Shown here piece by piece: positions 1 through 64,000 of a DNA stretch of 64,000 bases (positions are counted from its first letter, which is position 1; the number at the start of each line of letters is the position of its first letter). The DNA lies in contig JANXUA010000101.1 of assembly GCA_025352085.1 (NCBI GenBank), forward strand, positions 1 to 64,000, in the 5' to 3' direction. The stretch comes from Caulobacteraceae bacterium. GTDB lineage: Bacteria; Pseudomonadota; Alphaproteobacteria; Caulobacterales; Caulobacteraceae. A program made the position numbers and the translations under genes. Below the pieces are notes generated by a model. The model had not been told where the DNA came from and did not search any database. It was given only the letters and a program-made list of their open reading frames with translations.

Positions 1-263
1 ACCTAAGTCAGCGGACTTCATCAGGGCCAGCGGCCATCGACGCCGCGCAAACAGGCCGGACAGATGACCGCACCCGACAGATCTTCAAATCAATCCAAAA
101 TCACCCTTGCGGAGCAGGGGCCATCCACAGATGACGGCGCCCCCGCCCGATCCACAAAATCCGACACTGCGGGTCCGACAGCAGGCCTTGGCCTGGCGAC
201 CCCCGATGGCCCTTCGCCCTATTTTCGCGTCCGCCCGCTGGGCGCCGCGCCAGCGCCGGCGGC
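1..263. other. No supported gene at window start
   Basis: This stretch has open frames on both strands, but they look like the overlapping frames expected in GC-rich DNA, with Pro/Arg/Ala-rich translations and no recognisable domain. I see no RNA gene, repeat or convincing promoter. It lies downstream of the decayed kinase on the minus strand. Confidence 0.4.
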
Positions 264-940
264 TCACGCTCCCAAGGCGTGGGTCCGCGAACTCGCCTGC
301 GCATCGGCGTCGAAGGCGTCGCCGGCGCGTAAATCAGACTTCGGCAGGGTTATTTCGAACGTCAAACCGTGATGATCGCGAATCGTGAACTCTCCGCCGA
401 CTTGCTTCACCAATGACCGGATGAGCCTAACGCCAAGGCCCGCGATGTTGCCTTCCAGGTCGGCCGGCAATCCGCGACCGGAGTCACCAACAGAAAGAAA
501 CAGGCCCTTCTCGCCGGCTCCAAAACGGACCGAGACCACACCGCCATCCGGTGGCGGATAAGCGTACTTGACCGCGTTCGTGACAAGTTCGTTGACGATC
601 ATTCCGAGCGGCACCGCATGGTCGCTGGGGACGAGCGCCGATTGGGAAGCGATCTCGATACGGATGCGATCATCTACGAGCAGGGATTGGGACAGGCGGT
701 CGCCAAGGCTTTCCAGGTAGGCCCCAAAATCGACGCTTTCGGTATGGTGACCACGGTCGCCGCCGTGCCCGCGCTCCAGCCGCCCACAAGCGCTGCTAAG
801 AGGATCGCCGGGAAGTAAAGGCTGAAGGGTGCGATACCGGGAGTGATCAGCCCAAGGGCAAGGCGGCAAAGGGTGGCGGCGCCAACCAACCCGAGGACAA
901 TCCCCGCTTGGCTCGCCGCGCCTCTTGCACGGGGAAGCAA
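264..940 (-). pseudogene. Collapsed sensor histidine kinase (DUF4118 membrane domain joined out of frame to HATPase)
   Basis: Two parts of one kinase lie back to back in different minus-strand frames. The first (about 940-746) encodes a DUF4118/KdpD-like membrane stretch with GLITPGIAPFSLYFPAIL followed by GGWSAGTAA. From about 740 a second frame encodes the end of an HWE/HisKA_2-type kinase, starting at ESVDFGAYLESLGDRLSQS. It has an N-box (NELVTNAVKYAY), a G1 box (DSGRGLP) and a G2 box (GLGVRLI), and stops at 264. The middle of such proteins (PAS domain, and the dimerisation region carrying the phospho-acceptor His) is missing. An internal deletion with loss of frame at about 741-748 is the simplest reading, so no working kinase should be made. 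The original start is not determinable; TTG at 940 is only a nominal edge. Confidence 0.75.
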
Positions 941-1362
941 ATGATTTTCCGGACTTGTGGTTCGCGCGCCGACCCCATCGCATCCCCGACATCGCGTGTG
1001 ATGTCAGCGGTGCGGCCCCGCGGGGGCTTATCCCCCTCTGGTCCGTTCTCAACTACAGCCATGTGGTCCCCCATGGTTGTCGCGACCAATGAAGCTGCAA
1101 GACTTCCACATACCCTCAAATGCGAACAGCACAAGGGGAATGCCGCAATCCTTAAGTTGGGGGTAGCACGAGGGTCTTTGGGATTGCTGCTATCTCACGA
1201 CGACCCCGCAATGCTGACGCGAAATCAACAACCTCGGCTATCGCCACCGACGTGAACGGCTTTTGATGCCCGCGCCGGGTGGAGACGCGGTGCTACTAGA
1301 CTGAGACCACCGCCACCCCGCGCCACCCGAAACTCTGGGGACAAGCCCAGTGGGGTTGCGGA
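941..1362. other. Intergenic, no supported gene
   Basis: About 420 bases between the kinase remnant and the hydrolase. Short open frames occur on both strands but carry no recognisable domain. Part of it may be the lost upstream region of the kinase gene. I see no RNA gene or repeat. Confidence 0.4.
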
Positions 1363-2241
1363 TCACTGCGCCCGAACGGAAACCGGCTGCTGTTGGACCG
1401 ATGGCGCCGCCATCCGCGCGACGAAAGGCGGCGGTCGATCGTTCACGAAGGCGACGATATCATCCAGAACTCCGCCGGGGCGGCGAAACAGGCCCGACAC
1501 CGAGGTCAGCAGGCTGATGTGGCCGAGGCCCGGATAGAGGCGCGTCGAAACCACGCCGTCGCGGGCGGCGATGGCGGCGGCCAGGCGGGCGGAGTTACCG
1601 GGGTCGACCACGGTGTCCTTGTCGCCGGCCAGAAGGCGCATGGGCGGCGCGTCGCCCGTCGCGTGGTTGATCGGCTGGGTGTCGGCCAGCCGATCCTGCG
1701 GACCGAATATGATCTTCAACTTCGGGTCGCGCAAAGGCAGAAAATCGTAGGGTCCCGCAAGTCCGGCGACGCCCGCCACATCGCGGCGCGCCGAGAGGCC
1801 GACGGCGTCCAACCAGCGCGGGTCGAGGGCGAGCATGGCGGCGTTGTAGGCGCCCGCCGAGTGTCCGACCAGATACAGTCGCCCCGGATCGGCGCCCCAT
1901 TCGCCGGCATGAACCTTGGCGAAGGCCACCGCCAAGGCGTTGTCGCGCAGAAATTGCGGATAGCGGACCTCGGGATAGACCCGGTAGTCGGGTATGACGG
2001 TGACGATCCCACGCGAGGCCAGCGACACGCCGACGAACCGATACATAGCCTTCCCGCCCGTCTGCCAGCTGCCGCCGTAAAGGAACACCACGACCGGCGC
2101 GTGCGGCGGCAGGATCTTCGGGGCGTAGACGTCCAACCGGCCACGATCGCCGGGGGCATAGACCAGATCGTGGCGCACTTGCACCGAACCTGGCGACGAC
2201 ACGGCCAGCAGCGCGACCCCCAGCGAAACCAGAATATTCAT
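1363..2241 (-). CDS. Alpha/beta hydrolase, carboxylesterase/BD-FAE-like
   Basis: Predicted esterase of the alpha/beta hydrolase fold, 292 aa from ATG 2241; an in-frame start at 2289 would add 16 residues. The 2241 start gives a hydrophobic N-terminus (NILVSLGVALLAVSS) that looks like a signal peptide, so export is likely. The oxyanion-loop motif YGGSW is near residues 55-59, the nucleophile elbow GHSAG puts the Ser at 128, and the acid and His are probably in GDKDTVVD and GLGHISLL. Such enzymes (HSL/BD-FAE-like) hydrolyse short acyl or aryl esters; the substrate here is unknown. It is divergent from the amino acid permease, with about 190 bp between the starts. Confidence 0.8.
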   Translation of the reverse strand: MNILVSLGVALLAVSSPGSVQVRHDLVYAPGDRGRLDVYAPKILPPHAPVVVFLYGGSWQTGGKAMYRFVGVSLASRGIVTVIPDYRVYPEVRYPQFLRDNALAVAFAKVHAGEWGADPGRLYLVGHSAGAYNAAMLALDPRWLDAVGLSARRDVAGVAGLAGPYDFLPLRDPKLKIIFGPQDRLADTQPINHATGDAPPMRLLAGDKDTVVDPGNSARLAAAIAARDGVVSTRLYPGLGHISLLTSVSGLFRRPGGVLDDIVAFVNDRPPPFVARMAAPSVQQQPVSVRAQ

Positions 2242-2430
2242 GACCCCGCTACGTGCGGCTTGCGAAAATGGATCACGCCGCCGCGACATTCGTTGACGCG
2301 GTTAGAGTCCCCCCGCGACCTGCGCAGGGGCGATATCTTGCCTGAATTCAGCGCGCCTTGCGCATTGGCAAAGCCTCCCGCCCCGCCTATTCGGATAGCC
2401 GCGCCGCAATGCCGGCGGGGGAGACGACTG

Positions 2431-3810
2431 ATGCCCATTGGAGTGACACCGAACGCACCCCCCAGCCCTCCCACCGGCCTCGCCCACACCCTGCAGTCGC
2501 GCCACGTGGCGATGATTTCGTTCGGCGGGATCATCGGCGCGGGCCTGTTTGTCGGCGCCAGCGGCGCGATCCACAAGGGCGGGCCAGGGGTGTTTCTGGT
2601 CTACGGCGTCTGCGGCGCCCTGGTGTTTCTGATCATGCGCATGCTGGGCGAGATGGCCGTCGCCAATCCCGGCAAGGGCTCGTTCGCCGAATACGCCGCC
2701 CTGGCGCTGGGGCCGTGGGCCGGCTTCACGACCCGCTGGCTTTATTGGTATTTCTGGGTGTTCACCGTCGGCGCGGAGACGGTGGCGGGCGCCAAGCTCT
2801 TGCACGAGATCGGTCTGCCCGGTCCGGTGTGGGGGATCGGCCTGGCGCTGGTGGCTCTGATGACCTCGACCAACCTCCTATCGGTGCGCGCCTACGGCGA
2901 GCTGGAGTTCTGGTTTTCCCTGCTCAAGGTCACGGCCATCGGCGTCTTCATCGCCATCGGCGTCGCCTTCATCGCCGTCTTCGCGCCGGGGCCGCATCAC
3001 GCCTTGCAGACCTTCGCCGGCCATGGCGGCGTCTTCCCCATGGGTTTCGCCGGCCTCACCGCCGCCGTTCCGGTGGTGATCTTTTCGATGATGGGCAGCG
3101 AGGTGGCGACCATCGCCGCGGCCGAATCGGCCGATCCCGCCGCCAATGTCGCCAAGGCCGCCCGCACCGTCGCCCTGCGCATACTGGTCTTTTACGTCGC
3201 CGCCATGCTGGTCATCACCGCCATCATCCCGTGGGATTCCGTCGTCGTCGGCCTCTCGCCGTTCAAGGCGGTGCTGGACGTGATCGGTATTCCCGGCAGC
3301 GCCAAGGTGATGAGCGTGATCATCATCACCGCCGTGCTCTCCTGCCTCAATTCCGGCCTCTACATCACCTCGCGCATGCTGTTCGAGCTGGCCCGCAACG
3401 GCGATGCGCCGCGCATTCTGGGCACGGTCGCCGGCAACCGCGTGCCGGTGTTCGGCACCATCATCGGCTGCGTCGCCGGCGCCGTCGCCGCTCTGGCGCA
3501 GATCTTCCTGCGCGACGACGTCTTCACCCTCCTGGCCAGCACCTCGGGCGACATCATCCTGTTCATCTATCTGATCATCGCCCTCGCCCAGATCCGCGCG
3601 CGCCGGCGGCTGGAGGCCGATGGCGTTCAGCTAAAGTTGAAGATGTGGCTGTTCCCGGCGCTGAGCTATGGCGTGATCGGCGGCATCCTCGCGGTTCTGG
3701 CCCTGCTGGCCTTCATGCCCGATCAGCAAATGACGCTGGGTTTAAGCGCGCTAACGGTGGCGGCGGTGTTTGGAGCGTTAGCGATGAAAAGGCGGGCGGC
3801 GCGGGCCTAG
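2431..3810 (+). CDS. Amino acid permease (APC superfamily, AAT/GabP-like)
   Basis: Inner-membrane amino acid transporter of 459 aa with about 12 hydrophobic segments. The N-terminal family signature is clear: QSRHVAMISFGGIIGAGLFV in TM1, then GEMAVANPGKGSFAEYA. This matches the AAT family (GabP, ProY, CycA and relatives), which imports amino acids by proton symport; the substrate cannot be assigned. The ATG at 2431 is preceded by GGGGAG at good spacing, and the open frame upstream of it has no family similarity. The stop codon shares a CTAG tetranucleotide with the stop of the convergent vapC gene (3807-3810). Confidence 0.9.
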   Translation: MPIGVTPNAPPSPPTGLAHTLQSRHVAMISFGGIIGAGLFVGASGAIHKGGPGVFLVYGVCGALVFLIMRMLGEMAVANPGKGSFAEYAALALGPWAGFTTRWLYWYFWVFTVGAETVAGAKLLHEIGLPGPVWGIGLALVALMTSTNLLSVRAYGELEFWFSLLKVTAIGVFIAIGVAFIAVFAPGPHHALQTFAGHGGVFPMGFAGLTAAVPVVIFSMMGSEVATIAAAESADPAANVAKAARTVALRILVFYVAAMLVITAIIPWDSVVVGLSPFKAVLDVIGIPGSAKVMSVIIITAVLSCLNSGLYITSRMLFELARNGDAPRILGTVAGNRVPVFGTIIGCVAGAVAALAQIFLRDDVFTLLASTSGDIILFIYLIIALAQIRARRRLEADGVQLKLKMWLFPALSYGVIGGILAVLALLAFMPDQQMTLGLSALTVAAVFGALAMKRRAARA

Positions 3811-4187
3811 GTTTGGTCTTCGGCGGCGATCCGCGCGAGTTTGCGATCAAGGGTGATGAGCTCCACGCCGCGGAGCCTGGCGAGCCACAAATAACTCGCG
3901 TCATAGCCGCTCAATCCCGTTTCGGCGGCCGTCGCCACGACGCCATCGTAGTCGATGGCGTGCTCTTCAATCCCAAGCTCATTCCGCCGCGCGAAATTGG
4001 CGACAATCAGATCGCGCATGTCTGGGTTGCGCCTGCACTTCACAACGCAAACGTTAGCGAGCTCAAAGCCAAACAGAGTTGGGGCGATCAGCGTATGGCC
4101 GTCGATGCGTTCCAAGACCGCGACGCCTTCCGGCTCACCGAACAAAAAGGCCGCGATCGCGGAGGCGTCAACGACCTTAACGACCAT
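3807..4187 (-). CDS. vapC: VapC-family PIN-domain ribonuclease toxin
   Basis: A 126 aa PIN-domain protein and the toxin of a type II toxin-antitoxin pair. VapC toxins are Mg-dependent endoribonucleases that cut tRNA or rRNA. The acidic residues expected for metal binding are visible: Asp7 in VVDASA, Glu42 in FGFELAN, Asp in GYDASYLWLA and Asp in LITLDRKLA. The ATG at 4187 overlaps the antitoxin reading frame by 11 bp, implying translational coupling; an upstream in-frame start at 4211 is less likely. The gene ends within the CTAG that also holds the permease stop. Confidence 0.87.
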   Translation of the reverse strand: MVVKVVDASAIAAFLFGEPEGVAVLERIDGHTLIAPTLFGFELANVCVVKCRRNPDMRDLIVANFARRNELGIEEHAIDYDGVVATAAETGLSGYDASYLWLARLRGVELITLDRKLARIAAEDQT

Positions 4188-4407
4188 CGCGGTCGGCGCG
4201 GATGATTTCAACCGAGTCGGCGGCCGTTCTCAGCCCCGTCGCCCGGATTTCGGCGAAGAAGCCCGCCAGATTGCCACCGGATTCTTCGCGCGCTGCTGTT
4301 TCCACGATCTGCAGCAGTTCGCCTTGCAGCGACCGATGCCGCCGGGCCGCGCGCTCACGCAACCGCTGCACCACGGGTTCGGGGACATTCTTGATCGAGA
4401 GGTTCAT
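4177..4407 (-). CDS. vapB: FitA/VapB-like ribbon-helix-helix antitoxin
   Basis: A 76 aa antitoxin placed first in the pair. The N-terminus (MNLSIKNVPEPVVQRLRERA) is a typical FitA/Arc-like ribbon-helix-helix DNA-binding domain. The C-terminal part (about residues 45-76) should wrap the VapC active site. In such systems the antitoxin-toxin complex represses its own promoter, expected in the 75 bp upstream of 4407; I did not find a clear operator there. The order antitoxin-toxin and the 11 bp overlap are standard. Confidence 0.87.
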   Translation of the reverse strand: MNLSIKNVPEPVVQRLRERAARRHRSLQGELLQIVETAAREESGGNLAGFFAEIRATGLRTAADSVEIIRADRDGR

Positions 4408-4482
4408 GGGCGTGGTTCCATTTTGGCGCCAATATCACTCCACTATCATGATTGAGCGCGAGTGGGAATGCGGACGGTCCGC

Positions 4483-4804
4483 CTATTCGAACGCCTTCCA
4501 CGGTTCGCCGCCGCGTTTGCGGCCTTCGCGATAGATGCGTGGGCCGACCCAGAACAGCACTAAACCGACGTCAGTGGGAAGACCGCCGACGATCAGGGCA
4601 ATGACGATCATGCCTGTACAACTCGCCAGGACCCCGAGGTTGGAAGGCCGTGATGACCGACCATCCTTCGACCCAGAGCGTGCATGCGCCGCACAGGAAG
4701 GCGACTACCCCGCCGACAGCCATGAGCATACCGCCGACCAAGCGCTTTTCGGCGAGGCGTTTTGCGGGGACTGGATCGTCGGTCGGCGGGGTTTGGCCGC
4801 TCAT
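4483..4804 (-). pseudogene. Third tandem small membrane protein, frameshifted
   Basis: The gene starts at ATG 4804 (SGQTPPTDDPVPAKR...), 11 bp after the preceding gene, and encodes a first membrane segment with FLCGACTLW. The frame is lost near 4635-4650 around FQ. The next frame continues with MIVIALIVGGLPTDVG, then FWVGPRIYREGRKRGGE, and ends with TAG at 4485-4483. That second half matches the second membrane segment of the two upstream paralogues (IVGGLPTLTG and VIGGVPTAVG). The whole span is 322 nt, one more than a multiple of three, so a single inserted base explains it. It may be a true mutation or a sequencing error. Restored length is about 106 aa. Confidence 0.75.
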
Positions 4805-4815
4805 TGTCGCCCGAC

Positions 4816-5421
4816 CTATTCCCGCCCGCCGAAGCGGTAAAGCCAAAGCGCGAGGGCGAAGCCGACGCCTTCGAACAGCATGGCCGCGTCACGCAGCCAA
4901 AGTCCGAAAACGGCGACTCCGGCAAGCAGGCCGCCGCCGATGAGCTGATGCCGAAGCGCGGTTTCGCGATCAGCCGGATCGACGCGCAGAAACATCCACC
5001 GCGGGATGCCGAAGCCGGCGGCGCCAAACAGGATCTGGCCGCCGAAGTTCCACAGCGCGATGATCGCGGCGATCGCGAAAACGGGAACGGCGATGGCGAG
5101 CCGCCGCCGCCGCCTGGCGATCCACCGGGGATCGTCCTTGGCCCATTGCGGGCCGCCGCTGCGATAGAGCGTCAGGCCCGCGACAAATCCCGCGACCCCC
5201 ACCGCCGTCGGGACGCCGCCGATGACCAGGGCGATCAGGGCGATGAAATCCCCCAGCCCCTGTCCCGAACCGGTGGACTGACTGGTAAAGGCCAGGGTGC
5301 AGAGCCCGCACAGGCCCGCCACCAGACCGCTCATGGTCATGATGATCATACCCAGGAGGCGGCTTTCCCGCTGGCGTTTGGCCTCGGCGAGATTGTCGGC
5401 CGGGGGCGGCGTGCCGGTCAC
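4816..5421 (-). CDS. Membrane protein, CGxCTL paralogue with extended C-terminus
   Basis: A 201 aa protein of unknown function with about five hydrophobic segments. Its first half is a paralogue of the genes on either side: a charged N-terminus, a first membrane segment with GLCGLCTLAF, and a second with IALVIGGVPTAVGV ending at a YRSGG turn. The second half (from about residue 105) adds membrane segments not present in the neighbours, beginning with an Arg-rich loop (RRRRRLAIAVPVFAIA). It starts 5 bp after the upstream paralogue and belongs to the radical SAM operon. The Cys-x2-Cys pair inside a predicted membrane helix is unusual and is shared in form by all three paralogues. Confidence 0.7.
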   Translation of the reverse strand: MTGTPPPADNLAEAKRQRESRLLGMIIMTMSGLVAGLCGLCTLAFTSQSTGSGQGLGDFIALIALVIGGVPTAVGVAGFVAGLTLYRSGGPQWAKDDPRWIARRRRRLAIAVPVFAIAAIIALWNFGGQILFGAAGFGIPRWMFLRVDPADRETALRHQLIGGGLLAGVAVFGLWLRDAAMLFEGVGFALALWLYRFGGRE

Positions 5422-5426
5422 GTCTC

Positions 5427-5687
5427 TCAGCCCTTCTTACCACCACGGACGACCATCCACACGCCGACCCCGAAAATCGCTATGCCGGTCAAGGTCGGGA
5501 GGCCGCCGACAATCAACGGGATCGCCAAGGCCGAAATATCCATGCGCGTGCCGGGGCCCACGAATATGGCGCCCGCGTAGAGCGTGCAGAGCCCGCACAG
5601 GAGCGCGATGAGTGCGCCCACCACCATCACCAGGACGCCGAGCCATTTCAGCTGGGCGTCACCCCTGTTCGGTGGCTCCTCGCTCAT
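5427..5687 (-). CDS. Small two-helix membrane protein, CGxCTL paralogue
   Basis: An 86 aa membrane protein with two predicted transmembrane helices: WLGVLVMVVGALIALLCGLC and a second around IPLIVGGLPTLTGIAIF. It is the shortest of three tandem paralogues. Its start codon overlaps the stop of the radical SAM gene by 4 bp (ATGA), so it is probably translationally coupled to it. I do not recognise a named family. The placement suggests a membrane partner of the radical SAM or Lgt-like enzyme, but that is inference. Confidence 0.75.
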   Translation of the reverse strand: MSEEPPNRGDAQLKWLGVLVMVVGALIALLCGLCTLYAGAIFVGPGTRMDISALAIPLIVGGLPTLTGIAIFGVGVWMVVRGGKKG

Positions 5688-7129
5688 CCCCGCTTCGCCT
5701 TTCCTCGCGCCAACGTCCCGCGCCCTGCGGCGCCTTCGCGGTAAAACGTATTGAATGTGTCGAAGGGGATGATCCGGCCGTCGGGCTGGACGAAGTGCAC
5801 GCAGGAGCGTTTCACCGTCGCCAGATCGAAGTTGAAGCGGTCGAGGAATTGCATGATCACCACGCGGAAGGTGTTTTCGTATGACAATCCTTCGGGAACC
5901 ACGGCGTCGGGCAGGCAGCAGAGAACGTCGGCGAGTTTGTCGGTGGTGTCGGCCTGGGCGGTGGAGAGCGAGAGCAGGTTGAACACCCGCTCGCGCAACT
6001 CGGGATAGCCCTCGAAGGTCACCGTATTGGGCGCGGCGTCGACGAGAATATCGCGCGGTAGCAGCGCGGTGATCGGGGCGACGGTCTCGCCGTTTCGCAG
6101 GCCATAGCCGATGCAGATCTGGTCGGGATTGCAGGGCAGGGGGATGAGGTCCTCCAGCGCGAACACACCGGCCTTGGCGATCTCGCGGCGGATCTCGGTC
6201 AGCACCATGCGGTGTTCGGCCGCCTCGAAGCCCTCATTACGGCCAGCGTCCTGGATCGGCTGGAAGGTGACGCCGCGTACGCAGCGCCATGTGAGCGCAT
6301 GGCGAACGATGTCGGCGATCTCGGTATCGTTGACGCCCTTCTTCAGCGTCACCACCAGGGTGGTGGAGATATTGTTGCGCTCGAGCGCTTCAAGAGCCTG
6401 GGCGCGCACGCTGGTAAGGTCGGCGCCGCGCAGATTCATCAGGGCGTCGCGTTTGAGGGAATCGAACTGCAGATAGACCTCGAACCCCGGCATGTAGGCG
6501 GCGAGCCGTTCGGCGAATCCGGCCTCGCGGGCGATGCGCAGGCCGTTGGTGTTGATCATCAAATGGCGGATCGGGCGACGTTTGGCGGCGTCCAGAATCT
6601 CGAAGAATTGCGGATGCAGGGTCGGCTCGCCGCCGGAAATCTGCACCAGATCGGGCTCGCCCTCCGAGGCGACCACCGTATCGAGCATCGCCTCGATCTG
6701 CGCCATCGTCCGGTGGGTGTCCCGCCGCGTGGACGAGTCGGCGAAACACACCGGGCAGGAGAGGTTGCACGCCTCGTTGACTTCGATGATGGCGAGGCAG
6801 GAATGCTGTTCGTGATCGGGACACAGGCCGCAATCATACGGGCAGCCGTGCTCGGTGCGGCTCTGCGGTTTCAAGGACCGGTCGCCGGGTTTCAGCCAAT
6901 CGCGCTGGGATTTCCAATAGGCGATGTCGTCGGCGATCAGGGTCTTTTGCACGCCGTGATCGGCGCAACGCTTGAGATAGTAGACGCACCCGTCCTCGCC
7001 GATCACCTTGGCCGGAACCAGGGCGAGGCAGGTTTCACACAGGGAGGTGGTCTGGCCGAGGAAGAGATAGGGCGCGCGGCTGCGGATCGGCCCCTCGGGC
7101 ACGGTCGCGGATAAACCAGACGCATCCAT
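5684..7129 (-). CDS. Radical SAM enzyme, COG1964 / tetraether-synthase-like
   Basis: A 481 aa Cys-rich radical SAM protein. An N-terminal rubredoxin-like region has C31-x2-C34 and C55 in KRCADHG (C48 also nearby). A second cluster follows at C96, C100 and C103 (GCPYDCGLCPDHEQHSC). Then comes the radical SAM motif C121-x3-C125-x2-C128 (EACNLSCPVCFADS), SGGEPT, and a C-terminal LPCNPDQICIGYG. From memory, this layout is that of COG1964, which includes archaeal Tes (MJ0619), the enzyme that joins lipid tails by C-C bonds; other members are uncharacterised. An adjacent Lgt-like gene and downstream membrane proteins favour a lipid or membrane substrate here. The start overlaps the Lgt-like frame by 95 bp; GTG 7102 is an alternative. 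Confidence 0.85.
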   Translation of the reverse strand: MDASGLSATVPEGPIRSRAPYLFLGQTTSLCETCLALVPAKVIGEDGCVYYLKRCADHGVQKTLIADDIAYWKSQRDWLKPGDRSLKPQSRTEHGCPYDCGLCPDHEQHSCLAIIEVNEACNLSCPVCFADSSTRRDTHRTMAQIEAMLDTVVASEGEPDLVQISGGEPTLHPQFFEILDAAKRRPIRHLMINTNGLRIAREAGFAERLAAYMPGFEVYLQFDSLKRDALMNLRGADLTSVRAQALEALERNNISTTLVVTLKKGVNDTEIADIVRHALTWRCVRGVTFQPIQDAGRNEGFEAAEHRMVLTEIRREIAKAGVFALEDLIPLPCNPDQICIGYGLRNGETVAPITALLPRDILVDAAPNTVTFEGYPELRERVFNLLSLSTAQADTTDKLADVLCCLPDAVVPEGLSYENTFRVVIMQFLDRFNFDLATVKRSCVHFVQPDGRIIPFDTFNTFYREGAAGRGTLARGKAKRG

Positions 7130-7805
7130 AAACGACCAGCCCCAATGAGATCAGTTGGAAGACGTTAAACGGTCCGATCAGCTTGGGATAGGGCTTCAGA
7201 AACTCCCACAAAAACCGCTGGACGCCGTACCAGGCGACGGCGACGTAGAACCCCCGCCGCATGGCCCACGGCGCGCGGCGGGCCAGGCCGACCAGATAGA
7301 CGGCGAGGAAGGCCGCCATCGCCGCGCTCTCATACATCTGCACCGGATGGCGGCCGATCTCGTCGCCGAGATCCACCGCCCACGGCAGGTTTGTCGGGAC
7401 ACCATAGGTGCGATCGGGGAGGCCTGAAAACAGGCAACCGAACCGCCCGACAATGATGCCCACGGCGAGCGATCCGACAAACACCCCGCCGGTGGACCCC
7501 TTGATCCCGCGCGCGGCCTTGTAGATTTCCACCGCGACGATGGCGCCAGCCATGGCGCCGGCGATCGAATGCGAGAGGGTCGGCGCCGCGTCGCGCAGGG
7601 TGTTGAGCGATCCGGCCAGCCACGCCCCCACGACCGCGCCGGCGGCGAGGCTGAAGAAATAACCGGGTCCCGTCCGCACCGCCAAGGCCTGCACCGCGTC
7701 CCTCAGGCGCCAGCGATAGAGCGCGTAGCCGGTGGCGGCGCCGCACGCCCAGGCGGCGAGGTCGAACAAGGGGTGGACCGCAGGCGACGTAGGAACGTGG
7801 ATCAT
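7035..7805 (-). CDS. Lgt-like diacylglyceryl transferase paralogue
   Basis: A 256 aa polytopic membrane protein related to prolipoprotein diacylglyceryl transferase but distinct from the true Lgt encoded at 21.4-22.3 kb. It keeps an Lgt-like core: GRFGCLFSGLPDRTYG in place of RVANFINGELWGR, then LPWAVD, then HPVQMYES in place of HPSQLYEA. The Asn of the Lgt NFINGE motif is replaced by Cys, so the acceptor or donor may differ. ATG 7805 overlaps the upstream methyltransferase stop by 4 bp, and the 3' end overlaps the radical SAM frame by 95 bp. Role unknown; a glycerolipid-handling reaction is the natural guess. Confidence 0.75.
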   Translation of the reverse strand: MIHVPTSPAVHPLFDLAAWACGAATGYALYRWRLRDAVQALAVRTGPGYFFSLAAGAVVGAWLAGSLNTLRDAAPTLSHSIAGAMAGAIVAVEIYKAARGIKGSTGGVFVGSLAVGIIVGRFGCLFSGLPDRTYGVPTNLPWAVDLGDEIGRHPVQMYESAAMAAFLAVYLVGLARRAPWAMRRGFYVAVAWYGVQRFLWEFLKPYPKLIGPFNVFQLISLGLVVYGCVWFIRDRARGADPQPRALSLPRPDHLPV

Positions 7806-8617
7806 CGGCCCTGCCCGCCTTCTGACGTCAGATGGTGCAGCACGATGCCGCTCGTGGTGGCGACGTTGAGGGAATCGAAGCCGCCGGCCATGGGGATGGT
7901 CACGGTTCGGGCGCGCTTCAGGATTTCGGGTGGCAGCCCGGGGCCTTCGGCGCCCAGCAGAACCGCGGCGCGGGCGGGCGGCGTCAGATCGGCCAGGCGG
8001 GTGGCGCCGTTGGGCGTTAGGGCGAGAACCTCGAAGCCGTGGCGGGTGAGAAGGTTCACGATGTCTTCGCCGGCCGCCAGACGCGCGAAGGGCACGGTCA
8101 ACGCCGCGCCCACCGAAACGCGGATCGCCTTGCGATAGAGGGGATCGCAGCAGGTCTCGTCGATCAGCACCGCGCTGGCGCGGAACGCGGCGGCGTTACG
8201 GAAGACGCCGCCGATATTGTCGTGATTGGCGATGCCGATGAGGACCAGAACGACGGCGCGCGGCGGCGCCGCGGCCAGCAGGGTTACGGCCGTCGACGCG
8301 GCGCCCCGCTCGCCGAACGCGAGGATGCCGCGATGGATCGGGAACCCGGCGACCGCGTCCATCACCGCCTGCCCCGCGACATAGACCGGAACCTCGGGCG
8401 CGAAGGCGGCGATCATGGGCGCGAGGCGCTCGGCGCGTTTCTCGGCGATCAGGAGGGCGCGGGTCTTATAGAGCCGGCTGCGCGCGAGCACCCGCAGCAC
8501 CACCTCGCCCTCGGCGATGAAGCCGTTCTCGCGCCCGACGACGTCCCGCTCGCGCACGTCGCGAAACAACGCGATGCGCGGGTCGCGAGGGTCGTCGATG
8601 GGGAAGAGAGTGGGCAC
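7802..8617 (-). CDS. SpoU/TrmH-family RNA 2'-O-methyltransferase
   Basis: A 271 aa RNA methyltransferase with the alpha/beta-knot SPOUT fold. The three family motifs are present: IANHDNIGGVFRNAAAF (motif 1), LLGAEGPGLPPEIL (motif 2) and IPMAGGFDSLNVATTSG (motif 3). Members methylate ribose 2'-OH in tRNA or 23S rRNA. The N-terminal part resembles the substrate-binding domain of TrmH/RlmB types, but the RNA target cannot be told. It starts 2 bp after the isomerase-like gene and ends overlapping the Lgt-like gene by 4 bp. Why an RNA modifier sits in this operon is not clear. Confidence 0.88.
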   Translation of the reverse strand: MPTLFPIDDPRDPRIALFRDVRERDVVGRENGFIAEGEVVLRVLARSRLYKTRALLIAEKRAERLAPMIAAFAPEVPVYVAGQAVMDAVAGFPIHRGILAFGERGAASTAVTLLAAAPPRAVVLVLIGIANHDNIGGVFRNAAAFRASAVLIDETCCDPLYRKAIRVSVGAALTVPFARLAAGEDIVNLLTRHGFEVLALTPNGATRLADLTPPARAAVLLGAEGPGLPPEILKRARTVTIPMAGGFDSLNVATTSGIVLHHLTSEGGQGR

Positions 8618-8619
8618 GC

Positions 8620-9234
8620 CTACGGCGTCGCGGCTTGCAACCGCAGCACCGCCGCCCGCACCAGCTCCAGCCGATCATTGCCGAAATACATGTCATCGCC
8701 GCCGACATAGATCGTCGGCGAGCCGAAGCCGCCGCGGGCAATCAACTCTTCGGTATTGGCTTTCAGCTGCTCCTTGACCGCTGGTTGCGCGATGCCGTCC
8801 ATGACCGTCTGGACGTCCACGCCGGCGCGCCGGCAGACATCCGCCGCCACCTCGTCTTGCGAAATATCCCGATCATCGCCCCAATAAACCTCGAACGCCG
8901 CGCGGGCGAAATCGACGAGCTTGCCCATCGGCTCGAGCACCAGACAGGCGCGCATGACCTTGACGCTGTTCACCGGAAACACCGAGGGCGGCATTCTGAT
9001 TTTCAAATCGGCCTGACGCGCCCAGTCCTGCAGGTCTTTGAGCATATAGCGGGCCTTCTGCGGCACGGGGGCCGCGCGGCTGGCGTAGACGGTGGGATTG
9101 ACCGTATTGAATATGCCGCCGACCAGAATCGGCCGCCATCGAATGGGGGCGTCCAGCTCCCGCGCCAGAGGCTGCAGATTGTGGAAAGCCAGATAGGTCC
9201 ACGGGCTGGAGCAGTCGAAGAAAACTTCAATCAT
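8620..9234 (-). CDS. 2-hydroxychromene-2-carboxylate isomerase / DsbA-family protein
   Basis: A 204 aa protein of the DsbA-fold kappa-GST/HCCA isomerase family. The N-terminus EVFFDCSSPWTYLAF matches the family pattern in which Ser, not Cys, is the glutathione-site residue; GGFGSPTIYVGGDDMYFGND is the usual C-terminal signature. Characterised members isomerise hydroxychromene carboxylate in naphthalene breakdown with glutathione, but many relatives have unknown substrates and no aromatic pathway is nearby. ATG 9234 has GGGAGG about 7 bases upstream. It is the first gene of the seven-gene minus-strand operon and is divergent from rpmB. Confidence 0.85.
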   Translation of the reverse strand: MIEVFFDCSSPWTYLAFHNLQPLARELDAPIRWRPILVGGIFNTVNPTVYASRAAPVPQKARYMLKDLQDWARQADLKIRMPPSVFPVNSVKVMRACLVLEPMGKLVDFARAAFEVYWGDDRDISQDEVAADVCRRAGVDVQTVMDGIAQPAVKEQLKANTEELIARGGFGSPTIYVGGDDMYFGNDRLELVRAAVLRLQAATP

Positions 9235-9379
9235 CGTCAAGCCTCCCGCGCCAAGGCGTGCTTCATGCGCGCTTATACCCGTCCAGCCTTGACGCGCGAG
9301 GGCCCTTTCGACTATATCGCGCCCTCCCTTGAACGGGGCCGTCCCGTTCGATCCCTTCCGCTTGCGAAAGTCTCGCGCC

Positions 9380-9676
9380 ATGTCACGCCGCTGCGAACTC
9401 ACCGGTGTCGGCCCTAGGGTCGGCCACAATGTGAGCCACTCGAATATCAAGACCAAGCGGCGCTTCCTGCCGGCGCTCAGCCCGGTCAAACTGCAATCGG
9501 ACGCCCTGGGCGCGACGTTCAAGCTGCGCATTTCGAACGCGGCCCTGCGCACGATCGATTTTCGCGGCGGTCTCGACCCGTTCCTGGTCAAGGCCAAGGA
9601 CGAAGCGCTGTCGCCCCGCGCCCTGAAGATCAAAAAGCAGGTCAAGGCCAAGCTCGCCGAACAACCGGCGGCGTAA
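9380..9676 (+). CDS. rpmB: 50S ribosomal protein L28
   Basis: A 98 aa large-subunit ribosomal protein. The N-terminus [20 protein letters not shown] and the following [13 protein letters not shown] are the L28 signature. The length is typical for alphaproteobacterial L28, which carries a basic C-terminal tail ([13 protein letters not shown]). ATG 9380 is preferred because it gives the conserved start. It is monocistronic as far as the sequence shows. Confidence 0.97.
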
Positions 9677-9739
9677 AATCCCCCATCCGTCCTTTGGCGG
9701 GTGATTGGGAAAATGCGTAAAGCGGGCTAGTCTCACGCC

Positions 9740-10708
9740 ATGCCGCCCAGCCGCCGGGACGTCTCCACTCTGGTTTTCGCCGCCGCCCTGGCCCCGATCC
9801 CGGCGCGCGCGCAGTTGCGCGAGCCGTTGGTGATCGCGCGGGGCGGTGCGGTCGGCGATGCGCCGGAAGCCACCCTTGGCGCCTATGACCAGGCGATCCG
9901 GGACGGGGCGGATTTTCTGGAAGCCACTCTCGCCGTCAGCAAGGACGGCGTGCTGGTGGTGCGGCGGGACAACGAGCTGTCGATCACGACCGACATCGCC
10001 ACACGCGCGGAGTTCTCTGGCCGGCGCGCAACCCGGATGATCGGCGGTGTGGGGCGGTCGGGCTGGTTCGCCGAAGATTTCACCCTCGCCGAGTTGAAGA
10101 CCCTGATCTGCGGGCCGGTCGGCGCACGGCGCGGTCGCGGCGAGACGCCGCCCGCCATATTGACGTTCCAGGAGGTCATCGACACCGCCCGCGTCGGTTG
10201 CGTGCGCACGGCGCGGGTAATCGGGGTCTACGCCGCCCTGCCGCAACCGGCCTATTTCGCGGGCCTGGGTCTGGCGCTGGAGCCGCGCGTCGCCGAGGCG
10301 ATTCGCAAGGGCGGCTATGACGCCCTCGCCGCGGCGATGATCGTGATCAGCGCCGACCGCGAACCCCTGCGAGCCTTGACCCGGCTGACCCGGGTTCGTC
10401 GCGTGCTAAGGCTCGGATCGGAGACGACCGTCGATCTGGCCGGCGCGCGCGCCGTCGCCCACGGTGTCGCGCCGGATCTGACACGGATCGTCGACGCAAC
10501 CACGCCGCGCCGCCCGACGGCGACGACGTTCGTCGCACAGGCTCACGCCGCCGGCCTCTTCGTCCACGCCTGGGCCGCGCCCGCCGACCCGCAGGCCTTG
10601 ATGGAAACGGCCTACGCCGGCGGCGTCGACGCAGTCTCTGCCGATCTCTCTCGCGTCGCCGTCAAGGCGCGCGCTAAAACGACCACGTCCGAAAACCGCG
10701 AGACTTGA
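9740..10708 (+). CDS. GlpQ-like glycerophosphodiesterase homologue lacking catalytic residues
   Basis: A 322 aa exported GDPD/GlpQ-family homologue. The N-terminus (SRRDVSTLVFAAALAP...ARA) resembles a Tat signal peptide. The family pattern IAHRGASG..PEHTLAAY is recognisable as IARGGAVGDAPEATLGAY, and GADYLExDLVxTKDG as GADFLEATLAVSKDG, but key residues differ: the first catalytic His is Arg34, its neighbouring Arg is Gly35, the metal-binding Asp after Glu61 is Thr63, and the second catalytic His is Arg76 (VVRRDNEL). It is therefore probably not an active phosphodiesterase. The gene is intact, so it may have a binding role, or be in early decay. It overlaps the start region of the downstream ada/alkA gene. 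Confidence 0.8.
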   Translation: MPPSRRDVSTLVFAAALAPIPARAQLREPLVIARGGAVGDAPEATLGAYDQAIRDGADFLEATLAVSKDGVLVVRRDNELSITTDIATRAEFSGRRATRMIGGVGRSGWFAEDFTLAELKTLICGPVGARRGRGETPPAILTFQEVIDTARVGCVRTARVIGVYAALPQPAYFAGLGLALEPRVAEAIRKGGYDALAAAMIVISADREPLRALTRLTRVRRVLRLGSETTVDLAGARAVAHGVAPDLTRIVDATTPRRPTATTFVAQAHAAGLFVHAWAAPADPQALMETAYAGGVDAVSADLSRVAVKARAKTTTSENRET

Positions 10709-10740
10709 GGCGCCATCCGCGCCATGGTGCAGGAATGGAT

Positions 10741-12243
10741 ATGACCGACGACGCCTGCTATCGGGTGCTCGAAACCCGCGACGCCCGCTTCGATGGACGC
10801 CTGTTCACCGGGGTCAAGACGACCGGAATCTATTGTCGGCCGATCTGCCCGGCGCGCACGCCCAAGCGGGAGAACGTCACCTTTTTCGCGACCGCGACGG
10901 CGGCGCAGGCGGCCGGATTTCGCCCGTGTCTGCGCTGCCGTCCCGAGGCTTCGCCCGATCTGGCCGCCTGGAAGGGTACGTCCAACACCGTCGCCCGCGC
11001 GCTGGCCTTGATCGAGACCGGGGCGTTGGACGGCGACGACATGGAGACCCTGGCGGATCGTCTCGGCGTCGGCGAGCGGCAAATGCGGCGGCTTTTTCGC
11101 CGGCATCTGGGCGCTTCGCCGGTCGCCGTCGCGCAGACCCGCCGGGTTCTCCTGGCCAAACAGCTGATCCACCAGACGCGCCTGCCGATGACCGAGGTCG
11201 CCCTGGCGTCCGGTTTCGGCAGCGTGCGGCGGTTCAACGAGACGTTCCAGGCCCTTTATCATCGCCCGCCGCTCGCCCTGCGGCGGACCGGTGGCGAAGA
11301 GGTCTCGGCGCTCGGCGGCGAGTGGATTTCCCTGCGCCTGCCATACCGGCCGCCCTATGATTGGGACGGCCTGATCGGCTTTCTTAGCCCGAGGGCGATC
11401 GAAGGCGTCGAGGCGGTGACGCCCGACCGCTACGCCCGCTCGATCGCCATCGGCGAGAATCGCGGCCTCTTGATCGTCACACCCGGCCCGCGCGACGAAC
11501 TGAACGTCGCCGTGCGGTTTCCGAAGATCGCCGCCCTGCCGCTGATCATCGCCAAGGTCCGCCGGGTGTTCGATCTGGCCGCCGATCCTCAGCAGATCGC
11601 CGGTCATCTCGCGCAGGATCCTCATCTGGCGCCGCTCGTCGCGCGGCGCCCGGGTCTGCGGGTGCCTGGCGCCTGGGACGGCCTTGAGCTGGCGGTGCGG
11701 GCGATCCTCGGCCAGCAGATCACCGTGGTCGCCGCTCGCGGCCTGGCCGGCCGGATCGTGCGCGAGTGGGGCGAAGCCCTCCCGGCCGAGCTTGGCGACC
11801 AGATCGAGGGCGTCAGCCATGTTTTTCCGAGCGCCGAGCGCCTCGCATCGGTCGATCTTTCGGTCCTGCCCATGCCGCGGGCGCGCTCGGCGGCGCTGGA
11901 ATCTCTCGCCCGCGCCGTCGCCGCCGATCCATTGTTGTTTGGGCCAAGGCGCGGCCTCGCCGAGGCGATCGCTATCCTCAAGGCCCTGCCGGGCGTTGGC
12001 GAATGGACCGCGCAATACATCGCCATGCGCGAACTGCGCGAGCCGGACGCCTTTCCCGCCGCCGACGTCGGCCTGATGCGGGCGCTGGAGGACGGTGACG
12101 GCCGCCGACCCAACGCCGCGCAATTGCTGGCCCGCGCCGAGACCTGGCGGCCGTGGCGCGCCTACGCCGCCCTGCATCTGTGGGCGTCGCTGGCGCCGAC
12201 GCAATCGAAGGAAGGACCCACCGATGTCAAAGTCGCAGCCTGA
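10741..12243 (+). CDS. alkA: Ada-AlkA fusion: methyl-sensing regulator and 3-methyladenine DNA glycosylase
   Basis: A 500 aa alkylation-repair protein. The N-terminal Ada zinc domain has C32, C36, C63 and C66, with the same spacing as Ada C38, C42, C69 and C72, so C32 should accept methyl groups from phosphotriesters. Next comes an AraC-type helix-turn-helix (about residues 80-185, LADRLGVGERQMRRLFRRHL). The C-terminal half is an AlkA glycosylase with the helix-hairpin-helix LKALPGVGEWTAQYIAMR and a catalytic Asp in PAADVGLM. It removes alkylated purines and may self-induce. ATG 10741 has AGGAA just upstream; ATG 10735 is an alternative. Its 3' end overlaps the Ogt gene by 20 bp. Confidence 0.92.
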   Translation: MTDDACYRVLETRDARFDGRLFTGVKTTGIYCRPICPARTPKRENVTFFATATAAQAAGFRPCLRCRPEASPDLAAWKGTSNTVARALALIETGALDGDDMETLADRLGVGERQMRRLFRRHLGASPVAVAQTRRVLLAKQLIHQTRLPMTEVALASGFGSVRRFNETFQALYHRPPLALRRTGGEEVSALGGEWISLRLPYRPPYDWDGLIGFLSPRAIEGVEAVTPDRYARSIAIGENRGLLIVTPGPRDELNVAVRFPKIAALPLIIAKVRRVFDLAADPQQIAGHLAQDPHLAPLVARRPGLRVPGAWDGLELAVRAILGQQITVVAARGLAGRIVREWGEALPAELGDQIEGVSHVFPSAERLASVDLSVLPMPRARSAALESLARAVAADPLLFGPRRGLAEAIAILKALPGVGEWTAQYIAMRELREPDAFPAADVGLMRALEDGDGRRPNAAQLLARAETWRPWRAYAALHLWASLAPTQSKEGPTDVKVAA

Positions 12244-12775
12244 CACCCTGACCATCGACCGCATGTCGACGCCGGTCGGCGAGGCGCTGATCGTCACCGA
12301 CGAAGACGGCTATCTGCGCCTTTTCCAGTGGGAGGACGAGGGCGGGCGGCGCGAGCATCTGATCCGTCGTTATTATCCCACGGCGAAGATCGTCGACGGC
12401 CGCGCGCCGGCGGCGATCCGCAAGGCGATCGAGGCCTATTTCGCCGGCCGCATCGACGCCCTGAACGGGATCAAATGGCGCGGCGTCGGCACCGATTTTC
12501 AACAGACCGTCTGGCGCGCCCTGTGCGACATCCCGGTGGGCGTGACCATCAGCTATGGCGAGCTGGCCCGGCGGATCGGCAAGCCGGGGGCCATGCGCGC
12601 GGTGGGTCTGGCCAACGGGGCCAATCCTAACGGCCTGGTCGTGCCCTGCCACCGGGTGATCGGCGCCGACGGAACCCTGACCGGCTACGGCGGCGGCCTG
12701 CACCGCAAGCGCTGGCTGCTCAAGCACGAGGGCGCGGCGTTCAAGGAAGACGCGGTTCAGCCGACATTGATCTGA
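12224..12775 (+). CDS. ogt: Methylated-DNA--protein-cysteine methyltransferase
   Basis: A 183 aa O6-methylguanine repair protein that moves the alkyl group to its own Cys. The active-site motif VVPCHRVIGADGTLTGYGGG is complete, and IPVGVTISYGELARRIGKP is the usual DNA-binding helix region. ATG 12224 lies inside the end of the ada/alkA frame, so the two are co-transcribed and probably coupled, forming a small adaptive-response operon. In E. coli Ada both activities sit in one protein; here the regulator domain is fused to the glycosylase and the O6-methyltransferase is separate. Confidence 0.93.
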   Translation: MSKSQPDTLTIDRMSTPVGEALIVTDEDGYLRLFQWEDEGGRREHLIRRYYPTAKIVDGRAPAAIRKAIEAYFAGRIDALNGIKWRGVGTDFQQTVWRALCDIPVGVTISYGELARRIGKPGAMRAVGLANGANPNGLVVPCHRVIGADGTLTGYGGGLHRKRWLLKHEGAAFKEDAVQPTLI

Positions 12776-12800
12776 TCGTCGGCTTGGCGGCGACGCCGGC

Positions 12801-13478
12801 CTAAAGTTCCCCCCGCCCCCCGCCGTTCAGCGCGAAAAGTTGCAGCGTCCGCAGGGCCGCGAGGCGGGCGGCGTCGGCGTGGTGATCGGCGCGATCGGAG
12901 GCGAAGCCGTGGCCGGCGTCATAGCGATGGACCGGCAGGTCGGGGTATCTGTCGGCGATGGCGTCGACCACGTCGGGGGGAATGCTCGCGTCGTGGCGGC
13001 CGAAATGCAGGATGGCCGGGCATTGCGGCGCTTCGTCGATCAGTTCCGGGATGCGCCGACCGTAGTAGCAGGAGGCCGCCGCGACGCCCTCGACCCGCGC
13101 GGCCGCCAGCCACGCCGCCGTGCCGCCCCAGCAATAGCCGACCACGAACATCGGGGGGTTAAGGGCCGCGACGGCGGCGGTAAGGTCGGCGGCGACCTCA
13201 GCCCACGGGGTCTCTTCGGAAAGACGGCGACCGAGCGCCACGCCGTCGGCGTCGTAGCCGGCCTGAAAGTCCCTGTGGCGTCGGTCGTAGAATGACGGCG
13301 CCAAGGTCTCGTAGCCTTCGGCGGCGAAGGAGTCAGCGACGGCGCGGATGTGCTCGGTGACGCCGAAGATCTCCTGAATGACGATCAGCCCGCCGCGCCG
13401 CGCGTCCGTCGGCGTCGCGCGATAGGCCGAGAACTCGAAGCCGTCGAGCGGGCTGGTCAGGGAGACGGTCTCGCCCAT
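12801..13478 (-). CDS. Dienelactone hydrolase family protein (copy 1)
   Basis: A 225 aa alpha/beta hydrolase of the dienelactone hydrolase family. The nucleophile elbow uses Cys (VGYCWGGTAAW), as expected; the acid is in FGRHDASIPPDVV and the His in YDAGHGFASD. The family opens dienelactones in chlorocatechol breakdown, but many members act on other esters and no other catechol gene is nearby. It starts exactly one base before the stop of the upstream paralogue, so the two are an operon and probably a tandem duplication. Confidence 0.88.
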   Translation of the reverse strand: MGETVSLTSPLDGFEFSAYRATPTDARRGGLIVIQEIFGVTEHIRAVADSFAAEGYETLAPSFYDRRHRDFQAGYDADGVALGRRLSEETPWAEVAADLTAAVAALNPPMFVVGYCWGGTAAWLAAARVEGVAAASCYYGRRIPELIDEAPQCPAILHFGRHDASIPPDVVDAIADRYPDLPVHRYDAGHGFASDRADHHADAARLAALRTLQLFALNGGGRGEL

Positions 13479-14144
13479 CTAGGCTCCGAACACTTCCAGC
13501 GTGCGCGCCCGCGCCAGTTCGGCGCTGGCTTTGTGGTGGCGCTCCGGATCTTCATTGTTGAAGCCATGGCCGGCGTCTTCGTAGATATAGACCGGCACAT
13601 CCGGGTGCGCGGCCAGCACGGCGGCCTTGACGTCGTCGGCAGGGATGTGGGTGTCCCGCCGGCCCAGATGGACGATGGTTGGGCAGAGGGGTTTGAGGCC
13701 CGCGTTGGCCTGCACCATGCTGCCGTAATAACTCGATGATCCGGAAAGTCTGGGCACCTTGGCGGCGGCCAGCCAGGCCAGGGAGCCGCCGTAGCAATAG
13801 CCGACGATATAAACCTTGCCGCGCGGCGCCAGCCAGTCGCGGCAGGCGGCAATGTCGCCCATCGCCTGATCGAGGGGCGTGCTCATGGCGTGGGCGATGC
13901 CCGCCTTCATGCCGGCCTCGTCATGGTCGGCGACGAAGCCGGCTTCGCGGCGGTCGTACATCGACGGCGCGACGGCCTCGAAACCCAGCGACGCCCAGCG
14001 ATCGACATCGCGCCGCACGTGCTCGTCGAGGCCGAAGATCTCCTGGATGACGATCACCCCGCCCTTGCGCGCGCCGGCGGGCGACGCATGATAGGCGCCG
14101 AACGCAAAGCCGTCGGCGCCCTTGATGCTGATCATTTCGCCCAT
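13479..14144 (-). CDS. Dienelactone hydrolase family protein (copy 2)
   Basis: A 221 aa paralogue of the next gene downstream. It has the same Cys nucleophile (VGYCYGGSLAW), the acid in LGRRDTHIPADDV and the His in DAGHGFNNED. Shared features such as VIVIQEIFG and APSxYDRR mark the pair as related copies that have since diverged. It lies 13 bp downstream of ychF on the same strand and may be read with it. Substrate unknown. Confidence 0.88.
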   Translation of the reverse strand: MGEMISIKGADGFAFGAYHASPAGARKGGVIVIQEIFGLDEHVRRDVDRWASLGFEAVAPSMYDRREAGFVADHDEAGMKAGIAHAMSTPLDQAMGDIAACRDWLAPRGKVYIVGYCYGGSLAWLAAAKVPRLSGSSSYYGSMVQANAGLKPLCPTIVHLGRRDTHIPADDVKAAVLAAHPDVPVYIYEDAGHGFNNEDPERHHKASAELARARTLEVFGA

Positions 14145-14157
14145 GGCAGATCCTCCC

Positions 14158-15252
14158 CTAAACGTTGAAGCGAAAGTGCATGACGTCGCCGTCGCGCACG
14201 ACGTACTCCTTGCCTTCGGAGCGCATCTTGCCCGCTTCCTTCGCGCCCGCTTCGCCGTTCAGGCGGACGAAATCATCATAGGCGATGGTTTCGGCGCGGA
14301 TGAAGCCCTTTTCGAAATCGGTGTGGATGACGCCCGCCGCCTGCGGGCCGGTGGCGCCGACCGGAATGGTCCAGGCCCGCGCCTCTTTGGGCCCGACGGT
14401 GAAATAGGTCTGCAGACCCAAAAGGGCGTAGGCCTCGTGGATTAGCCGGTCGAGGCCCGGCTCGTGCAAATCCATGGTTTCCAGGAATTCGACCCGCTCG
14501 TCGGGCGCGAGCAGGGCGATCTCGCTTTCGATCTTGGCCGAAATGACCACCGCCTTGGCGCCGTCGCCGGCCGCGCGGGTTGCAACCAGGGCCGAGAGAG
14601 CGTTGCCGTGGCCGGCGGATTCCTCATCGACATTGCACACATAGAGCGCCGGCTTGGTGGTCAACAGCTGCAGCATCCGCCACGCTTTGGCGTCGTCTTC
14701 GGGAACCGCGGCGGTGCGCGCCGGCTTTCCGGCATTGAGCTGTTCCAGCGCGAGATTGACCAGACGCAGGGTCGCGGCGCTGTCCTTGTCGCTCTTGGCG
14801 CGTTTCTCCAGGCCCGGAACGCGCTTTTCCAGGCTTTCCAGATCGGCCAGCATCAGTTCGGTGTCGATGATATCGAGGTCCGACAAGGGGTCGACCCGGC
14901 CTTCGACATGGGTGACGTCGCCGTCCTCGAAACACCGCGCCACCAGAGCGACGGCGTCGCAGTCGCGGATATTGGCCAGAAACTGATTGCCCAGCCCCTC
15001 GCCGGACGCCGCCCCGCGCACCAGACCGGCGATGTCGACGAAGGTGATCCGCGCGGGGATGATCTCTTTCGATCCGGCGATCTTGGCCAGAATCTCAAGG
15101 CGCGGCTCCGGCAGAGCCACTTCGCCGACATTCGGCTCGATGGTGCAGAAGGGATAATTGGCCGCCTGGGCCGCCGCCGTCTGGGTGACGGCATTGAACA
15201 GGGTCGACTTGCCGACATTGGGCAGGCCGACAATCGCGACTTTCAGAGCCAT
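14158..15252 (-). CDS. ychF: Redox-regulated ATPase YchF (Obg-family GTPase fold)
   Basis: A 364 aa protein, the usual length for YchF/OLA1. The N-terminus [20 protein letters not shown] is the P-loop G1 motif; [17 protein letters not shown] is the switch region. The C-terminal TGS domain ends in [18 protein letters not shown], which is diagnostic. YchF binds ATP and associates with the ribosome, with roles in translation quality and oxidative stress. It is part of the core cluster with pth, rplY and prs, read in the same direction. Confidence 0.97.
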
Positions 15253-15298
15253 GGAACCTTCGGAACTAGCGGGAGACGGGCTGGACTAGCATGGTGCG

Positions 15299-16033
15299 TC
15301 ACCCCGCCGCCAGAGCCCGGGCGGCCAGATCGCGCCAGGCACGACCCTCGTTGCGAAATTGCGGGTTGGCGCCGGCGATGCGGCGATCCATTTCGACGAC
15401 CGCCTCGCGCGCCTCGCCGGCGCGGCCGTGGCGGGCGAGGAAGGCGGCGTAGCGGCCCAGGCCCTCAAGCCCCGGCAGGCGCCCGGCGGCGAGTTGATAG
15501 GCGCTCTCGGCCTCGCCAATCCGGCCCAGCGCCTCATAGGCCCGCCCCAGCGCCAGATCGGCGGCGGGCGTGCGGCTCTGCGGGTCCGTGGCTTCGAGGA
15601 GGGGCAGGGCTTCGTCCGCCCGGCCAAGCTCGATCAGGGCGGTGGCGCGGCCCAAAAGGAGGATCGGATCCTGAGCGTGAATGCCCTGGGCGGCCTGACC
15701 GAACAGAGCCTCCGCCTCGGCATGGCGCCCCAGGCTCGCCGCCGCCTTGGCCAGGCGCATCTGGTTCTGCACGGTGGGGACGTCGTCGCACGCCGCCTTG
15801 GCGGTGCGATACTCCCGGTTCGGATCAAGCGCGTCGCGCGCCATGCGGCTGACGCCGCGCGCCGCCGATCCGCCGGCGAGGCCGGGCAGGACCACGGCGA
15901 TGAGGTAGATAATCGCGCCCAGCCACGGGATGACCAATATGATCCATAGCCAATACATCGGCTGATTGGTGCGCACGACGTGAACGCACAGGATCATCGA
16001 CAGGATCAGGGAGGGGCCGAGGATTGGAAACAC
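15299..16033 (-). CDS. Membrane-anchored TPR protein
   Basis: A 244 aa protein with two N-terminal hydrophobic segments (about residues 4-20 and 27-52, YWLWIILVIPWLGAIIYLI), the second resembling the N-terminal segment of cardiolipin-synthase-like proteins. It is followed by a cytoplasmic or periplasmic domain of several tetratricopeptide repeats (ASLGRHAEAEALFGQAAQG, then LIELGRADEALPLLEA, then AYEALGRIGEAESAYQLA). TPRs bind partner proteins; the partner is unknown. It lies between pth (13 bp apart) and ychF. Confidence 0.8.
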   Translation of the reverse strand: MFPILGPSLILSMILCVHVVRTNQPMYWLWIILVIPWLGAIIYLIAVVLPGLAGGSAARGVSRMARDALDPNREYRTAKAACDDVPTVQNQMRLAKAAASLGRHAEAEALFGQAAQGIHAQDPILLLGRATALIELGRADEALPLLEATDPQSRTPAADLALGRAYEALGRIGEAESAYQLAAGRLPGLEGLGRYAAFLARHGRAGEAREAVVEMDRRIAGANPQFRNEGRAWRDLAARALAAG

Positions 16034-16045
16034 GCCGGCTGTTCC

Positions 16046-16663
16046 TCAGACATCCCGCGCCGCGGCGCGCGGGTCGAACTTTCCCGATGGCGCCAAGCGC
16101 ATCACTTCGGCCTGATAGCGCTCATCCTCGCCGATCGCCAGCAAGGGCAGGGCCTCGGCGCAGGCGACCATCAGATCGCGCGCCCAGGCGATGTCCACCT
16201 TGTGGAAATCGCTGAGGACGTGGCCTAGCACCCGGTCCTTGTGCCCCGGATGACCGGTGCCCAGCCGCGCGCGGCGAAAATCCGGGCCGATGTGGGCGGT
16301 GATCGAGCGGATGCCGTTGTTGCCGGCCGCGCCGCCGCCGGTCTTCATGCGAAACCGTCCTGGCGCCATGTCGATCTCGTCATAGAACACCACGACATCG
16401 GCGGGCGCCAGCTTGTAAAAGCTCATGGCCTCGCCGACCGCCTTGCCGCTGTCGTTGTAGAAGGTCTGCGGCTTGATCGCCAGCGCGCGCAGGGCGCCGT
16501 TCGGCGTCGGGATATCGCCCTCGCGCGCGAGGCTGGAAAATCGCTTCCGCTCGGGGCCGAAATTCCAGTGATGGGCGATGACGTCGAGGGTCATGGCCCC
16601 GAAATTGTGCCGATTCTTCGCGTAGGCCGCGCCGGGATTGCCCAGACCCACCAGGATCAACAT
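16046..16663 (-). CDS. pth: Peptidyl-tRNA hydrolase
   Basis: A 205 aa enzyme that releases peptides from peptidyl-tRNA lost from ribosomes. Signature motifs are intact: MLILVGLGNPGAAYAKNRHN (with the catalytic His20), KPQTFYNDSGKAV, and YDEIDMAPGRFRMKTGGG followed by AGNNGIRSI. The length is typical for alphaproteobacterial Pth with its C-terminal extension. It lies directly downstream of rplY, the conserved order in this class. Confidence 0.97.
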   Translation of the reverse strand: MLILVGLGNPGAAYAKNRHNFGAMTLDVIAHHWNFGPERKRFSSLAREGDIPTPNGALRALAIKPQTFYNDSGKAVGEAMSFYKLAPADVVVFYDEIDMAPGRFRMKTGGGAAGNNGIRSITAHIGPDFRRARLGTGHPGHKDRVLGHVLSDFHKVDIAWARDLMVACAEALPLLAIGEDERYQAEVMRLAPSGKFDPRAAARDV

Positions 16664-16695
16664 GGCGCGCGCTCCAGCGGGAGACGGACCGCCGA

Positions 16696-17313
16696 TCAGC
16701 TTTCGGGGGTTGCTTCGCCTTCCGCCACTTCCTCGTCGTCGGCTTCCATCGCCGAAGACATGCCGATCGAGGCGATGGTGGCGTCGCGGTGGTGGGCGGT
16801 GAGCGAAACGCCGGTGGGCAGGACGATATCGACGGCGCGGACCGCCGAACCGACGTCGAGGCCGGTCAGGTCGATGAGGATTTCCTCGGGGATAGCGTCG
16901 GCGGGGGCCAGGACTTCCAGCTCGTGGACATTGATGGTCAGGGTGCCACCGCGCTTGAGGCCCGGCGAGGCCTCCTGATTGCGGAAGTGCACCGGCACCG
17001 AAATGCGCACCGCGCTGTGCGCGTCGACGCGGTAGAGATCGAAATGCACCGGATTGTCGGTCACCGGATGGAATTGCACATCCTTGGCGATAACCGGCTG
17101 GCTTTCCTTGCCGTATTTCAGGGTGACGAGGTGGCCCAGAAGCTTGCCGGTATGCAGAGCTTTGTTGAACTCGCCGGCCTTCACCGCGATCAACACCGGC
17201 GCCGTCGCGCCGCCGTAGAGAACACCGGGGATCATGCCCGAATTGCGCGTGGCGCGGGCGCCGCCGGTCCCCGATCGGTCGCGGACTTCAACATTCAGAA
17301 CGATATCGGCCAT
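16696..17313 (-). CDS. rplY: 50S ribosomal protein L25/general stress protein Ctc
   Basis: A 205 aa two-domain L25 of the TL5/Ctc type: an N-terminal 5S rRNA-binding domain (VEVRDRSGTGGARATRNSG and VLYGG) and a C-terminal beta domain (residues about 95-185), ending in an acidic tail (EADDEEVAEGEATPES). The long form is typical for alphaproteobacteria. It precedes pth by 32 bp on the same strand. Confidence 0.96.
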   Translation of the reverse strand: MADIVLNVEVRDRSGTGGARATRNSGMIPGVLYGGATAPVLIAVKAGEFNKALHTGKLLGHLVTLKYGKESQPVIAKDVQFHPVTDNPVHFDLYRVDAHSAVRISVPVHFRNQEASPGLKRGGTLTINVHELEVLAPADAIPEEILIDLTGLDVGSAVRAVDIVLPTGVSLTAHHRDATIASIGMSSAMEADDEEVAEGEATPES

Positions 17314-17463
17314 GGGCTCTGCCTCAAATGGAGACGCCGCGCGGCGTGGCTGCGCGCGGCGAGACGGTCAGCGGCCGTCGTTGGGCGGCCAATTCAAAAG
17401 GAGCGGCTCCATACACGCCCCACGCGCGCGATGCAACGGCGGCGACGCCTCTTCGGCGCATCC

Positions 17464-18519
17464 CTACTTGTGGCGCCGACGCTTCTTGTGCGTCGTTGTC
17501 GCCGCCTTCGGCTTCACCACCGGCGCGACATAGGGGGGCGGCGGGGGTGCGACCTCGACCATACTGCTCTTGACCAAACAGGCGCCGGTGTCGGTCATGG
17601 CGTGCTGGCCCATGCAAAAGATGTCTTCGTAATGCGGCTTGGCCACCGCGAGGCATTGGTTGAGGTTCAACCGAACCATGTGCAGACAGGCCTCGCTGTC
17701 GGCGTCAGGCGTTGCAGCGTTCAGGCGACCGTAGGCCTCGTCACCGGCCTCCCCCAGGGCGGCGATAGCGGCCAGCTGCAAGGCGCGCAAAACAAGGGGG
17801 CCGTAAGGCTTATCTTCCGCTCTCGCCGTAATCGGCAAGGCCGGGCCGCCGGCGGCCGCGCTACGCAGGGTCGCCTCGTGATCCGACGCCGGCGTCAAGC
17901 CGCCGGACGCCGCCGCCTCGACGGCGGCCAGTCGACCGCTCGGATCAATGACCAATTCCTTTGACCAGGCCTGATGTTGCACCGAATAAGCCGACGCCTT
18001 GATCACCTTTCCGGTCGCCACGAGCCGCGCGCCGCTGGACATCAGCGCTTCCTTGGCGAGACCGGCGGCGACATCCGATCCGGCGAAGGCGGTGGCGTAG
18101 TTCGGATCGCTCACCAGATAGCCGAGAATGATGCGGCGATTGTCCTCCGAGGTCGCGGCGGCGCGCACCGAGGCCACGAAGGTCGGGCTGGCCAGCGCGG
18201 CCACCGCGCCGTAAGCCACCGCGCCGCGGATGAGCGCGCGGGGCTCATACGCCGCCGATGTGCGCAAGCCATCGGCGACGCCCGCTCCGCTGCTGAAGGC
18301 CGGTGAAACCGCGCTAACGCGTTCGATATAGGCTTGGTAGGCCGCCGCGTCGGCGACAAAGCGGTCGGACAGTCCGACGGGCGGCGCAGGCGGCGCCGGC
18401 GGCGCCTCGACCGCCGGCTCGCGGCGTGATCGGGCCAACGAGTCCAGTGGCGGGGCGAGCACCGCCAGACCGACGGTGCTCAACATCAGAAGCGTTCTCA
18501 CGGATGTTAGGGAGAGCAT
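17464..18519 (-). CDS. Exported protein of unknown function with Cys-rich C-terminal motif
   Basis: A 351 aa protein I do not recognise by name. It has an N-terminal signal-like segment (LLMLSTVGLAVLAPPL), a Pro/Ala linker (residues about 37-48), an Ala-rich helical middle, and a conserved-looking Cys region: SEACLHMVRLNLNQCLAVAK, then YEDIFCMGQHAMTDTGACL, giving four Cys that could form two disulfides. The protein ends in a Pro-rich stretch and a very basic tail (HKKRRRHK), unusual for an exported protein and possibly nucleic-acid or cell-wall binding. It is isolated between rplY and prs. Confidence 0.75.
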   Translation of the reverse strand: MLSLTSVRTLLMLSTVGLAVLAPPLDSLARSRREPAVEAPPAPPAPPVGLSDRFVADAAAYQAYIERVSAVSPAFSSGAGVADGLRTSAAYEPRALIRGAVAYGAVAALASPTFVASVRAAATSEDNRRIILGYLVSDPNYATAFAGSDVAAGLAKEALMSSGARLVATGKVIKASAYSVQHQAWSKELVIDPSGRLAAVEAAASGGLTPASDHEATLRSAAAGGPALPITARAEDKPYGPLVLRALQLAAIAALGEAGDEAYGRLNAATPDADSEACLHMVRLNLNQCLAVAKPHYEDIFCMGQHAMTDTGACLVKSSMVEVAPPPPPYVAPVVKPKAATTTHKKRRRHK

Positions 18520-18592
18520 GGTTCCTTGTCGCCTTTTCGTAACATCGAACCGGTTCGCTGCACCGCCGAATCGGCGACAATGTGACGAACGA

Positions 18593-19531
18593 TCAATCGA
18601 ACAGCTTTGACACCGACTCTTCGTTGGCGATGCGACGAATCGCCTCGCCGATCAGGCGCGCACAGCTGACCACCCGGATCTTGCCGCCGGCGCTGATCCG
18701 TCCGTCAGCCTCAATGGAATCGGTGACGACCAGCTCCTTGAGCGAGGAATTGTTGACCCGCTCGATCGCCGCGCCGGACAGCACCCCGTGGGTGATATAG
18801 GCCGACACTTCCGCCGCGCCGGCGTCGATCAACGATTGCGCGGCGCTGCACAGGGTGGTGGCCGAATCGACGATGTCGTCAAAGATGATCAGCCGCCGCC
18901 CGGACACGTCACCGATAATATTGGCCACTTCCGATTTGCCTGGCCCCTGACGGCGCTTGTCGACGATGGCGAGGCCTGCATTGAGGCGGCTGGCCAGGGC
19001 CAGGGCGCGCACCACCCCGCCGACATCGGGCGAGACGACCAACATCTCGCTGGTTTTGGCGTAGTGGGCCTTGACGTCGGCGGCGATCAACGGCGCGGCC
19101 TGCAGATTGTCGGTGGGAATGTCGAAAAATCCCTGGATCTGACCCGAATGCAGATCCATGGTCAGCACCCGGTCGGCGCCGGCGCGGGTGATCAGATTGG
19201 CCACCAGCTTGGCGGAAATCGGCGTGCGCCCGCCGACTTTGCGGTCCTGCCGCGCATAGCCGAAATACGGGGTCACCGCCGTGATCCGCCGCGCCGACGC
19301 GCGCTTGAGCGCATCGATGCAGATCAACAGTTCCATCAGATTGTCGTTGGCCGGGTAACTGGTCGACTGAAGGACGAAAACGTCTTCGCCGCGCACGTTT
19401 TCGTCGATGGTCACCCAGGCTTCATTGTCCGGGAAGCGTTTGACCTGCGCGCGTGTCAGCGGCAGGTCCAACGAGGCGGCGATCGCCTCGGCGAGGGGGC
19501 GATTGGAATTACCGGCCAACAGCTTCATCAA
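18593..19531 (-). CDS. prs: Ribose-phosphate pyrophosphokinase
   Basis: A 312 aa PRPP synthetase, supplying PRPP for purine, pyrimidine, His, Trp and NAD synthesis (nadC near the window end uses PRPP). Motifs: [17 protein letters not shown] at the start, [10 protein letters not shown] (ATP site), [12 protein letters not shown]-type metal-binding His (here [12 protein letters not shown]), and the PRPP loop [17 protein letters not shown]. The length and motifs are those of class I enzymes. It lies between the unknown Cys protein and pgeF, all on the minus strand. Confidence 0.97.
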
Positions 19532-19600
19532 ATTCCCCGCGGCGCCGCTATTTAAGAATCGAGTTTTTAAGGAACCGAGCTGGCTTTAACAGCGCCGGCG

Positions 19601-20380
19601 TCAGACTTCCAGCATGATCGCCGACAGCAGGCGGCCATAGTCGTCCTCGCCCCGATGCAAGGCGCGACGGTTGGAGAAAAATGCGTCCGGCTCGGCGCAG
19701 GTGTCGCGGCCGATCCAGGCGCGGGTGTCGATTCCGAGCGCGCCCAATCGCGAAAGGGCGAAGGCCGGAAGGTCGAACTGGTATTTGTCCGACGCGACGC
19801 CCGGCGTGAAGAACCGGTCATTGTCGCGGGAGTTGGCCACGAACTGTGCTTTGAATTCAGCGCCAACTTCGTACGAGGCGGGACCGATGCACGGCCCGAC
19901 GACCGCGACCATACGGCCCGGCGCCGCGCCGAGCTTCGTCATTGCCGTCACCGCCGATTCGATCACTCCGCCCAGGGCGCCGCGCCAGCCGGCGTGGACG
20001 GCGCCGACGACGCGCGCCTCGCCGTCGGCGATCAGAATCGGCGCGCAGTCGGCGGCTAGGGCGCCGCAGATCAGGCCCGCCTTGTCCGTCACCACCCCGT
20101 CGGCCTGCGGCCGATCGGCGCCGAACGGCGCCTCGGCGACGATCACCTCGTTCGAATGGATCTGGTGGCAGGTATTGAGCGCCCAAACCTCCCGTCCGAA
20201 CGTGGCGGCGGCGCGGCGGCGGTTTTCGGCCACGTCGACGGACCGGTCGCGCGAGCCACGCCCGACGTTGAGGCTGCCGTACAGCCCGGTCGAGACGCCC
20301 CCATTCCGGGTAAAAAAGGCGTGGCGGACCCCAGGGATGGCCGCGAGCAGGGGCGAGGTGAGGATGGGCGGCGCGGTCAT
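19601..20380 (-). CDS. pgeF: Purine nucleoside phosphorylase / laccase-domain protein (PgeF/YfiH)
   Basis: A 259 aa member of the COG1496 family, annotated as polyphenol oxidase, with purine nucleoside activity and peptidoglycan-editing roles reported. Conserved metal-site residues are visible: His in NTCHQIHSNEV, Cys in GALAADCAPILI and His in VHAGWRGALGG. Its ATG overlaps the midA stop by 4 bp. The order lgt-midA-pgeF is a conserved alphaproteobacterial operon. Confidence 0.92.
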   Translation of the reverse strand: MTAPPILTSPLLAAIPGVRHAFFTRNGGVSTGLYGSLNVGRGSRDRSVDVAENRRRAAATFGREVWALNTCHQIHSNEVIVAEAPFGADRPQADGVVTDKAGLICGALAADCAPILIADGEARVVGAVHAGWRGALGGVIESAVTAMTKLGAAPGRMVAVVGPCIGPASYEVGAEFKAQFVANSRDNDRFFTPGVASDKYQFDLPAFALSRLGALGIDTRAWIGRDTCAEPDAFFSNRRALHRGEDDYGRLLSAIMLEV

Positions 20381-21414
20381 GGCTCAAACCCCGGCGCCGA
20401 CAGGCCCGGCGCGTGCAGGCAGACGACCTTGAACAGATCGCCCATTTTATCGGCGGCGATCAGGCGCTCTAGCTGCCGGCCGATCTGGTCGGACTTGTCG
20501 GGCCGCGCGCGGGCCAGGGCGGCGGCGCGGGCTTTTATGCCCAGACGTTGCAGGAAATCGCCCTGTTTCAAGATTGCGGTGGCTTCAAGACCGGCCGATT
20601 CAGCGGCGGCGGCCAAGGTTGGAAAATCCACGTGCGCGGTGAGATCGGCGGCGCCCGGATGATGGAGCGGATGCTCGTTGCGGTGGCCGCGCAGGGCCTG
20701 CAGGGTGTCGCCGTAGCCGGGCGTGTCGCGCCCATAGTCGATGAACAGCGCCGCGCCCCGGGCCGCGCCGATCAAACCGGCGACCGTGCGGGCCGTCTCG
20801 GCCAGGGCGACGCAGTGCTCGTGGATCATCGGCCCTGCCTCGTCTTCGTAAGCGGGAACGAAGGCCAAATCACCCTTCGCATCCACCCCCACCCGCCGCT
20901 CGGCCCACCAACCTTCAACGAAGATCATCTGCGTAATCGGCAGGCAGTCGAGGAATTCGTTGGCGAGGATGATCATCGGCGCGTCGGCCGGGAGGTCGGC
21001 AAGGCTCGCCGCCCACCGCACGCAATAACCCTCAAGCGCGGCGCCCTGGCGCGTGCGCAGGGGTGCGCTGGTCTCCACGAGCCAAATCTCGCAAGCCGCC
21101 AGAAACGCCGGCGCGGCCTTCGCCGCGCGCAGGACATCGCGCATCATGGTTCCGTCGCCGGGGCCGAGCTCCACTAGGCGCGCGCGTGGCGGCGCGCCGA
21201 GGCGCTCCCATACCTCCGCCGCCCACAGACCCAGGAGTTCGCCGAACATCTGCGAGATCAAGGGGGCGGTGACGAAATCTCCCGTCTCGCCCAGTCGCGG
21301 CGCCGTGGCGTAATAACCATCGTCGGGGTCGTGCAGGCACAAGGTCATGTAGTGGGCCACCGAGATCGGCCCGCTCAGGGCGATCGCGGCGGTCAGGCGG
21401 TCACGCAGGCTCAT
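20377..21414 (-). CDS. MidA/NDUFAF7-family SAM-dependent methyltransferase
   Basis: A 345 aa class I methyltransferase of COG1565. The SAM-binding loop is LVELGPGDGTMMRDVL; ILANEFLDCLPITQ and ALFIDYGRDTPGYGDTLQA are family signatures. The mitochondrial relative NDUFAF7 dimethylates an Arg in the NDUFS2 subunit of complex I, so a role in complex I assembly is plausible but not shown in bacteria as far as I know. It overlaps lgt by 14 bp upstream and pgeF by 4 bp downstream. Confidence 0.9.
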   Translation of the reverse strand: MSLRDRLTAAIALSGPISVAHYMTLCLHDPDDGYYATAPRLGETGDFVTAPLISQMFGELLGLWAAEVWERLGAPPRARLVELGPGDGTMMRDVLRAAKAAPAFLAACEIWLVETSAPLRTRQGAALEGYCVRWAASLADLPADAPMIILANEFLDCLPITQMIFVEGWWAERRVGVDAKGDLAFVPAYEDEAGPMIHEHCVALAETARTVAGLIGAARGAALFIDYGRDTPGYGDTLQALRGHRNEHPLHHPGAADLTAHVDFPTLAAAAESAGLEATAILKQGDFLQRLGIKARAAALARARPDKSDQIGRQLERLIAADKMGDLFKVVCLHAPGLSAPGFEP

Positions 21415-22327
21415 CGGCGGGACGGGCCGGGGACGCGCGCAGAGCCCGCCAGATCAAGGCCGCACCGACAATCACCATCGGGGCCGACAGCATCATGCCC
21501 ATGGTCAGGCCCAGCGGCAGGTGCTGAAAGCCTTCGTCCGGCATGCGGACATTCTCCAGCGCGATGCGCGAGAGGCCATAAACAAGAACAAAAAGGCCGG
21601 ATGTCGCCCCGGACTTTTGCAACCAGCCGGCCCGGTGCGTCGCCCAGCGCAGGATGAAGAACATAACCACGCCTTCCAGCCCAGCCTCATACAGTTGGCT
21701 GGGGTGGCGGGGCTCTTCTCCCGCGACGCAGACCCCGTTGGCGTAGGTGGCGATATTGGGGCTGCAGAACTTGATCGCCCAGGGCACGTGGGTCACCCGC
21801 CCCCAAAGCTCGCCGTTGATGAAGTTGGCGACCCGGACCAGCGCTATGCCGATGGGCGCGCACGGGGCCACCATGTCGCTCAGGCGCAGAAGATCGATCT
21901 TCTGCGCGCGGGCGAACAGCACAATGGCGACGGTCACGCCCAGAAATCCACCGTGGAAACTCATTCCGCCGTGCCACAGGCGAAACACCTCGAACGGGTC
22001 GGCGGCGAGAGCCTCGCGCGCCTTGGCCAGAGGCAGCATGTAAAACAAGATATAGCCGATCCGTCCGCCGAGGATGATTCCGAGGGTCAGCCACAGGATC
22101 AGATCGTCGATCTGCAAGGCACTCGCCGGCGGGCCGCGCTCGCCCCACAGCCGGGCGTTGCGGATCAGTCCCAGGGCGTAGCGCCATCCCAAGACAATGC
22201 CGGTGATATAGCCCAGCGCATACCAGCGCAGCGCGAACGGCCCCAGCGTCAACCGACCCACATGCACCGGCGGGAGGGTGAAGATCTCGGGCCGGATATT
22301 CGGAAAGGGCAGGGCCATCGGCGCCAT
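21401..22327 (-). CDS. lgt: Prolipoprotein diacylglyceryl transferase
   Basis: A 308 aa inner-membrane enzyme that adds diacylglycerol from phosphatidylglycerol to the lipobox Cys of prolipoproteins. All main motifs are present: WHGGMSFHGGFLG, RVANFINGELWGRVT and RHPSQLYEAGLEG, with about seven membrane segments. It is the true housekeeping Lgt and a useful yardstick for the divergent paralogue at 7.0-7.8 kb. ATG 22318 is an alternative start three codons in. Confidence 0.96.
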   Translation of the reverse strand: MAPMALPFPNIRPEIFTLPPVHVGRLTLGPFALRWYALGYITGIVLGWRYALGLIRNARLWGERGPPASALQIDDLILWLTLGIILGGRIGYILFYMLPLAKAREALAADPFEVFRLWHGGMSFHGGFLGVTVAIVLFARAQKIDLLRLSDMVAPCAPIGIALVRVANFINGELWGRVTHVPWAIKFCSPNIATYANGVCVAGEEPRHPSQLYEAGLEGVVMFFILRWATHRAGWLQKSGATSGLFVLVYGLSRIALENVRMPDEGFQHLPLGLTMGMMLSAPMVIVGAALIWRALRASPARPADEPA

Positions 22328-22361
22328 CCTAGCCGGATATCGCGGCGAGGTGTAGGGTGCC

Positions 22362-22477
22362 TAGAGCAAACCCCGTTCAGACGGAATCGTCCGAACGGTG
22401 ATAATTTGCTCTAGATTCAAAAGTGCAGAGCCTGGTTCAGCGCCAGCATCTGTTCCGTGCAAACGCATCAGGCTCTA
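22362..22477 (+). repeat. Two-hairpin intergenic repeat, copy A
   Basis: A 116 bp element made of two hairpins, each closed by TAGAGC/GCTCTA-like ends. Hairpin 1 is at 22362-22413, with the stem GTTCAGACG/CGTCCGAAC around a GAAT loop. A linker ATTCAAAAGTG follows, then hairpin 2 at 22426-22477, closed by AGAGCCTG/CAGGCTCT. It is oriented toward the plus-strand gene that starts at 22648. Its hairpin 1 is of the same subtype as copy C. Confidence 0.85.
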
Positions 22478-22647
22478 AGCGCGCCGAACCGGGCTAGTTT
22501 TATACTTGCCTTGTTTCCCCTGACCGAACCTTAACGACCCATTGTCGATATTGGTCTGGACGTATGCAAACTTAGGCTTACAGTCTTCGATGAGGATGAG
22601 ACGCGAGTTGAATCCGAATGATCAGCGTCCGCGGGGGGGGAGCGTCG
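22478..22647. other. Intergenic leader of the DyP-type peroxidase cluster
   Basis: About 170 bases between repeat A and the first gene of the peroxidase cluster. A purine-rich GGGGGGGAG just before ATG 22648 is a likely ribosome binding site. A promoter is expected here, but I could not settle on one. No RNA gene was seen. Confidence 0.4.
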
Positions 22648-23319
22648 ATGTCCAACGTCGCCGGCAAGGCCTACGCGATGAACATCCTGACCCCGATGAA
22701 ACCGGGTCGGACCTGGATCACCGCCCTGATCTTTCGCTATGCGCGCGCCGTTCCGGCGACCCTGTCGGGCCTGTTGGGGCTCTCGATCATTCATTTCGCG
22801 CGGTGGGTGATCATCCGCCGCAACCAGTGGCCCGACGTCGGTCAGGGGCCGGAGCGCCTCGCCAACGATTACATGCTGTTTTGCAGTAATTTCAACGGCA
22901 CGTGGGATCAGTACATCGACGCTTTTTCGGACGGTATTCCCAACGGGTTGAACCTGTTCTGGTATTCCAGCACCAAATATCCCGGCTCGATCCCAATCGG
23001 TCCGTTCAAGGCCTATATCCGCGCCAATCAGATCGACACCGACTATTACTACAACGCGACCCCCGGCGCGGCGCAGCGCGATATCAAGGCCGCGCTCAGG
23101 GTGCGCGAGGCCCTAGTCGACCTGGCGGCGGCTCACGGTCGCCTGACGCCGGCCGGTTTCGCCGCCGCCTATCGCCAGACGCTGGTCAAGGTGCAGAACG
23201 ATCTGGGCGCGCAGGGTCCCGCGCCGGTGGCGTCAAATGACAGCTTCAACGCCGATCTGAACCGTCAGCCTTACGTCGCCGCCCGGTGGGGCGCCGGGGC
23301 GGCCGGTGGCAGGGCCTAG
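22648..23319 (+). CDS. DyP-associated protein 1 (unknown function)
   Basis: A 223 aa protein with no named family that I can give. Distinctive blocks are SIIHFARWVII, then YMLFCSNFNGTWDQYIDAF, then FWYSSTKYPGSIPIGPFKAY and IDTDYYYNATP. The alternation of short strands and helices with an NFNG turn recalls the ferredoxin-like half-domains of DyP peroxidases. The next gene has a related HF-x-R-x-x-V-I and DFD pattern, so the two may be distant paralogues. It begins the three-gene cluster that ends with the peroxidase (9 bp to the next gene). ATG 22648 was chosen over 22618 for its strong ribosome binding site. Confidence 0.7.
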   Translation: MSNVAGKAYAMNILTPMKPGRTWITALIFRYARAVPATLSGLLGLSIIHFARWVIIRRNQWPDVGQGPERLANDYMLFCSNFNGTWDQYIDAFSDGIPNGLNLFWYSSTKYPGSIPIGPFKAYIRANQIDTDYYYNATPGAAQRDIKAALRVREALVDLAAAHGRLTPAGFAAAYRQTLVKVQNDLGAQGPAPVASNDSFNADLNRQPYVAARWGAGAAGGRA

Positions 23320-23328
23320 GGAGCACCG

Positions 23329-24138
23329 ATGCCGACCATTGACGGAGGCCACGTCTTTTTGACCGTTCTTGCGCCGGTGCGGCGCACGCCATTTAGGCGG
23401 TCGGACGGAACCCTCACTTCGCCCGAAAACGCGCTGCGGGAGGCTCTGGCGGTATTGCCCACCGCGCGGCAGTCCCCGGCCTGCGACCTAGCCCCGTGCG
23501 ACAGTCCCTTCAGCCGCAACACCCGCAATCACTTCGTGCGCATGGCGGTAATCGGCAACGCCGCCTTCAACGGTCGCGACCACACCGACGCGATCCGCAA
23601 CGCCCTGCCGGGGGGCGCCGATCCAGCCATCGCCAAGCCGTCCGATTCCCTGGCCTCGCCCTATCTGATGCTGGCGATCGACTTTGATGTCGACGGCAAC
23701 CCGCAAGTTGCGCAGACCACCTATCTGGAGACCCTGTGGCGCACCATGCAGGCGGAGCTGCACGACCTTCTGCGCCATTGTGTCGGGTTCGACGAGGTCA
23801 AGGACGCGGCGGGCTTTTGCGTCTGGATCGGGCGGCGCCAGATCGAAACCTCCATGCCGTTCAACGACTATTGGGCCCACCCGTCGGGCTCCGGCCCGCC
23901 TGGCCTCCTGCGCAAGATCTGGGGGTTGTTGTTCGGGGCAGCCTTTGCGGCCGCGCCCGGCGGCGATCTGCCGACCGTGCTGAAATCCCTCTACCTGCAG
24001 CGGCAGTTCATCCCCTTCGCCATCCGCAACCAGGGCGTCAGCGACGACGATCTCTATCAACGTTTCGGCGCTTTCGTCGCCGCCTTCGATCCGGCCGGCC
24101 CGACCCCGACCCAGGCGTCGGGAGTGTTGGGAGGATGA
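23329..24138 (+). CDS. DyP-associated protein 2 (unknown function)
   Basis: A 269 aa protein without a recognised name. Blocks NHFVRMAVIGNAAFNGRD and PYLMLAIDFDVDGNPQ resemble HFARWVII and YMLFCSNFNG in the preceding gene, suggesting a shared ferredoxin-like fold. The later GFDEVKDAAGFCVWIGRRQI and MPFNDYW blocks are its own. No signal peptide is apparent. Its stop overlaps the peroxidase start (ATGA, 24135-24138), so it is translationally coupled to it and likely acts with it. Confidence 0.7.
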   Translation: MPTIDGGHVFLTVLAPVRRTPFRRSDGTLTSPENALREALAVLPTARQSPACDLAPCDSPFSRNTRNHFVRMAVIGNAAFNGRDHTDAIRNALPGGADPAIAKPSDSLASPYLMLAIDFDVDGNPQVAQTTYLETLWRTMQAELHDLLRHCVGFDEVKDAAGFCVWIGRRQIETSMPFNDYWAHPSGSGPPGLLRKIWGLLFGAAFAAAPGGDLPTVLKSLYLQRQFIPFAIRNQGVSDDDLYQRFGAFVAAFDPAGPTPTQASGVLGG

Positions 24139-25742
24139 CCGCCGCGCCCCTCGATCTGGCTGACATTCAGGGCAATATCCTCACCGCCTACGGCAAGCAG
24201 GGCTTTCCCAAGGGTTGTTTCCTGCTCCTCAACATCCGCGACGCGGCCAAGGGGCGGGCCCTCCTGGCCACGCTGCTGCCGCGGGTCACGACGGCGTTGC
24301 GCTGGCCGTCCACCAAGTCCATTCCCACCGGCGCCTTGGCGGTGGAGCGGCCGAGGGTGACCCTCAATATCGCCTTCACCTTCCTGGGTCTTCTGGCCCT
24401 GAGGACGCCGGTGCGCACCCTGCGCGGATTGCCCGATGAGTTCATCGACGGCATGGCCGCGCGCGCCTCGATCCTCGGGGACGACTTGTCGACCGGCGCC
24501 ATGGTGACCTGGGACCCGATCTGGCGCCGCGAGGATGACCCCAAGACCCAGGTTCACGTCCTGGTGACGCTCAACGCCCAGATGGATCCGGCCACCGGTC
24601 AGCCGGTCGCCGACCTTGGCGAGGAGGCGGCGTGGATCAGGAGTCTGTGCGCCGCCAGCGGTGACGCCGTTGTTGTGCTTTCCGGCCACGGGGCGGACGG
24701 GGCGCAGGACGCGCAGGCCCTGTCGGCCATCCTGCAGGCCGGTCCCGACGGGCGATTCGATCCGCTGCCGGCGGAGCACTTCGGTTTCACCGACGGCATC
24801 GGAGATCCGGTGTTCGTCGGCCAATATCCGCCGGACGCCGAGGCCGTTCGCGTGGTCGGCAACGGCGCTTTGACCGGCGACGCCCGCTGGCGTCCCCTGG
24901 CGATGGGCGAGTTCCTGCTCGGCTATCCCGACGAAGCGCAGGAAATCGCCGGCGCCGCCATGCCGCTGGCCTTCAGCCGCAATGGAACCTTTTTCGCCTA
25001 TCGCAAGCTGCAGGAAAACGTCGTCGCTTTCCGAACCTTCATCGATGCGTCGAGCGCCCGATTCGGCGCCGTGTTCGGCATCCCCGACCCGCTGGAGGCG
25101 CGCGAAACCCTGCTCGCCAAAATCTCCGGGCGATGGGCCGATGGCGTGCCGATCGCTCTGGCCCCGAACTTTGCCGCCTGGCAGGCGTTCGATCATCGCA
25201 TTTCACTGACCGGCGATCGGCCCCGCGCCTTGTCGGATTTCAGCTATCACGATGATCCGGCGGGCCTGAAATGCCCGGTGACGGCGCATATGCGCCGGGC
25301 CAACCCGCGCGACGCCCTTGATCCGCTGGATGGTCCGGGCAAGCCGCGCGCGCCGAGCGGCTCGGTGCTCAACAATCGGCGGCGGATTCTACGCCGGGGC
25401 CTGCCCTATGGCGCCGCCGCGCCAGGGGCTGCACAGGAGGGCGAGCACGGCCTGATCTTCATGGCCGTTTGCGCGAGCTTGTTCCGCCAGTTCGAGTTCA
25501 CGCAGCAGCAGTGGATGAACTACGGCCTCGACTTCTACGCCGGCAATGACACCTGCCCGCTCGTCGGCGCGCGCGCCGAGGGAGCCAAGTTCGTGATCGC
25601 CGCCGATCCCGCCGCCGGCCACCCGCCGTTCATCCTCGACAGGCCGCCGCGCTTTGTCGAGACGCGCGGCGGCGCCTATTTCTTCACCCCCAGCCTGACC
25701 GCTCTGCGCATGCTGGCCATGGGGGTTGTTGATCCGACTTGA
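24135..25742 (+). CDS. DyP-type peroxidase
   Basis: A 535 aa heme peroxidase of the dye-decolorising family, cytoplasmic since no Tat signal is seen. The GXXDG motif is GFTDGIGDP near residue 218, holding the distal Asp; the probable heme-ligand His is H385 in CPVTAHMRRANPR; FFAYRKLQENV is a further family block. The N-terminus (LDLADIQGNILTAYGK) is the usual DyP start. It oxidises organic substrates with H2O2; the natural substrate is unknown and no encapsulin gene is near. Start ATG 24135 overlaps the upstream stop. The last 67 bp overlap the antitoxin gene on the other strand. Confidence 0.9.
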   Translation: MTAAPLDLADIQGNILTAYGKQGFPKGCFLLLNIRDAAKGRALLATLLPRVTTALRWPSTKSIPTGALAVERPRVTLNIAFTFLGLLALRTPVRTLRGLPDEFIDGMAARASILGDDLSTGAMVTWDPIWRREDDPKTQVHVLVTLNAQMDPATGQPVADLGEEAAWIRSLCAASGDAVVVLSGHGADGAQDAQALSAILQAGPDGRFDPLPAEHFGFTDGIGDPVFVGQYPPDAEAVRVVGNGALTGDARWRPLAMGEFLLGYPDEAQEIAGAAMPLAFSRNGTFFAYRKLQENVVAFRTFIDASSARFGAVFGIPDPLEARETLLAKISGRWADGVPIALAPNFAAWQAFDHRISLTGDRPRALSDFSYHDDPAGLKCPVTAHMRRANPRDALDPLDGPGKPRAPSGSVLNNRRRILRRGLPYGAAAPGAAQEGEHGLIFMAVCASLFRQFEFTQQQWMNYGLDFYAGNDTCPLVGARAEGAKFVIAADPAAGHPPFILDRPPRFVETRGGAYFFTPSLTALRMLAMGVVDPT

Positions 25743-26059
25743 GGGATCAGCTCGCACGCGAGCGCTTCGACGACAGCCTGAGGGTTCTTCTCAATCACTG
25801 TCAGCAGCACGCGAGCCGTCGCATCGACGTTTCGGCCTTGTTCCCATCCTTCGAGAGTGCGCGCCGGAACGCCGAAGCGTTGTTCGAATTCCTTCGGGCT
25901 TTTGGCCACCGCCTTGCGGATTCGTCGGACCTGCTCCGCTGGCATGGCGGTTACGATGCGGGTCGGCAGCGCAATCTTGCCGTCCAGATGGTCGCGAACC
26001 TCGCGCAGGCTCTCGATCAGGTCGCGGCCAAAGTCGGTATCGTTATCGACGGTGTTCAT
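25676..26059 (-). CDS. HigA/NadS-like XRE-family antitoxin
   Basis: A 127 aa DNA-binding antitoxin. The helix-turn-helix lies around residues 44-90, in SPKEFEQRFGVPARTLEGWE followed by QGRNVDATARVLLTVIEKNP, typical for HigA/NadS-type regulators. The N-terminal part (residues 1-40) likely binds the toxin. Its ATG overlaps the toxin stop by 4 bp. The last part of the frame (after about residue 105) overlaps the peroxidase gene on the other strand and may be a non-conserved extension. It should repress its own promoter through the TACGC/GCGTA operators upstream of the toxin. Confidence 0.85.
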   Translation of the reverse strand: MNTVDNDTDFGRDLIESLREVRDHLDGKIALPTRIVTAMPAEQVRRIRKAVAKSPKEFEQRFGVPARTLEGWEQGRNVDATARVLLTVIEKNPQAVVEALACELIPQVGSTTPMASMRRAVRLGVKK

Positions 26060-26373
26060 TTCAGGGTCTCCAATAGTGAAAGAACGGCCCTGCGCTGGGC
26101 GTTCGACAGGTCCGATTGGTGAGATTTGGCGTAGGCCAACAACAGATAGGCGGCGTCACGGACGCGGATCACCAGATAGATGGCCCGACCACCGCCGCTC
26201 TTGCCCTTTCCGCCAAAGGCGAAGCGGAGTTTCCGGACTTCGTTCATGCCCTTGATCACATCATCAGCCTCGGGGTTGGCGATGATCGCGTCTTCCAGGG
26301 CTCTCAGTTCGTCTTCAGTGACGCCGAGGGCTTTGGCGGAGCGGTCAAAGGCGCGGGTGCGGACGATGTCCAT
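26056..26373 (-). CDS. RelE/HigB-like toxin
   Basis: A 105 aa type II toxin of the RelE/HigB superfamily, which cleaves mRNA on the ribosome. KLRFAFGGKGKSGGGRAIYL and the YLLLAYAKSHQSDLS stretch are typical of this subfamily. The toxin gene comes first, as in higBA. ATG 26373 is preferred over TTG 26391, because the predicted -10 box ends only about 7 bases before the ATG, making a leaderless mRNA possible, and TTG would lie inside the promoter. Confidence 0.85.
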   Translation of the reverse strand: MDIVRTRAFDRSAKALGVTEDELRALEDAIIANPEADDVIKGMNEVRKLRFAFGGKGKSGGGRAIYLVIRVRDAAYLLLAYAKSHQSDLSNAQRRAVLSLLETLK

Positions 26374-26379
26374 GGCCGG

Positions 26380-26407
26380 AAAATACGCCAATAGCGTAGT
26401 TTGTCCA
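26380..26407 (-). promoter_or_regulatory. Putative sigma-70 promoter of the toxin-antitoxin pair
   Basis: Read on the minus strand, TGGACA (26407-26402) is followed after 16 bases by TATTTT (26385-26380). The first differs from TTGACA at one position. Transcription would start at about 26373, at or next to the toxin ATG. It sits between and over the two predicted operators, so bound antitoxin would block it. Confidence 0.5.
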
Positions 26408-26429
26408 GAGAAACTACGCCGTTAGCGTA
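26384..26429. promoter_or_regulatory. Paired operators TACGC-N5-GCGTA of the HigBA-like system
   Basis: Two identical palindromes, TACGC-N5-GCGTA, at 26384-26398 and 26415-26429, with centres 31 bp apart (about three helical turns). The region between also forms a perfect 9 bp inverted repeat, GCGTAGTTT (26394-26402) and AAACTACGC (26411-26419). They cover the predicted -35/-10 region, as expected for cooperative autorepression by an XRE antitoxin. Confidence 0.7.
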
Positions 26430-27267
26430 TTCTTATTCGGACTGGGCCCTCGTCGTGATAGCGCAGGATCATCGACTGGCCGGCGGTGGCCATCAGCCGG
26501 CCGTCCTCGGCAAAGAGACGGATGTCCCCGTGCACGACGCCGCCGGAGAGGCCGGTGATGGTGATGTCGCACAAGACCCATTGCGTCGGGACGATGCGCA
26601 GGAAACGGATGGTGTTGTCCAGGCTGTTGCCGCCGGCGTTGCGACCGAGCGCCGACGCGATGCCGGAGGGGACGTGATCGGCCATGATCGCCAGCAGCCC
26701 GGCGTCGACCGGCTGGCCCTCTCGCGATCTCGACCACAGAATCAGCTGGCCGTCGTCGCTGCCCTGGCGGCGCCCGAGGGGCCGTTCGTGGCGGCCGCGC
26801 GCCACGCGGACCTCAAGCCGCGAGTGAAGATCGGGCTGGCCGCTGTTCCACCGGTCGCTGGCGTCGCAATCCTCGGGCTTCGGGACAGCGGGCGCCTTGA
26901 CCCATTGCTGATCCAGCGGATCGGGCCGCGATCCCAGAGCGGCGTTGACGGTCAGGATCTCCTTGTCGCCGACATGGGCGATCACCCGCGCCTGGCTGGT
27001 GTGTTTGCCGTGCGTTGGAACCCAGACGTCGAGGTCGAGGATCGACGGCGGACGGGCGAAGGAGAGATATTGCGCCGTCGCCCACACCACCGGGCGCTCG
27101 CAGGTCTGCTCCATCGCCTTGATCGCCGCCGCCAGGCCCACGCCGCCAAACATGAACAGCTTGCCGGGCGGCCCGACGCACAAATTGTCCTGTAGCGGCA
27201 GGAACCAGCGGTGCGGGTTGTGCGTCGCGGTGACGTTCAAAAAGGATGGGCTCATGGTGTCGTGCAT
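26422..27267 (-). CDS. TesB-like acyl-CoA thioesterase
   Basis: A 281 aa double hot-dog thioesterase-like protein. The N-terminal half has FMFGGVGLAAAIKAMEQTCE and PVVWATAQYLSFARPPSILD; the second half has MADHVPSGIASALGRNAGGN and SLDNTIRFLRIVPTQWVLCD, a pattern seen in TesB-like thioesterases in which Asn/Asp-Thr residues hold the water. It would cleave acyl-CoA to free acid; chain length unknown. Its 3' end runs 8 bp into the operator region of the toxin pair. It lies 18 bp from the flippase-like gene upstream. Confidence 0.78.
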   Translation of the reverse strand: MHDTMSPSFLNVTATHNPHRWFLPLQDNLCVGPPGKLFMFGGVGLAAAIKAMEQTCERPVVWATAQYLSFARPPSILDLDVWVPTHGKHTSQARVIAHVGDKEILTVNAALGSRPDPLDQQWVKAPAVPKPEDCDASDRWNSGQPDLHSRLEVRVARGRHERPLGRRQGSDDGQLILWSRSREGQPVDAGLLAIMADHVPSGIASALGRNAGGNSLDNTIRFLRIVPTQWVLCDITITGLSGGVVHGDIRLFAEDGRLMATAGQSMILRYHDEGPVRIRIR

Positions 27268-27285
27268 AAAGCAGATTGCGCTCGC

Positions 27286-28551
27286 CTAGACTACCGGCGG
27301 CGGGAAGCGCTTCGCCAGCGACGTGGCGGAAAGCTCCATCACCGACTTGATCAGCCAGGCGCCCATCAGACCGGGCGCGCCGAGGGTTCGCGCGCCGATG
27401 AAGAACAGGGCGCCCGAGGCCGCGGCGCACAGGCCCGTCGCCGCCAGAACGCGACGCGACGCTCCGGCGCCTTGGAGCTCCACGATGCGCAATTGGACGA
27501 AGCTGTTGATGACGACGGCGGCGGCGAAAGCCCCGGTGGGCAAGCCCAGCGGCAGATGCAGGCTCGAAATCGGCAGATGCGGCGCCAGCCCGACAAGGCC
27601 AATCACGCCGATCAGGAACATCAGACCCGCGCCCGCTGTGAGCCGCCAGGCTTCGCGAATGAAGGGGCTGCGCGGTCCCTCGGCGACCCGGCGCGCGAAC
27701 AGGATCGGACCCAACAGATAGGGGATGAACCAGAACTTGCTGAACACCTCATAGATCAAATAATAGCCGGCCCAGGCTTCCGGCGTCAGATAGCGCAGGC
27801 CAAACACCCGGTCGGCCCCGCCGCTGATCGCCGCCACCAAGGATACGCCGGCGAACTCCAGCCATCGATGGTCGGCGAAAAGACCGATGATCCGTGACGT
27901 CATGGACGCCCTTGATTTGCCTTTGTCGGCGCCGCGACCGGCGGCGATCCAGACGCCGGCCGTCGCCGCCAGCGCCAGACGTGCCACGGTGGAGACGCCG
28001 ATCGCGACGGCCAGGGGCCAGCCCAGCCACACCAGGACGGCGACGATCGCCAGTCCGCCGGCCAGTCCGCCTTGTTTGAGCCAGATGGCGGCTGCGTGAC
28101 GACCGTCCAGGTCGAGCCAGACCCTAAGATCGGTGGCCGCGAACCCGGCCACACACAGGCCGGGCGTCGACATCAGGGCGGCGACGTCGATGTGCGGATC
28201 GGCGAAGCGCCAGACCAGGGCCACGATCGGCGAGGCGGCGATCCCCTTGAGCGCGCTCGCCGCCAGTGCGGCGCGGACGTCGACATCCCGGGCGGCTGAC
28301 CCGCTGGCTCCGGCCAGGGCCGCGGCCTTGATCGTGCCCGGCTCTAGGCCCGCCGACATTGAGGCGATGAAGAAATAGCCCAGCAGACCCTGCAGCAGGC
28401 GCGGATCGACTCGCCCCTTGAGGGCGATGAAGGTCGCCACCACCACCGCGGCGGCCAGGAGATAGGCGCCGGCGGTGAAAACGGCCCGCCGACCCAGCTG
28501 CGCCCACGGCCCCGCCACTACCGATCCCTCACTGTTGCCCGACAAGCCCAT
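27286..28551 (-). CDS. Polytopic membrane protein, flippase (MOP/Wzx)-like
   Basis: A 421 aa inner-membrane protein with about 10-12 predicted helices. The repeating pattern of short helices with small residues, YLTPEAWAGYYLIYEVFSKF, and the following FIPYLLGPILFARRVAEG are reminiscent of polysaccharide or lipid flippases of the MOP superfamily, but I see no decisive motif and no glycosyltransferases nearby. It starts at ATG 28551, just beside a perfect palindrome shared with the divergent gene at 28601. Assignment is tentative. Confidence 0.6.
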   Translation of the reverse strand: MGLSGNSEGSVVAGPWAQLGRRAVFTAGAYLLAAAVVVATFIALKGRVDPRLLQGLLGYFFIASMSAGLEPGTIKAAALAGASGSAARDVDVRAALAASALKGIAASPIVALVWRFADPHIDVAALMSTPGLCVAGFAATDLRVWLDLDGRHAAAIWLKQGGLAGGLAIVAVLVWLGWPLAVAIGVSTVARLALAATAGVWIAAGRGADKGKSRASMTSRIIGLFADHRWLEFAGVSLVAAISGGADRVFGLRYLTPEAWAGYYLIYEVFSKFWFIPYLLGPILFARRVAEGPRSPFIREAWRLTAGAGLMFLIGVIGLVGLAPHLPISSLHLPLGLPTGAFAAAVVINSFVQLRIVELQGAGASRRVLAATGLCAAASGALFFIGARTLGAPGLMGAWLIKSVMELSATSLAKRFPPPVV

Positions 28552-28552
28552 C

Positions 28553-28569
28553 TACGCTAGGCTAGCGTA
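28553..28569. promoter_or_regulatory. Perfect 17 bp palindrome between divergent genes
   Basis: TACGCTAG-G-CTAGCGTA lies in the 49 bp gap between the starts at 28551 (minus) and 28601 (plus). Its outer half-sites, TACGC and GCGTA, are the same as in the HigA-type operators at 26.4 kb, but with a 7-base instead of a 5-base spacer. It is a likely repressor site controlling one or both genes. Confidence 0.6.
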
Positions 28570-28600
28570 TACGGAAAATGTTTCAGCTGGGGCGAAACAC

Positions 28601-28957
28601 ATGCGCAAATCAACCTTGGGTCTTTTGACGGGCCTGATCTTCCTGTTGGGTCAGGGCGCGGCGATGGCCGCCAACAACGACTCCCGTTGTCTGCGGCGGG
28701 ACGAGCGGGAGGGGCAGGACGTTTACCTCGCGCGCCTCCACAACGCGTGCGACGCCCGCTGGCGCAGCTTCACGCCGGCCCGACCGACCTCCGGCAAGGC
28801 CTATGACGACTATATGCGGCGCTGCGACAAGCCCTGCGCGGCGATCCTCGCCGGCGGCGCGCCGAACGGAGCTCTGCTGGCCGGCGCCGCCCTGGTTGCG
28901 GGCGGGGCGGCAGTGGCGGCCGGCGCCAAGGGCGGCGGTTCGCCCGCCAGCCCCTAG
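28601..28957 (+). CDS. Small exported Cys-containing protein
   Basis: A 118 aa protein of unknown function. A clear Sec signal peptide (MRKSTLGLLTGLIFLLGQGA ending AMAA-N) is followed by a charged region with four Cys (DSRCLRRDE, LHNACDARW, MRRCDKPCAAI), likely two disulfides, and a Gly/Ala-rich C-terminal stretch (LLAGAALVAGGAAVAAGAKG) that could insert into a membrane. ATG 28601 is chosen because it gives the signal peptide. It is divergent from the flippase-like gene across a palindrome. Confidence 0.75.
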   Translation: MRKSTLGLLTGLIFLLGQGAAMAANNDSRCLRRDEREGQDVYLARLHNACDARWRSFTPARPTSGKAYDDYMRRCDKPCAAILAGGAPNGALLAGAALVAGGAAVAAGAKGGGSPASP

Positions 28958-28967
28958 CCTTTAGCGC

Positions 28968-29378
28968 CTATTCGGCGGCGGGTTCGTCGCCCTCGATCGC
29001 CGTATCGCGTCCGCCCGCGCCCATGGCGCGTTCGGCGATGCGCGCCGATTTGCCGCGACGATCACGCAGATAGTAGAGCTTGGCCCGGCGCACCGCGCCG
29101 CGACGCTTCACTTCGATCGATTCGATCATCGGCGACAGCACCGGAAACACCCGCTCGACGCCTTCGCCGAAGCTGATCTTGCGGACGGTGAAATTCTCCT
29201 GCAGGCCGCCGCCCGAGCGGGCGATGCACACGCCCTCATAGGCCTGGACGCGCTCGCGCTCGCCCTCCTTGATCTTCACATTGACGCGGACGGTGTCGCC
29301 CGGCTGGAAGGCGGGGATTTTCTTGCCCGAGATGAGACGGTCGATCTCTTCTTTTTCGAGCTCTTGAATGATGTTCAT
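28968..29378 (-). CDS. rplS: 50S ribosomal protein L19
   Basis: A 136 aa large-subunit protein at the 30S-50S interface. Typical blocks: [53 protein letters not shown] and [18 protein letters not shown]. It lies 27 bp downstream of trmD, the usual pairing. The acidic tail after GKSARI is a common alphaproteobacterial extension. Confidence 0.97.
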
Positions 29379-29405
29379 TGCATTTAATCCTTTGGTTTAC
29401 TGGGC

Positions 29406-30116
29406 TTATTCGCCCTTTGGCTGTTGATTAGCGAGATGCGCCGCCCACAAATCCGGACGCCGCTCGCGCGTGACTGACTCCCGCTGACCCCGCCGCCACT
29501 TGGCCACCTCTCCGTGGTGACCCGACAGCAGAACCTCCGGAATCTCCCGGCTCTCGAACGCCCGCGGTCTGGTGAACTGCGGATGCTCCAGGAGCCCGTC
29601 TTCGAAGCTCTCTTCACTCAAACTGGCCGCCTCGCCCAGTACGCCGGGCAGTAGCCGCACACAGGCCTCGATCACCACCAGGGCCGCCGCCTCGCCGCCG
29701 GCGAGCACCGCGTCCCCGACCGAGACTTCCTCGAAACCGCGCGCGTCGAGCACCCGCTGATCCACCCCTTCGAAGCGTCCGCACAGAACCACCAAACCGG
29801 CGGTTTGCGCCCACGTCTTGACGCGCGCCTGGCTTAAGGCCCGCCCGCGCGCGCTCATATACAAAAGCGGGCGCTCGCCGACCTCGATGCTGCCCAGCGC
29901 CGAGGCGATCACGTCCGCGCGCATCACCTGTCCGGGGCCACCCCCGGCGGGGGTGTCGTCCAGGAAGCCGCGCTTATCCTTGGAAAAGGCGCGAATGTCC
30001 ACCGTTTCCAGCGCCCAGAGATTTTGCTCCCGCCAAGCCGTCCCGATCAAGGACACGCCTAGCGGCCCCGGAAAGGCTTCGGGAAACATGGTGAGGACGG
30101 TGGCGACGAAGGGCAT
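29406..30116 (-). CDS. trmD: tRNA (guanine-N1)-methyltransferase
   Basis: A 236 aa SPOUT methyltransferase that makes m1G37 in tRNA and so prevents +1 frameshifting. The start MPFVATVLTMFPEAFPGPLG fits the family; an upstream in-frame ATG at 30140 is unlikely. The knot region is visible as LCGRFEGVDQRVLDARGFEE and VSVGDAVLAGGEAAALVVIE, and the C-terminal RRPDLW block is present. The usual upstream partners rpsP and rimM are not here; a thiolase gene and a palindromic element are found instead. Confidence 0.96.
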   Translation of the reverse strand: MPFVATVLTMFPEAFPGPLGVSLIGTAWREQNLWALETVDIRAFSKDKRGFLDDTPAGGGPGQVMRADVIASALGSIEVGERPLLYMSARGRALSQARVKTWAQTAGLVVLCGRFEGVDQRVLDARGFEEVSVGDAVLAGGEAAALVVIEACVRLLPGVLGEAASLSEESFEDGLLEHPQFTRPRAFESREIPEVLLSGHHGEVAKWRRGQRESVTRERRPDLWAAHLANQQPKGE

Positions 30117-30138
30117 GGGGTGGGCCGGACAACAAAAC

Positions 30139-30275
30139 ATCCCTCCCCTTTATGGGGAGGGTCGGCCGAAGGCCGGGGTGGGGAAGCGTCGCGCGTCACC
30201 CAATCGAGGCGATCACGAGAACCCCACCCTGACAGTCTCGCCGTCTGTCCATCCCCATACGCCGACGGAGGGAGG
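30139..30275 (-). repeat. Palindromic GC-rich element, possible thiolase terminator
   Basis: The perfect stem CCCTCCCC/GGGGAGGG with loop TTTAT (30141-30161) is followed by a second small stem CGGCC-GAA-GGCCG (30163-30175). GGGGTGGG near 30175 can pair partly with the CCCACCC near 30222, and CCTCCC at the left end with GGGAGG at the right end near 30263. On the minus strand the first hairpin is followed by ATGTTTTGTT, so it may end the thiolase transcript. Its multi-stem form suggests a mobile palindromic repeat. Confidence 0.55.
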
Positions 30276-30283
30276 AAAAAAAC

Positions 30284-31456
30284 CTAAAGCCGCTCGATGA
30301 TCGTCACGTTGGCTAGGCCGCCGCCTTCGCACATGGTTTGCAGGCCGAAGCGTTTGCCGCGGGCGTGCAGGGCGTGGACCAGCGTGGCCATCAGCTTGGT
30401 TCCCGATGCGCCGAGCGGGTGGCCCAGCGCAATGGCGCCGCCGTTGACGTTCAGGCGGGCCGGATCGGCGCCGGTGTCCTTGAGCCACGCCACCGGCACC
30501 GAGGCGAAGGCTTCGTTGACTTCGAACAGGTCAATGTCGTCGATGGTCATGCCGGCCTTGGCCAGAGCCCGCTTGGTGGCCGGAATCGGCGCCTCGAGCA
30601 TGATCACCGGATCGCCGCCGATAACCGACAAATGGTGGATGCGCGCGAGCGGTTTGACGCCCAGGGTCTTGAGGCCCGCTTCGCTGACGATCATCACGCC
30701 CGACGCGCCGTCACAGATCTGGCTGGAACTGGCGGCGGTGAGCCGGCCGTTTTCCTGCAACAGCTTCACGCCCTTGATGCCGTCCAGGCTGGCGTCGAAG
30801 CGGATGCCTTCGTCGACGGTGTGCAGAGATGTGGTTCCGTCGGCGTCGGTGATCTCTATGGCGATGATTTCGTCCTTGAACGCGCCGCCTTGCGTGGCCG
30901 CGATCGCCTTCTGGTGGGTGTTGTAGGCATATTCGTCCAGCTCATCCTTGGTCAGGCCGTATTTCGCGGCGACCATTTCGGCCCCCATGAACTGGCTGAA
31001 CTGGATGTTTGGATAGCGCGCCTTCTGGCGCGGGCTCATCGGCGAGCCCATACCCGCCTGGTGGGTGAGGATGACCGAGGTTCCCATCGGCACGCGGGTC
31101 ATGCTCTCGACGCCGGCGGCGATGACGATGTCCTGGGTGCCGCTCATCACGCCCTGGGCGGCGAAGTGCAGGGCCTGCTGCGAGGAGCCGCACTGGCGGT
31201 CGACGCTGGTGGCCGGCACGCTTTCGGGGAAACGCGAGGCCAGGACCGCGCCACGCGCGACATTGTTGCCCTGTTCGCCGACCTGGCTGACGCAGCCCAT
31301 GATCACGTCTTCGATGAGGGCCGGATCGGCGCCGGTGCGGTCCAGCAGGGCGTCGAGCACTTCGCCGGCGAGATCGGCGGGATGCCAGCCGGCCAGCTTT
31401 CCCTTCTTGCGACCGCCGGCGGTGCGGGCGGCGGCGGCGATATAGGCTTCGGGCAT
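30284..31456 (-). CDS. Acetyl-CoA C-acyltransferase (thiolase)
   Basis: A 390 aa thiolase. The nucleophilic Cys is in SVDRQCGSSQQALHFAAQG (near residue 88), the His in NVNGGAIALGHPLGASG, and the second Cys in LQTMCEGGGLANVTIIERL. The CEGGGLAN form is common in degradative and steroid-type thiolases (FadA-like), so beta-oxidation of acyl chains rather than PHB synthesis is likely. No FadB-like partner is adjacent. It is followed by a hairpin that may terminate it. Confidence 0.92.
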   Translation of the reverse strand: MPEAYIAAAARTAGGRKKGKLAGWHPADLAGEVLDALLDRTGADPALIEDVIMGCVSQVGEQGNNVARGAVLASRFPESVPATSVDRQCGSSQQALHFAAQGVMSGTQDIVIAAGVESMTRVPMGTSVILTHQAGMGSPMSPRQKARYPNIQFSQFMGAEMVAAKYGLTKDELDEYAYNTHQKAIAATQGGAFKDEIIAIEITDADGTTSLHTVDEGIRFDASLDGIKGVKLLQENGRLTAASSSQICDGASGVMIVSEAGLKTLGVKPLARIHHLSVIGGDPVIMLEAPIPATKRALAKAGMTIDDIDLFEVNEAFASVPVAWLKDTGADPARLNVNGGAIALGHPLGASGTKLMATLVHALHARGKRFGLQTMCEGGGLANVTIIERL

Positions 31457-31586
31457 ATCAGAGGTCCTTCGGGGCAGGGTCGTGAAAACTGTAGATAAGC
31501 CTTAGACACCTCGACGCAACGTCAACCAACGGCGATTTGTTGACGCGTGACGGCGGCGGCTTGGCGCGCTAGGAGGGCGCCCACGC

Positions 31587-31701
31587 TAGAGAACGATGAT
31601 TTTTGATGGAATCATCAAAAATCTGAATCGTGCTCTAGATTCAAAAGTGTAGAGCCTGATTCAACGTTTGCATCTGTTCCGTGCAGACGCATCAGGCTCT
31701 A
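31587..31701 (+). repeat. Two-hairpin intergenic repeat, copy B
   Basis: A 115 bp element. Hairpin 1 (31587-31637) has the perfect 11 bp stem GATTTTTGATG/CATCAAAAATC around GAAT. The linker ATTCAAAAGTG is followed by hairpin 2 (31650-31701), closed by the perfect 11 bp stem TAGAGCCTGAT/ATCAGGCTCTA. It ends 20 bp before the prfA GTG start and is oriented toward prfA. Confidence 0.9.
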
Positions 31702-31721
31702 GCATAAAGGCTTTCCTTCCG

Positions 31722-32792
31722 GTGCGCATTCCCCAGGCCCGCCTCGACCAGGTGTTCGACCGCTTCCGCGAAGTCGAGGCGCGCATGGGCGTGGCCGCCG
31801 ACGGCGGCGAAATCGTTCGGCTGGGCAAGGAATACGCCGAGCTGAAACCGGTGGCGCAGTTCGCCGAACGCCTCGCCAAGGCGCGCGTCGAGCGCGAGGA
31901 GCTGGAGGTCATGCTCACCGGCGGCGACGCCGACATGGCGGCGCTGGCGCAGGAGGAATTGGCCGAACTCGACGCCCGCCTGCCTGATATCGAGCGCGAA
32001 CTGGCGCTCCTGCTCGCGCCGCGCGACGCCGACGAAAATGCGTCGGCCATTCTGGAGGTCCGCGCCGGCACCGGCGGCGACGAGGCGGCCCTGTTCGCTG
32101 GCGACCTCTTTCGCATGTACCAGCGCTATGCCGCCACGCGCGGCTGGCGGGTGGAGGTGGACAGCGTCTCCGAGGGCGACGCCGGCGGTTACAAGGAAAT
32201 CATCGCCTCCATCGGCGGCGACGGCGTGTTCGGCCGGCTGAAGTTCGAAAGCGGCGTCCATCGGGTGCAGCGCGTGCCCGACACCGAAACGCAGGGGCGC
32301 ATCCACACCTCGGCGGCCACGGTCGCGGTCCTGCCGGAAGTCGAGGACGTTGATATAGAGATAAAAGACGGCGACCTGCGCATCGACACCTATCGCGCCA
32401 GCGGCTCGGGCGGCCAGCACGTCAACAAGACCGACTCGGCGGTGCGCATCACCCATTTGCCGAGCGGCATCGTGGTCACCTCGTCGGAAAAATCCCAGCA
32501 CCAGAACCGCGCCCGCGCGATGAAGGTGCTGAAAGCGCGGCTCTACGATCAAAAGCGCGAGGCGCTCGATCTCGAACGCTCGCAAGCGCGCAAGAGCCAG
32601 GTCGGTTCGGGCGATCGTTCCGAGCGCATCCGCACCTACAACTTTCCGCAGGGCCGGGTGACCGATCACCGCATCAACCTGACCCTGTACAACCTCGCCA
32701 AGGTCGTCGAAGGCGAAGCCCTCGACGATGTCATCAATCCCCTGATCGCCGAAGATCAGGCCGCGCGTCTGGCGAGTTTGGAAGAGGGCTAG
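31722..32792 (+). CDS. prfA: Peptide chain release factor 1
   Basis: A 356 aa release factor reading UAA/UAG. The GGQ motif is in [16 protein letters not shown]; the stop-codon tripeptide region reads [20 protein letters not shown], the RF1 type (PxT). The GTG start at 31722 gives the expected length; an ATG 54 bp upstream lies inside repeat B and would add residues derived from the repeat. An AAAGG about 11 bases upstream of GTG may be the ribosome binding site. The last 59 bp overlap the end of the glutamate dehydrogenase gene on the other strand. prmC is not adjacent. Confidence 0.96.
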
Positions 32793-35700
32793 GGGGCGCG
32801 TCGCGGGCGCCGGCCACACCGCCTCCCGCCGTCAAACCTCTCAGCGCCGCGTTGGCGATGGTCAGTTTGGCGAAGGACCAGCCGCCGCCGGCCGCTTCGA
32901 TATCCTCAATCATTCGCCGCGCGGACTCCACGGGGACAGGATGAGCGGCGGCCCAGGCGGCGACGTGGGCGGCGGCGCGTTCGGGGTGCTCGGCGGCGGG
33001 CGCGACGCCGGCGTGGGCCATGATCGCGCCGGTCAGGGCCGCCTGCTCGGCGAGCATGTCCTCGATCAGGCGGCGCACCGCGAGGCGTTCATAGGCGTCG
33101 CCGACCGCGCGCGCGGCGGCGGCGGCGCGCAGCCGGTCAAAGCCGAACTGGCCGCCGACGCGGTAGTAAACGAAGGCGGTCGGGGCCAGCGGCCAGTCCT
33201 GCGCCTTGGCCAGGTCGGTCAGGGTCGTCACCGAGGTCAGGGGCCGCATCAGCGCGACGGCATGGGCGAGCGCCTTGGGCGCGCCGGCCTTGATCCAGGC
33301 GTCGCCGCGCCGCACCGCCGCTCGCCGTTCGAACGGCGAGAGCACGGCCGGCGCCAGGCGCTTGAGGGCGTCGCTCGCCGGGCGATAGGCGTCGATCAGC
33401 GGGCGCACGCCGGACGCCTCGCGCATGGCCCGTCCCGCCAATTCATAGGTCTGCACCCGCAAGACATCGACCAGTTCGCGGTAGAGCGCGGTCTGGCCGG
33501 CGGTCGCGCCCTTGCCGTCGAGCCGGTCCACGCGCGTCCAGATTTCGTCAAAGCGCAGCACCTCCCGCGCCGCCTCGAAGGCGGTGACCAGCGCCGCGGT
33601 GTCGCAGCCGGTGGCCGCGCGCAGCCGTCCGGGAAAGGTCGGGCCGCACAGATTGATCATCTCATTGCCGATCACCGTGGCGATGATCTCGCGGCGCAGC
33701 CGGTGGCGGCGCATCTGGTCCTCGAAAGGCGCCAGGGCCTTGGGAAAATAGCCGCGCAAGGTCGCCTGGAACACCGGATCGTCCGGCGCGTCGGATGCGA
33801 TCAGGTCATCGAACAGGTCGAGCTTGCCGTAAGCCAGCAGGACCGCGAGCTCCGGCCGCGTCAGGCCCTTGCCAGCCAGGGCGCGCGCCGCCAGAACGCT
33901 CGCGTCGGGCAGGCCTTCGATCTGGCGATCGAGACGCCCGCGCCGTTCCAGATCCAGCATGAAGCGAGTCTGGGCTTCCAGGCCCGCCGGCGCGTTGGCC
34001 TCCAGAAGCGACAGGGCCAGGGTCTGGTCGTAGTTGTGGCGCAGGACGTGGTGGGCGATCTCGTCGGTCATCGAGGCCAGCAGGGGATCGCGGTCGGCGG
34101 CCGCGAGCTCGCCCGAGCGCTCGGCCATGCCGGCGAGGATCTTGATGTTGACCTCATGATCGGAGGTGTCGACGCCGGCGGAATTGTCGAGGGCGTCGGT
34201 GTCGATGCGCCCGCCGGCCAGAGCGAATTCGATCCGGCCGGCCTGGGTGAAGCCCAGATTGGCGCCTTCGCCGACCACCCGGCAACGCAGGTCGGCGCCG
34301 TTGACGCGCACCGCGTCGTTGGCCTTGTCGCCGACGTCCAGGTTCGATTCCCCAGTGCTCTTCACATAGGTGCCGATGCCGCCCAGATAGAGCAGCTCGG
34401 TGCGTGATTTCAGACTGGCGGTGATCAGATCGGCCGGCGCCAGGGCGTCGACGGCGACGTCGAGCAGGGCCTTCACCGGCGCACTGAGCGGGATGGATTT
34501 CAGCTCCCGCGACCACACCCCGCCGCCCTCGGAAATCAGGGTCTTGTCGTAGTCGTTCCACGACGACCTGGGCAGGTCGAACAGGCGCTTGCGCTCGGCC
34601 CAGCTCGCCGTCGTGTCCGGCTCGGGATCGATGAACACGTGCCGATGGTCGAACGCCGCCCGCAGGCGAATGGCGTGGGACAGCAGCATGCCGTTGCCGA
34701 ACACGTCGCCGGACATGTCGCCCACGCCGATCACGGTGAACGGGTCGCGCTGGATATCCTTGCCCAGCTCGCGGAAGTGCCGCTTGACCGATTCCCACGC
34801 CCCCCGGGCGGTGATCGCCATGGCCTTGTGGTCATAGCCGACCGAACCGCCCGAGGCGAAGGCGTCGCCCAGCCAGAAGCCGTAGTCGTGCGCCACGCCG
34901 TTGGCGATGTCGGAGAACGTCGCCGTGCCCTTGTCGGCGGCAACGACAAGGTAGGGGTCCTCGCCGTCATAATTGACGACGCTCTTGGGGTGGATGACGA
35001 CGTCCGCCGCGTCGATGGTATCGGTCAGGTCGAGCAAGCCCGAAAGGAAGATCTTGTAGGCGCTGATCGCCTCGGCGCGCACGGCGTCGGCCGATCCGCC
35101 GCGCGGCAGGGCCTTAGGATAGAAGCCGCCCTTGGAGCCTACCGGCACGATGACGGCGTTCTTGACCTGCTGGGCCTTGACCAGACCCAGCACCTCGGTG
35201 CGGAAATCGTCGCGACGGTCGGACCAGCGCAGGCCGCCGCGCGCGACCGGCCCCATGCGCAGATGCACGCCCTCGACATTGGGCGCCGAGACAAAGATTT
35301 CGCGATAGGGCTTGGGGGCCGGCAGATCGATCAACTCGCGGCTGGCGACCTTGAAGCTGATGTGCGCCTTTTGGCCACCCGCGGCGTCCGGTTGATAATA
35401 ATTGGTGCGGGTGATGGCGTTCACCAGGGCAGCGAGCCGGCGCAGCACCCGGTCGTCGTCCAGGCTGTTGACGGCTTGCAGGGCCGTCTCGATCACCGCA
35501 TTGAGGGTTGCCGCCGCCTTATCGCGCGCCTCAAGATCGGCGTCGGACGACGGGTCAAACCGGGTGGTGAACAAATCGAGGATCAACCGCGCGACGTCGG
35601 GATAGGTCGCCAGCGCCGCTTCCTGCACCGCCTGGCTCGGATCGAGGCCCGACTGCAGGCGATAGCGGGCCAGGGCGCGGATCAGCGCCGCCTCGCGCCA

Positions 35701-37653
35701 GGACGCGCCGATCTCCAGCACCAGCCGATTGAAACCGTCGCCCTGGGTCTGGCCGCTCCACACCGCCTGAAACGCTTCTTCGAACGGCCTCTTGACCTGC
35801 TGGAAAGTCAGGCGCTCGCCCTGGTCGTCCTCAACCAGGAATTCGTGCGCCCACACCCGCCCGCCGGCGTCCTTGCGCGGCGTGATGGCGAAACCGTCCT
35901 CGACCAGGGCCTTGAGGCCCATGTCCTGGAGAATCGGTGTCACCCGCGCCAGAATGATCGGGCTTTCGCCCCTGCGATAGATCTTGAAACGAAAGGCCGT
36001 CGCCGAGTCGTGAGCGCGGCGAAAGGCGCGCACATGCACCGCGTCGTCGCCGCCGAGCGCGTTCACCACCCCCAGATCGATAAAGGCCTCGGCGGCGTCA
36101 TAGCGGTCGCGATAGCCGGGCGGGAAGGCCTCGCCATAGGCCGCCAGTAGGCCGGGCGCGGTGGCCGGATCGGACACGCCGGCGCGGATGGCGACCTCCA
36201 GATCGTCGCCCCACGTCCGCGCCGCGGCGACGATCCGGGCCTCGACCTCGCGGATATCCGGATCGAGGTGGGCGCCGGGAGTGACGCCGATGATGAAGTG
36301 GACCCGCGCCAGCGGGGCGTCGGAAAAGCTGGGGTAGAAGGCCGAAAGCCGCCCGCCGAACGCGCTTGCCAGGATCATCCCCGCGCGCCGCCGCAGTCCC
36401 TCGTCGTAGCGGTCGCGCGGCGCATAGAACAGCACCGAAACGAAACGGTCGAACGGGTCGCGGCGGACGAAGATCTTCACTCTGGGCCGGTCGGACAGGT
36501 GCAGAATGTCCTGGGCGGTCGACAGCAGGATCGCCGCGTCGGTCTGGAACAGCTCGTCGCGCGGATAAGTTTCCAATATGTTGATCAGGCGCGCGTAGTT
36601 GTGGCTGCCTTCGGCGAAGCCCGCCGCCGCGATAACCTGGGCGAGCTTGCGGCGCAGGGACGGGATGTCCCGCGCCGGCTGCTCATAGGCCTCGGCGGTG
36701 AACAGGCCGACAAACCGAACCTCGCCGGCGGGCTTGCCGTCGGCGCCGTAGCGGCGCACGCCGACGTAATCCATATAGGCCCGTCGGTGCACCCGTGAGC
36801 GCAGGTTGGATTTGGCCACGATCACCGGTTCGGCCGTCTCCAGCCGCCGGCGCATGGCCGCCGACAGCACCGCCGGCTCGTTGGCGCGGCGCAGGACCGC
36901 GCGGGTCGGATCGCGCAGCACGCCCAGGCTGGCCTCGGCTTCGTAGAGGGGCTCTTCCGCCGCATAGCCCCCGCTGGCGGTGCGCGGATAGTCATAGATC
37001 CGCGCGCCCAGGAACACGAACCGGCCCGCTTCGAGCCAGCGCAGGAACGCGATGTCCTCGGCGAGCGAGTCGGCGTCGCCGGGGCCGGCGCGGGTCAGAT
37101 CATCGATGGTCCGGGCAAGCAGGGCCTCCATCGCCGGCCAATCGCCGACGGCGGTGTGCACGTCGGCCAAGGTCGCCTCAAGACTGGCGATGAGGTCGGC
37201 CCGCCGCTCGTCGCCCACCGGCGCGAGCCAGACCTGGATCATCGATTGGCGCCGTCCGTCCGCGTCGATCAGCGGGTGGAACATCGCCTTGATGTCGGCG
37301 CCGGCGTCGCCAATCTCGCTCATCACGCTGTCGACCAGGAACGGTGCGTCGGGCTGAACGATTTCCAGAACATCCAGCTTCAGGTCGCGGCCGGCGGCGC
37401 CGCGCGCGCGCGCAAGCCGCACCAACGGCGCGCTCCGCGGCGCCGACGCGGACGTGGAAAAGCGCCAAAACCCGGCCAGAACGGCGCCCAGATCGTCCGC
37501 GGAAAGACCCGGCAACTCGTCGGGTCTGAAGTCCTCCAACACCCGCGCCAGAAAGGCGGTCTGGGTGGGCGAGACCGCCGCGCCGTCCAATGCGGCGGCG
37601 AAGGCCTGGCGGAGATTTTCGAGGGAGATCGGGACGGCGGCGGCGTTCGGCAT
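32734..37653 (-). CDS. gdhB: NAD-specific glutamate dehydrogenase, giant 180 kDa class
   Basis: A 1639 aa NAD-dependent glutamate dehydrogenase (Bac_GDH, L_180 class), converting glutamate to 2-oxoglutarate and ammonia. An N-terminal regulatory half (residues 1-about 700, with ACT-like segments) precedes the catalytic core with [38 protein letters not shown] and [18 protein letters not shown]. The conserved family end is near [16 protein letters not shown]; the roughly 30 residues after it overlap prfA in antisense and look non-conserved. Repeat C ends 22 bp upstream of its ATG. Such enzymes serve growth on amino acids. Confidence 0.95.
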
Positions 37654-37675
37654 GGGCGTTCCTCGAAATCAATCC

Positions 37676-37791
37676 TAGAGCCTGACGCGTTCGCACGGAA
37701 CAGCTGCAAACGTTGAATCAGGCTCTAAATTTTTGCGTCTAGAGCAAATTACCCCCCCTTCGGACGTCGCCCTCCGAACGGGGTTTGCTCT
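37676..37791 (-). repeat. Two-hairpin intergenic repeat, copy C
   Basis: A 116 bp element read on the minus strand. Hairpin 1 is at 37791-37740 (CCCCGTTCGGA facing TCCGAAGGGGG) and hairpin 2 at 37727-37676, closed by TAGAGCCTGA and TCAGGCTCTA. It lies 22 bp before the ATG of the glutamate dehydrogenase gene and points toward it. Hairpin 1 is of the same subtype as copy A. Confidence 0.9.
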
Positions 37792-37826
37792 CGCGGGCCG
37801 CGGTTACGTGCTTCCGGGTCGGTCAT

Positions 37827-38945
37827 TCAAGCGTGCGCGGCGGCGGCGGGGTCTTCCTCTGTGTCCTCGGTCTCATCGGGCGACATGTGCGAGCCGCGTC
37901 CCAGTCTCTGGGGGTCGCCGTCGGCGGAAAGCAGGACGGCGATCCAGCGCGACCCCTCGAACTGGGCCAGGATCACCATCACCAGGACGGTGAGCGGCGT
38001 GGAGAGAAACATGCCGGGCAGCCCCCACAAGGCGCCCCAGAACGCCAGGGACAGCAGGACCACCAGAGGATCCATGTTGAGGCTGTCGCCCTGCATGCGC
38101 GGGAGCAGGATATTGCCGACCACGAAGGTGATCAGCCACAATCCGACGAACACGATCGCCGCCTCGCCATAGCCGTGGAACTGCAGCAAGGCGAACAGGG
38201 TGGGCAGCGCGATCGCCGCCACCGCGCCGACGATCGGGACATAGTTGACGATGAAAATCAGGAAGGACCAAAAGACCGCGTCATCCAGTCCCACCAGAAC
38301 CATCACCAGCCACGATCCTACCGCGATGACGGCGCCGGTCACCGTCTGGATCCACAGATAGCGCTCGATGCCGTCGCGCACGCGCAGAAACACGCGCAGG
38401 GCGTTGCGCCGCTCGCTGGATCCTGGAAACAGACGTTCGGCCTTGAGCGCGAAGGCATGCCGCGAGGCGATCAGAAAGCCGAGATAGACCAGGACGAAGA
38501 TGGCGCTGGAGACAAAGCCCTGCAGACCCTGGGCGATCGAGCCCAGATATTGCGTCGGGTCCAGATGACGCATCATCTGATCGATCGAATGGGGACCATG
38601 GAACCGCGTGGCGCGGGCCATGGTCGCGATCGCGGCGTTGAGTTTGGGCTCCGACTTGGCCAGGGTGCCCATGAAGCCGTCGGCGTTGTCGGCCACCACG
38701 ATCACCCCGCCCACGAATAGGGCCGAGGGGATGCTGATGGCCAGGACCATGGCGGCGGCGGCCGGCAGGCCTGGCAGGCGTCGGCGGAGCACGCGGCTGA
38801 AACCGTCGACCATGACCGTGAGGAAAATCGCCAGCAGCAGGGGCGTGACGATGTCGGTCATCCAGCGCAGGGCCGCGCCCGCGGCGATGACGGCGATGAC
38901 CACCAGGGCGTTGCGACCGGTTGAGGACGCCGGAGCGTCTGCCAT
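37827..38945 (-). CDS. AI-2E family transporter (PerM-like)
   Basis: A 372 aa membrane protein with about eight helices in the AI-2E/PerM arrangement: two helices (LVVIAVIAAGAALRWMTDIV and VTPLLLAIFLTVMVDGFSRV), a soluble middle, then helices including VPIVGAVAAIALPTLFALLQ, ending in GLPGMFLSTPLTVLVMVILA. The family exports varied small molecules; some members are Na/H antiporters, and the name from the E. coli AI-2 exporter does not predict the substrate. An acidic tail (DETEDTEEDPAAAAHA) follows. Divergent from the desaturase. Confidence 0.88.
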   Translation of the reverse strand: MADAPASSTGRNALVVIAVIAAGAALRWMTDIVTPLLLAIFLTVMVDGFSRVLRRRLPGLPAAAAMVLAISIPSALFVGGVIVVADNADGFMGTLAKSEPKLNAAIATMARATRFHGPHSIDQMMRHLDPTQYLGSIAQGLQGFVSSAIFVLVYLGFLIASRHAFALKAERLFPGSSERRNALRVFLRVRDGIERYLWIQTVTGAVIAVGSWLVMVLVGLDDAVFWSFLIFIVNYVPIVGAVAAIALPTLFALLQFHGYGEAAIVFVGLWLITFVVGNILLPRMQGDSLNMDPLVVLLSLAFWGALWGLPGMFLSTPLTVLVMVILAQFEGSRWIAVLLSADGDPQRLGRGSHMSPDETEDTEEDPAAAAHA

Positions 38946-39100
38946 GGCTCATTTCCTCCCTCAAGTTACGGCCTTGTGAAGACCGCGACACCTTATCGCT
39001 GTCGGCGCCTCTACCATCAATGGGGGTCAATGGGGTAAAAGGGTCGTGTTCGCGCCCCATCGCCGTCGAACCGTCATCGCAGACCCCAGGAAACGCCCGA

Positions 39101-40156
39101 TTGTCATCCCCTTTTTCGACCAAGACCCATCCCGCCGCCAACATCGGCATCAGCGCGGCGGCTCTGGCGGCGCGCCTGACCCGCTATCGCAAGCCCAGCC
39201 ATCGGCGCGGGGCGTTTGAAATCGCCGTCACCTTTGGGCCGTTCGCGGCGATCTGCGCCCTGGCCTGGTTCGCCCTTCGACACCATGTGTGGTGGGGATT
39301 GCTGCTGGCGCCGCTGGCGGCGGCGTTTCTGATCCGCCTGTTCCTGATCCAGCATGACTGCGGCCACGGCGCATTTTTGCCGGGTAAGCGGCTTAACGAC
39401 TGGGTGGGGCGGGTGATCGGCGTCGTAACCTTGACGCCCTATGACTACTGGCGCCGCGCCCACGCCATGCACCACGCCTCATCCGGGGCCCTGGATCGCC
39501 GGGGCATCGGCGGCATCGACACCCTCACCGTGGAAGAATATCTCGCCCTGTCGCCGCTGAAGCGGTTTGGTTACCGCCTCTATCGTCACCCACTGGTGAT
39601 GTTCGGCGTCGGCCCGGCCTTCGTGTTCCTGATCCAGCATCGATGGCCGCAGGGCCTGACCCGCGCCGGCTGGGGCCCGTGGCTTTCGACCATGGGCACC
39701 AACGTGGGCGTCGCGGCGATGATCGTCGGCTTGATGCTGCTGTTCGGGGTCTGGCCGGTCCTGCTGATCTACGTTCCGGCCCTCCTGCTCGCGGCGTCGG
39801 CCGGCGTGTGGCTGTTCTTCGTCCAGCACCAGTTCGAAGACACCTATTGGGCGCGCGAGGGCGAATGGGAATTCCACGACGCCGCCTTTCACAGCAGTTC
39901 GCACTATGACCTTCCCGGCGTCATCCGCTGGTTCACCGCCAATATCGGCATCCACCATGTCCACCACTTAAGCAGCCGCATTCCCTTTTATCGCCTCGGC
40001 CAGGTGATGCGCGACGAACCGGCCCTGCGCTCGGTCGGGCGGCTGACCCTGGTGCAGAGTTTCAAATGCGCCGGCCTCGCCCTGTGGGATGAGGCCAACC
40101 GCAAGCTGGTCTCCTTCGCCGACGTCCGCCGCCAGACCCGCCTGGCGGCGGCTTAG
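39101..40156 (+). CDS. Membrane fatty acid desaturase (DesA/delta-12-like)
   Basis: A 351 aa membrane di-iron desaturase that puts double bonds into lipid acyl chains. The three His boxes are HDCGHGAF, HAMHHASS and NIGIHHVHHLSS, with about four membrane helices. A TTG at 39101 after AGGAAA is the likely start, since no ATG precedes the first membrane helix in frame at suitable spacing; longer in-frame starts exist upstream but without a clear ribosome binding site. It should change membrane fluidity. No electron-transfer partner is adjacent. Confidence 0.9.
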   Translation: MSSPFSTKTHPAANIGISAAALAARLTRYRKPSHRRGAFEIAVTFGPFAAICALAWFALRHHVWWGLLLAPLAAAFLIRLFLIQHDCGHGAFLPGKRLNDWVGRVIGVVTLTPYDYWRRAHAMHHASSGALDRRGIGGIDTLTVEEYLALSPLKRFGYRLYRHPLVMFGVGPAFVFLIQHRWPQGLTRAGWGPWLSTMGTNVGVAAMIVGLMLLFGVWPVLLIYVPALLLAASAGVWLFFVQHQFEDTYWAREGEWEFHDAAFHSSSHYDLPGVIRWFTANIGIHHVHHLSSRIPFYRLGQVMRDEPALRSVGRLTLVQSFKCAGLALWDEANRKLVSFADVRRQTRLAAA

Positions 40157-40167
40157 CGGGCCAAACC

Positions 40168-40953
40168 CTATCGCGGCGCCATCCTGATCGCGCCGTCCAG
40201 GCGCACGTCTTCGCCATTGAAATAGCCGTTGGTGATCATGGCGTGGGCCAGGGCGGCGTATTCCTCGCCCTCGCCGAGGCGTTTGGGAAACGGCACCTGG
40301 GCGCCCAGGGCCGCCTTCACCGCCTCGGGCGCGCGGGCCAGCATCGGGGTGTTGAAAATCCCCGGCAATATGGTGTTCACCCGGATGTTTTCGCTCGACA
40401 GGTCGCGCGCGGCGACCAGGGTGATGCCGACCACGGCGGCCTTGGACGCGGTGTAGGCGATCTGGCCGATCTGGCCGTCCTCGGCGGCGACCGAGGCGGT
40501 GTTGACGATAGCCCCGCGATCACCGTCCGGCAGAGGATCGAGCGTCATCATCCCCGCCGCGCTCTTGGTGATGCAGCGGAAGGTGCCGATCAGGTTGACC
40601 TGGATGATGCGTTCGAAGTTCTCAAGCGGATATTCCTTGATCGCGCCGGTGGTCTTGTCCCGCGACGCGGTCTTGGCCGCTCCGCCGCCGACGCCGGCGC
40701 AATTGACCAGGATCCGCTCCTGACCGTTGGCCGCCCGCGCCTTGGCGAACGCCGCGTCGACCTCCGGACTGGAGGTGACGTTGACCGCGCAATAGACACC
40801 GCCCAGCTCCGCCGCGAGGGCCTCGCCGCGTTCGGCGTCCAGATCGAACAGGGCGACCTTGACCCCGTGCGACGCCAGCAATCGCGCCGTCGCCGCCCCG
40901 AGGCCAGACGCCCCGCCGGTGATCACCGCGGAAATGGTTGAATCGAGTTTCAT
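40168..40953 (-). CDS. Short-chain dehydrogenase (3-hydroxyacyl-CoA dehydrogenase type II-like)
   Basis: A 261 aa SDR. The NAD-binding motif is TGGASGLG, followed by LFDLDAERGEALAAELGG, then NCAGVG, the catalytic Ser in GAIVNTASVAAEDGQIGQ and YTASK. The length, the FDLDAERGE segment and the C-terminal YFNGEDVRLDGAIRMAPR are like HSD17B10-type 3-hydroxyacyl-CoA dehydrogenases, which act in short-chain beta-oxidation. Start ATG shares one base with the upstream peptidase stop (TGATG), so the pair is translationally coupled. Confidence 0.9.
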   Translation of the reverse strand: MKLDSTISAVITGGASGLGAATARLLASHGVKVALFDLDAERGEALAAELGGVYCAVNVTSSPEVDAAFAKARAANGQERILVNCAGVGGGAAKTASRDKTTGAIKEYPLENFERIIQVNLIGTFRCITKSAAGMMTLDPLPDGDRGAIVNTASVAAEDGQIGQIAYTASKAAVVGITLVAARDLSSENIRVNTILPGIFNTPMLARAPEAVKAALGAQVPFPKRLGEGEEYAALAHAMITNGYFNGEDVRLDGAIRMAPR

Positions 40954-41951
40954 CAGGTTTCTCCCTTGTTGGTGATGGCTTCATAGACCCCTCGTGCGAT
41001 CGCCCGCGCCAGGCAATCGGCGGCGAGGGCGCCCAGGCGGGTGAGGGTGACGTCGGGCGTGTCGCCGAGCGGGCGGCGGCCGGTGGCGAGGGCGAAGACG
41101 ACGTCGCCATCGAAGGGGGCGTGGGCCGGGCGGATGGCGCGGGCGACGCCATCCTGCGCCATGATGGCGATCCGTTTGGCCTGGGCCGCGGTGAGGATGG
41201 CGTCGGTCGCGACCACGGCGATGGTGGTGTTGGCGCGCGCCTGAGGATCGGCCTTGGCCGCGCCCCAGTCGTCGGGGCCGGCGCGGGTGTCGCCGAGGGG
41301 AACGGCGCCGAACTCGCCATCGATCTCATACGGCGCGGCCCAGAACGCCTTTCCACCCGGCGCGGTCACCGAGCCGAAACTGTTGACGGCGGCCAGGGCG
41401 CCGACGGTGAAGCCGTCGGCGGTCACGATCGAGGCCGAGCCGACGCCGCCCTTCAGCAACCCGGCCATGGCGCCATAGCCGGCGCCCGCCGTTCCGAGGG
41501 CGAAGGCCCCGCCCGCTGCTTCGATGGCCACGATCCCCATGGCGCGATAGGGCGGTTCCATTGCCCAGGCCTTGTCGCCGCCGTTGGCGAGATCATAGAG
41601 GATGGCGGCGGGAACGATCGGCGATTTGGGCACGCCCGGCCGGTCGACCAGGCCAAACCCCCGCCCGCGCGCGCCGAGCCACGCCGCCACGCCGTCGGCG
41701 GCCGCGAGGCCGTAGACCGAACCGCCGGCCAGAACGACGGCGTCGACCGCTTCGACCAGGGTTTCGGGGCTGAGCGCGTCGGTCTCGCGGGTGCCCGGGC
41801 CCCCGCCGCGCACATCCACGGCGCACACCGCGCGCTCACCGGGCAGGATCACGGTGACGCCGGTGCGCGCTGTGGCGTCCTGCGCCTGCCCGACCTTGAG
41901 GCCGGGGACATCGGTGATCAGATTGAGCGGGCCGGGGCGGGCGGGCGGCAA
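40953..41951 (-). CDS. P1/DmpA-family peptidase (S58, self-processing)
   Basis: A 332 aa N-terminal-nucleophile hydrolase of the DmpA/P1 family. ITDVPGLKVGQAQD and TGVTVILPGERAVCAVDVRG are the family start; the predicted self-cleavage site is before Ser in GALAAVNSFGSV, which would free the nucleophile. Relatives are L-aminopeptidase D-esterases or beta-aminopeptidases. I take the TTG at 41951, three bases after the epoxide hydrolase stop; an in-frame start at 42014 would overlap that gene by 61 bp. It forms an operon with the epoxide hydrolase and the SDR. Confidence 0.82.
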   Translation of the reverse strand: MPPARPGPLNLITDVPGLKVGQAQDATARTGVTVILPGERAVCAVDVRGGGPGTRETDALSPETLVEAVDAVVLAGGSVYGLAAADGVAAWLGARGRGFGLVDRPGVPKSPIVPAAILYDLANGGDKAWAMEPPYRAMGIVAIEAAGGAFALGTAGAGYGAMAGLLKGGVGSASIVTADGFTVGALAAVNSFGSVTAPGGKAFWAAPYEIDGEFGAVPLGDTRAGPDDWGAAKADPQARANTTIAVVATDAILTAAQAKRIAIMAQDGVARAIRPAHAPFDGDVVFALATGRRPLGDTPDVTLTRLGALAADCLARAIARGVYEAITNKGET

Positions 41952-41953
41952 GC

Positions 41954-43093
41954 CTATCGCACCTTCGCGAAGCAATCGCGGATTTCCTTGACGTGCAGCG
42001 CCGGCTGTTCCCACGCTGCGAAATGGCCGCCTTTATCGAGCTGGTTCCAGTGGATGATGTTGGACATGTGCCGCTCCGCCCAGCGGCGCGAGCTGCGGAA
42101 GATTTCCTTGGGATAGATGCTTACGCCGACTGGGATATCGAGCTTGACCGAGCCGAACATGCCGAAGCTTTCCCAATAGAGCCGGGCCGATGACGCGCCG
42201 GTCGCCGGCAGCCAATAGAGCATGATGTTGTCGAGCATTTCGTCCACCGTCAGGGCGTCTTCCGGCGCGCCCTGGTTGTCGGTCCAGGCCCACATCTTCT
42301 CATAGATCCACGCCGCTTGGCCGACCGGTGAATCGACCAGGCCATAGCCGACCGATTGCGGCCGGGTGGCCTGCTGTTTGGAATAGCCGGAATCCTTGTC
42401 CTGATAGTAGGTCAGGGAGGCGAGGGCGGCCTTTTCGAAGTCCGTCAAATCGACACGCTGATCGGCTTCAGGAAAGATCAGCGGCATGTTGACGTGGATG
42501 GCGGCGCAGGCGGGCGGCCGGATGACGCCGATGGTGGTGGTCACCGCCGAACCCCAATCGCCGCCTTGCGCGACCCAGCGCGCATAGCCGAGCCGCTCCA
42601 TCAGGGCGATCCAGGTCATGGCGATCTTCGGCACGCCCCAGCCGGCCTCGGTCGGCTTGTCGGAAAAGCCGTAGCCGGGCAGGGACGGGGCGACGACGTG
42701 GAAGGCGTCCTCCGCCCGACCGCCGTGGGCGGTGGGATCGGTCAGCGGGCCGATGATCTTCATGAACTCCATCACCGATCCGGGCCAACCGTGGGTGATC
42801 AGCAGCGGCATGGCGTTCTCATGTTTGGAGCGGACGTGCAGGAAATGGATGGAGAGGCCGTCGAGGGTGGTCTTGAATTGGCCGAGCGCGTTCAGCCTGG
42901 TCTCGCAACGGCGCCAGTCGTAATGGCGGCGCCAATGATCGACGAGGGCTCTTAGTTTGGCGACCGGAGCGCCCTGCGACCAGTCGTCCACCGTCTCGGC
43001 GTCGGGCCAGCGGGTCTGGTCGAGTCGGCGGTTGAGGTCGTCGAGATCGGATTGGGGGATTGCCAGGGTAAAGGTGGTGACGGCGTCGCTCAT
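41954..43093 (-). CDS. Epoxide hydrolase (EHN-domain family)
   Basis: A 379 aa alpha/beta hydrolase with an N-terminal EHN domain (residues 1-about 115, IPQSDLDDLNRRLDQTRWPD). The oxyanion motif is THGWPGSVMEF, the nucleophile Asp is in AQGGDWGSAVTT, and the His is in KGGHFAAWEQP. It opens epoxides to diols, like microsomal-type EHs; the substrate is unknown. ATG 43093 is preceded by GGAGGA. It leads a three-gene operon with the P1 peptidase and the SDR. Confidence 0.9.
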   Translation of the reverse strand: MSDAVTTFTLAIPQSDLDDLNRRLDQTRWPDAETVDDWSQGAPVAKLRALVDHWRRHYDWRRCETRLNALGQFKTTLDGLSIHFLHVRSKHENAMPLLITHGWPGSVMEFMKIIGPLTDPTAHGGRAEDAFHVVAPSLPGYGFSDKPTEAGWGVPKIAMTWIALMERLGYARWVAQGGDWGSAVTTTIGVIRPPACAAIHVNMPLIFPEADQRVDLTDFEKAALASLTYYQDKDSGYSKQQATRPQSVGYGLVDSPVGQAAWIYEKMWAWTDNQGAPEDALTVDEMLDNIMLYWLPATGASSARLYWESFGMFGSVKLDIPVGVSIYPKEIFRSSRRWAERHMSNIIHWNQLDKGGHFAAWEQPALHVKEIRDCFAKVR

Positions 43094-43217
43094 GGTCGGT
43101 CCTCCGGAGGTAATCTCGATAGTGCATGGGGGAAGGGGAGGGTGCAATCGCCGTGGTTCCGACTCGCGGCAAAGCCCGCTACGGTGGCGTGCGATCGATC
43201 AGCGAAAGATTGTCCCC

Positions 43218-44912
43218 ATGCGTCTCGCCATCGCGTTTGCCGTCGCCCTGTGGGTCGGGACTTCGGCGAACGCCCAGCCCGCCAAGCCACACCACGACCG
43301 CGCCATGGTCGACGCGGCCAATCCGCTGGCGGTCGAGGCGGGCCTGAAGATCCTGCGCGCGGGGGGATCGGCGATCGATGCAGCGGTCGCGGTGCAGGCG
43401 GCCTTGGGTCTGGTCGAGCCGCAGAGCTCGGGCCTCGGCGGCGGGGCCTTCCTCACCTATTACGACGCCCACACCCACAAGGTCACCGCCTATGACGGGC
43501 GCGAAACGGCGCCGGCGTCAGCCACGCCGACGCGGTTTTTCAACGCCGACGGAAAGCCGCTGTCGTTTTCCGAGGCGGTGCTGTCGGGACGCTCGGCGGG
43601 GGTTCCAGGCGCCGTGGCCATGCTCGCTTTGGCGCAAAAGGCGCACGGCCGGTTGGCGTGGTCCGGTCTGTTCGGCGACGGCGAACGCCTGGCGCGAGAG
43701 GGCTTCATCGTCTCTCCCCGGCTCGGCGGCCTGATCGGCGCCGGCTTCGCCCAGGCCAAGGCGCCCGACGTGCTCGCCTATTTCACCAATCCGGGCGGCG
43801 ACCGGATGAAGGCCGGCGATCGGCTGGTCAACCGCGCCTACGCCGCAACCCTGCGCCGGATCGCCGCCGAGGGGCCGAACGCCTTGCTGAAAGGCTCGAT
43901 CGCCGCCGATATCGTTGCGCGTCTGAGCCAGGATCCGCTGCCTGGTGGCATGACCCTGGCCGATCTGGCCGCCTATCAGCCGCACGCCGCCGAGGCCCTA
44001 TGCCGCTCCTATCGACAGTGGATCGTGTGCGAGCCTAACGCCCCGTCCGGCGGCCCGGCGACGCTGGAGGGCCTGGGCCTGCTCGCGCGCACCGACATCG
44101 CCAAACGCGGGCCGAACGATCCCATCGCCTGGTTCGAATTGGCGCAGGCCCAGCGGCTGATGTACGCGGACGATCTGAAATACGTCGGCGATCCGGCGGC
44201 GGTGACCGTTCCGATCGCCGGCCTGCTGGACGGCCCCTATCTCGACGCGCGCGCCAAACTCATCGGCGACCAGGCCGGTCCGCCGCCAGCCCCCGGCCAG
44301 CCCGTCGGCGCGCCGAAGGTCGGCCCCGACGCGACGCGCGAGCCGGGCGGCACATCGTCCTTCGTCATCGTCGATCAATGGGGCGACGTCGCCTCGATGA
44401 CCACGACGGTGGAGGGTCCGTTCGGCGACGGACGAATGGTCGACGGCTTCCTGCTCAATAATCAGCTGACGGACTTTTCCTTCCAGCCGATAGACAAGGA
44501 CGGCGCGCCGGCCGCCAACGCCGTCGGCCCCGGCAAGCGACCGCGCTCTTCGATGTCGCCGACGATTATTCTCGACGCCAATCATCGGTTCGTGGCGGCG
44601 GTTGGCTCGCCCGGCGGCATGGCCATTCCGGCCTATGTGCTCAAGTCGATCGTCGGCGTGCTCGACTGGAAGCTTTCGATGCAGGAGGCCGTCAACCTCC
44701 CCAACCTGATCGCCATCGGCGCCTATTACGCCGGTGAGGCCGACAAGTTTTCACCGGGCGTGCTCAGGGGCCTCGCCGATCGCGGGATTGTCGTGCGCAG
44801 CGGCCTGGGCGCCGAGGGCTCAGGCCTGCACGGGATCATCCGCCGTGACGACGGCCGCCTCGACGGCGGCGCCGATCCGCGTCGCGAAGGCGTGGCGCGG
44901 GGGTGCTGCTGA
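43218..44912 (+). CDS. ggt: Gamma-glutamyltransferase
   Basis: A 564 aa periplasmic Ntn hydrolase. A signal peptide (MRLAIAFAVALWVGTSANAQ) precedes MVDAANPLAVEAGLKILRAG and SGLGGGAFLTYYD. The processing site and nucleophile Thr are in EPGGTSSFVIVD, where the usual TTH reads TSS; the Thr is kept. Late blocks PRSSMSPTIILD and AVGSPGGMAIPAYVLK hold gamma-glutamyl-binding residues. It transfers or hydrolyses gamma-glutamyl groups of glutathione; gshB lies about 3 kb away. The C-terminus is a little shorter than usual. Confidence 0.9.
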   Translation: MRLAIAFAVALWVGTSANAQPAKPHHDRAMVDAANPLAVEAGLKILRAGGSAIDAAVAVQAALGLVEPQSSGLGGGAFLTYYDAHTHKVTAYDGRETAPASATPTRFFNADGKPLSFSEAVLSGRSAGVPGAVAMLALAQKAHGRLAWSGLFGDGERLAREGFIVSPRLGGLIGAGFAQAKAPDVLAYFTNPGGDRMKAGDRLVNRAYAATLRRIAAEGPNALLKGSIAADIVARLSQDPLPGGMTLADLAAYQPHAAEALCRSYRQWIVCEPNAPSGGPATLEGLGLLARTDIAKRGPNDPIAWFELAQAQRLMYADDLKYVGDPAAVTVPIAGLLDGPYLDARAKLIGDQAGPPPAPGQPVGAPKVGPDATREPGGTSSFVIVDQWGDVASMTTTVEGPFGDGRMVDGFLLNNQLTDFSFQPIDKDGAPAANAVGPGKRPRSSMSPTIILDANHRFVAAVGSPGGMAIPAYVLKSIVGVLDWKLSMQEAVNLPNLIAIGAYYAGEADKFSPGVLRGLADRGIVVRSGLGAEGSGLHGIIRRDDGRLDGGADPRREGVARGCC

Positions 44913-44914
44913 GC

Positions 44915-45328
44915 TTATTTTGACGTCGACCAGTCGTCCATGGCGGTCTTGTTGACCACGCAGGCGGCGCCGGTCAGTTTCGCCGTCACCTTGGCGCAAG
45001 CGGTCTTGGCGTCGTCGGCCGGGGCGGCCTGCACCGTGCACGCGAACCGGCCGCCGTAGCGGCGGACCACGCCGTTCACGCGGCCGCAGTCGGCGCCGGC
45101 GACCGCCCGGCTTGACCACTCCCTGGTGACGGTCATCGGCTTGTGCATGCGCCGGCCGGTGGCCATGCCGGTGGCGATATCGCGGGGCGCGGCGACCGCG
45201 GCGGCCGAGCCGCCGGCGTTCTGACCGAGTTTGACATCAACGCCCTTCAACGGCGCTCCGGCGAACGCCGTTGGCGCGCACAGAGTGGCGACGGCGGCGA
45301 CCAGCAAGGCGGCATGGTGACGGTTCAT
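44915..45328 (-). CDS. Small exported protein with Cys pairs, unknown function
   Basis: A 137 aa protein with a Sec signal peptide (HHAALLVAAVATLCAPTAFA). The mature part has four Cys in two pairs (GADCGRVNG and RFACTVQ, then KTACAKV and GAACVVNK), suggesting two disulfides, and a C-terminal DDWSTSK. I do not recognise a family. It is convergent with ggt (stops 2 bp apart) and stands alone. Confidence 0.65.
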   Translation of the reverse strand: MNRHHAALLVAAVATLCAPTAFAGAPLKGVDVKLGQNAGGSAAAVAAPRDIATGMATGRRMHKPMTVTREWSSRAVAGADCGRVNGVVRRYGGRFACTVQAAPADDAKTACAKVTAKLTGAACVVNKTAMDDWSTSK

Positions 45329-45477
45329 GTTCAGGTTCCCTCCTTAAGCTGACGGCGGGGCTGGACGCTCCGCCGCGCTTTGACGCCCACAGCCTAACGC
45401 CGCCAAGCCTGAACTTTTGATGAACGAAGGCAAGGCGCGCGTATCGGCGCGATCGGGCGCAGGCATGGTTCCAAAGA

Positions 45478-45690
45478 TCAGAGACAGTCGTAGACCGCGC
45501 GGCACAGGGCCGTGGCGCGCGCGTCGCCGACGAGGCCCTCGCCCATCTGGTTCATGACATAGCCGATCGCGACGGCTTCTTTCGTGTCGGCGCAGCCAAA
45601 CGAGCCGCCCCAGCCGGAATGGCCGAACACATTCGGACGAGGGCCGAACATGCCGGTCTCATTGCCGTCGTGCTGGAGAAACCTGAAGTC
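45478..45690 (-). pseudogene. C-terminal remnant of a beta-lactamase-fold serine hydrolase
   Basis: Only the last ~65 residues of a class C beta-lactamase-like esterase are left: ETGMFGPRPNVFGHSGWGGS, then FGCADTKEAVAIGYVMNQMG, ending VYDCL at TGA 45480-45478. The GHSGWGGS block corresponds to the KTG-like (HxG) motif of the family. No start, SxxK or YxN part lies upstream; instead, comM ends at 45689 directly against the remnant. The join is probably a deletion breakpoint, and the novel tail of ComM may come from it. Confidence 0.75.
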
Positions 45691-47245
45691 AGAGTCCGTA
45701 AGCGCCGACGCGCGCCTCGCCCACGCCCTCGCTCGCCGGGCCGACGCGCCGATAGATCAAGGCCTCGGCGACGTGCACGCGGCGCACCGCGCCCGCGCCT
45801 TCCAGATCGGCGATGGTGCGGGCCAGACGCAGGGTGCGGGTCCATCCGCGCGCGGTCAGGGCGCCCGCTTCGGCGGCCCTGGCCATCAGAGCCTTGGCGG
45901 GCGGATCGAGGCCGACGATGCGGTCAAGCCAGGCGCCCTCGGCGCGGGCGTTGAGGGGCGCCGCGCCTTCTCCGGCGCCCTGCGCCCGGTCGGCGGCCAG
46001 GGCGCGCGCGGCGGCGACCCGCGCGGCGACCTCGGCGCTGCCTTCGGCCGGCGGTGGCAGGGAAAGGTCGGCGGCGGTGACCGGCGGGACCTCCACCGTC
46101 AGGTCGATGCGATCCAGGAGGGGGCCCGACACCCGTCCCTGATAGCTCTGCAGACATCGCGGCGCCTTGCCGCACGACCCGCGGCCCAAACCGCCGTGCC
46201 CGCAGCGGCATGGATTCATCGCGGCGACCAGTTGCACGCGGGCCGGATAACGAACATGCGCATTGGCCCGCGCGACGGTGACCTCGGCGGTCTCCAGCGG
46301 TTGGCGCAGCGAATCCAAGGCCTGCGCGCTGAATTCGGGAAGTTCATCAAGGAAGAGCACGCCGTTGTGCGCGAGAGACACTTCGCCGGGCTTTACCCGC
46401 AGGCCGCCGCCGGTGAGGGCGGCCATGCTGGCCGAGTGATGCGGCGCGCGGAATGGCCGGGCGCGGGTCAGGGCACCCTTGGCGATCAGGCCGGCGATGG
46501 AGTGCACCAGCGAGGTCTCCAACAATTCCTTTGCGGTTAGCGGCGGCAACAGGCCCGGCAGGCGCTGGGCGAGCATCGATTTGCCTGATCCGGGCGGCCC
46601 GATATAGAGCAAATTGTGCCCGCCGGCCGCCGCGATCTCCAGGGCGCGCTTGGCGTTCTCCTGACCTTTCACGTCCCTAAGATCAGGCCCTGGCGCGCCG
46701 TCGATCATCGGCCCGGCCTTGGGCGCGCCCAGGATCTGGCTGCCGCGAAAGTGATTGACCAAGGAGATTAGCGAGCGTGGCGCGAGGATGGCGGTGTCTC
46801 CGGCCCAGGCCGCTTCAGGCCCGCAGGCTTCGGGGCAGATCAGGCCCAGACCCATGGCGCCGGCGGCCATGGCGGCGGGCAGGGCCCCGGCCACCGGGGC
46901 GATCTCGCCGTTGAGATTAAGCTCCCCGATCGCCGCCCAGCCGTCCAGCGCGTCCTGCGGAATAATGCCCATGGCGCCCATGAGCGCCAGGGCGATCGGC
47001 AGATCGTAGTGATTGCCCTCCTTGGGCAGGTCGGCGGGGGCCAGATTGGCCACCACCCGGCCCGGCGGAAGGGCGAGACCCAACCCGGCGAAGGCGGCGC
47101 GCACCCGCTCGCGCGCTTCACCGACCGCCTTGTCGGCGAGGCCGACGACGACAAAGCTCGACGGACCGCCAACTTTTTGCACCTCGACATCGACCCGCCG
47201 GGCCTCGACGCCGTCGAACGCCACCGACACCACCCGCGCGGCCAT
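45689..47245 (-). CDS. comM: ComM/YifB-family Mg-chelatase-like AAA ATPase
   Basis: A 518 aa hexameric helicase that promotes branch migration in natural transformation in Vibrio and Haemophilus. Its parts are: an N-terminal Lon-like domain (residues 1-about 175, VVGLADKAVGEARERVRAAF), Walker A GPPGSGKSMLAQRLPGLLPP, Walker B VLFLDELPEF, and a Cys cluster PCRCGHGGLGRGSCGKAPRC. The conserved family end is at HVAEALIYRR; the final ~20 residues run up to a hydrolase remnant and look new. Repeat D ends 13 bp before its ATG and merges with the AGGAGG ribosome binding site. Confidence 0.93.
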   Translation of the reverse strand: MAARVVSVAFDGVEARRVDVEVQKVGGPSSFVVVGLADKAVGEARERVRAAFAGLGLALPPGRVVANLAPADLPKEGNHYDLPIALALMGAMGIIPQDALDGWAAIGELNLNGEIAPVAGALPAAMAAGAMGLGLICPEACGPEAAWAGDTAILAPRSLISLVNHFRGSQILGAPKAGPMIDGAPGPDLRDVKGQENAKRALEIAAAGGHNLLYIGPPGSGKSMLAQRLPGLLPPLTAKELLETSLVHSIAGLIAKGALTRARPFRAPHHSASMAALTGGGLRVKPGEVSLAHNGVLFLDELPEFSAQALDSLRQPLETAEVTVARANAHVRYPARVQLVAAMNPCRCGHGGLGRGSCGKAPRCLQSYQGRVSGPLLDRIDLTVEVPPVTAADLSLPPPAEGSAEVAARVAAARALAADRAQGAGEGAAPLNARAEGAWLDRIVGLDPPAKALMARAAEAGALTARGWTRTLRLARTIADLEGAGAVRRVHVAEALIYRRVGPASEGVGEARVGAYGL

Positions 47246-47258
47246 GCCTCCGCCCTCC

Positions 47259-47373
47259 TAGAGCCTGATGCCTTTGCACGGAACAGACGCAAACACTGAA
47301 TCCGGCTCTACATTTTTGAATCCAGAGCACGAATCAGATTTTTGATGATTCCATCAAAAATCATCGTGCCCTA
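47259..47373 (-). repeat. Two-hairpin intergenic repeat, copy D
   Basis: A 115 bp element read on the minus strand. Hairpin 1 (47373-47323) has the same GATTTTTGATG/GAAT/CATCAAAAATC stem as copy B; hairpin 2 (47310-47259) ends in GGCTCTA. The sequence after hairpin 2 reads GCTCTAGGAGGGCGGAGGC then ATG, so the repeat end runs directly into the comM ribosome binding site. Confidence 0.9.
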
Positions 47374-47456
47374 AGCGCCAATCCGTCCACAGTTGCAGCA
47401 CGCGATCCGGTTCGGATCAAGAACAAAAATAGAACACTTGTGGAAATCGTAACAGT

Positions 47457-48410
47457 TCAGTGACTTGGCCGCGATCGAATCGCCTCGATCCTGTCCCACA
47501 AGGCGGCGGCCGCGTCGGCGCCGCCGAAGCGTTTGAGTTGCTGCGCGCCGGTGGGCGAGGTGACGTTTATCTCGGTCAGATAGTCGCCGATCACGTCAAT
47601 GCCGACAAACAGCAGGCCGCGCGCCATCAGAGCCGGGCCGATCGTCGTGCAGATCTCCAGGTCGCGGCGCGTGAGCTCCACCGCCGCCGCCCGCCCGCCG
47701 CGGGCGAGGTTGGAGCGCACCTGGCCCTCGGCGGGAATACGGTTGATGGCCCCGACCGGCTCGCCGTCCACCAGCAGTATGCGCTTGTCGCCCTTGGACA
47801 CAGCCGGAATGAACTTTTGAGCGATCACCGCCTCGCGGCCGATCATGGCGTGCAACTCCAGCAGGGCGTCGAGATTGGGATCGTCGGCTTTCAGCCGCAC
47901 CACGCCCGAGCCGCCGCCGCCGTAGAGCGGCTTGAGCACTATGTCGCCGTGGCGTTCGCGGAAGTCATAGATTGCCTCGGGGTCGGCGGTGATCAGCGTC
48001 GGCGGCTGCAGGCCGGGAAAGCCGGTGACGAACAGCTTTTCCGGCGCGTTGCGCACTTCGGCGGGATTGTTCACCACCAGGGTCGCCGGATGGATCGCCT
48101 CCAGAAAATGCGCGGCGGTGATGTAGGCCATGTCGAACGGCGGGTCCTGCCGCATCAGAACCACGTCCATCTCCGCCAGATCGCGCACCTCAACCACGCC
48201 GACCGAGACGTGGTCGCCCTTTACCGCCCTCAGGTTGACCGCTTGACCGCGCGCCAGGACCCGCCCGTCCTCCAGCGACAGGTGTTCGGGGCGGTAGACC
48301 CACAGGCCGTGCCCGCGCACCTGGGCCTCAAGCATCATCATGAAGGTGGTGTCGGTATCGATGTTGACCCGCTCGATGGGGTCCATTTGCACGGCGACGA
48401 TCAGGGACAT
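47457..48410 (-). CDS. gshB: Glutathione synthetase
   Basis: A 317 aa ATP-grasp enzyme joining gamma-glutamylcysteine and glycine. [20 protein letters not shown] is the usual start; [16 protein letters not shown] is the ATP-binding loop; [16 protein letters not shown] is the typical C-terminal block. It stands alone here. Glutathione links it to the HCCA-isomerase-like protein and the gamma-glutamyltransferase in the same window, though not to one operon. Confidence 0.97.
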
Positions 48411-48724
48411 GGATTCTCTTTGGACATGAAGGTAGGTGCGAGGCCTAGATCTACGCCCTGTTGATCAATTGAATCCCGCCCAGGTCAACCGCTGATTTTT
48501 GAACCGCCGGAACGCCAAGAGCGCCAAGCTGTCGCCGGTCTGGTTCGCAGATTGGGTTTCAGCGGGAACCTATGATGAAATGAACTTGGCGCTCTTGGCG
48601 CCTTGGTGGTTCGACAGAACCGCCGGTCCCCCCTGAGCGTCGAAAATGGATCGTTGGTTTGTCGGCTGGTTTTAGTCCCTAGTTTACGCACGGGTCATCG
48701 AAATCATCAACGCAATTTCAAATC
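48411..48724. other. Intergenic region carrying a hairpin element
   Basis: About 310 bases between the gshB start and the TPR gene stop. The main content is the long inverted repeat at 48501-48612, listed separately. A short open frame across it on the minus strand is unlikely to be a gene. No RNA gene was recognised. A gshB promoter should lie near 48411-48500. Confidence 0.45.
48501..48612. repeat. Long inverted repeat (CGCCAAGAGCGCCAAG family)
   Basis: Arms of 28 bp, 48501-48528 (GAACCGCC...CGCCAAGAGCGCCAAG) and 48585-48612 (CTTGGCGCTCTTGGCG...GGTTC), can pair at about 23 of 28 positions around a 56 base loop. Repeats rich in CCAAGnCGCCAAG are found between genes in many bacteria (from memory), often as mobile palindromic units. 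It could serve as a terminator for the minus-strand TPR gene at 48725. Confidence 0.7.
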
Positions 48725-50215
48725 TCAGGAGGCGCCGAGCCGCCGCGCCGCCTCGGCCGCGCCTTGCAGCGCGCTTCGACGGCCCGGCGCCAGAGCCAGT
48801 GCGGCGTTGAAGGCGCGGAGCGCTTCACTCGGCCTGTTCAGCGCAAGGAACAACTCGCCCAACTGTTCGCGCGCGGGCACGATCGGCCCCGGCGTCACCG
48901 GCAACTTTTCCAGCGCGTCCTCCTCGTCCGCCGCCGCGGTCAGCACGGTGACCGCACGGTCGGCATCGCCGCTCGCGGCCGCCCGCCAGCCTTCGGCGGA
49001 CTTCAGGAGAGCGTCCGTCTGCGCCGTCCAGTAGGCGTCGCCCGAGGCGAGCAGGGCCTCTCGACAAGCCCGCAGCTTGACGATGTCGCCGTCAGCGGGG
49101 CCCGGCGACGGCGCGCGCGATCGGCCCAGGGCCCGGGCCCACCAGACGATTGCAGCGACCTGCGGAGCCGATCCGGGCAGGGGGGTCAACCGCGCCGCCG
49201 CCGCCCAGTCGCGGCTCTCCACCGCCAGCCGCGCGGGCATGGCGTTGGCGGCGTAGCCAGTCTTGAAGCCCCCCGCCGCGACAACGCCTATGCCTTGCAG
49301 GCTCGCCACCACCTGCGCCGCATCGGCCGTGCGGCCACGCTGCAAGTAGGCGTAGGTCAAATAGTCCATGGCGTGCAATTCCTCGCCGACATCCCCTTGG
49401 GCATGGGCGGCGGCGCGGGCGGCCAGGTTTGAGACGATCGAGTCGTCCCACAGCCCGAGCCGGGTGAATATGTGCGAGGGCATGTGCAAGGCGTGGGGCG
49501 CCGAAGGTGCGATCCCGGCGTAGGCGCGCGCTGCTGGCAGGCCGCGCTGGGCCAGTTCGGCGCTGTCGTAGGCATGGATCAGATAGTGCGGCACGCCGGG
49601 ATGCTGGGGGTGTCGCTTCCAGATCGGCTCCAAGATGTCCGCCGCCCGCTTCTGCCGCTCGTGCGTGCGATCCGTCGGCGAAGCCGTGGCCACGAGCGAC
49701 AGGGCGTAAAACACCTGGGCCTCGTCATCGTCGCGGTTGTCCCGCGCGACAGCGGCCATGGCGTCGGAGTAGCGCAGGGCCCGCACGGCCGGCGCGGCGT
49801 GATCCGCGCCAGCGTAATATGCTCCGAGCGCGGCGATGAAGGCCTGCTCGCGCGGCGTTTCGGCCGTCAGCGCGGAGGCGTTGTCGACCTCTGTCGCGCC
49901 GGCGGCCAAGTCAGCCCCGGCGGGCGGATCCCAGAGCTGGTGATAGTGGGTCATGGCGCGGCCCCAGTGGGCCATGGCGCAAGTCGGGTCGCCCGCAGCG
50001 ACGTCGGCGAAGCCCTGATCGGCGACGGTGTAGGCGAAGGAATGCAGCAGGGCGACCGCCCGATCGAAGGCCGCGCCCACCGCTGGCGCGCAACTGGTGG
50101 CAAAATGGACGACCCCGAGCCGCTGGGGCGCGGGGTGATTGTGATGTTCCTCCTGCGCCGCGGCGGGGGCCGCCAGCAACAGGGCCAACGCGACCGTGGT
50201 AATCCGCCTTGCCAT
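48725..50215 (-). CDS. Exported TPR-repeat protein
   Basis: A 496 aa protein with a signal peptide (MARRITTVALALLLAAPAAA) and a family-typical start: GVVHFATSCAPAVGAAFDRA and ALLHSFAYTVADQGFADVA, then DPTCAMAHWGRAMTHYHQLW. The centre has HPGVPHYLIHAYDSAELAQR and APHALHMPSHIFTRLGLWDD, and the end has TPR-like repeats. The many conserved His and the HALHMPSHIF block recur in a large family of periplasmic TPR proteins with no known function. ATG 50215 gives a clean signal peptide; an in-frame start at 50245 adds a basic stretch. Confidence 0.8.
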   Translation of the reverse strand: MARRITTVALALLLAAPAAAQEEHHNHPAPQRLGVVHFATSCAPAVGAAFDRAVALLHSFAYTVADQGFADVAAGDPTCAMAHWGRAMTHYHQLWDPPAGADLAAGATEVDNASALTAETPREQAFIAALGAYYAGADHAAPAVRALRYSDAMAAVARDNRDDDEAQVFYALSLVATASPTDRTHERQKRAADILEPIWKRHPQHPGVPHYLIHAYDSAELAQRGLPAARAYAGIAPSAPHALHMPSHIFTRLGLWDDSIVSNLAARAAAHAQGDVGEELHAMDYLTYAYLQRGRTADAAQVVASLQGIGVVAAGGFKTGYAANAMPARLAVESRDWAAAARLTPLPGSAPQVAAIVWWARALGRSRAPSPGPADGDIVKLRACREALLASGDAYWTAQTDALLKSAEGWRAAASGDADRAVTVLTAAADEEDALEKLPVTPGPIVPAREQLGELFLALNRPSEALRAFNAALALAPGRRSALQGAAEAARRLGAS

Positions 50216-50308
50216 CCTCCGCTTCCTCTTGCCGCCCTGCGTCATAGCGGCATGGTCTTTTCCGCGATCGGTGTGGTGCGCCGATCACCGCAGGCGCGAA
50301 ACACTTTT

Positions 50309-50683
50309 CTACCCGTCCCGCCACGCATCGTGAATATGGCGTGGCCACCGTCCAGGCGCGAGAGCGATCAGATCGAGGCGGATGGGAAGGCCGGCTAGGT
50401 CGGGGCGCCGCGCGGTGAGGGACTCGGCGGCGCGACGCAGACGCTCGCGCTGGCGCCAGGTGACCGCATCGATGGCGGTGGCCAGATTCGTGCGGCGCTT
50501 GACCTCGATGACGGCGACCACATTCCCATTGCGGGCGAGGATGTCGATCTCCCCCTGCGGCGTGCGCAGACGGAAATCCAGGATACGATAGCCCTTCGCC
50601 ATCAGCCAGAGGGCGACGAGCACCTCGGCGCGGCGGCCTGAACGGCGGGCCAGAACCCCGCGCCGTTGGCGAACCCCCGCCAT
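50309..50683 (-). CDS. YraN/UPF0102 endonuclease-like protein
   Basis: A 124 aa protein of the UPF0102 family, with a restriction-endonuclease-like fold. Motifs: GRRAEVLVALWLMAKGYRIL, then GEIDILARNGNVVAVIEVKR, with the D and ExK residues. The function is unclear. It begins one base after rsmI on the same strand, the common rsmI-yraN pairing, so the two are an operon. Confidence 0.92.
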   Translation of the reverse strand: MAGVRQRRGVLARRSGRRAEVLVALWLMAKGYRILDFRLRTPQGEIDILARNGNVVAVIEVKRRTNLATAIDAVTWRQRERLRRAAESLTARRPDLAGLPIRLDLIALAPGRWPRHIHDAWRDG

Positions 50684-50684
50684 T

Positions 50685-51548
50685 CTACCCGCCGCGCAGG
50701 GTCAGGGCGCGGGCGTAGAGATCGCGTCTCGACAGACCCAAAGCCTTGGCCACTTCCGACGCCGCCTTGGCCGGCGCGCCACGCGACAGGGCGTCGATCA
50801 GGGCGGCGTCGGCCTCATCCGCCGTCGCGGCGCGCTGCGCGCCCGGCGCAACGAGGATGACGATTTCGCCCTTGGGCGCATCGCAGCGCGGATCGGCGGC
50901 GAGATCGGGCAAGAGGCCCCGGATCACCGTTTCATGCAGTTTGGTCAATTCGCGCGCGACCGCCGCCTCGCGCGCGCCGAATACGGCGGTCATGTCGACA
51001 AGGCTGTCCTTCAACCGCGATCCGCCCTCGTAGAAGATCAATGTGGCGCGGACCGGCGCCAACTCTTCGAAGAGGGACCGGCGGCCGACCGATTTGGGCG
51101 GGGGAAAGCCGGCAAACAGGAACCGGTCCGTCGGGAGACCCGCCACCGTCAGTCCGGCCAAGGTCGCCGACGCCCCCGGTATGGGAAAGACGTTCGCGCC
51201 CTGCGCGACCGCCTCGCGCACCAGTCGATAACCGGGGTCGGAGACCAGCGGCGTACCGGCGTCGGAAATGAGCGCGACCCGCTCGCCCGCCGCCAGCCGC
51301 GCCAGCACCTTGGGCCGGACCCGCTCGGCGGCGTGTTCGTCATAGCGCTCGAGTTTGACCTTCAGGCCGTGCGCCGCCATCAGCTTGCCGCCTACGCGGG
51401 TGTCTTCGCACAAGACGAGGTCCGCGCCGGCCAGGACGTCGAGCGCGCGCAGGGTGATGTCGCGCAGATTGCCGATCGGCGTCGCCACCAGATAGAGACC
51501 CGGCGCCATGACGTTTGGGGGCGGGGAAACGGTCGGGTCGCGGGCCAT
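50685..51548 (-). CDS. rsmI: 16S rRNA (cytidine-1402-2'-O)-methyltransferase
   Basis: A 287 aa enzyme methylating the 2'-OH of C1402 in the 16S rRNA decoding centre. Motifs: PGLYLVATPIGNLRDITLRA, LCEDTRVGGKLM, ALISDAGTPLVSDPGYRLV, PIPGASATLAGLTVAGLPTD and FYEGGSRLKDSL. The C-terminal extension (residues about 235-287) is a helical domain usual in the class. Operon with yraN downstream. Confidence 0.96.
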   Translation of the reverse strand: MARDPTVSPPPNVMAPGLYLVATPIGNLRDITLRALDVLAGADLVLCEDTRVGGKLMAAHGLKVKLERYDEHAAERVRPKVLARLAAGERVALISDAGTPLVSDPGYRLVREAVAQGANVFPIPGASATLAGLTVAGLPTDRFLFAGFPPPKSVGRRSLFEELAPVRATLIFYEGGSRLKDSLVDMTAVFGAREAAVARELTKLHETVIRGLLPDLAADPRCDAPKGEIVILVAPGAQRAATADEADAALIDALSRGAPAKAASEVAKALGLSRRDLYARALTLRGG

Positions 51549-51615
51549 CAGCGCTCAACCTACGATGTTCGCCCGCACGGCGCCATGGCGCGAAACGGCG
51601 ATGGCGGCAGGCCGT

Positions 51616-51969
51616 CTATTGCCTCTTGCCGTCGCCGAGCAGGCCGCCGGCCAGCCAGCTGGTGACGCTGATGACGATGGCGGTGAGGACGGCGTGCCAA
51701 AAGCCGTGAATCTGCACGCCGTGGACCAGCGCCGTCACCAGCCATACCGTGAGGCCGTTGACCACGAACAGGAACAGACCCAGCGTCAGAATGGTCAGGG
51801 GCAGGGTCAGCAGGACCAGGATCGGTCTGACCAGGGCGTTGATCACCCCCAGCAGCAGGCCGGCGATCAGTAACGACAAGGCTCCGCCGACGTGTACGCC
51901 CGGAATGATCCGCGAGGCGATCCAGAAGCCGACCGCCGCCGCGACAACGCGCACAAGAAATTTGGTCAT
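51616..51969 (-). CDS. Phage holin family 4 / YvlD-like membrane protein
   Basis: A 117 aa membrane protein with four predicted helices. The core GVINALVRPILVLLTLPLTI, then LTLGLFLFVVNGLTVWLV, is the signature of the Phage_holin_4_2 (DUF360, YvlD) family. The name comes from a weak relation to holins; there are no phage genes around, and members are ordinary membrane proteins, some linked to envelope stress in Gram-positives. It stands alone. Confidence 0.88.
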   Translation of the reverse strand: MTKFLVRVVAAAVGFWIASRIIPGVHVGGALSLLIAGLLLGVINALVRPILVLLTLPLTILTLGLFLFVVNGLTVWLVTALVHGVQIHGFWHAVLTAIVISVTSWLAGGLLGDGKRQ

Positions 51970-52120
51970 CGGGGTCCGCCTCTTAGGGATAACGCGAAGG
52001 TGTAACGCGCAATGGCGTTGCGGTAAAACATTCCATCTTGACGTTAACGTAAGGCTGACTTAACGAGCTTCACCTACGGGATCGCCAACGCTCGGCCCCG
52101 CCAGATCAGGGAGATCCAGC

Positions 52121-52588
52121 TTGCCGTTTGACCTTCGACGTCCCGAACGGGCCTTCAGCATCCGCCAGCTTTGCCTCGAATTCAAATGCACGCCCCGGGC
52201 GCTGCGGTTCTATGAGGACAAGGGCCTGCTCGCGCCCGCGCGCCAGGGGCTTAACCGGGTCTATTCCTACAAGGACCGCGCCCGTCTGGTATTGATTCTG
52301 AGGGGCAAGCGGGTCGGTCTGGCGCTCGCCGAAATCCGCGAAATCCTGCAGCTTTACGACAAGACCGACGGAAGCGCGGTTCAGAGCGCGACCGCCCTGC
52401 GCAAATTCAAGGCGCGGATCGTCGCCATGGAGCAAAGGCGTGAGGATATCGATCATGCCATAGCCGAACTTCAGGATGCCTGCGGCCGGCTTGAAGCCAT
52501 GCTGGCCAAGTCGCGGCCGGATCTCCTGTCGGACATGGCGGACTTCGTCCCGCAGCCCCGCGCCGCCGCCTCGCCCCGCCACGTCTGA
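52121..52588 (+). CDS. MerR-family transcriptional regulator
   Basis: A 155 aa regulator. The helix-turn-helix spans residues about 12-50 (AFSIRQLCLEF, then CTPRALRFYEDKGLLAPARQ), followed by a dimerisation coiled coil (RIVAMEQRREDIDHAIAELQ). There are no Cys in a MerR metal-site arrangement and no large ligand domain, so the signal is unknown. It resembles LiuR-type regulators of acyl-CoA pathways. The TTG start 52121 follows AGGGAG by 7 bases. Repeat E lies between it and the OsmC-like gene, which is on the same strand. Confidence 0.88.
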   Translation: MPFDLRRPERAFSIRQLCLEFKCTPRALRFYEDKGLLAPARQGLNRVYSYKDRARLVLILRGKRVGLALAEIREILQLYDKTDGSAVQSATALRKFKARIVAMEQRREDIDHAIAELQDACGRLEAMLAKSRPDLLSDMADFVPQPRAAASPRHV

Positions 52589-52597
52589 CGCCGCGGC

Positions 52598-52702
52598 CAG
52601 AGCAAGATCATCCTTGATTGAAACGTCAAGTACGTGAATCGTGCTCTACATTCAAAGTTCTAGAGCTTGATTGAGACGTCGATCCGACGTCATCAAGCTC
52701 TA
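52598..52702 (+). repeat. Two-hairpin intergenic repeat, copy E
   Basis: A 105 bp, most diverged copy. Hairpin 1 is at 52598-52648 and keeps the GTGAATCGTGCTCTA end. Hairpin 2 (52661-52702) has the perfect stem TAGAGCTTGAT/ATCAAGCTCTA, in which the C:G pair of copy B is now T:A, a compensatory change; inside it GACGTC faces GACGTC. It ends GCTCTAGGAGG, running into a Shine-Dalgarno-like sequence 34 bp before the OsmC-like ATG, with a second AGGAGG nearer to it. Confidence 0.88.
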
Positions 52703-52736
52703 GGAGGCTTCGGCGCCGCTTGCAGGAGGACGCCCG

Positions 52737-53198
52737 ATGAGTCTGCACTACGCCACCGTCGCCTGGTCATTGGATGGCGGAGATTTTCTCAAGCGCCAGT
52801 ATAGCCGCGTGCACACCATCACCTTTGAGGGCGGCGCCGAAGTCTTCGGCTCGCCCTCGCCGCACGTGGTGCCGGCGCCTTATTCACGCACCGACGCGAT
52901 GGATCCCGAAGCGGCCTTCACCGCCGCCTTGAGCGCCTGTCACATGATGTGGTTTCTCGATTTCGCCGCGCGCGCCGGCTTCATGGCGGCGAATTATCGC
53001 GACGCGGCGGAAGGGACTTTGGGCCACAACGCGGCGGGCAAGACCGTGATGACCAAGGTCGTCCTGCGCCCGGTCGTCGCCTTTACGGGTGAGAACCATC
53101 CGACGGCCGCCGACGTCGCCGATCTGCACCACAAGGCCCACGAGGCCTGCTTCATCGCCAATTCGGTGACGAGCGAGGTGGTGGTCGAGCCGGGCTAA
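52737..53198 (+). CDS. OsmC/Ohr-family peroxiredoxin-like protein
   Basis: A 153 aa protein of the OsmC/Ohr family, which reduces organic hydroperoxides. The two conserved Cys are present: one in ALSACHMMWFLDFAA (peroxidatic) and one in AHEACFIANSV (resolving). The N-terminus (ATVAWSLDGGDFLKRQYSR) is of the YhfA/OsmC subgroup. ATG 52737 has AGGAGG 9 bases upstream. It is preceded by repeat E and the MerR gene; a MerR-controlled stress response is plausible but not shown. Confidence 0.9.
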   Translation: MSLHYATVAWSLDGGDFLKRQYSRVHTITFEGGAEVFGSPSPHVVPAPYSRTDAMDPEAAFTAALSACHMMWFLDFAARAGFMAANYRDAAEGTLGHNAAGKTVMTKVVLRPVVAFTGENHPTAADVADLHHKAHEACFIANSVTSEVVVEPG

Positions 53199-53207
53199 AG
53201 CGGGTGG

Positions 53208-53624
53208 CTATTCCGCCGGCGCCAGCCAGGCCGCGGCGCGGGACTCCAGAGCCGCGCGATCCTTCAGTTCGCACTCCCAAACCGCCTCCACCCGCCAACC
53301 GGCGTTTGTCAGCGCCGCCTGCGCCACCGCGTCGCGGGCGCGGTTGCGGTCGATCTTTTGCACCCAGTAGTCGCGGTTGGCCTGGGGCGTGCGGGCGCCG
53401 CGCGGGCAGTCGTGGCCGTGCCAGAAGCAGCCATGCACGAAGATCGCCAGGCGTCGACCGACCAGAACAATGTCCGGCTTTCCGGGCAAGTCAGCGCGGT
53501 TGAGCCGATAGCGTCCGCCAAGGCGCCAGACCAGCCGCCGGACAATGAGTTCCGGCGCCGTGCCGCGCCCCTTGACGCGGCGCATTACCGCCGAGCGTTT
53601 TTCGGCGGTGTAGACGTCGGTCAC
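53208..53624 (-). CDS. vsr: Very short patch repair endonuclease (Vsr)
   Basis: A 138 aa endonuclease that nicks T:G mismatches formed when 5-methylcytosine deaminates. Motifs: [45 protein letters not shown] and [11 protein letters not shown]. Vsr normally accompanies a cytosine-5 methyltransferase; none is seen in this window. Its ATG overlaps the cysK stop by 4 bp, so it appears joined to the cysK transcript, an unusual place. Confidence 0.93.
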
Positions 53625-54604
53625 AGGCCTTCGAAAAGGACCGTCGAGAGATAACGTTCAGCGAAGCTGGGGATGATCGTCACGACGATCTTGCCGGCCA
53701 TTTCGGGGCGCGATGCGACGTCGAAGGCCGCCGTGAGGGCCGCGCCCGAGGAAATCCCCACCGGAATGCCCTCTTCGCGCGCACAGCGCCGCGCCATGGC
53801 GACGGCGTCCTCGTTGGACACCTGGACGACCTCGTCCATGATGCCGCGATCGAGAATGGCCGGCACGAAGCCCGCGCCGATCCCCTGGATCTTGTGCGGT
53901 CCCGGCGCGCCGCCGGACAGAACCGGCGAGGCGGTCGGCTCCACGGCCACCATGCGCACCGAGGGCTTGCGGCTCTTGAGCACCTGACCAACGCCGGTGA
54001 TGGTGCCGGCCGTGCCGACGCCGGAGATCACCACGTCGACGGCGCCGGCCGTGTCATTCCAGATTTCCTCGGCGGTGGTGACGCGGTGGATGGCCGGATT
54101 GGCAAGGTTCTCGAACTGTTGCGGCATGACCGAGCCGGGGATTTCATTGAGAATTTCGCGCGCGCGCGCCATGGCGCCGACCATGCCTTTTTCCGCCGGG
54201 GTGAGCTCCAGTTTGGCGCCCAAGATCATCAGCATCTTGCGCCGCTCGAGCGACATGCTCTCGGGCATGACCAGGATGAGCTTGAGGCCCTTGGCGGCGG
54301 CGACGAAGGCCAGGGCAATGCCGGTGTTGCCGCTGGTCGGCTCGACAATGGTGGTGCCTTCCTTGATCAGACCCTGGACCTCCAGATAGTCGATCATCGA
54401 AACGCCGATGCGATCCTTGACCGAGCCGAGCGGATTGAAAAACTCCAGCTTGGCCAGCACCACGCCCTTGGGTTTGAGCGCGGCGGTCAGACGCGGCAGG
54501 CGGACCAGCGGCGTATCGCCAATGGTGTCGATGATCGAGTCATAGATCTTGCCGCGACCACTTCGACGGTGGCGGGAGGCGTCATATTGAGGGGCGGTGG
54601 TCAT
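53621..54604 (-). CDS. cysK: Cysteine synthase A
   Basis: A 327 aa PLP enzyme making cysteine from O-acetylserine and sulfide. The PLP Lys is in [35 protein letters not shown] and [19 protein letters not shown] bind substrate and phosphate. The C-terminal [14 protein letters not shown] is the CysK signature. The N-terminus ([20 protein letters not shown]) is about 15 residues longer than usual, so a later start may be used. It overlaps vsr by 4 bp at its 3' end. Confidence 0.95.
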
Positions 54605-54851
54605 GCTGGGGCTCGCTCGGCGGTTGAGTGAACGAAATGGACGTCGCCGGACTCTATGCCTTTTGCAAACGGTTTGGAACGCAATCCTGCTGGAGAGCTT
54701 CGATAGTAAAACTGCGATGCGGCGTAGCCATATGGACGCCCGCGCGCGGTCACTTCAGACGACATCGGCGATAAAATCGCTTTGTGAAGCTTGACGGCGC
54801 CCGGCCTCGAAGCGGCAAATGGACCTCACGGCAGGGAATGGAGCACGCGGT
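54605..54851. other. Intergenic region between cysK and the amidohydrolase
   Basis: About 245 bases between divergent starts. Promoters for cysK (minus) and the amidohydrolase (plus) are expected here. I see no clear box pair, repeat or RNA gene. Local composition is slightly more AT-rich around 54700-54790. Confidence 0.4.
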
Positions 54852-56585
54852 ATGGAACGACCTTATGATCTGGTGATCCGTGGCGGGCGGGTGATCGACG
54901 GCACGGGCGCCTCCGGCTTTGAGGCCGACGTCGCGGTCAAGGACGGCAAGATCGCCGCCGTCGGCGCCGTCGCCGGCGCGGGCGCCGAAGAGATTGACGC
55001 CAAGGGCAAGATCGTCACCCCGGGCTTTGTCGATGTGCACACTCACTATGACGGGCAGGCGACGTGGGATGGGCGGATGCAGCCGTCGTCCTGGCACGGT
55101 GTCACCACCGTGGTCATGGGCAATTGCGGCGTCGGCTTCGCGCCGTGCAAGGTCGGCGACCATGACCGGCTGATCAAACTCATGGAGGGGGTGGAGGACA
55201 TTCCCTTCCCGGTCCTGAGCGAAGGCCTGCCGTGGTCGTGGGAAAGCTACGAAGGCTATCTCGACGCCCTGGCCGAGCGGCGGTTCGACATCGATATCGG
55301 CAGCCAACTGCCGCACGCCGCCCTGCGGGTGTTCGTCATGGGCGAACGCGGCGCCGATCGCGAACCGGCCACCGCCGCCGACATTGCCGCCATGGCCGCC
55401 ATCGCGCGCCGGGCGGTCGAGGCGGGGGCGTTCGGTTTCACCACCTCGCGCACCCTCAACCACCGCACCAGCGACGGCGCGCCGACCCCGACGCTGACCG
55501 CCGGCGAGGACGAGCTGACCGGCATCGCCATGGCCCTGGCCGCCGCCGGCAAGGGGGTGTTGCAGGTGGTTTCTGACTTCACCGATCCGGTTCTGGAGTT
55601 CGCCATGCTGCGCCGGATCGTCGAGCGCTGCGGCCGGCCGATGTGCTTCACCCTGGCGCAGAGCCCGATCGATCCGGCGGGATACAAGACGATCCTCACG
55701 GCTCTGGAGGACGCCACGGCGGCGGGCCTGCCGATCAAGGCTCAGGTCGCGGCGCGGGCGGTCGGGGTCCTGCTCGGCCTGGAGTTGACCCTCAATCCCT
55801 TCAGCCATGTTCCGGCCTATCGCGAGATCGCCGCTCTTTCCCTCGACGAGCGGGTCAAACGCCTGCGCGATCCGCTGTTCCGCGCCCAACTGCTGGCGCA
55901 GACGCCGCAGGCCGACTCCGTGCGACGCCTGCCGACCGCTTGGAGCCGGATGCACCTGATGGGTCTCAAGCCGGATTACGAGCCGACCATGGATACGACC
56001 GTAGCCGCCATCGCCCGCGCGCGCGGATTGGAGCCCCTGGAGGTCGCCCTCGACCACATGCTTGAGCGCGGCGGGCGCGGCATGTTGTATGTGCCGTTCC
56101 TGAACTATGCCGAGGGTTCGCTGGACGCCGTCCACGCCATGATCACCCATCCCGACAGCATCCCTGGCCTGTCGGACGGCGGCGCCCACGTCGGCATGAT
56201 CTGCGACGGCAGTTTTCCGACCACCATGCTCACCCACTGGACCCGCGATCGCACGCGCGGCCCCAAATTGCGCCTGGAGGAGGTGATCGCCATGCAGACC
56301 CGCGACACCGCCCGCGCCGTCGGTCTACACGATCGCGGCCTGATCGCGCCGGGCTATCGCGCCGACCTCAACGTCATCGACCACGAGCGCCTGACCCTGC
56401 ATGCGCCGGAGGTGGTCTACGATCTTCCCGCCGGCGGGCGTCGTCTGATCCAGAAGGCCGACGGCTATGACGCCACCATCGTCGCCGGCGTGGTCACCTA
56501 TCGCGGCGGCGAGGCGACCGGCGCCTTGCCCGGGCGACTGTTGCGGGGGACCCAGGCCGCGCCGATGGCCATGGCGGCGGAGTAG
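54852..56585 (+). CDS. N-acyl-D-amino-acid deacylase-like amidohydrolase
   Basis: A 577 aa metal-dependent amidohydrolase of the D-aminoacylase family. [20 protein letters not shown] is the N-terminal beta domain; [18 protein letters not shown] carries the HxH metal ligands; [13 protein letters not shown] holds the Cys metal-bridging residue typical of D-aminoacylases; [13 protein letters not shown] carries the late Asp. Substrates could be N-acyl-D-amino acids or related amides. ATG 54852 has GGAG upstream; 54819 is also in frame. Followed 52 bp later by an FAD oxidoreductase, possibly the same operon. Confidence 0.9.
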
Positions 56586-56637
56586 GCGCGCGCCCTCACT
56601 TCTGGACGCCGTCACCGCCCGTCACTATGACCGTGCG

Positions 56638-58248
56638 ATGATTTCACGTAACTCCGACACCGACGCCGTGATCATCGGCGGCGGCCACAATGGCCTCGTC
56701 TGCGCCTTCTATCTGGCCAAGGCCGGCCTGAAGGTCACCGTGCTGGAGCGCCGCGCGGTGGTCGGCGGCGCGGCGGTGACCGAGGAATTCCATCCGGGGT
56801 TTCGCAATTCGGTGGCCGCCTACACCGTCAGCCTGCTCAACCCCAAGGTCATCGCCGACATGGATCTCGGCGGCCATGGTCTGCGGGTGGTCGAGCGCAA
56901 GGTCGCCAATTTCCTTCCCATCAACGACCACCAGTATCTGCTCACCGGCGAAGGGCGCATCCACGCCGAAGTGGCGAAATTCTCGCTGCGCGACGCCGAG
57001 CGCCTTGACGCTTACGGCGATCGGCTGGACGCCATCGCCGATGTCCTGCGCGGCCAGGTTCTTGAGACCCCGCCCAATGTGACCCGCGGGGGATTGGCCG
57101 TCGCCTTGCCGGAGCTCCTGAAGAGCGCCGGCCTGTCACGCCGGCTCGCCAAGCTGGACATGACCGCGCGCCGCGATTTGCTGGCCCTGTTCGCGCAATC
57201 GGCGGGCGACTATCTCGACGGCTGGTTCGAGAGCGATCCGATCAAGGCGGTGTTCGGTTTCGACGGCGTCGTTGGCAACTACGCCAGCCCGTATACGCCG
57301 GGCTCGGCCTATGTGCTTTTGCACCACGTTTTCGGCGAAGTGAACGGCAAGAAGGGCGCCTGGGGACACGCCATTGGCGGCATGGGCGCGATCACCCAGG
57401 CCATGGCCAAGGCCTGCGCGGCGCTGGGCGTCGAGATCCGCACCGACACGGCGGTGCGCGAGGTGGTGGTGGAAAAGGGCCGGGCCGTCGGCGTCGTCAC
57501 CACGGACGGCGCGGCCCTGCGCGCGCGGCGCGTGGTCTCCAACATCCACCCCAAGCTGCTGTTCCAGAACCTCGTCGATCCGGCGCTGTTGCCGGCCGAT
57601 TTCAACGAGCGGATCGAGCGCCACCGCAACGGCTCGGGCACCTTTCGCATGAACGTGGCCCTCTCCGAACTGCCGCGCTTCACCTGTCTGCCCACCGCCG
57701 GCGATCACATGACCGCCGGGATCATCATGGCCCCCAGCCTCGCCTATATGGAACGCGCCTACGCCGACGCGCGCGCCGACGGCTGGTCCAAGGCCCCGAT
57801 CGTCGAAATGCTGATCCCGTCGACCTTGGACGACAGCCTCGCTCGGGCCGGCCAACACGTCGCCAGCCTGTTCTGCCAGCATGTTGCGCCGACGCTTTCG
57901 GACGGACGGTCGTGGGACGACTGCAAGGAGACGGTCGCCGACCTGATGATCGACACGGTGGACGCCTTCGCGCCGGGCTTCAAAGCCTCGGTGCTGGGGC
58001 GCATGGCGCTCAGCCCGCTTGATCTGGAACGCGCATTCGGCCTGGTCGGCGGTGACATTTTTCACGGCAAGCTGGAGCTGGATCAGCTGTTTTCCGCCCG
58101 CCCGGTGATGGGTCACGGCGACCACCGCGCGCCGATCGCCGGCCTGTATATGTGCGGCGCCGGAACTCACCCCGGCGGCGGCGTCACCGGCGCGCCGGGG
58201 CACAACGCCGCGCGGGAAATCCTCAGGGACGTCCGGCGGCGGAGATGA
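56638..58248 (+). CDS. FAD-dependent oxidoreductase (phytoene desaturase/PYROXD2-like)
   Basis: A 536 aa flavoprotein. The dinucleotide motif is DAVIIGGGHNGLVCAFYLAK, with ERRAVVGGAAVTEEFHPGFR following; the C-terminal FAD block is GLYMCGAGTHPGGGVTGAPG. It resembles the phytoene-desaturase-like (CrtI/PYROXD2) group, whose bacterial members are mostly uncharacterised; there are no other carotenoid genes nearby. ATG 56638 was chosen because it starts just before the FAD motif. Shares direction and spacing with the amidohydrolase upstream. Confidence 0.88.
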   Translation: MISRNSDTDAVIIGGGHNGLVCAFYLAKAGLKVTVLERRAVVGGAAVTEEFHPGFRNSVAAYTVSLLNPKVIADMDLGGHGLRVVERKVANFLPINDHQYLLTGEGRIHAEVAKFSLRDAERLDAYGDRLDAIADVLRGQVLETPPNVTRGGLAVALPELLKSAGLSRRLAKLDMTARRDLLALFAQSAGDYLDGWFESDPIKAVFGFDGVVGNYASPYTPGSAYVLLHHVFGEVNGKKGAWGHAIGGMGAITQAMAKACAALGVEIRTDTAVREVVVEKGRAVGVVTTDGAALRARRVVSNIHPKLLFQNLVDPALLPADFNERIERHRNGSGTFRMNVALSELPRFTCLPTAGDHMTAGIIMAPSLAYMERAYADARADGWSKAPIVEMLIPSTLDDSLARAGQHVASLFCQHVAPTLSDGRSWDDCKETVADLMIDTVDAFAPGFKASVLGRMALSPLDLERAFGLVGGDIFHGKLELDQLFSARPVMGHGDHRAPIAGLYMCGAGTHPGGGVTGAPGHNAAREILRDVRRRR

Positions 58249-58443
58249 TTGCGAAAACCCACCAATTGGTGCGGTGCAACACACTGCTTGCGCGGTAAGT
58301 TCATCCCGCCTATAAGGCGCTTGTTCGACCAACGTGTACCGGTTGAGCCCCACGATCCTCCTCCAATTCAACTATAGGTTGCTGGAGCCCTCGTGCGGTT
58401 GTCGGGGAGCAATATCGCTCTCGTCGCATAGGACACGAGTTCC

Positions 58444-59199
58444 TTGTTTTTATCCTTATCCCCGCGCGTGAAAGCACGCGCGCTGATCGGCGTTGCTGTG
58501 CTGTTTGCTTTCATCATGGGCGCCGGCGTTGGCGCGGCCTTCATCGCCGATCGGCCCGCCCCGACCTCGCCGGCCGCCGCCGCCGTAACCGCCGCCTATC
58601 GCGAGGCTGCCGCCCGGCCCGCGCCGGCGATCGTCTTGGCTCCCGCGCCGGCGCCGGTGCTGTCGAGGGTCGCGTCGGTGTCCGTGCCGGTGCGGCGCGA
58701 CCTCGATTGCCTGACCGACGCGGTTTACTACGAAGCCCGCGGCGAAAGCGCCGAGGGCCAGGCGGCCGTGGCGCAGGTGGTGCTCAACCGGGCGCACCAT
58801 CCCGAATATCCCAGGAGCGTGTGCGGCGTGGTCTTTCAGGGCGCGCGCGCCGGCGCCTGCCAGTTCAGTTTCGTATGCGACGGCGCCATGCGCCAGCCGC
58901 TTGAACACACCGCCTGGGGTCGCGCCCGCGCTGTGGCGGGCCGGGCCTTGTCCGGCTACGTCATGGCCGCCGTGGGTCCGGCGACCCGGTTCCATGTCAC
59001 GCACGTAGCCTGGAACGGCCGTGAGGGCGCGATCGCCCGCATCGGCAACCATCTCTTTCTCGGCAAAGGTCGCATCATGCCAAGCGCTGCCCCCCGGCGG
59101 ACCGTAGCAATCGCGCGCGTCGCCCCGGACAAGATCGTCGTCGCCTTGGATCGAAGCGCCGGCGATGCACCGCCGGCGCCGACCCTGGCCGCGGACTAA
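58444..59199 (+). CDS. SleB-like cell wall hydrolase
   Basis: A 251 aa envelope protein with an N-terminal membrane anchor or signal (ARALIGVAVLFAFIMGAGVG), a Pro/Ala linker (residues about 38-78) and a Hydrolase_2 domain: DCLTDAVYYEARGESAEGQA, VAQVVLNRAHHPEYPRSVCG and CQFSFVCDG. The catalytic Glu is in YYEARGE. It cuts peptidoglycan as SleB-type lytic transglycosylase; in non-spore-formers this is wall remodelling. TTG 58444 or GTG 58468 may be the start. Stop overlaps the convergent regulator gene by 4 bp. Confidence 0.85.
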   Translation: MFLSLSPRVKARALIGVAVLFAFIMGAGVGAAFIADRPAPTSPAAAAVTAAYREAAARPAPAIVLAPAPAPVLSRVASVSVPVRRDLDCLTDAVYYEARGESAEGQAAVAQVVLNRAHHPEYPRSVCGVVFQGARAGACQFSFVCDGAMRQPLEHTAWGRARAVAGRALSGYVMAAVGPATRFHVTHVAWNGREGAIARIGNHLFLGKGRIMPSAAPRRTVAIARVAPDKIVVALDRSAGDAPPAPTLAAD

Positions 59200-60137
59200 A
59201 GTCGCGCCGCGCGCCTCAAGACCTGCGGCGGCTGGCCGAACGCGCGCACAAAGGCCCGCCGCATCCGCTCCGGATCGCCAAATCCCGACCGGCGCGCGAT
59301 GACGTCAATAGCGCACGTCGCGCCTTCGACCGCCGATCTCGCTGTCTCCAGACGCAGACGCTCCACCGCCTTGGCAGGCGTCACGCCGACTTCCGCCGCG
59401 AAAGCGCGCGCGAAATTGCGCGGACTCATGGCGACGCGATCGGCCAGCCGTTCGACGGTCAGGGGCTCGCCGACATGTTCGCGCGCCCAGGCCAGCAGGG
59501 CGTCGAAACGGCCGCCGCTATCCAGGTCCAGCAGGGCGGAAAACTGCGACTGGCCGCTCGGGCGACGCTGATAGACCACCAGTTGCTGGGCGGTTCGCTT
59601 GGCGACGCCGTCGCCGAGGTCTTCGGCGATCATCGCCAGGGCCAGATCGATCCCGGCGGTGATGCCGGCCGAAGTCCAAAGATTGCCATCCCTGATCCAG
59701 ATCCGGTCGGCTTCCAGGCGCACGTCTGGGAACCGGCGGGTGAAATCGCGGGTCCGCGCCCAATGGGTGGTGGCGCGCCGTCCCTCGAGCAGGCCCGCCG
59801 CCGCCAGAACATAGGCCCCGGAGCACACGCTGGCGAGCCGCCGCGCACCCGTCGCCGCGCCCTTGGCGAAGTCCAGCAGGGGTCCCGGCGCCATGGCGGC
59901 GCGCGAGCCCTCGCCGCCGGCGATGATCACCGTGTCCAGCGCCGCCGCGTCGCCGAGGGCTTCCGCCGTCATGCGCGCGCCCGATGAACTCGCAACCTCG
60001 CCCGCCCGCGCGGCCCGGACGCTTAAGGCGTAAGCGCCCGGCGAAAAGCGCGCGGCGATCTCGAAGGCGGCGATCGGGCCGGCGGCGTCGAGAATCTGGA
60101 AATCCGGGAAGATGACGAAGGCGACGGCCCGAGTCAT
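59196..60137 (-). CDS. GlxA-family AraC-type transcriptional regulator
   Basis: A 313 aa regulator with an N-terminal DJ-1/PfpI-like domain (residues 1-about 170, FVIFPDFQILDAAGPIAAFE, SVCSGAYVLAAAGLLEGRRA) and a C-terminal AraC helix-turn-helix pair (VERLADRVAMSPRNFARAFA, ARRSGFGDPERMRRAFVRAF). The DJ-1 part is probably a ligand sensor. It is divergent from a DJ-1/PfpI enzyme at 60230 and likely controls it, using the palindrome and direct repeats between them. Confidence 0.92.
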   Translation of the reverse strand: MTRAVAFVIFPDFQILDAAGPIAAFEIAARFSPGAYALSVRAARAGEVASSSGARMTAEALGDAAALDTVIIAGGEGSRAAMAPGPLLDFAKGAATGARRLASVCSGAYVLAAAGLLEGRRATTHWARTRDFTRRFPDVRLEADRIWIRDGNLWTSAGITAGIDLALAMIAEDLGDGVAKRTAQQLVVYQRRPSGQSQFSALLDLDSGGRFDALLAWAREHVGEPLTVERLADRVAMSPRNFARAFAAEVGVTPAKAVERLRLETARSAVEGATCAIDVIARRSGFGDPERMRRAFVRAFGQPPQVLRRAARL

Positions 60138-60152
60138 GGCGTAAATCGTGGG

Positions 60153-60206
60153 AAGATTGTCATTTCAGCCAAGGTATGGCGGCGCCATGCTCGCATTGTC
60201 AATCTT
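60153..60206. promoter_or_regulatory. Symmetric operator region between divergent GlxA regulator and DJ-1 enzyme
   Basis: AAGATTG (60153-60159) and CAATCTT (60200-60206) form an inverted repeat that frames the 13 bp palindrome ATGGCG-G-CGCCAT (60176-60188). TTGTCA occurs as a direct repeat at 60157-60162 and 60196-60201, 39 bp apart. This arrangement fits binding by the AraC-type regulator encoded at 59196-60137. Confidence 0.5.
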
Positions 60207-60229
60207 GAGCCGCGCCCGAGGAGCCCCCC

Positions 60230-60913
60230 ATGCCCGCCCCCATCACCATCGTCTTCGCCCTCTATCCCGGCGTCACCCATCTCGATTTCACCGGCCCGCA
60301 TCAGGTGTTGGCCCGCTTGCCCGGCGCCAGGCTGATCGCCGCCAGCGAGGCGGGCGGGGAGATTGAGGCCGACGGCCTGACCTTCGCGGGCCTCGCCCGG
60401 TTGAAGGAGATCGAAAGTTGCGGTGTGATCTGCGTGCCCGGCGGCCTTGGCTGCACGGCGGCGATGAACGATCCCGCCTTCATGGATCAAATCAAACGTC
60501 TGGCCGCCGGCGCGCGCTATATCACCTCGGTCTGCACCGGCTCGCTCATTCTGGGCGCCGCTGGACTGCTTAGGGGCAAACGCGCCGCCTGCCACTGGGC
60601 CTGGCGCGACATGCTGCCCCTGTTCGGGGCCATCGCCGATCCGGCGCGTGTGGTGCGCGCCGGCAACATCCTCACCGGCGGCGGCGTCACTGCCGGCATC
60701 GATTTCGCCCTGACCCTCGCCGCCGAGATCGCCGGGCCGGACGTCGCCCAGGCTATCCAGCTGACCCTGGAATACGCCCCCGCCCCGCCGTTCAACGCCG
60801 GCCGCCCCGAAACCGCCCCGCCGGAAATCCTGGCGCGGGTCCAGGCGTTGATGGCCCCGATGGCGGAGGCGCGGCGCGCGGAGACGGAGCGGGCGGCGGC
60901 GATCCTCGCATAG
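60230..60913 (+). CDS. DJ-1/PfpI family protein, isonitrile-hydratase-like
   Basis: A 227 aa DJ-1 superfamily enzyme. The nucleophile Cys is in ITSVCTGSLILGAAGLLRGK, and RAACHWAWRDMLPLFGA with GGGVTAGIDFALTLAAEIAG completes the InhA-like (isonitrile hydratase) pattern. The acid is in YPGVTHLDFTGPHQVLARLP. It would hydrate isonitriles or similar small compounds. Its domain is homologous to the sensor part of the divergent regulator, suggesting that enzyme and sensor share a ligand. Confidence 0.9.
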   Translation: MPAPITIVFALYPGVTHLDFTGPHQVLARLPGARLIAASEAGGEIEADGLTFAGLARLKEIESCGVICVPGGLGCTAAMNDPAFMDQIKRLAAGARYITSVCTGSLILGAAGLLRGKRAACHWAWRDMLPLFGAIADPARVVRAGNILTGGGVTAGIDFALTLAAEIAGPDVAQAIQLTLEYAPAPPFNAGRPETAPPEILARVQALMAPMAEARRAETERAAAILA

Positions 60914-60931
60914 TGAAGGAACGCTCCTAGC

Positions 60932-61780
60932 TCAGCCCGCATCCAGCCCGATGTCCAGCACGGGCGCCGAATGGGTCAGGGCGCCGACGCTGATCAGGTC
61001 GACGCCGGTCTCGGCAATCGCGCGGACGGTGGTGAGGCCGACGCCGCCGGACGCCTCCAGGGTCACCCGGCCGGCGGTCAGGGCGACGGCTTCGCGCAGA
61101 TCCTCAAGGCTGAAATTGTCGAGCATGATCACGTCGGGGCGGTGCTCGAGCGCCTCGCGTAGCTGATCGAGCCGATCAACCTCGATCTCGATCTTGACCA
61201 TATGGCCGACCCGCGCCCGCGCCCGCTCCAGCGCGACGCCGACTCCGCCGCAGGCGGCGATGTGATTGTCCTTGATCAGCACCGCGTCATCGAGGCCGAA
61301 GCGGTGATTGGCCCCGCCGCCACAGCGAACGGCGTATTTCTCCAGCGCGCGCAGGCCGGGCGTGGTCTTGCGGGTGTCGATGATTTGGGCGCGCGTGCCC
61401 TGAACCTGGGCGACATAGGCTGCCGTGAGGGTGGTGACGCCGGATAGCCGACCCAATAGGTTGAGCGCGACGCGCTCGGCGGCGAGCACGGCGCGGGCTT
61501 TGCCCTCGATGCGCGCCAGGACGGCGCCGGGCGTCACCGCCGTTCCGTCCGCGGCCACGACCTTAAACGTCGCCGCCGGGTCGAGGGCGTGCAGGGCCAG
61601 TCGCGCGCAGGCCAGGCCCGCGACGACGCCGTCCCGGCGAGCCACGAAGGACGCCGCCATCCGCGCGTCGGCCGGGATGCAGGCCTCGCCGGTGATGTCG
61701 CCGGCACGGCCCAGATCCTCGACCAGGGCGGCGCGGACGATCGGCTCGATCATGAGATCGGGAAGGGCGAATTCGACCAA
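60932..61780 (-). CDS. nadC: Nicotinate-nucleotide pyrophosphorylase (carboxylating)
   Basis: A 282 aa quinolinate phosphoribosyltransferase, the third step of de novo NAD synthesis. Blocks: [75 protein letters not shown] and [20 protein letters not shown]. Uses PRPP. Lies 4 bp downstream of nadB in the nadA-nadB-nadC operon. Confidence 0.97.
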
Positions 61781-61784
61781 CAGG

Positions 61785-63332
61785 TCAGGCCGCCTGGCGT
61801 CGGCGCTGGGTTGCTGAAGCCAGCGTGCGCCGGGTGTGAACGCCGACGGCGTCGCTATTGGGATAGTCGGCTCGGAAATGGCCGCCGCGGCTCTCGCATC
61901 GGGCGAGCGCGCCCTCGACGATCAGACTGGCTGCAATCAGGGCTGGAGCGTCGCCGACGCGCGCGCGCGCATCGCCCAGCCAATCGGCGAGGCTCGTCAA
62001 TCCCGCGTGGTCGCGCACAACACCCGCATCGCGCGACATGCGCGTGCGCAGCTCCGTCAGGTCGTCCGTGGGCAAGTCAGGCGTGGCCATGGCGCGCAGC
62101 GGCGCTGTTCCCGGATCGACGGCGTGGCGCGCGGCTTCGCCGGCGCGGCGGCCGAACACAGAGGCTTCCAGCAGCGAGTTGGAGGCGAGGCGATTGGCGC
62201 CATGCACGCCGGTGGCGGCGCATTCGCCGACGGCGAACAGACCGGCCAGCGAGGTTCGCCCGACCGCATCGGTCTCCACCCCGCCCATGTGATAGTGCGC
62301 GGCCGGGATGATCGGGATGGCCTGGCGGCGCGGATCGATGCCGGCGGCCACGCAGCGGGCGAAGACGGCCGGGAAGGCCTGCGGGAAGTGGTCGCCGATG
62401 GCGCCGCGGGCGTCCAGAAACGCGCCTCGACCGGCGCGGCGCTCGGACTCAATGGCCCGTGCGACCACGTCGCGCGGCGCGAGCTCGGCGGCCGGATCGT
62501 ACTTGGCCATGAAGGTCGCGCCGTCGGCGTTGACCAGTTGCGCGCCGTCGCCGCGCAGGGCCTCGGTCGCCAGGGGAGCCGGATCGGCGCCGAAGTCGAT
62601 GGCGGTGGGGTGAAACTGCACAAACTCCGGATCGAGAATCCGCGCGCCGGCCAGGGCGGCCAGCGCCATGCCTTCACCGCGCGCGACGGCCGGATTGGTG
62701 GTCACCGCGTAAAGTCCGCCGACCCCGCCGGTCGCCAGAATGGTCGCCGGCGCGACGATCTGGGTCAGCTCGCCGCCCGCCTCGGCCTGAACCCCGCGCA
62801 CGCGGCCCGACGCATCGGTCAGGAGGCTGCGGACGCGCCAGCCTTCGCGCACTTCAATGTGCGGCGCGGCGCGCACCGCGGCGATCACCGCGTCCATGAT
62901 GGCAAGGCCCGCGCCGTCGCCGCCGACCTTGGCCACGCGAGCGAAGGCGTGGGCGGCCTCAAGCCCTTGAACGAACCGTCCGTCGGCGTCGCGGTCGAAC
63001 GGTGCGCCCAGATCGGCGAGGCGGCGCACCGCGTCCGGCCCTTCACGGGTCAGGATGTCGACGGCCGCCGGGTCGCACAGGCCCGCGCCCGCGGCGAGGG
63101 TGTCGGCGGCGTGGGCGGCGGCGGTGTCGTTCGGATCCAGCGCCGCGGCCATGCCGCCCTGCGCCCAGGCCGAGGCGCAGCCTTCGCCCAGCGGCGCCGC
63201 GCTCAGCACCAACACCTTGCGCGGCGCGGCGGCCAAGGCAGCCGAAAGGCCCGCCAGACCGGCGCCGACGACCAGAACGCCGTCGAACGTCACGCGCCTG
63301 TCGGCCTTTGGGAGGTCAATGCGGTTGGACAT
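61785..63332 (-). CDS. nadB: L-aspartate oxidase
   Basis: A 515 aa FAD enzyme making iminoaspartate, the first step of de novo NAD synthesis. The FAD motif is [63 protein letters not shown] and [20 protein letters not shown] are family blocks. It lies 7 bp downstream of nadA and 4 bp before nadC. Confidence 0.97.
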
Positions 63333-63339
63333 TACGGCC

Positions 63340-64000
63340 TCAAATCAATTCCACATCGACATGGTGGCGCGCTTTCACCATGTCATAGCGCGCCGGAACG
63401 GCCGGCGGCGGCAGGTCGATCATCCGCTGCACCGAGGCGCGGGCGCGCTCGGCGATGGCGGCGTCGATGGTCACCTCGTAGCGGTCGTTCAGCAGGGCCG
63501 CGTAAATGTTTTCCAGGCTGATGCGCTTCATGTGCGGGCAGAGGTTGCACGGGCGCACGAATTCGGTGTCCGGCGCGTCGCAGGCGACGTTGTCGGACAT
63601 GGAGCATTCGGTTATCAGCACCACCTGCCTGGGCTTGCGGGTCATCACATAGTTGTTCATCGCCGCGGTCGATCCGGCGAAATCCGACGCCGCCAGAACC
63701 TCGGCGGGGCATTCGGGGTGGGCGAGGATTTCCGCGTTCGGCCAAGAGGCGCGGATTTCCGCGATGTCCTCGGCGGTGAAGCGTTCGTGCACCTCGCAGC
63801 GACCCTGCCAGGCGATGATGCCGATGGGGGTTTGCCGCGCGACATTGCGGGCCAGAAACTCGTCGGGGAGGAGGATAACCCGGTCGACGCCGAACTCCCG
63901 CGCCACGGCCTCGACCACCTGCACGGCGTTGGCGCTGGTGCAGCAGACATCCGTCTCGGCCTTCACCGCGGCGGTGGTGTTGACATAGGTCACCACCGGC
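63340..64000 (-). CDS. nadA: Quinolinate synthase A (N-terminus outside the window)
   Basis: The last ~219 residues of the [4Fe-4S] enzyme that condenses iminoaspartate with dihydroxyacetone phosphate. PVVTYVNTTAAVKAETDVCC holds a cluster Cys; HPECPAEVLAASDFAGST, ECSMSDN and RPCNLCPHMKRISLENIYAA follow, the latter with another cluster Cys. The gene enters from beyond 64000 and leads the nadABC operon; GTG triplets near the edge are internal codons, not a start. Confidence 0.96.
   Translation of the reverse strand, partial: PVVTYVNTTAAVKAETDVCCTSANAVQVVEAVAREFGVDRVILLPDEFLARNVARQTPIGIIAWQGRCEVHERFTAEDIAEIRASWPNAEILAHPECPAEVLAASDFAGSTAAMNNYVMTRKPRQVVLITECSMSDNVACDAPDTEFVRPCNLCPHMKRISLENIYAALLNDRYEVTIDAAIAERARASVQRMIDLPPPAVPARYDMVKARHHVDVELI

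Follow-up and report, generated by a model that had tools for sequence, protein, structure and literature searches.

A conserved module of an Lgt paralogue, a COG1964 radical SAM enzyme and a small cysteine-bearing membrane protein, apparently an undescribed system for modifying membrane lipids or proteins

Introduction

The nearest characterised relative of the radical SAM enzyme (rSAM) described here is the tetraether synthase Tes (GDGT-MAS; MJ0619, PDB 7TOL/7TOM, NCBIfam NF045702), whose metal ligands in the rubredoxin site, the N-terminal cluster and the rSAM cluster have been described (PMC9433317). Zeng et al. proposed membrane-spanning-lipid synthesis for bacterial Tes homologues generally (PMC8941075), and a bacterial enzyme that couples lipid tails, the membrane-spanning lipid synthase Mss, has been reported (PMC13274423). 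Another relative is the radical SAM (seleno)protein TrsS (NF045646). In E. coli Lgt (PF01790; PDB 5AZB/5AZC), R143 and R239 activate the diacylglyceryl group, and the HGGL motif is the proposed binder of the acceptor peptide (PMC4728403); six residues, Y26, H103, R143, N146, G154, and R239, are absolutely required (PMC13251419). Mycobacterium smegmatis has a second Lgt homologue, MSMEG_5408, with Y26H and N146C changes and a presumed low activity (PMC13251419).

Here, we describe a locus of a Caulobacteraceae bacterium (GenBank assembly GCA_025352085.1) at which relatives of Tes and Lgt are encoded side by side. The stretch of DNA analysed, positions 1 to 64,000 of contig JANXUA010000101.1, is referred to as the window. 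The window rSAM has the same domain order as Tes, from which it differs in being coupled to an Lgt paralogue and small membrane genes. TrsS is similar to it in length, matches it over the full length, and also lacks an insertion found in Tes, but TrsS-like members adjoin methyltransferases, not Lgt. A literature search revealed no publications on a module of an Lgt paralogue, an rSAM, and a small membrane protein.

Results

The initial annotation described seven tightly packed minus-strand genes, separated by 4-bp overlaps or gaps of a few bases and ending in three small membrane paralogues in tandem. The genes are real and their order is tight (Table 1), but the conserved unit is only a three-part module. 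ATGA overlaps were found at the SpoU/Lgt and rSAM/M1 junctions, and gaps of a few bases at the DsbA/SpoU and M1/M2 junctions, while the Lgt and rSAM genes share a longer stretch of about 65-95 bp. Caulobacteraceae conserve the upstream start of the rSAM; the ATG at 7129 gives the 481-aa protein, and a GTG at 7102 is a possible alternative. Of the tandem paralogues, M1 and M2 are intact, but M3, which is 49% identical to M2 over 43 aa, is frameshifted. Since its Cys-bearing helix and its second helix lie in different frames, M3 is either a pseudogene or the result of a sequencing error.

Table 1. Genes of the locus, in window coordinates.
Feature	Position	Strand	Evidence and remarks
DsbA-fold (HCCA isomerase-like) protein	8620..9234	-	PF01323, 136 bits; upstream neighbour outside the conserved module
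SpoU-family RNA methyltransferase	7802..8617	-	PF00588, 113 bits; upstream neighbour outside the conserved module
Lgt paralogue, 256 aa	7035..7805	-	PF01790, 66.8 bits (cut-off 24.9); core component 1
COG1964 radical SAM enzyme (rSAM), 481 aa	5684..7129	-	NCBIfam TrsS and Tes below cut-off, 7tol match; core component 2
M1, 86-aa two-helix membrane protein with GLC motif	5427..5687	-	Core component 3
M2, 201-aa M1 paralogue with extra C-terminal two-helix part	4816..5421	-	M1 profile, E 8e-27
M3, third paralogue, frameshifted	about 4483..4804	-	Frame 0 encodes the Cys helix, frame +1 the second helix

A neighbourhood survey bore out the conservation of Lgt-like and membrane genes beside the rSAM gene. 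The Lgt paralogue adjoined it in 79 of the 80 fetched loci, the remaining locus being cut off, and in 90 of 107 loci a small transmembrane protein, always with a Cys in helix context, began at the rSAM stop codon or just after it. At the genome level, the Lgt paralogue tracked the rSAM in 3/3 cases in Alphaproteobacteria (289 genomes), in 8/8 in Acidobacteria (99 genomes), and in at least 14 of the 16 positive genomes among 149 Planctomycetes. This pairing is far above chance (Fisher p = 2.5e-7, 5e-11, and 3e-13, respectively, uncorrected for relatedness). Cultured organisms are among the carriers, including Sphingomonas mali, Phenylobacterium kunshanense, and Caulobacter sp. Root343. At two Planctomycetes loci (L222 and L223), the rSAM was present and Lgt was undetected. 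A candidate Lgt-only genome (G309) was rejected, its contig edge lying directly after the Lgt gene. Divergent loci retained the set in an altered order: rSAM-M-M-Lgt at L169, and rSAM-Lgt at L221, L224, L225, and L226. We conclude that the conserved unit consists of the Lgt paralogue, the COG1964 rSAM, and the small Cys-bearing membrane protein. The SpoU and DsbA proteins, initially counted as members, fell outside it. Except for one SpoU protein (31%) located 2 kb away, neither was found beside the rSAM elsewhere in the 80 loci, and DNA similarity to the nearest relatives was confined to lgt-rSAM (window positions ca. 5709-7809). Both were rejected as functional partners, since they belong to the neighbourhood of the source genome only.

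The view of the rSAM as a Tes relative was upheld: its best PDB match was 7tol (phmmer E 1.3e-59), and its predicted model matched the Tes structure in Foldseek with a TM of 0.68 (E 2e-29). The Tes-like Cys layout that had been claimed for it applies to three sites out of four. The rubredoxin site CX2CX20CX2H (C31/C34/C55/H58), the N-terminal cluster CX3CX2C with a nearby His (C96/C100/C103), and the radical-SAM motif CX3CX2C (C121/C125/C128) are invariant in the window clade, with spacing identical to that in Tes, but the ligands of the C-terminal cluster are lost or replaced. In Tes, this cluster is the site where the lipid-sulfur intermediate forms. Its [Fe4S4] ligands are a labile M439 and Cys, of which C338, C455, and C470 were inferred from conservation. 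The equivalents of these three in the window rSAM are Q337, S442, and D457, none of which is conserved as Cys in the clade, and the M439 position is variable; C333, C404, C405, C443, and D457 are invariant. The Tes-specific insertion of about 22 aa is absent from the clade. The AlphaFold model is silent on the new C-terminal cluster, because residues 364-415 and 433-481 have a pLDDT below 50.

Against the NCBIfam Tes model, the window rSAM scored 273.5 bits, below the cut-off of 450, while acidobacterial Tes proteins (L166 and L167) scored 567-570 bits. In the phylogeny, MJ0619 and bacterial Tes formed one clade (100/100), and the window rSAM clade branched separately (100/99). True bacterial Tes shared 41-44% identity with MJ0619 and exceeded the NCBIfam cut-off. 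Together with the loss of the C-terminal Cys/Met positions, the low score and the separate clade do not support an identity as tetraether synthase. We therefore conclude that, on sequence criteria, the window rSAM is not Tes. Since these C-terminal residues are lost or replaced, tail-to-tail C-C joining cannot be read from the sequence.

The module might nevertheless make membrane-spanning lipids, with the rSAM joining two phospholipid tails in a Tes-like manner, the Lgt paralogue supplying or remodelling the glycerolipid, and the small protein acting as an anchor; that Tes is the closest solved structure, that three motifs are spaced identically, and that Zeng et al. made this proposal for bacterial homologues in general are all in its favour. 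The changed C-terminal positions, the absent insertion, and a clade apart from existing true bacterial Tes argue against it. Further, membrane-spanning lipids are not known to us from Caulobacter or Sphingomonas, and we consider such a function quite unlikely.

The best NCBIfam score of the window rSAM was that with TrsS (305.8 bits), and its 37%-identical paralogues at L161 and L162 lie beside genes for SAM methyltransferases and a pyridine-nucleotide disulfide oxidoreductase, without Lgt. Both observations would suit non-lipid chemistry as in the COG1964 branch of TrsS, which is linked to methyltransferases and may concern metalloids or cofactors; the Lgt paralogue would then have another substrate. 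This is very unlikely, however: the score is under the TrsS cut-off of 490 bits, Cys at the positions of Tes C338/C455/C470 is retained in TrsS-like proteins but not in the window clade, no methyltransferase family was found to recur beside the window clade, and its membrane partners are constant. At an acidobacterial locus (L165), a related rSAM pair is encoded beside genes for a FabA-type dehydratase, a ketoacyl synthase, an SDR, and an ICMT-type methyltransferase. These lipid-type neighbours, and Tes as the nearest characterised relative, provide a link to lipids, and a membrane substrate is likely.

The Lgt paralogue exceeded the Pfam LGT cut-off (Table 1) and fell below that of the NCBIfam lgt equivalog TIGR00544 (18.3 versus 118.9 bits). 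A sequence profile (A2) matched E. coli Lgt 5azb with an E of 3.5e-12. Foldseek with the model of the paralogue (pLDDT 92) retrieved no Lgt, that of E. coli included; the family assignment rests on sequence profiles. A genuine Lgt is encoded separately in the source genome (21401-22327). Both catalytic arginines are retained: R121 and R197, the equivalents of E. coli R143 and R239, are invariant in 26/26 paralogues, and the equivalents of Y235, G154, and RHPxQxYE are also kept. The paralogue differs from Lgt in that Y26 and N146 are replaced by H11 and C124 (the same changes as in MSMEG_5408), the HGGL motif is lost, H103 is gone, and the E151 region is replaced by an insertion with an invariant Asp. 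Of the six residues required in E. coli, R143, G154, and R239 are therefore kept. N146C and a non-His residue at 103 are also found in some Lgts, so these changes reduce, rather than remove, the likelihood of diacylglyceryl transfer by the paralogue.

Small proteins of the M1 type were found downstream of the rSAM in 71 alphaproteobacterial-type loci, with Gly at -2 and the Cys itself present in 101/101 aligned sites. The Cys occupies the outward half of a helix, with basic residues ahead of that helix, an arrangement that resembles a lipoprotein signal. The lipobox [LVI][ASTVI][GAS]C is not matched, as most alphaproteobacterial members have Leu at -1 (GLC). Often the Cys falls within the helix instead of ending it, and the residues that follow remain hydrophobic; the protein is therefore no normal lipoprotein. 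Members from other lineages carry the Cys in their last helix. Small-protein sequences are unmatched between lineages, with Cys contexts of the SGLC, NAAC, IPAC, and AGTC types. An earlier profile result restricting the protein to Caulobacterales and Sphingomonadales was overturned by ORFs directly downstream of the rSAM in other lineages. An automatic Cys-pattern test was positive for 58/91 proteins, its criterion being too strict, for most negatives visibly carry GLC. True members of the family were present in the first control set; in the second (>2.5 kb away), the pattern occurred in 42/310 and any Cys in 267/310. The claim for the Cys is thus based on direct inspection and column conservation, not on enrichment over control.

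The small protein is under selection (dN/dS 0.09-0.32) and occurs in tandem copies (three in the window, and also at L111 and L236). Given these features, the Cys in 101/101 sites, and the lack of sequence matches across lineages, it resembles a substrate. Alternatively, it could belong to a complex of the Lgt paralogue and the rSAM as a subunit with a structural, targeting, or regulatory role; the complex would then make a free modified lipid, and the Cys would bind a cofactor or metal or form a disulfide. A gene position at the rSAM stop codon suits a subunit as well, some members have CXXC or two Cys, and no small protein was found downstream of the rSAM in five Acidobacteria genomes (L106/L154, which are one locus, L108, L155, L156, and L157), several of them with intact Lgt-rSAM pairs. 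Tandem copies and a Cys context as the only feature common to the lineages fit a substrate better, and a subunit role seems somewhat unlikely.

Discussion

The published cut-off for bacterial Tes is E <1e-50 with identity >20%. With MJ0619 as the query and an IMG-sized database, the window rSAM gave an E of 1.3e-53 at 26.6% identity, and members of its clade pass this cut-off. Genes of this clade are probably mistaken for those of tetraether-lipid synthases, and counts of potential tetraether or brGDGT producers in Planctomycetes, Acidobacteria, and Proteobacteria may therefore be inflated by proteins without the C-terminal-cluster residues of Tes. The function of the hundreds of bacterial "Tes homologues" has been a question since 2022; among them, one large group is now set apart from true Tes by metal-site residues, phylogeny, and gene partners. 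For lipid-biomarker work, there is a warning in the fact that published thresholds would admit this clade.

The module appears to be a previously undescribed system for modifying membrane lipids or proteins. We tentatively propose, as plausible rather than probable, a three-component envelope-modification module in which the rSAM acts on a glycerolipid and the Lgt paralogue moves a glyceryl-lipid to the Cys of the small protein. The COG1964 rSAM, cytoplasmic and membrane-associated, would use SAM and a C-terminal Fe-S cluster with ligands other than those in Tes to activate a C-H bond in a membrane glycerolipid. The Lgt paralogue, with its two donor-site arginines retained and its lipobox-peptide site altered, would then attach the glyceryl-lipid moiety, either as such or in modified form, to the invariant Cys that the small membrane protein of the adjacent gene carries in the outward half of a helix. 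Our data show the conservation of the module, the changed residues, the conserved Cys with its position relative to basic residues, and selection on the small protein. The lipid substrate, the order of the steps, a lipid bound to the sulfur of the Cys, and the nature of the product are what we infer. The Leu at -1 in most alphaproteobacterial motifs, unlike the lipobox [GAS]C, speaks against a lipid on the Cys, as do, for the proposal as a whole, the Acidobacteria genomes without the small protein and the two loci with undetected Lgt. The substrates of the two enzymes may also differ, because the rSAM is cytoplasmic and the Lgt site faces the periplasm.

In its more specific form, an rSAM with a re-ligated C-terminal cluster and the Lgt paralogue would together equip the small-protein Cys with an unusual lipid, possibly one modified by radical chemistry, as a dedicated envelope system; this we regard as doubtful. 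If true, this form would amount to a second type of protein S-glycerolipidation, independent of the lipobox and spread over Alphaproteobacteria, Planctomycetes, and Acidobacteria. The module offers a concrete, testable system, in which two enzymes are joined by a protein that is a candidate substrate and has a single residue to check.

Organization and conservation of the module

Transcribed in the order DsbA-fold protein, SpoU methyltransferase, Lgt-like protein, radical SAM enzyme (rSAM), M1, M2 and M3, the genes are all on the minus strand; the genome measures 3.0 Mb, and the contig that holds them 72 kb. This gene order agrees with the initial annotation, but the 4-bp overlap, claimed there along with gaps of a few bases, does not hold for the Lgt-like and rSAM genes, which overlap by 65-95 bp; the upstream rSAM start is kept across Caulobacteraceae. 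Of the three tandem membrane genes, M1 and M2 stand as described, while M3 is present but frameshifted. A small ORF preceding the PIN-domain gene resembles, by eye, an FitA/Phd-type antitoxin.

Features of the window and of other COG1964 loci
Feature	Position	Strand	Remark
Lgt paralogue	7035-7805	minus	
rSAM	5684-7129	minus	COG1964 family
Overlap	7035-7129		coding in two frames (lgt-like and rSAM); conserved in Caulobacteraceae
M1	5427-5687	minus	small membrane paralogue
M2	4816-5421	minus	small membrane paralogue
M3	4483-4804	minus	second helix frameshifted relative to the first; either a pseudogene or a misassembly
PIN-domain protein (PF01850) with preceding small ORF	3807-4407		just downstream of module
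Genuine lgt	21401-22327		226.6 bits versus 65.6 for Lgt paralogue
L165	1410-11570		Acidobacteria sample
L164	6597-9046		Acidobacteria sample
L169	4438-7966		1.5-Mb alphaproteobacterium

Eighty loci were fetched from named genomes of Caulobacterales, Sphingomonadales, other Alphaproteobacteria, Planctomycetes and Acidobacteria. An Lgt-like gene was immediately upstream of rSAM in 79 of them, the remaining locus being cut off on that side. When all neighbours were read, only two families recurred, the Lgt-like gene upstream and small membrane genes immediately downstream; the SpoU and DsbA genes, originally placed in the same operon, are private to the window, and every other neighbour varies. 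DNA similarity between the window and its five nearest loci is essentially limited to lgt-rSAM, and the window rSAM is 81-86% identical to its nearest Caulobacteraceae counterparts. L091, L092 and L093, whose record titles read Planctomycetaceae, Candidatus Kuenenia stuttgartiensis and Planctomyces, carry sphingomonad-type modules 66-68% identical to the window, with an SGLC membrane gene in L091 and L093, and are probably mis-binned or mislabelled.

In profile searches, the Lgt paralogue (170-350 bits) was widely separated from ordinary Lgt (87 bits or less). Paralogue and full-length enzyme occurred in the same 3 of 289 alphaproteobacterial genomes and together in 8 of 99 acidobacterial ones; in one further acidobacterial genome, G309, the paralogue sits right where its contig stops. 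Out of 16 rSAM-positive genomes among 149 Planctomycetes, 11 passed the strict Lgt-like threshold, three more had an adjacent, more divergent Lgt-like gene when the loci were read, and in two (L222, L223) reading revealed none. G309 apart, no genome in the three samples had the paralogue without the enzyme. Fisher tests of co-occurrence, which ignore relatedness, gave p = 2.5e-7, 5.3e-11 and 3.2e-13 for Alphaproteobacteria, Acidobacteria and Planctomycetes, respectively. Distribution is patchy: in the window's own order the enzyme was found in 8 of 150 genomes.

The rSAM stop codon was inspected in 107 loci, a few of which are one place fetched twice. A small transmembrane protein was present there in 90 (91 including L225, where it is the Lgt-like gene itself), its start nearly always no more than a few bases from the stop. 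It was not found downstream of rSAM in L106/L154, L108, L155, L156 and L157; in L159 it lies between the two enzyme genes of the module, and tandem copies occur in the window (three), L111 and L236. We conclude that the three-part module is conserved and translationally coupled.

The radical SAM enzyme compared with Tes

The closest solved relative of the window enzyme is the archaeal tetraether synthase Tes (MJ0619, PDB 7TOL). Tes has a rubredoxin site (C9X2C12X20C33X2H36), an N-terminal cluster bound by C73, C77, C80 and a His, and a C-terminal cluster with the labile ligand M439, where the lipid-sulfur intermediate forms (PMC9433317). The Tes Cys layout first attributed to the window enzyme is exactly kept in the alignment at the rubredoxin, N-terminal and radical SAM sites, but breaks down at the C-terminal cluster. 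C338, C455 and C470 (Tes numbering), inferred from conservation, not coordinates, to be ligands of that cluster, are all conserved as Cys in Tes of both archaea and bacteria, where M439 is likewise kept. In the window clade, in contrast, the C338 position is variable, C455 is replaced by Ser, Thr or Ala and C470 by Asp, and a Tes-specific insertion is absent. C333, C404, C405 and C443 are invariant in the alignment of window-clade enzymes, with one C333 exception (L159) in a wider set. In the tree, the window clade stands apart from Tes, the place of the long-branched L169 being uncertain. The first three sites being kept and the C-terminal Cys replaced, three of four metal sites are, on this alignment, common with Tes and the chemically decisive fourth is rebuilt by re-ligation of the C-terminal region. 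This comparison bears on two main rival readings. Tes-like joining of lipid tails is consistent with the three shared sites and has the replaced C-terminal positions against it; TrsS-like chemistry, that of another COG1964 branch, has against it that TrsS-like paralogues retain Cys at the C338, C455 and C470 positions.

The Lgt paralogue and the small Cys protein

Compared with E. coli Lgt (PMC4728403, PMC13251419), the paralogue retains R143, G154 and R239 but has Y26 changed to His and N146 to Cys, has lost the HGGL motif, and carries an invariant Asp within an insertion. The second M. smegmatis homologue has the same Y26H/N146C pair, and Leptospira Lgt, which has N146C, restored cell morphology but viability only poorly (PMC13251419). 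With the donor arginines kept and Y26, N146 and HGGL changed, the paralogue seems to have retained its donor side and modified its acceptor side.

In 71 alphaproteobacterial loci, a profile recognized a two-helix protein of 70-100 residues encoded immediately after rSAM; the same profile had no match in Planctomycetes or Acidobacteria. Gly at -2 and the motif Cys were present at 101/101 aligned sites of this family, and dN/dS was 0.09-0.32 in six pairs; the protein has one conserved Cys and is under selection. In Alphaproteobacteria the motif reads SGLC, whereas many Planctomycetes, and L158 among Acidobacteria, have NAAC; a further alphaproteobacterial family (L235, L236) has IPAC/YPVC, and L169 has AGTC/FGTC. 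There is no cross-lineage profile match, and in nearly all proteins the Cys lies ca. 15-24 residues past the last basic residue of a hydrophobic helix, so that under the positive-inside rule it belongs to the membrane's outward half, on the same side as the active site of Lgt.

Together, these features suggest that the radical SAM enzyme may act on a membrane glycerolipid and that the paralogue would move a glyceryl-lipid onto the small-protein Cys, a reading we hold tentatively, at somewhat less than an even chance. One of its main rivals, that the small protein is a subunit, fits a gene abutting rSAM, but the tandem copies and the sequence divergence between lineages around a shared Cys context agree better with a substrate.

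Other COG1964 enzymes and the counting of bacterial Tes

Other COG1964 enzymes, in L165 and L164, are accompanied by FabA-type dehydratase and ICMT-type methyltransferase genes; L165 has two such enzymes in tandem, with ketoacyl synthase, SDR and SPASM-type radical SAM genes. These clusters look like an undescribed fatty-acid-derived pathway. In L169, two small Cys membrane genes come after the gene of a 28%-identical enzyme, and next to them lie an Lgt-like gene and one for an ICMT-family methyltransferase; these are the module's parts reordered, with the methyltransferase as a possible fourth. In L161 and L162 (Acidobacteria), whose genomes also carry an Lgt-linked enzyme, 37%-identical paralogues have as neighbours a pyridine-nucleotide disulfide oxidoreductase and a SAM methyltransferase with the motif SCCAQFYESD. 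These sets resemble a pair of the TrsS/TrsM type that scores under the curated cut-off.

Bacterial Tes homologues, putative in function, have been tallied with permissive BLAST cut-offs (PMC8941075, PMC11868695). Window-clade members pass E < 1e-50 and identity > 20% with the database sized as in the published survey, an estimate made with MJ0619 as query in place of the published MA_1486. True acidobacterial Tes is 41-44% identical to MJ0619. Checks of the C-terminal residues would separate the window clade from true Tes.
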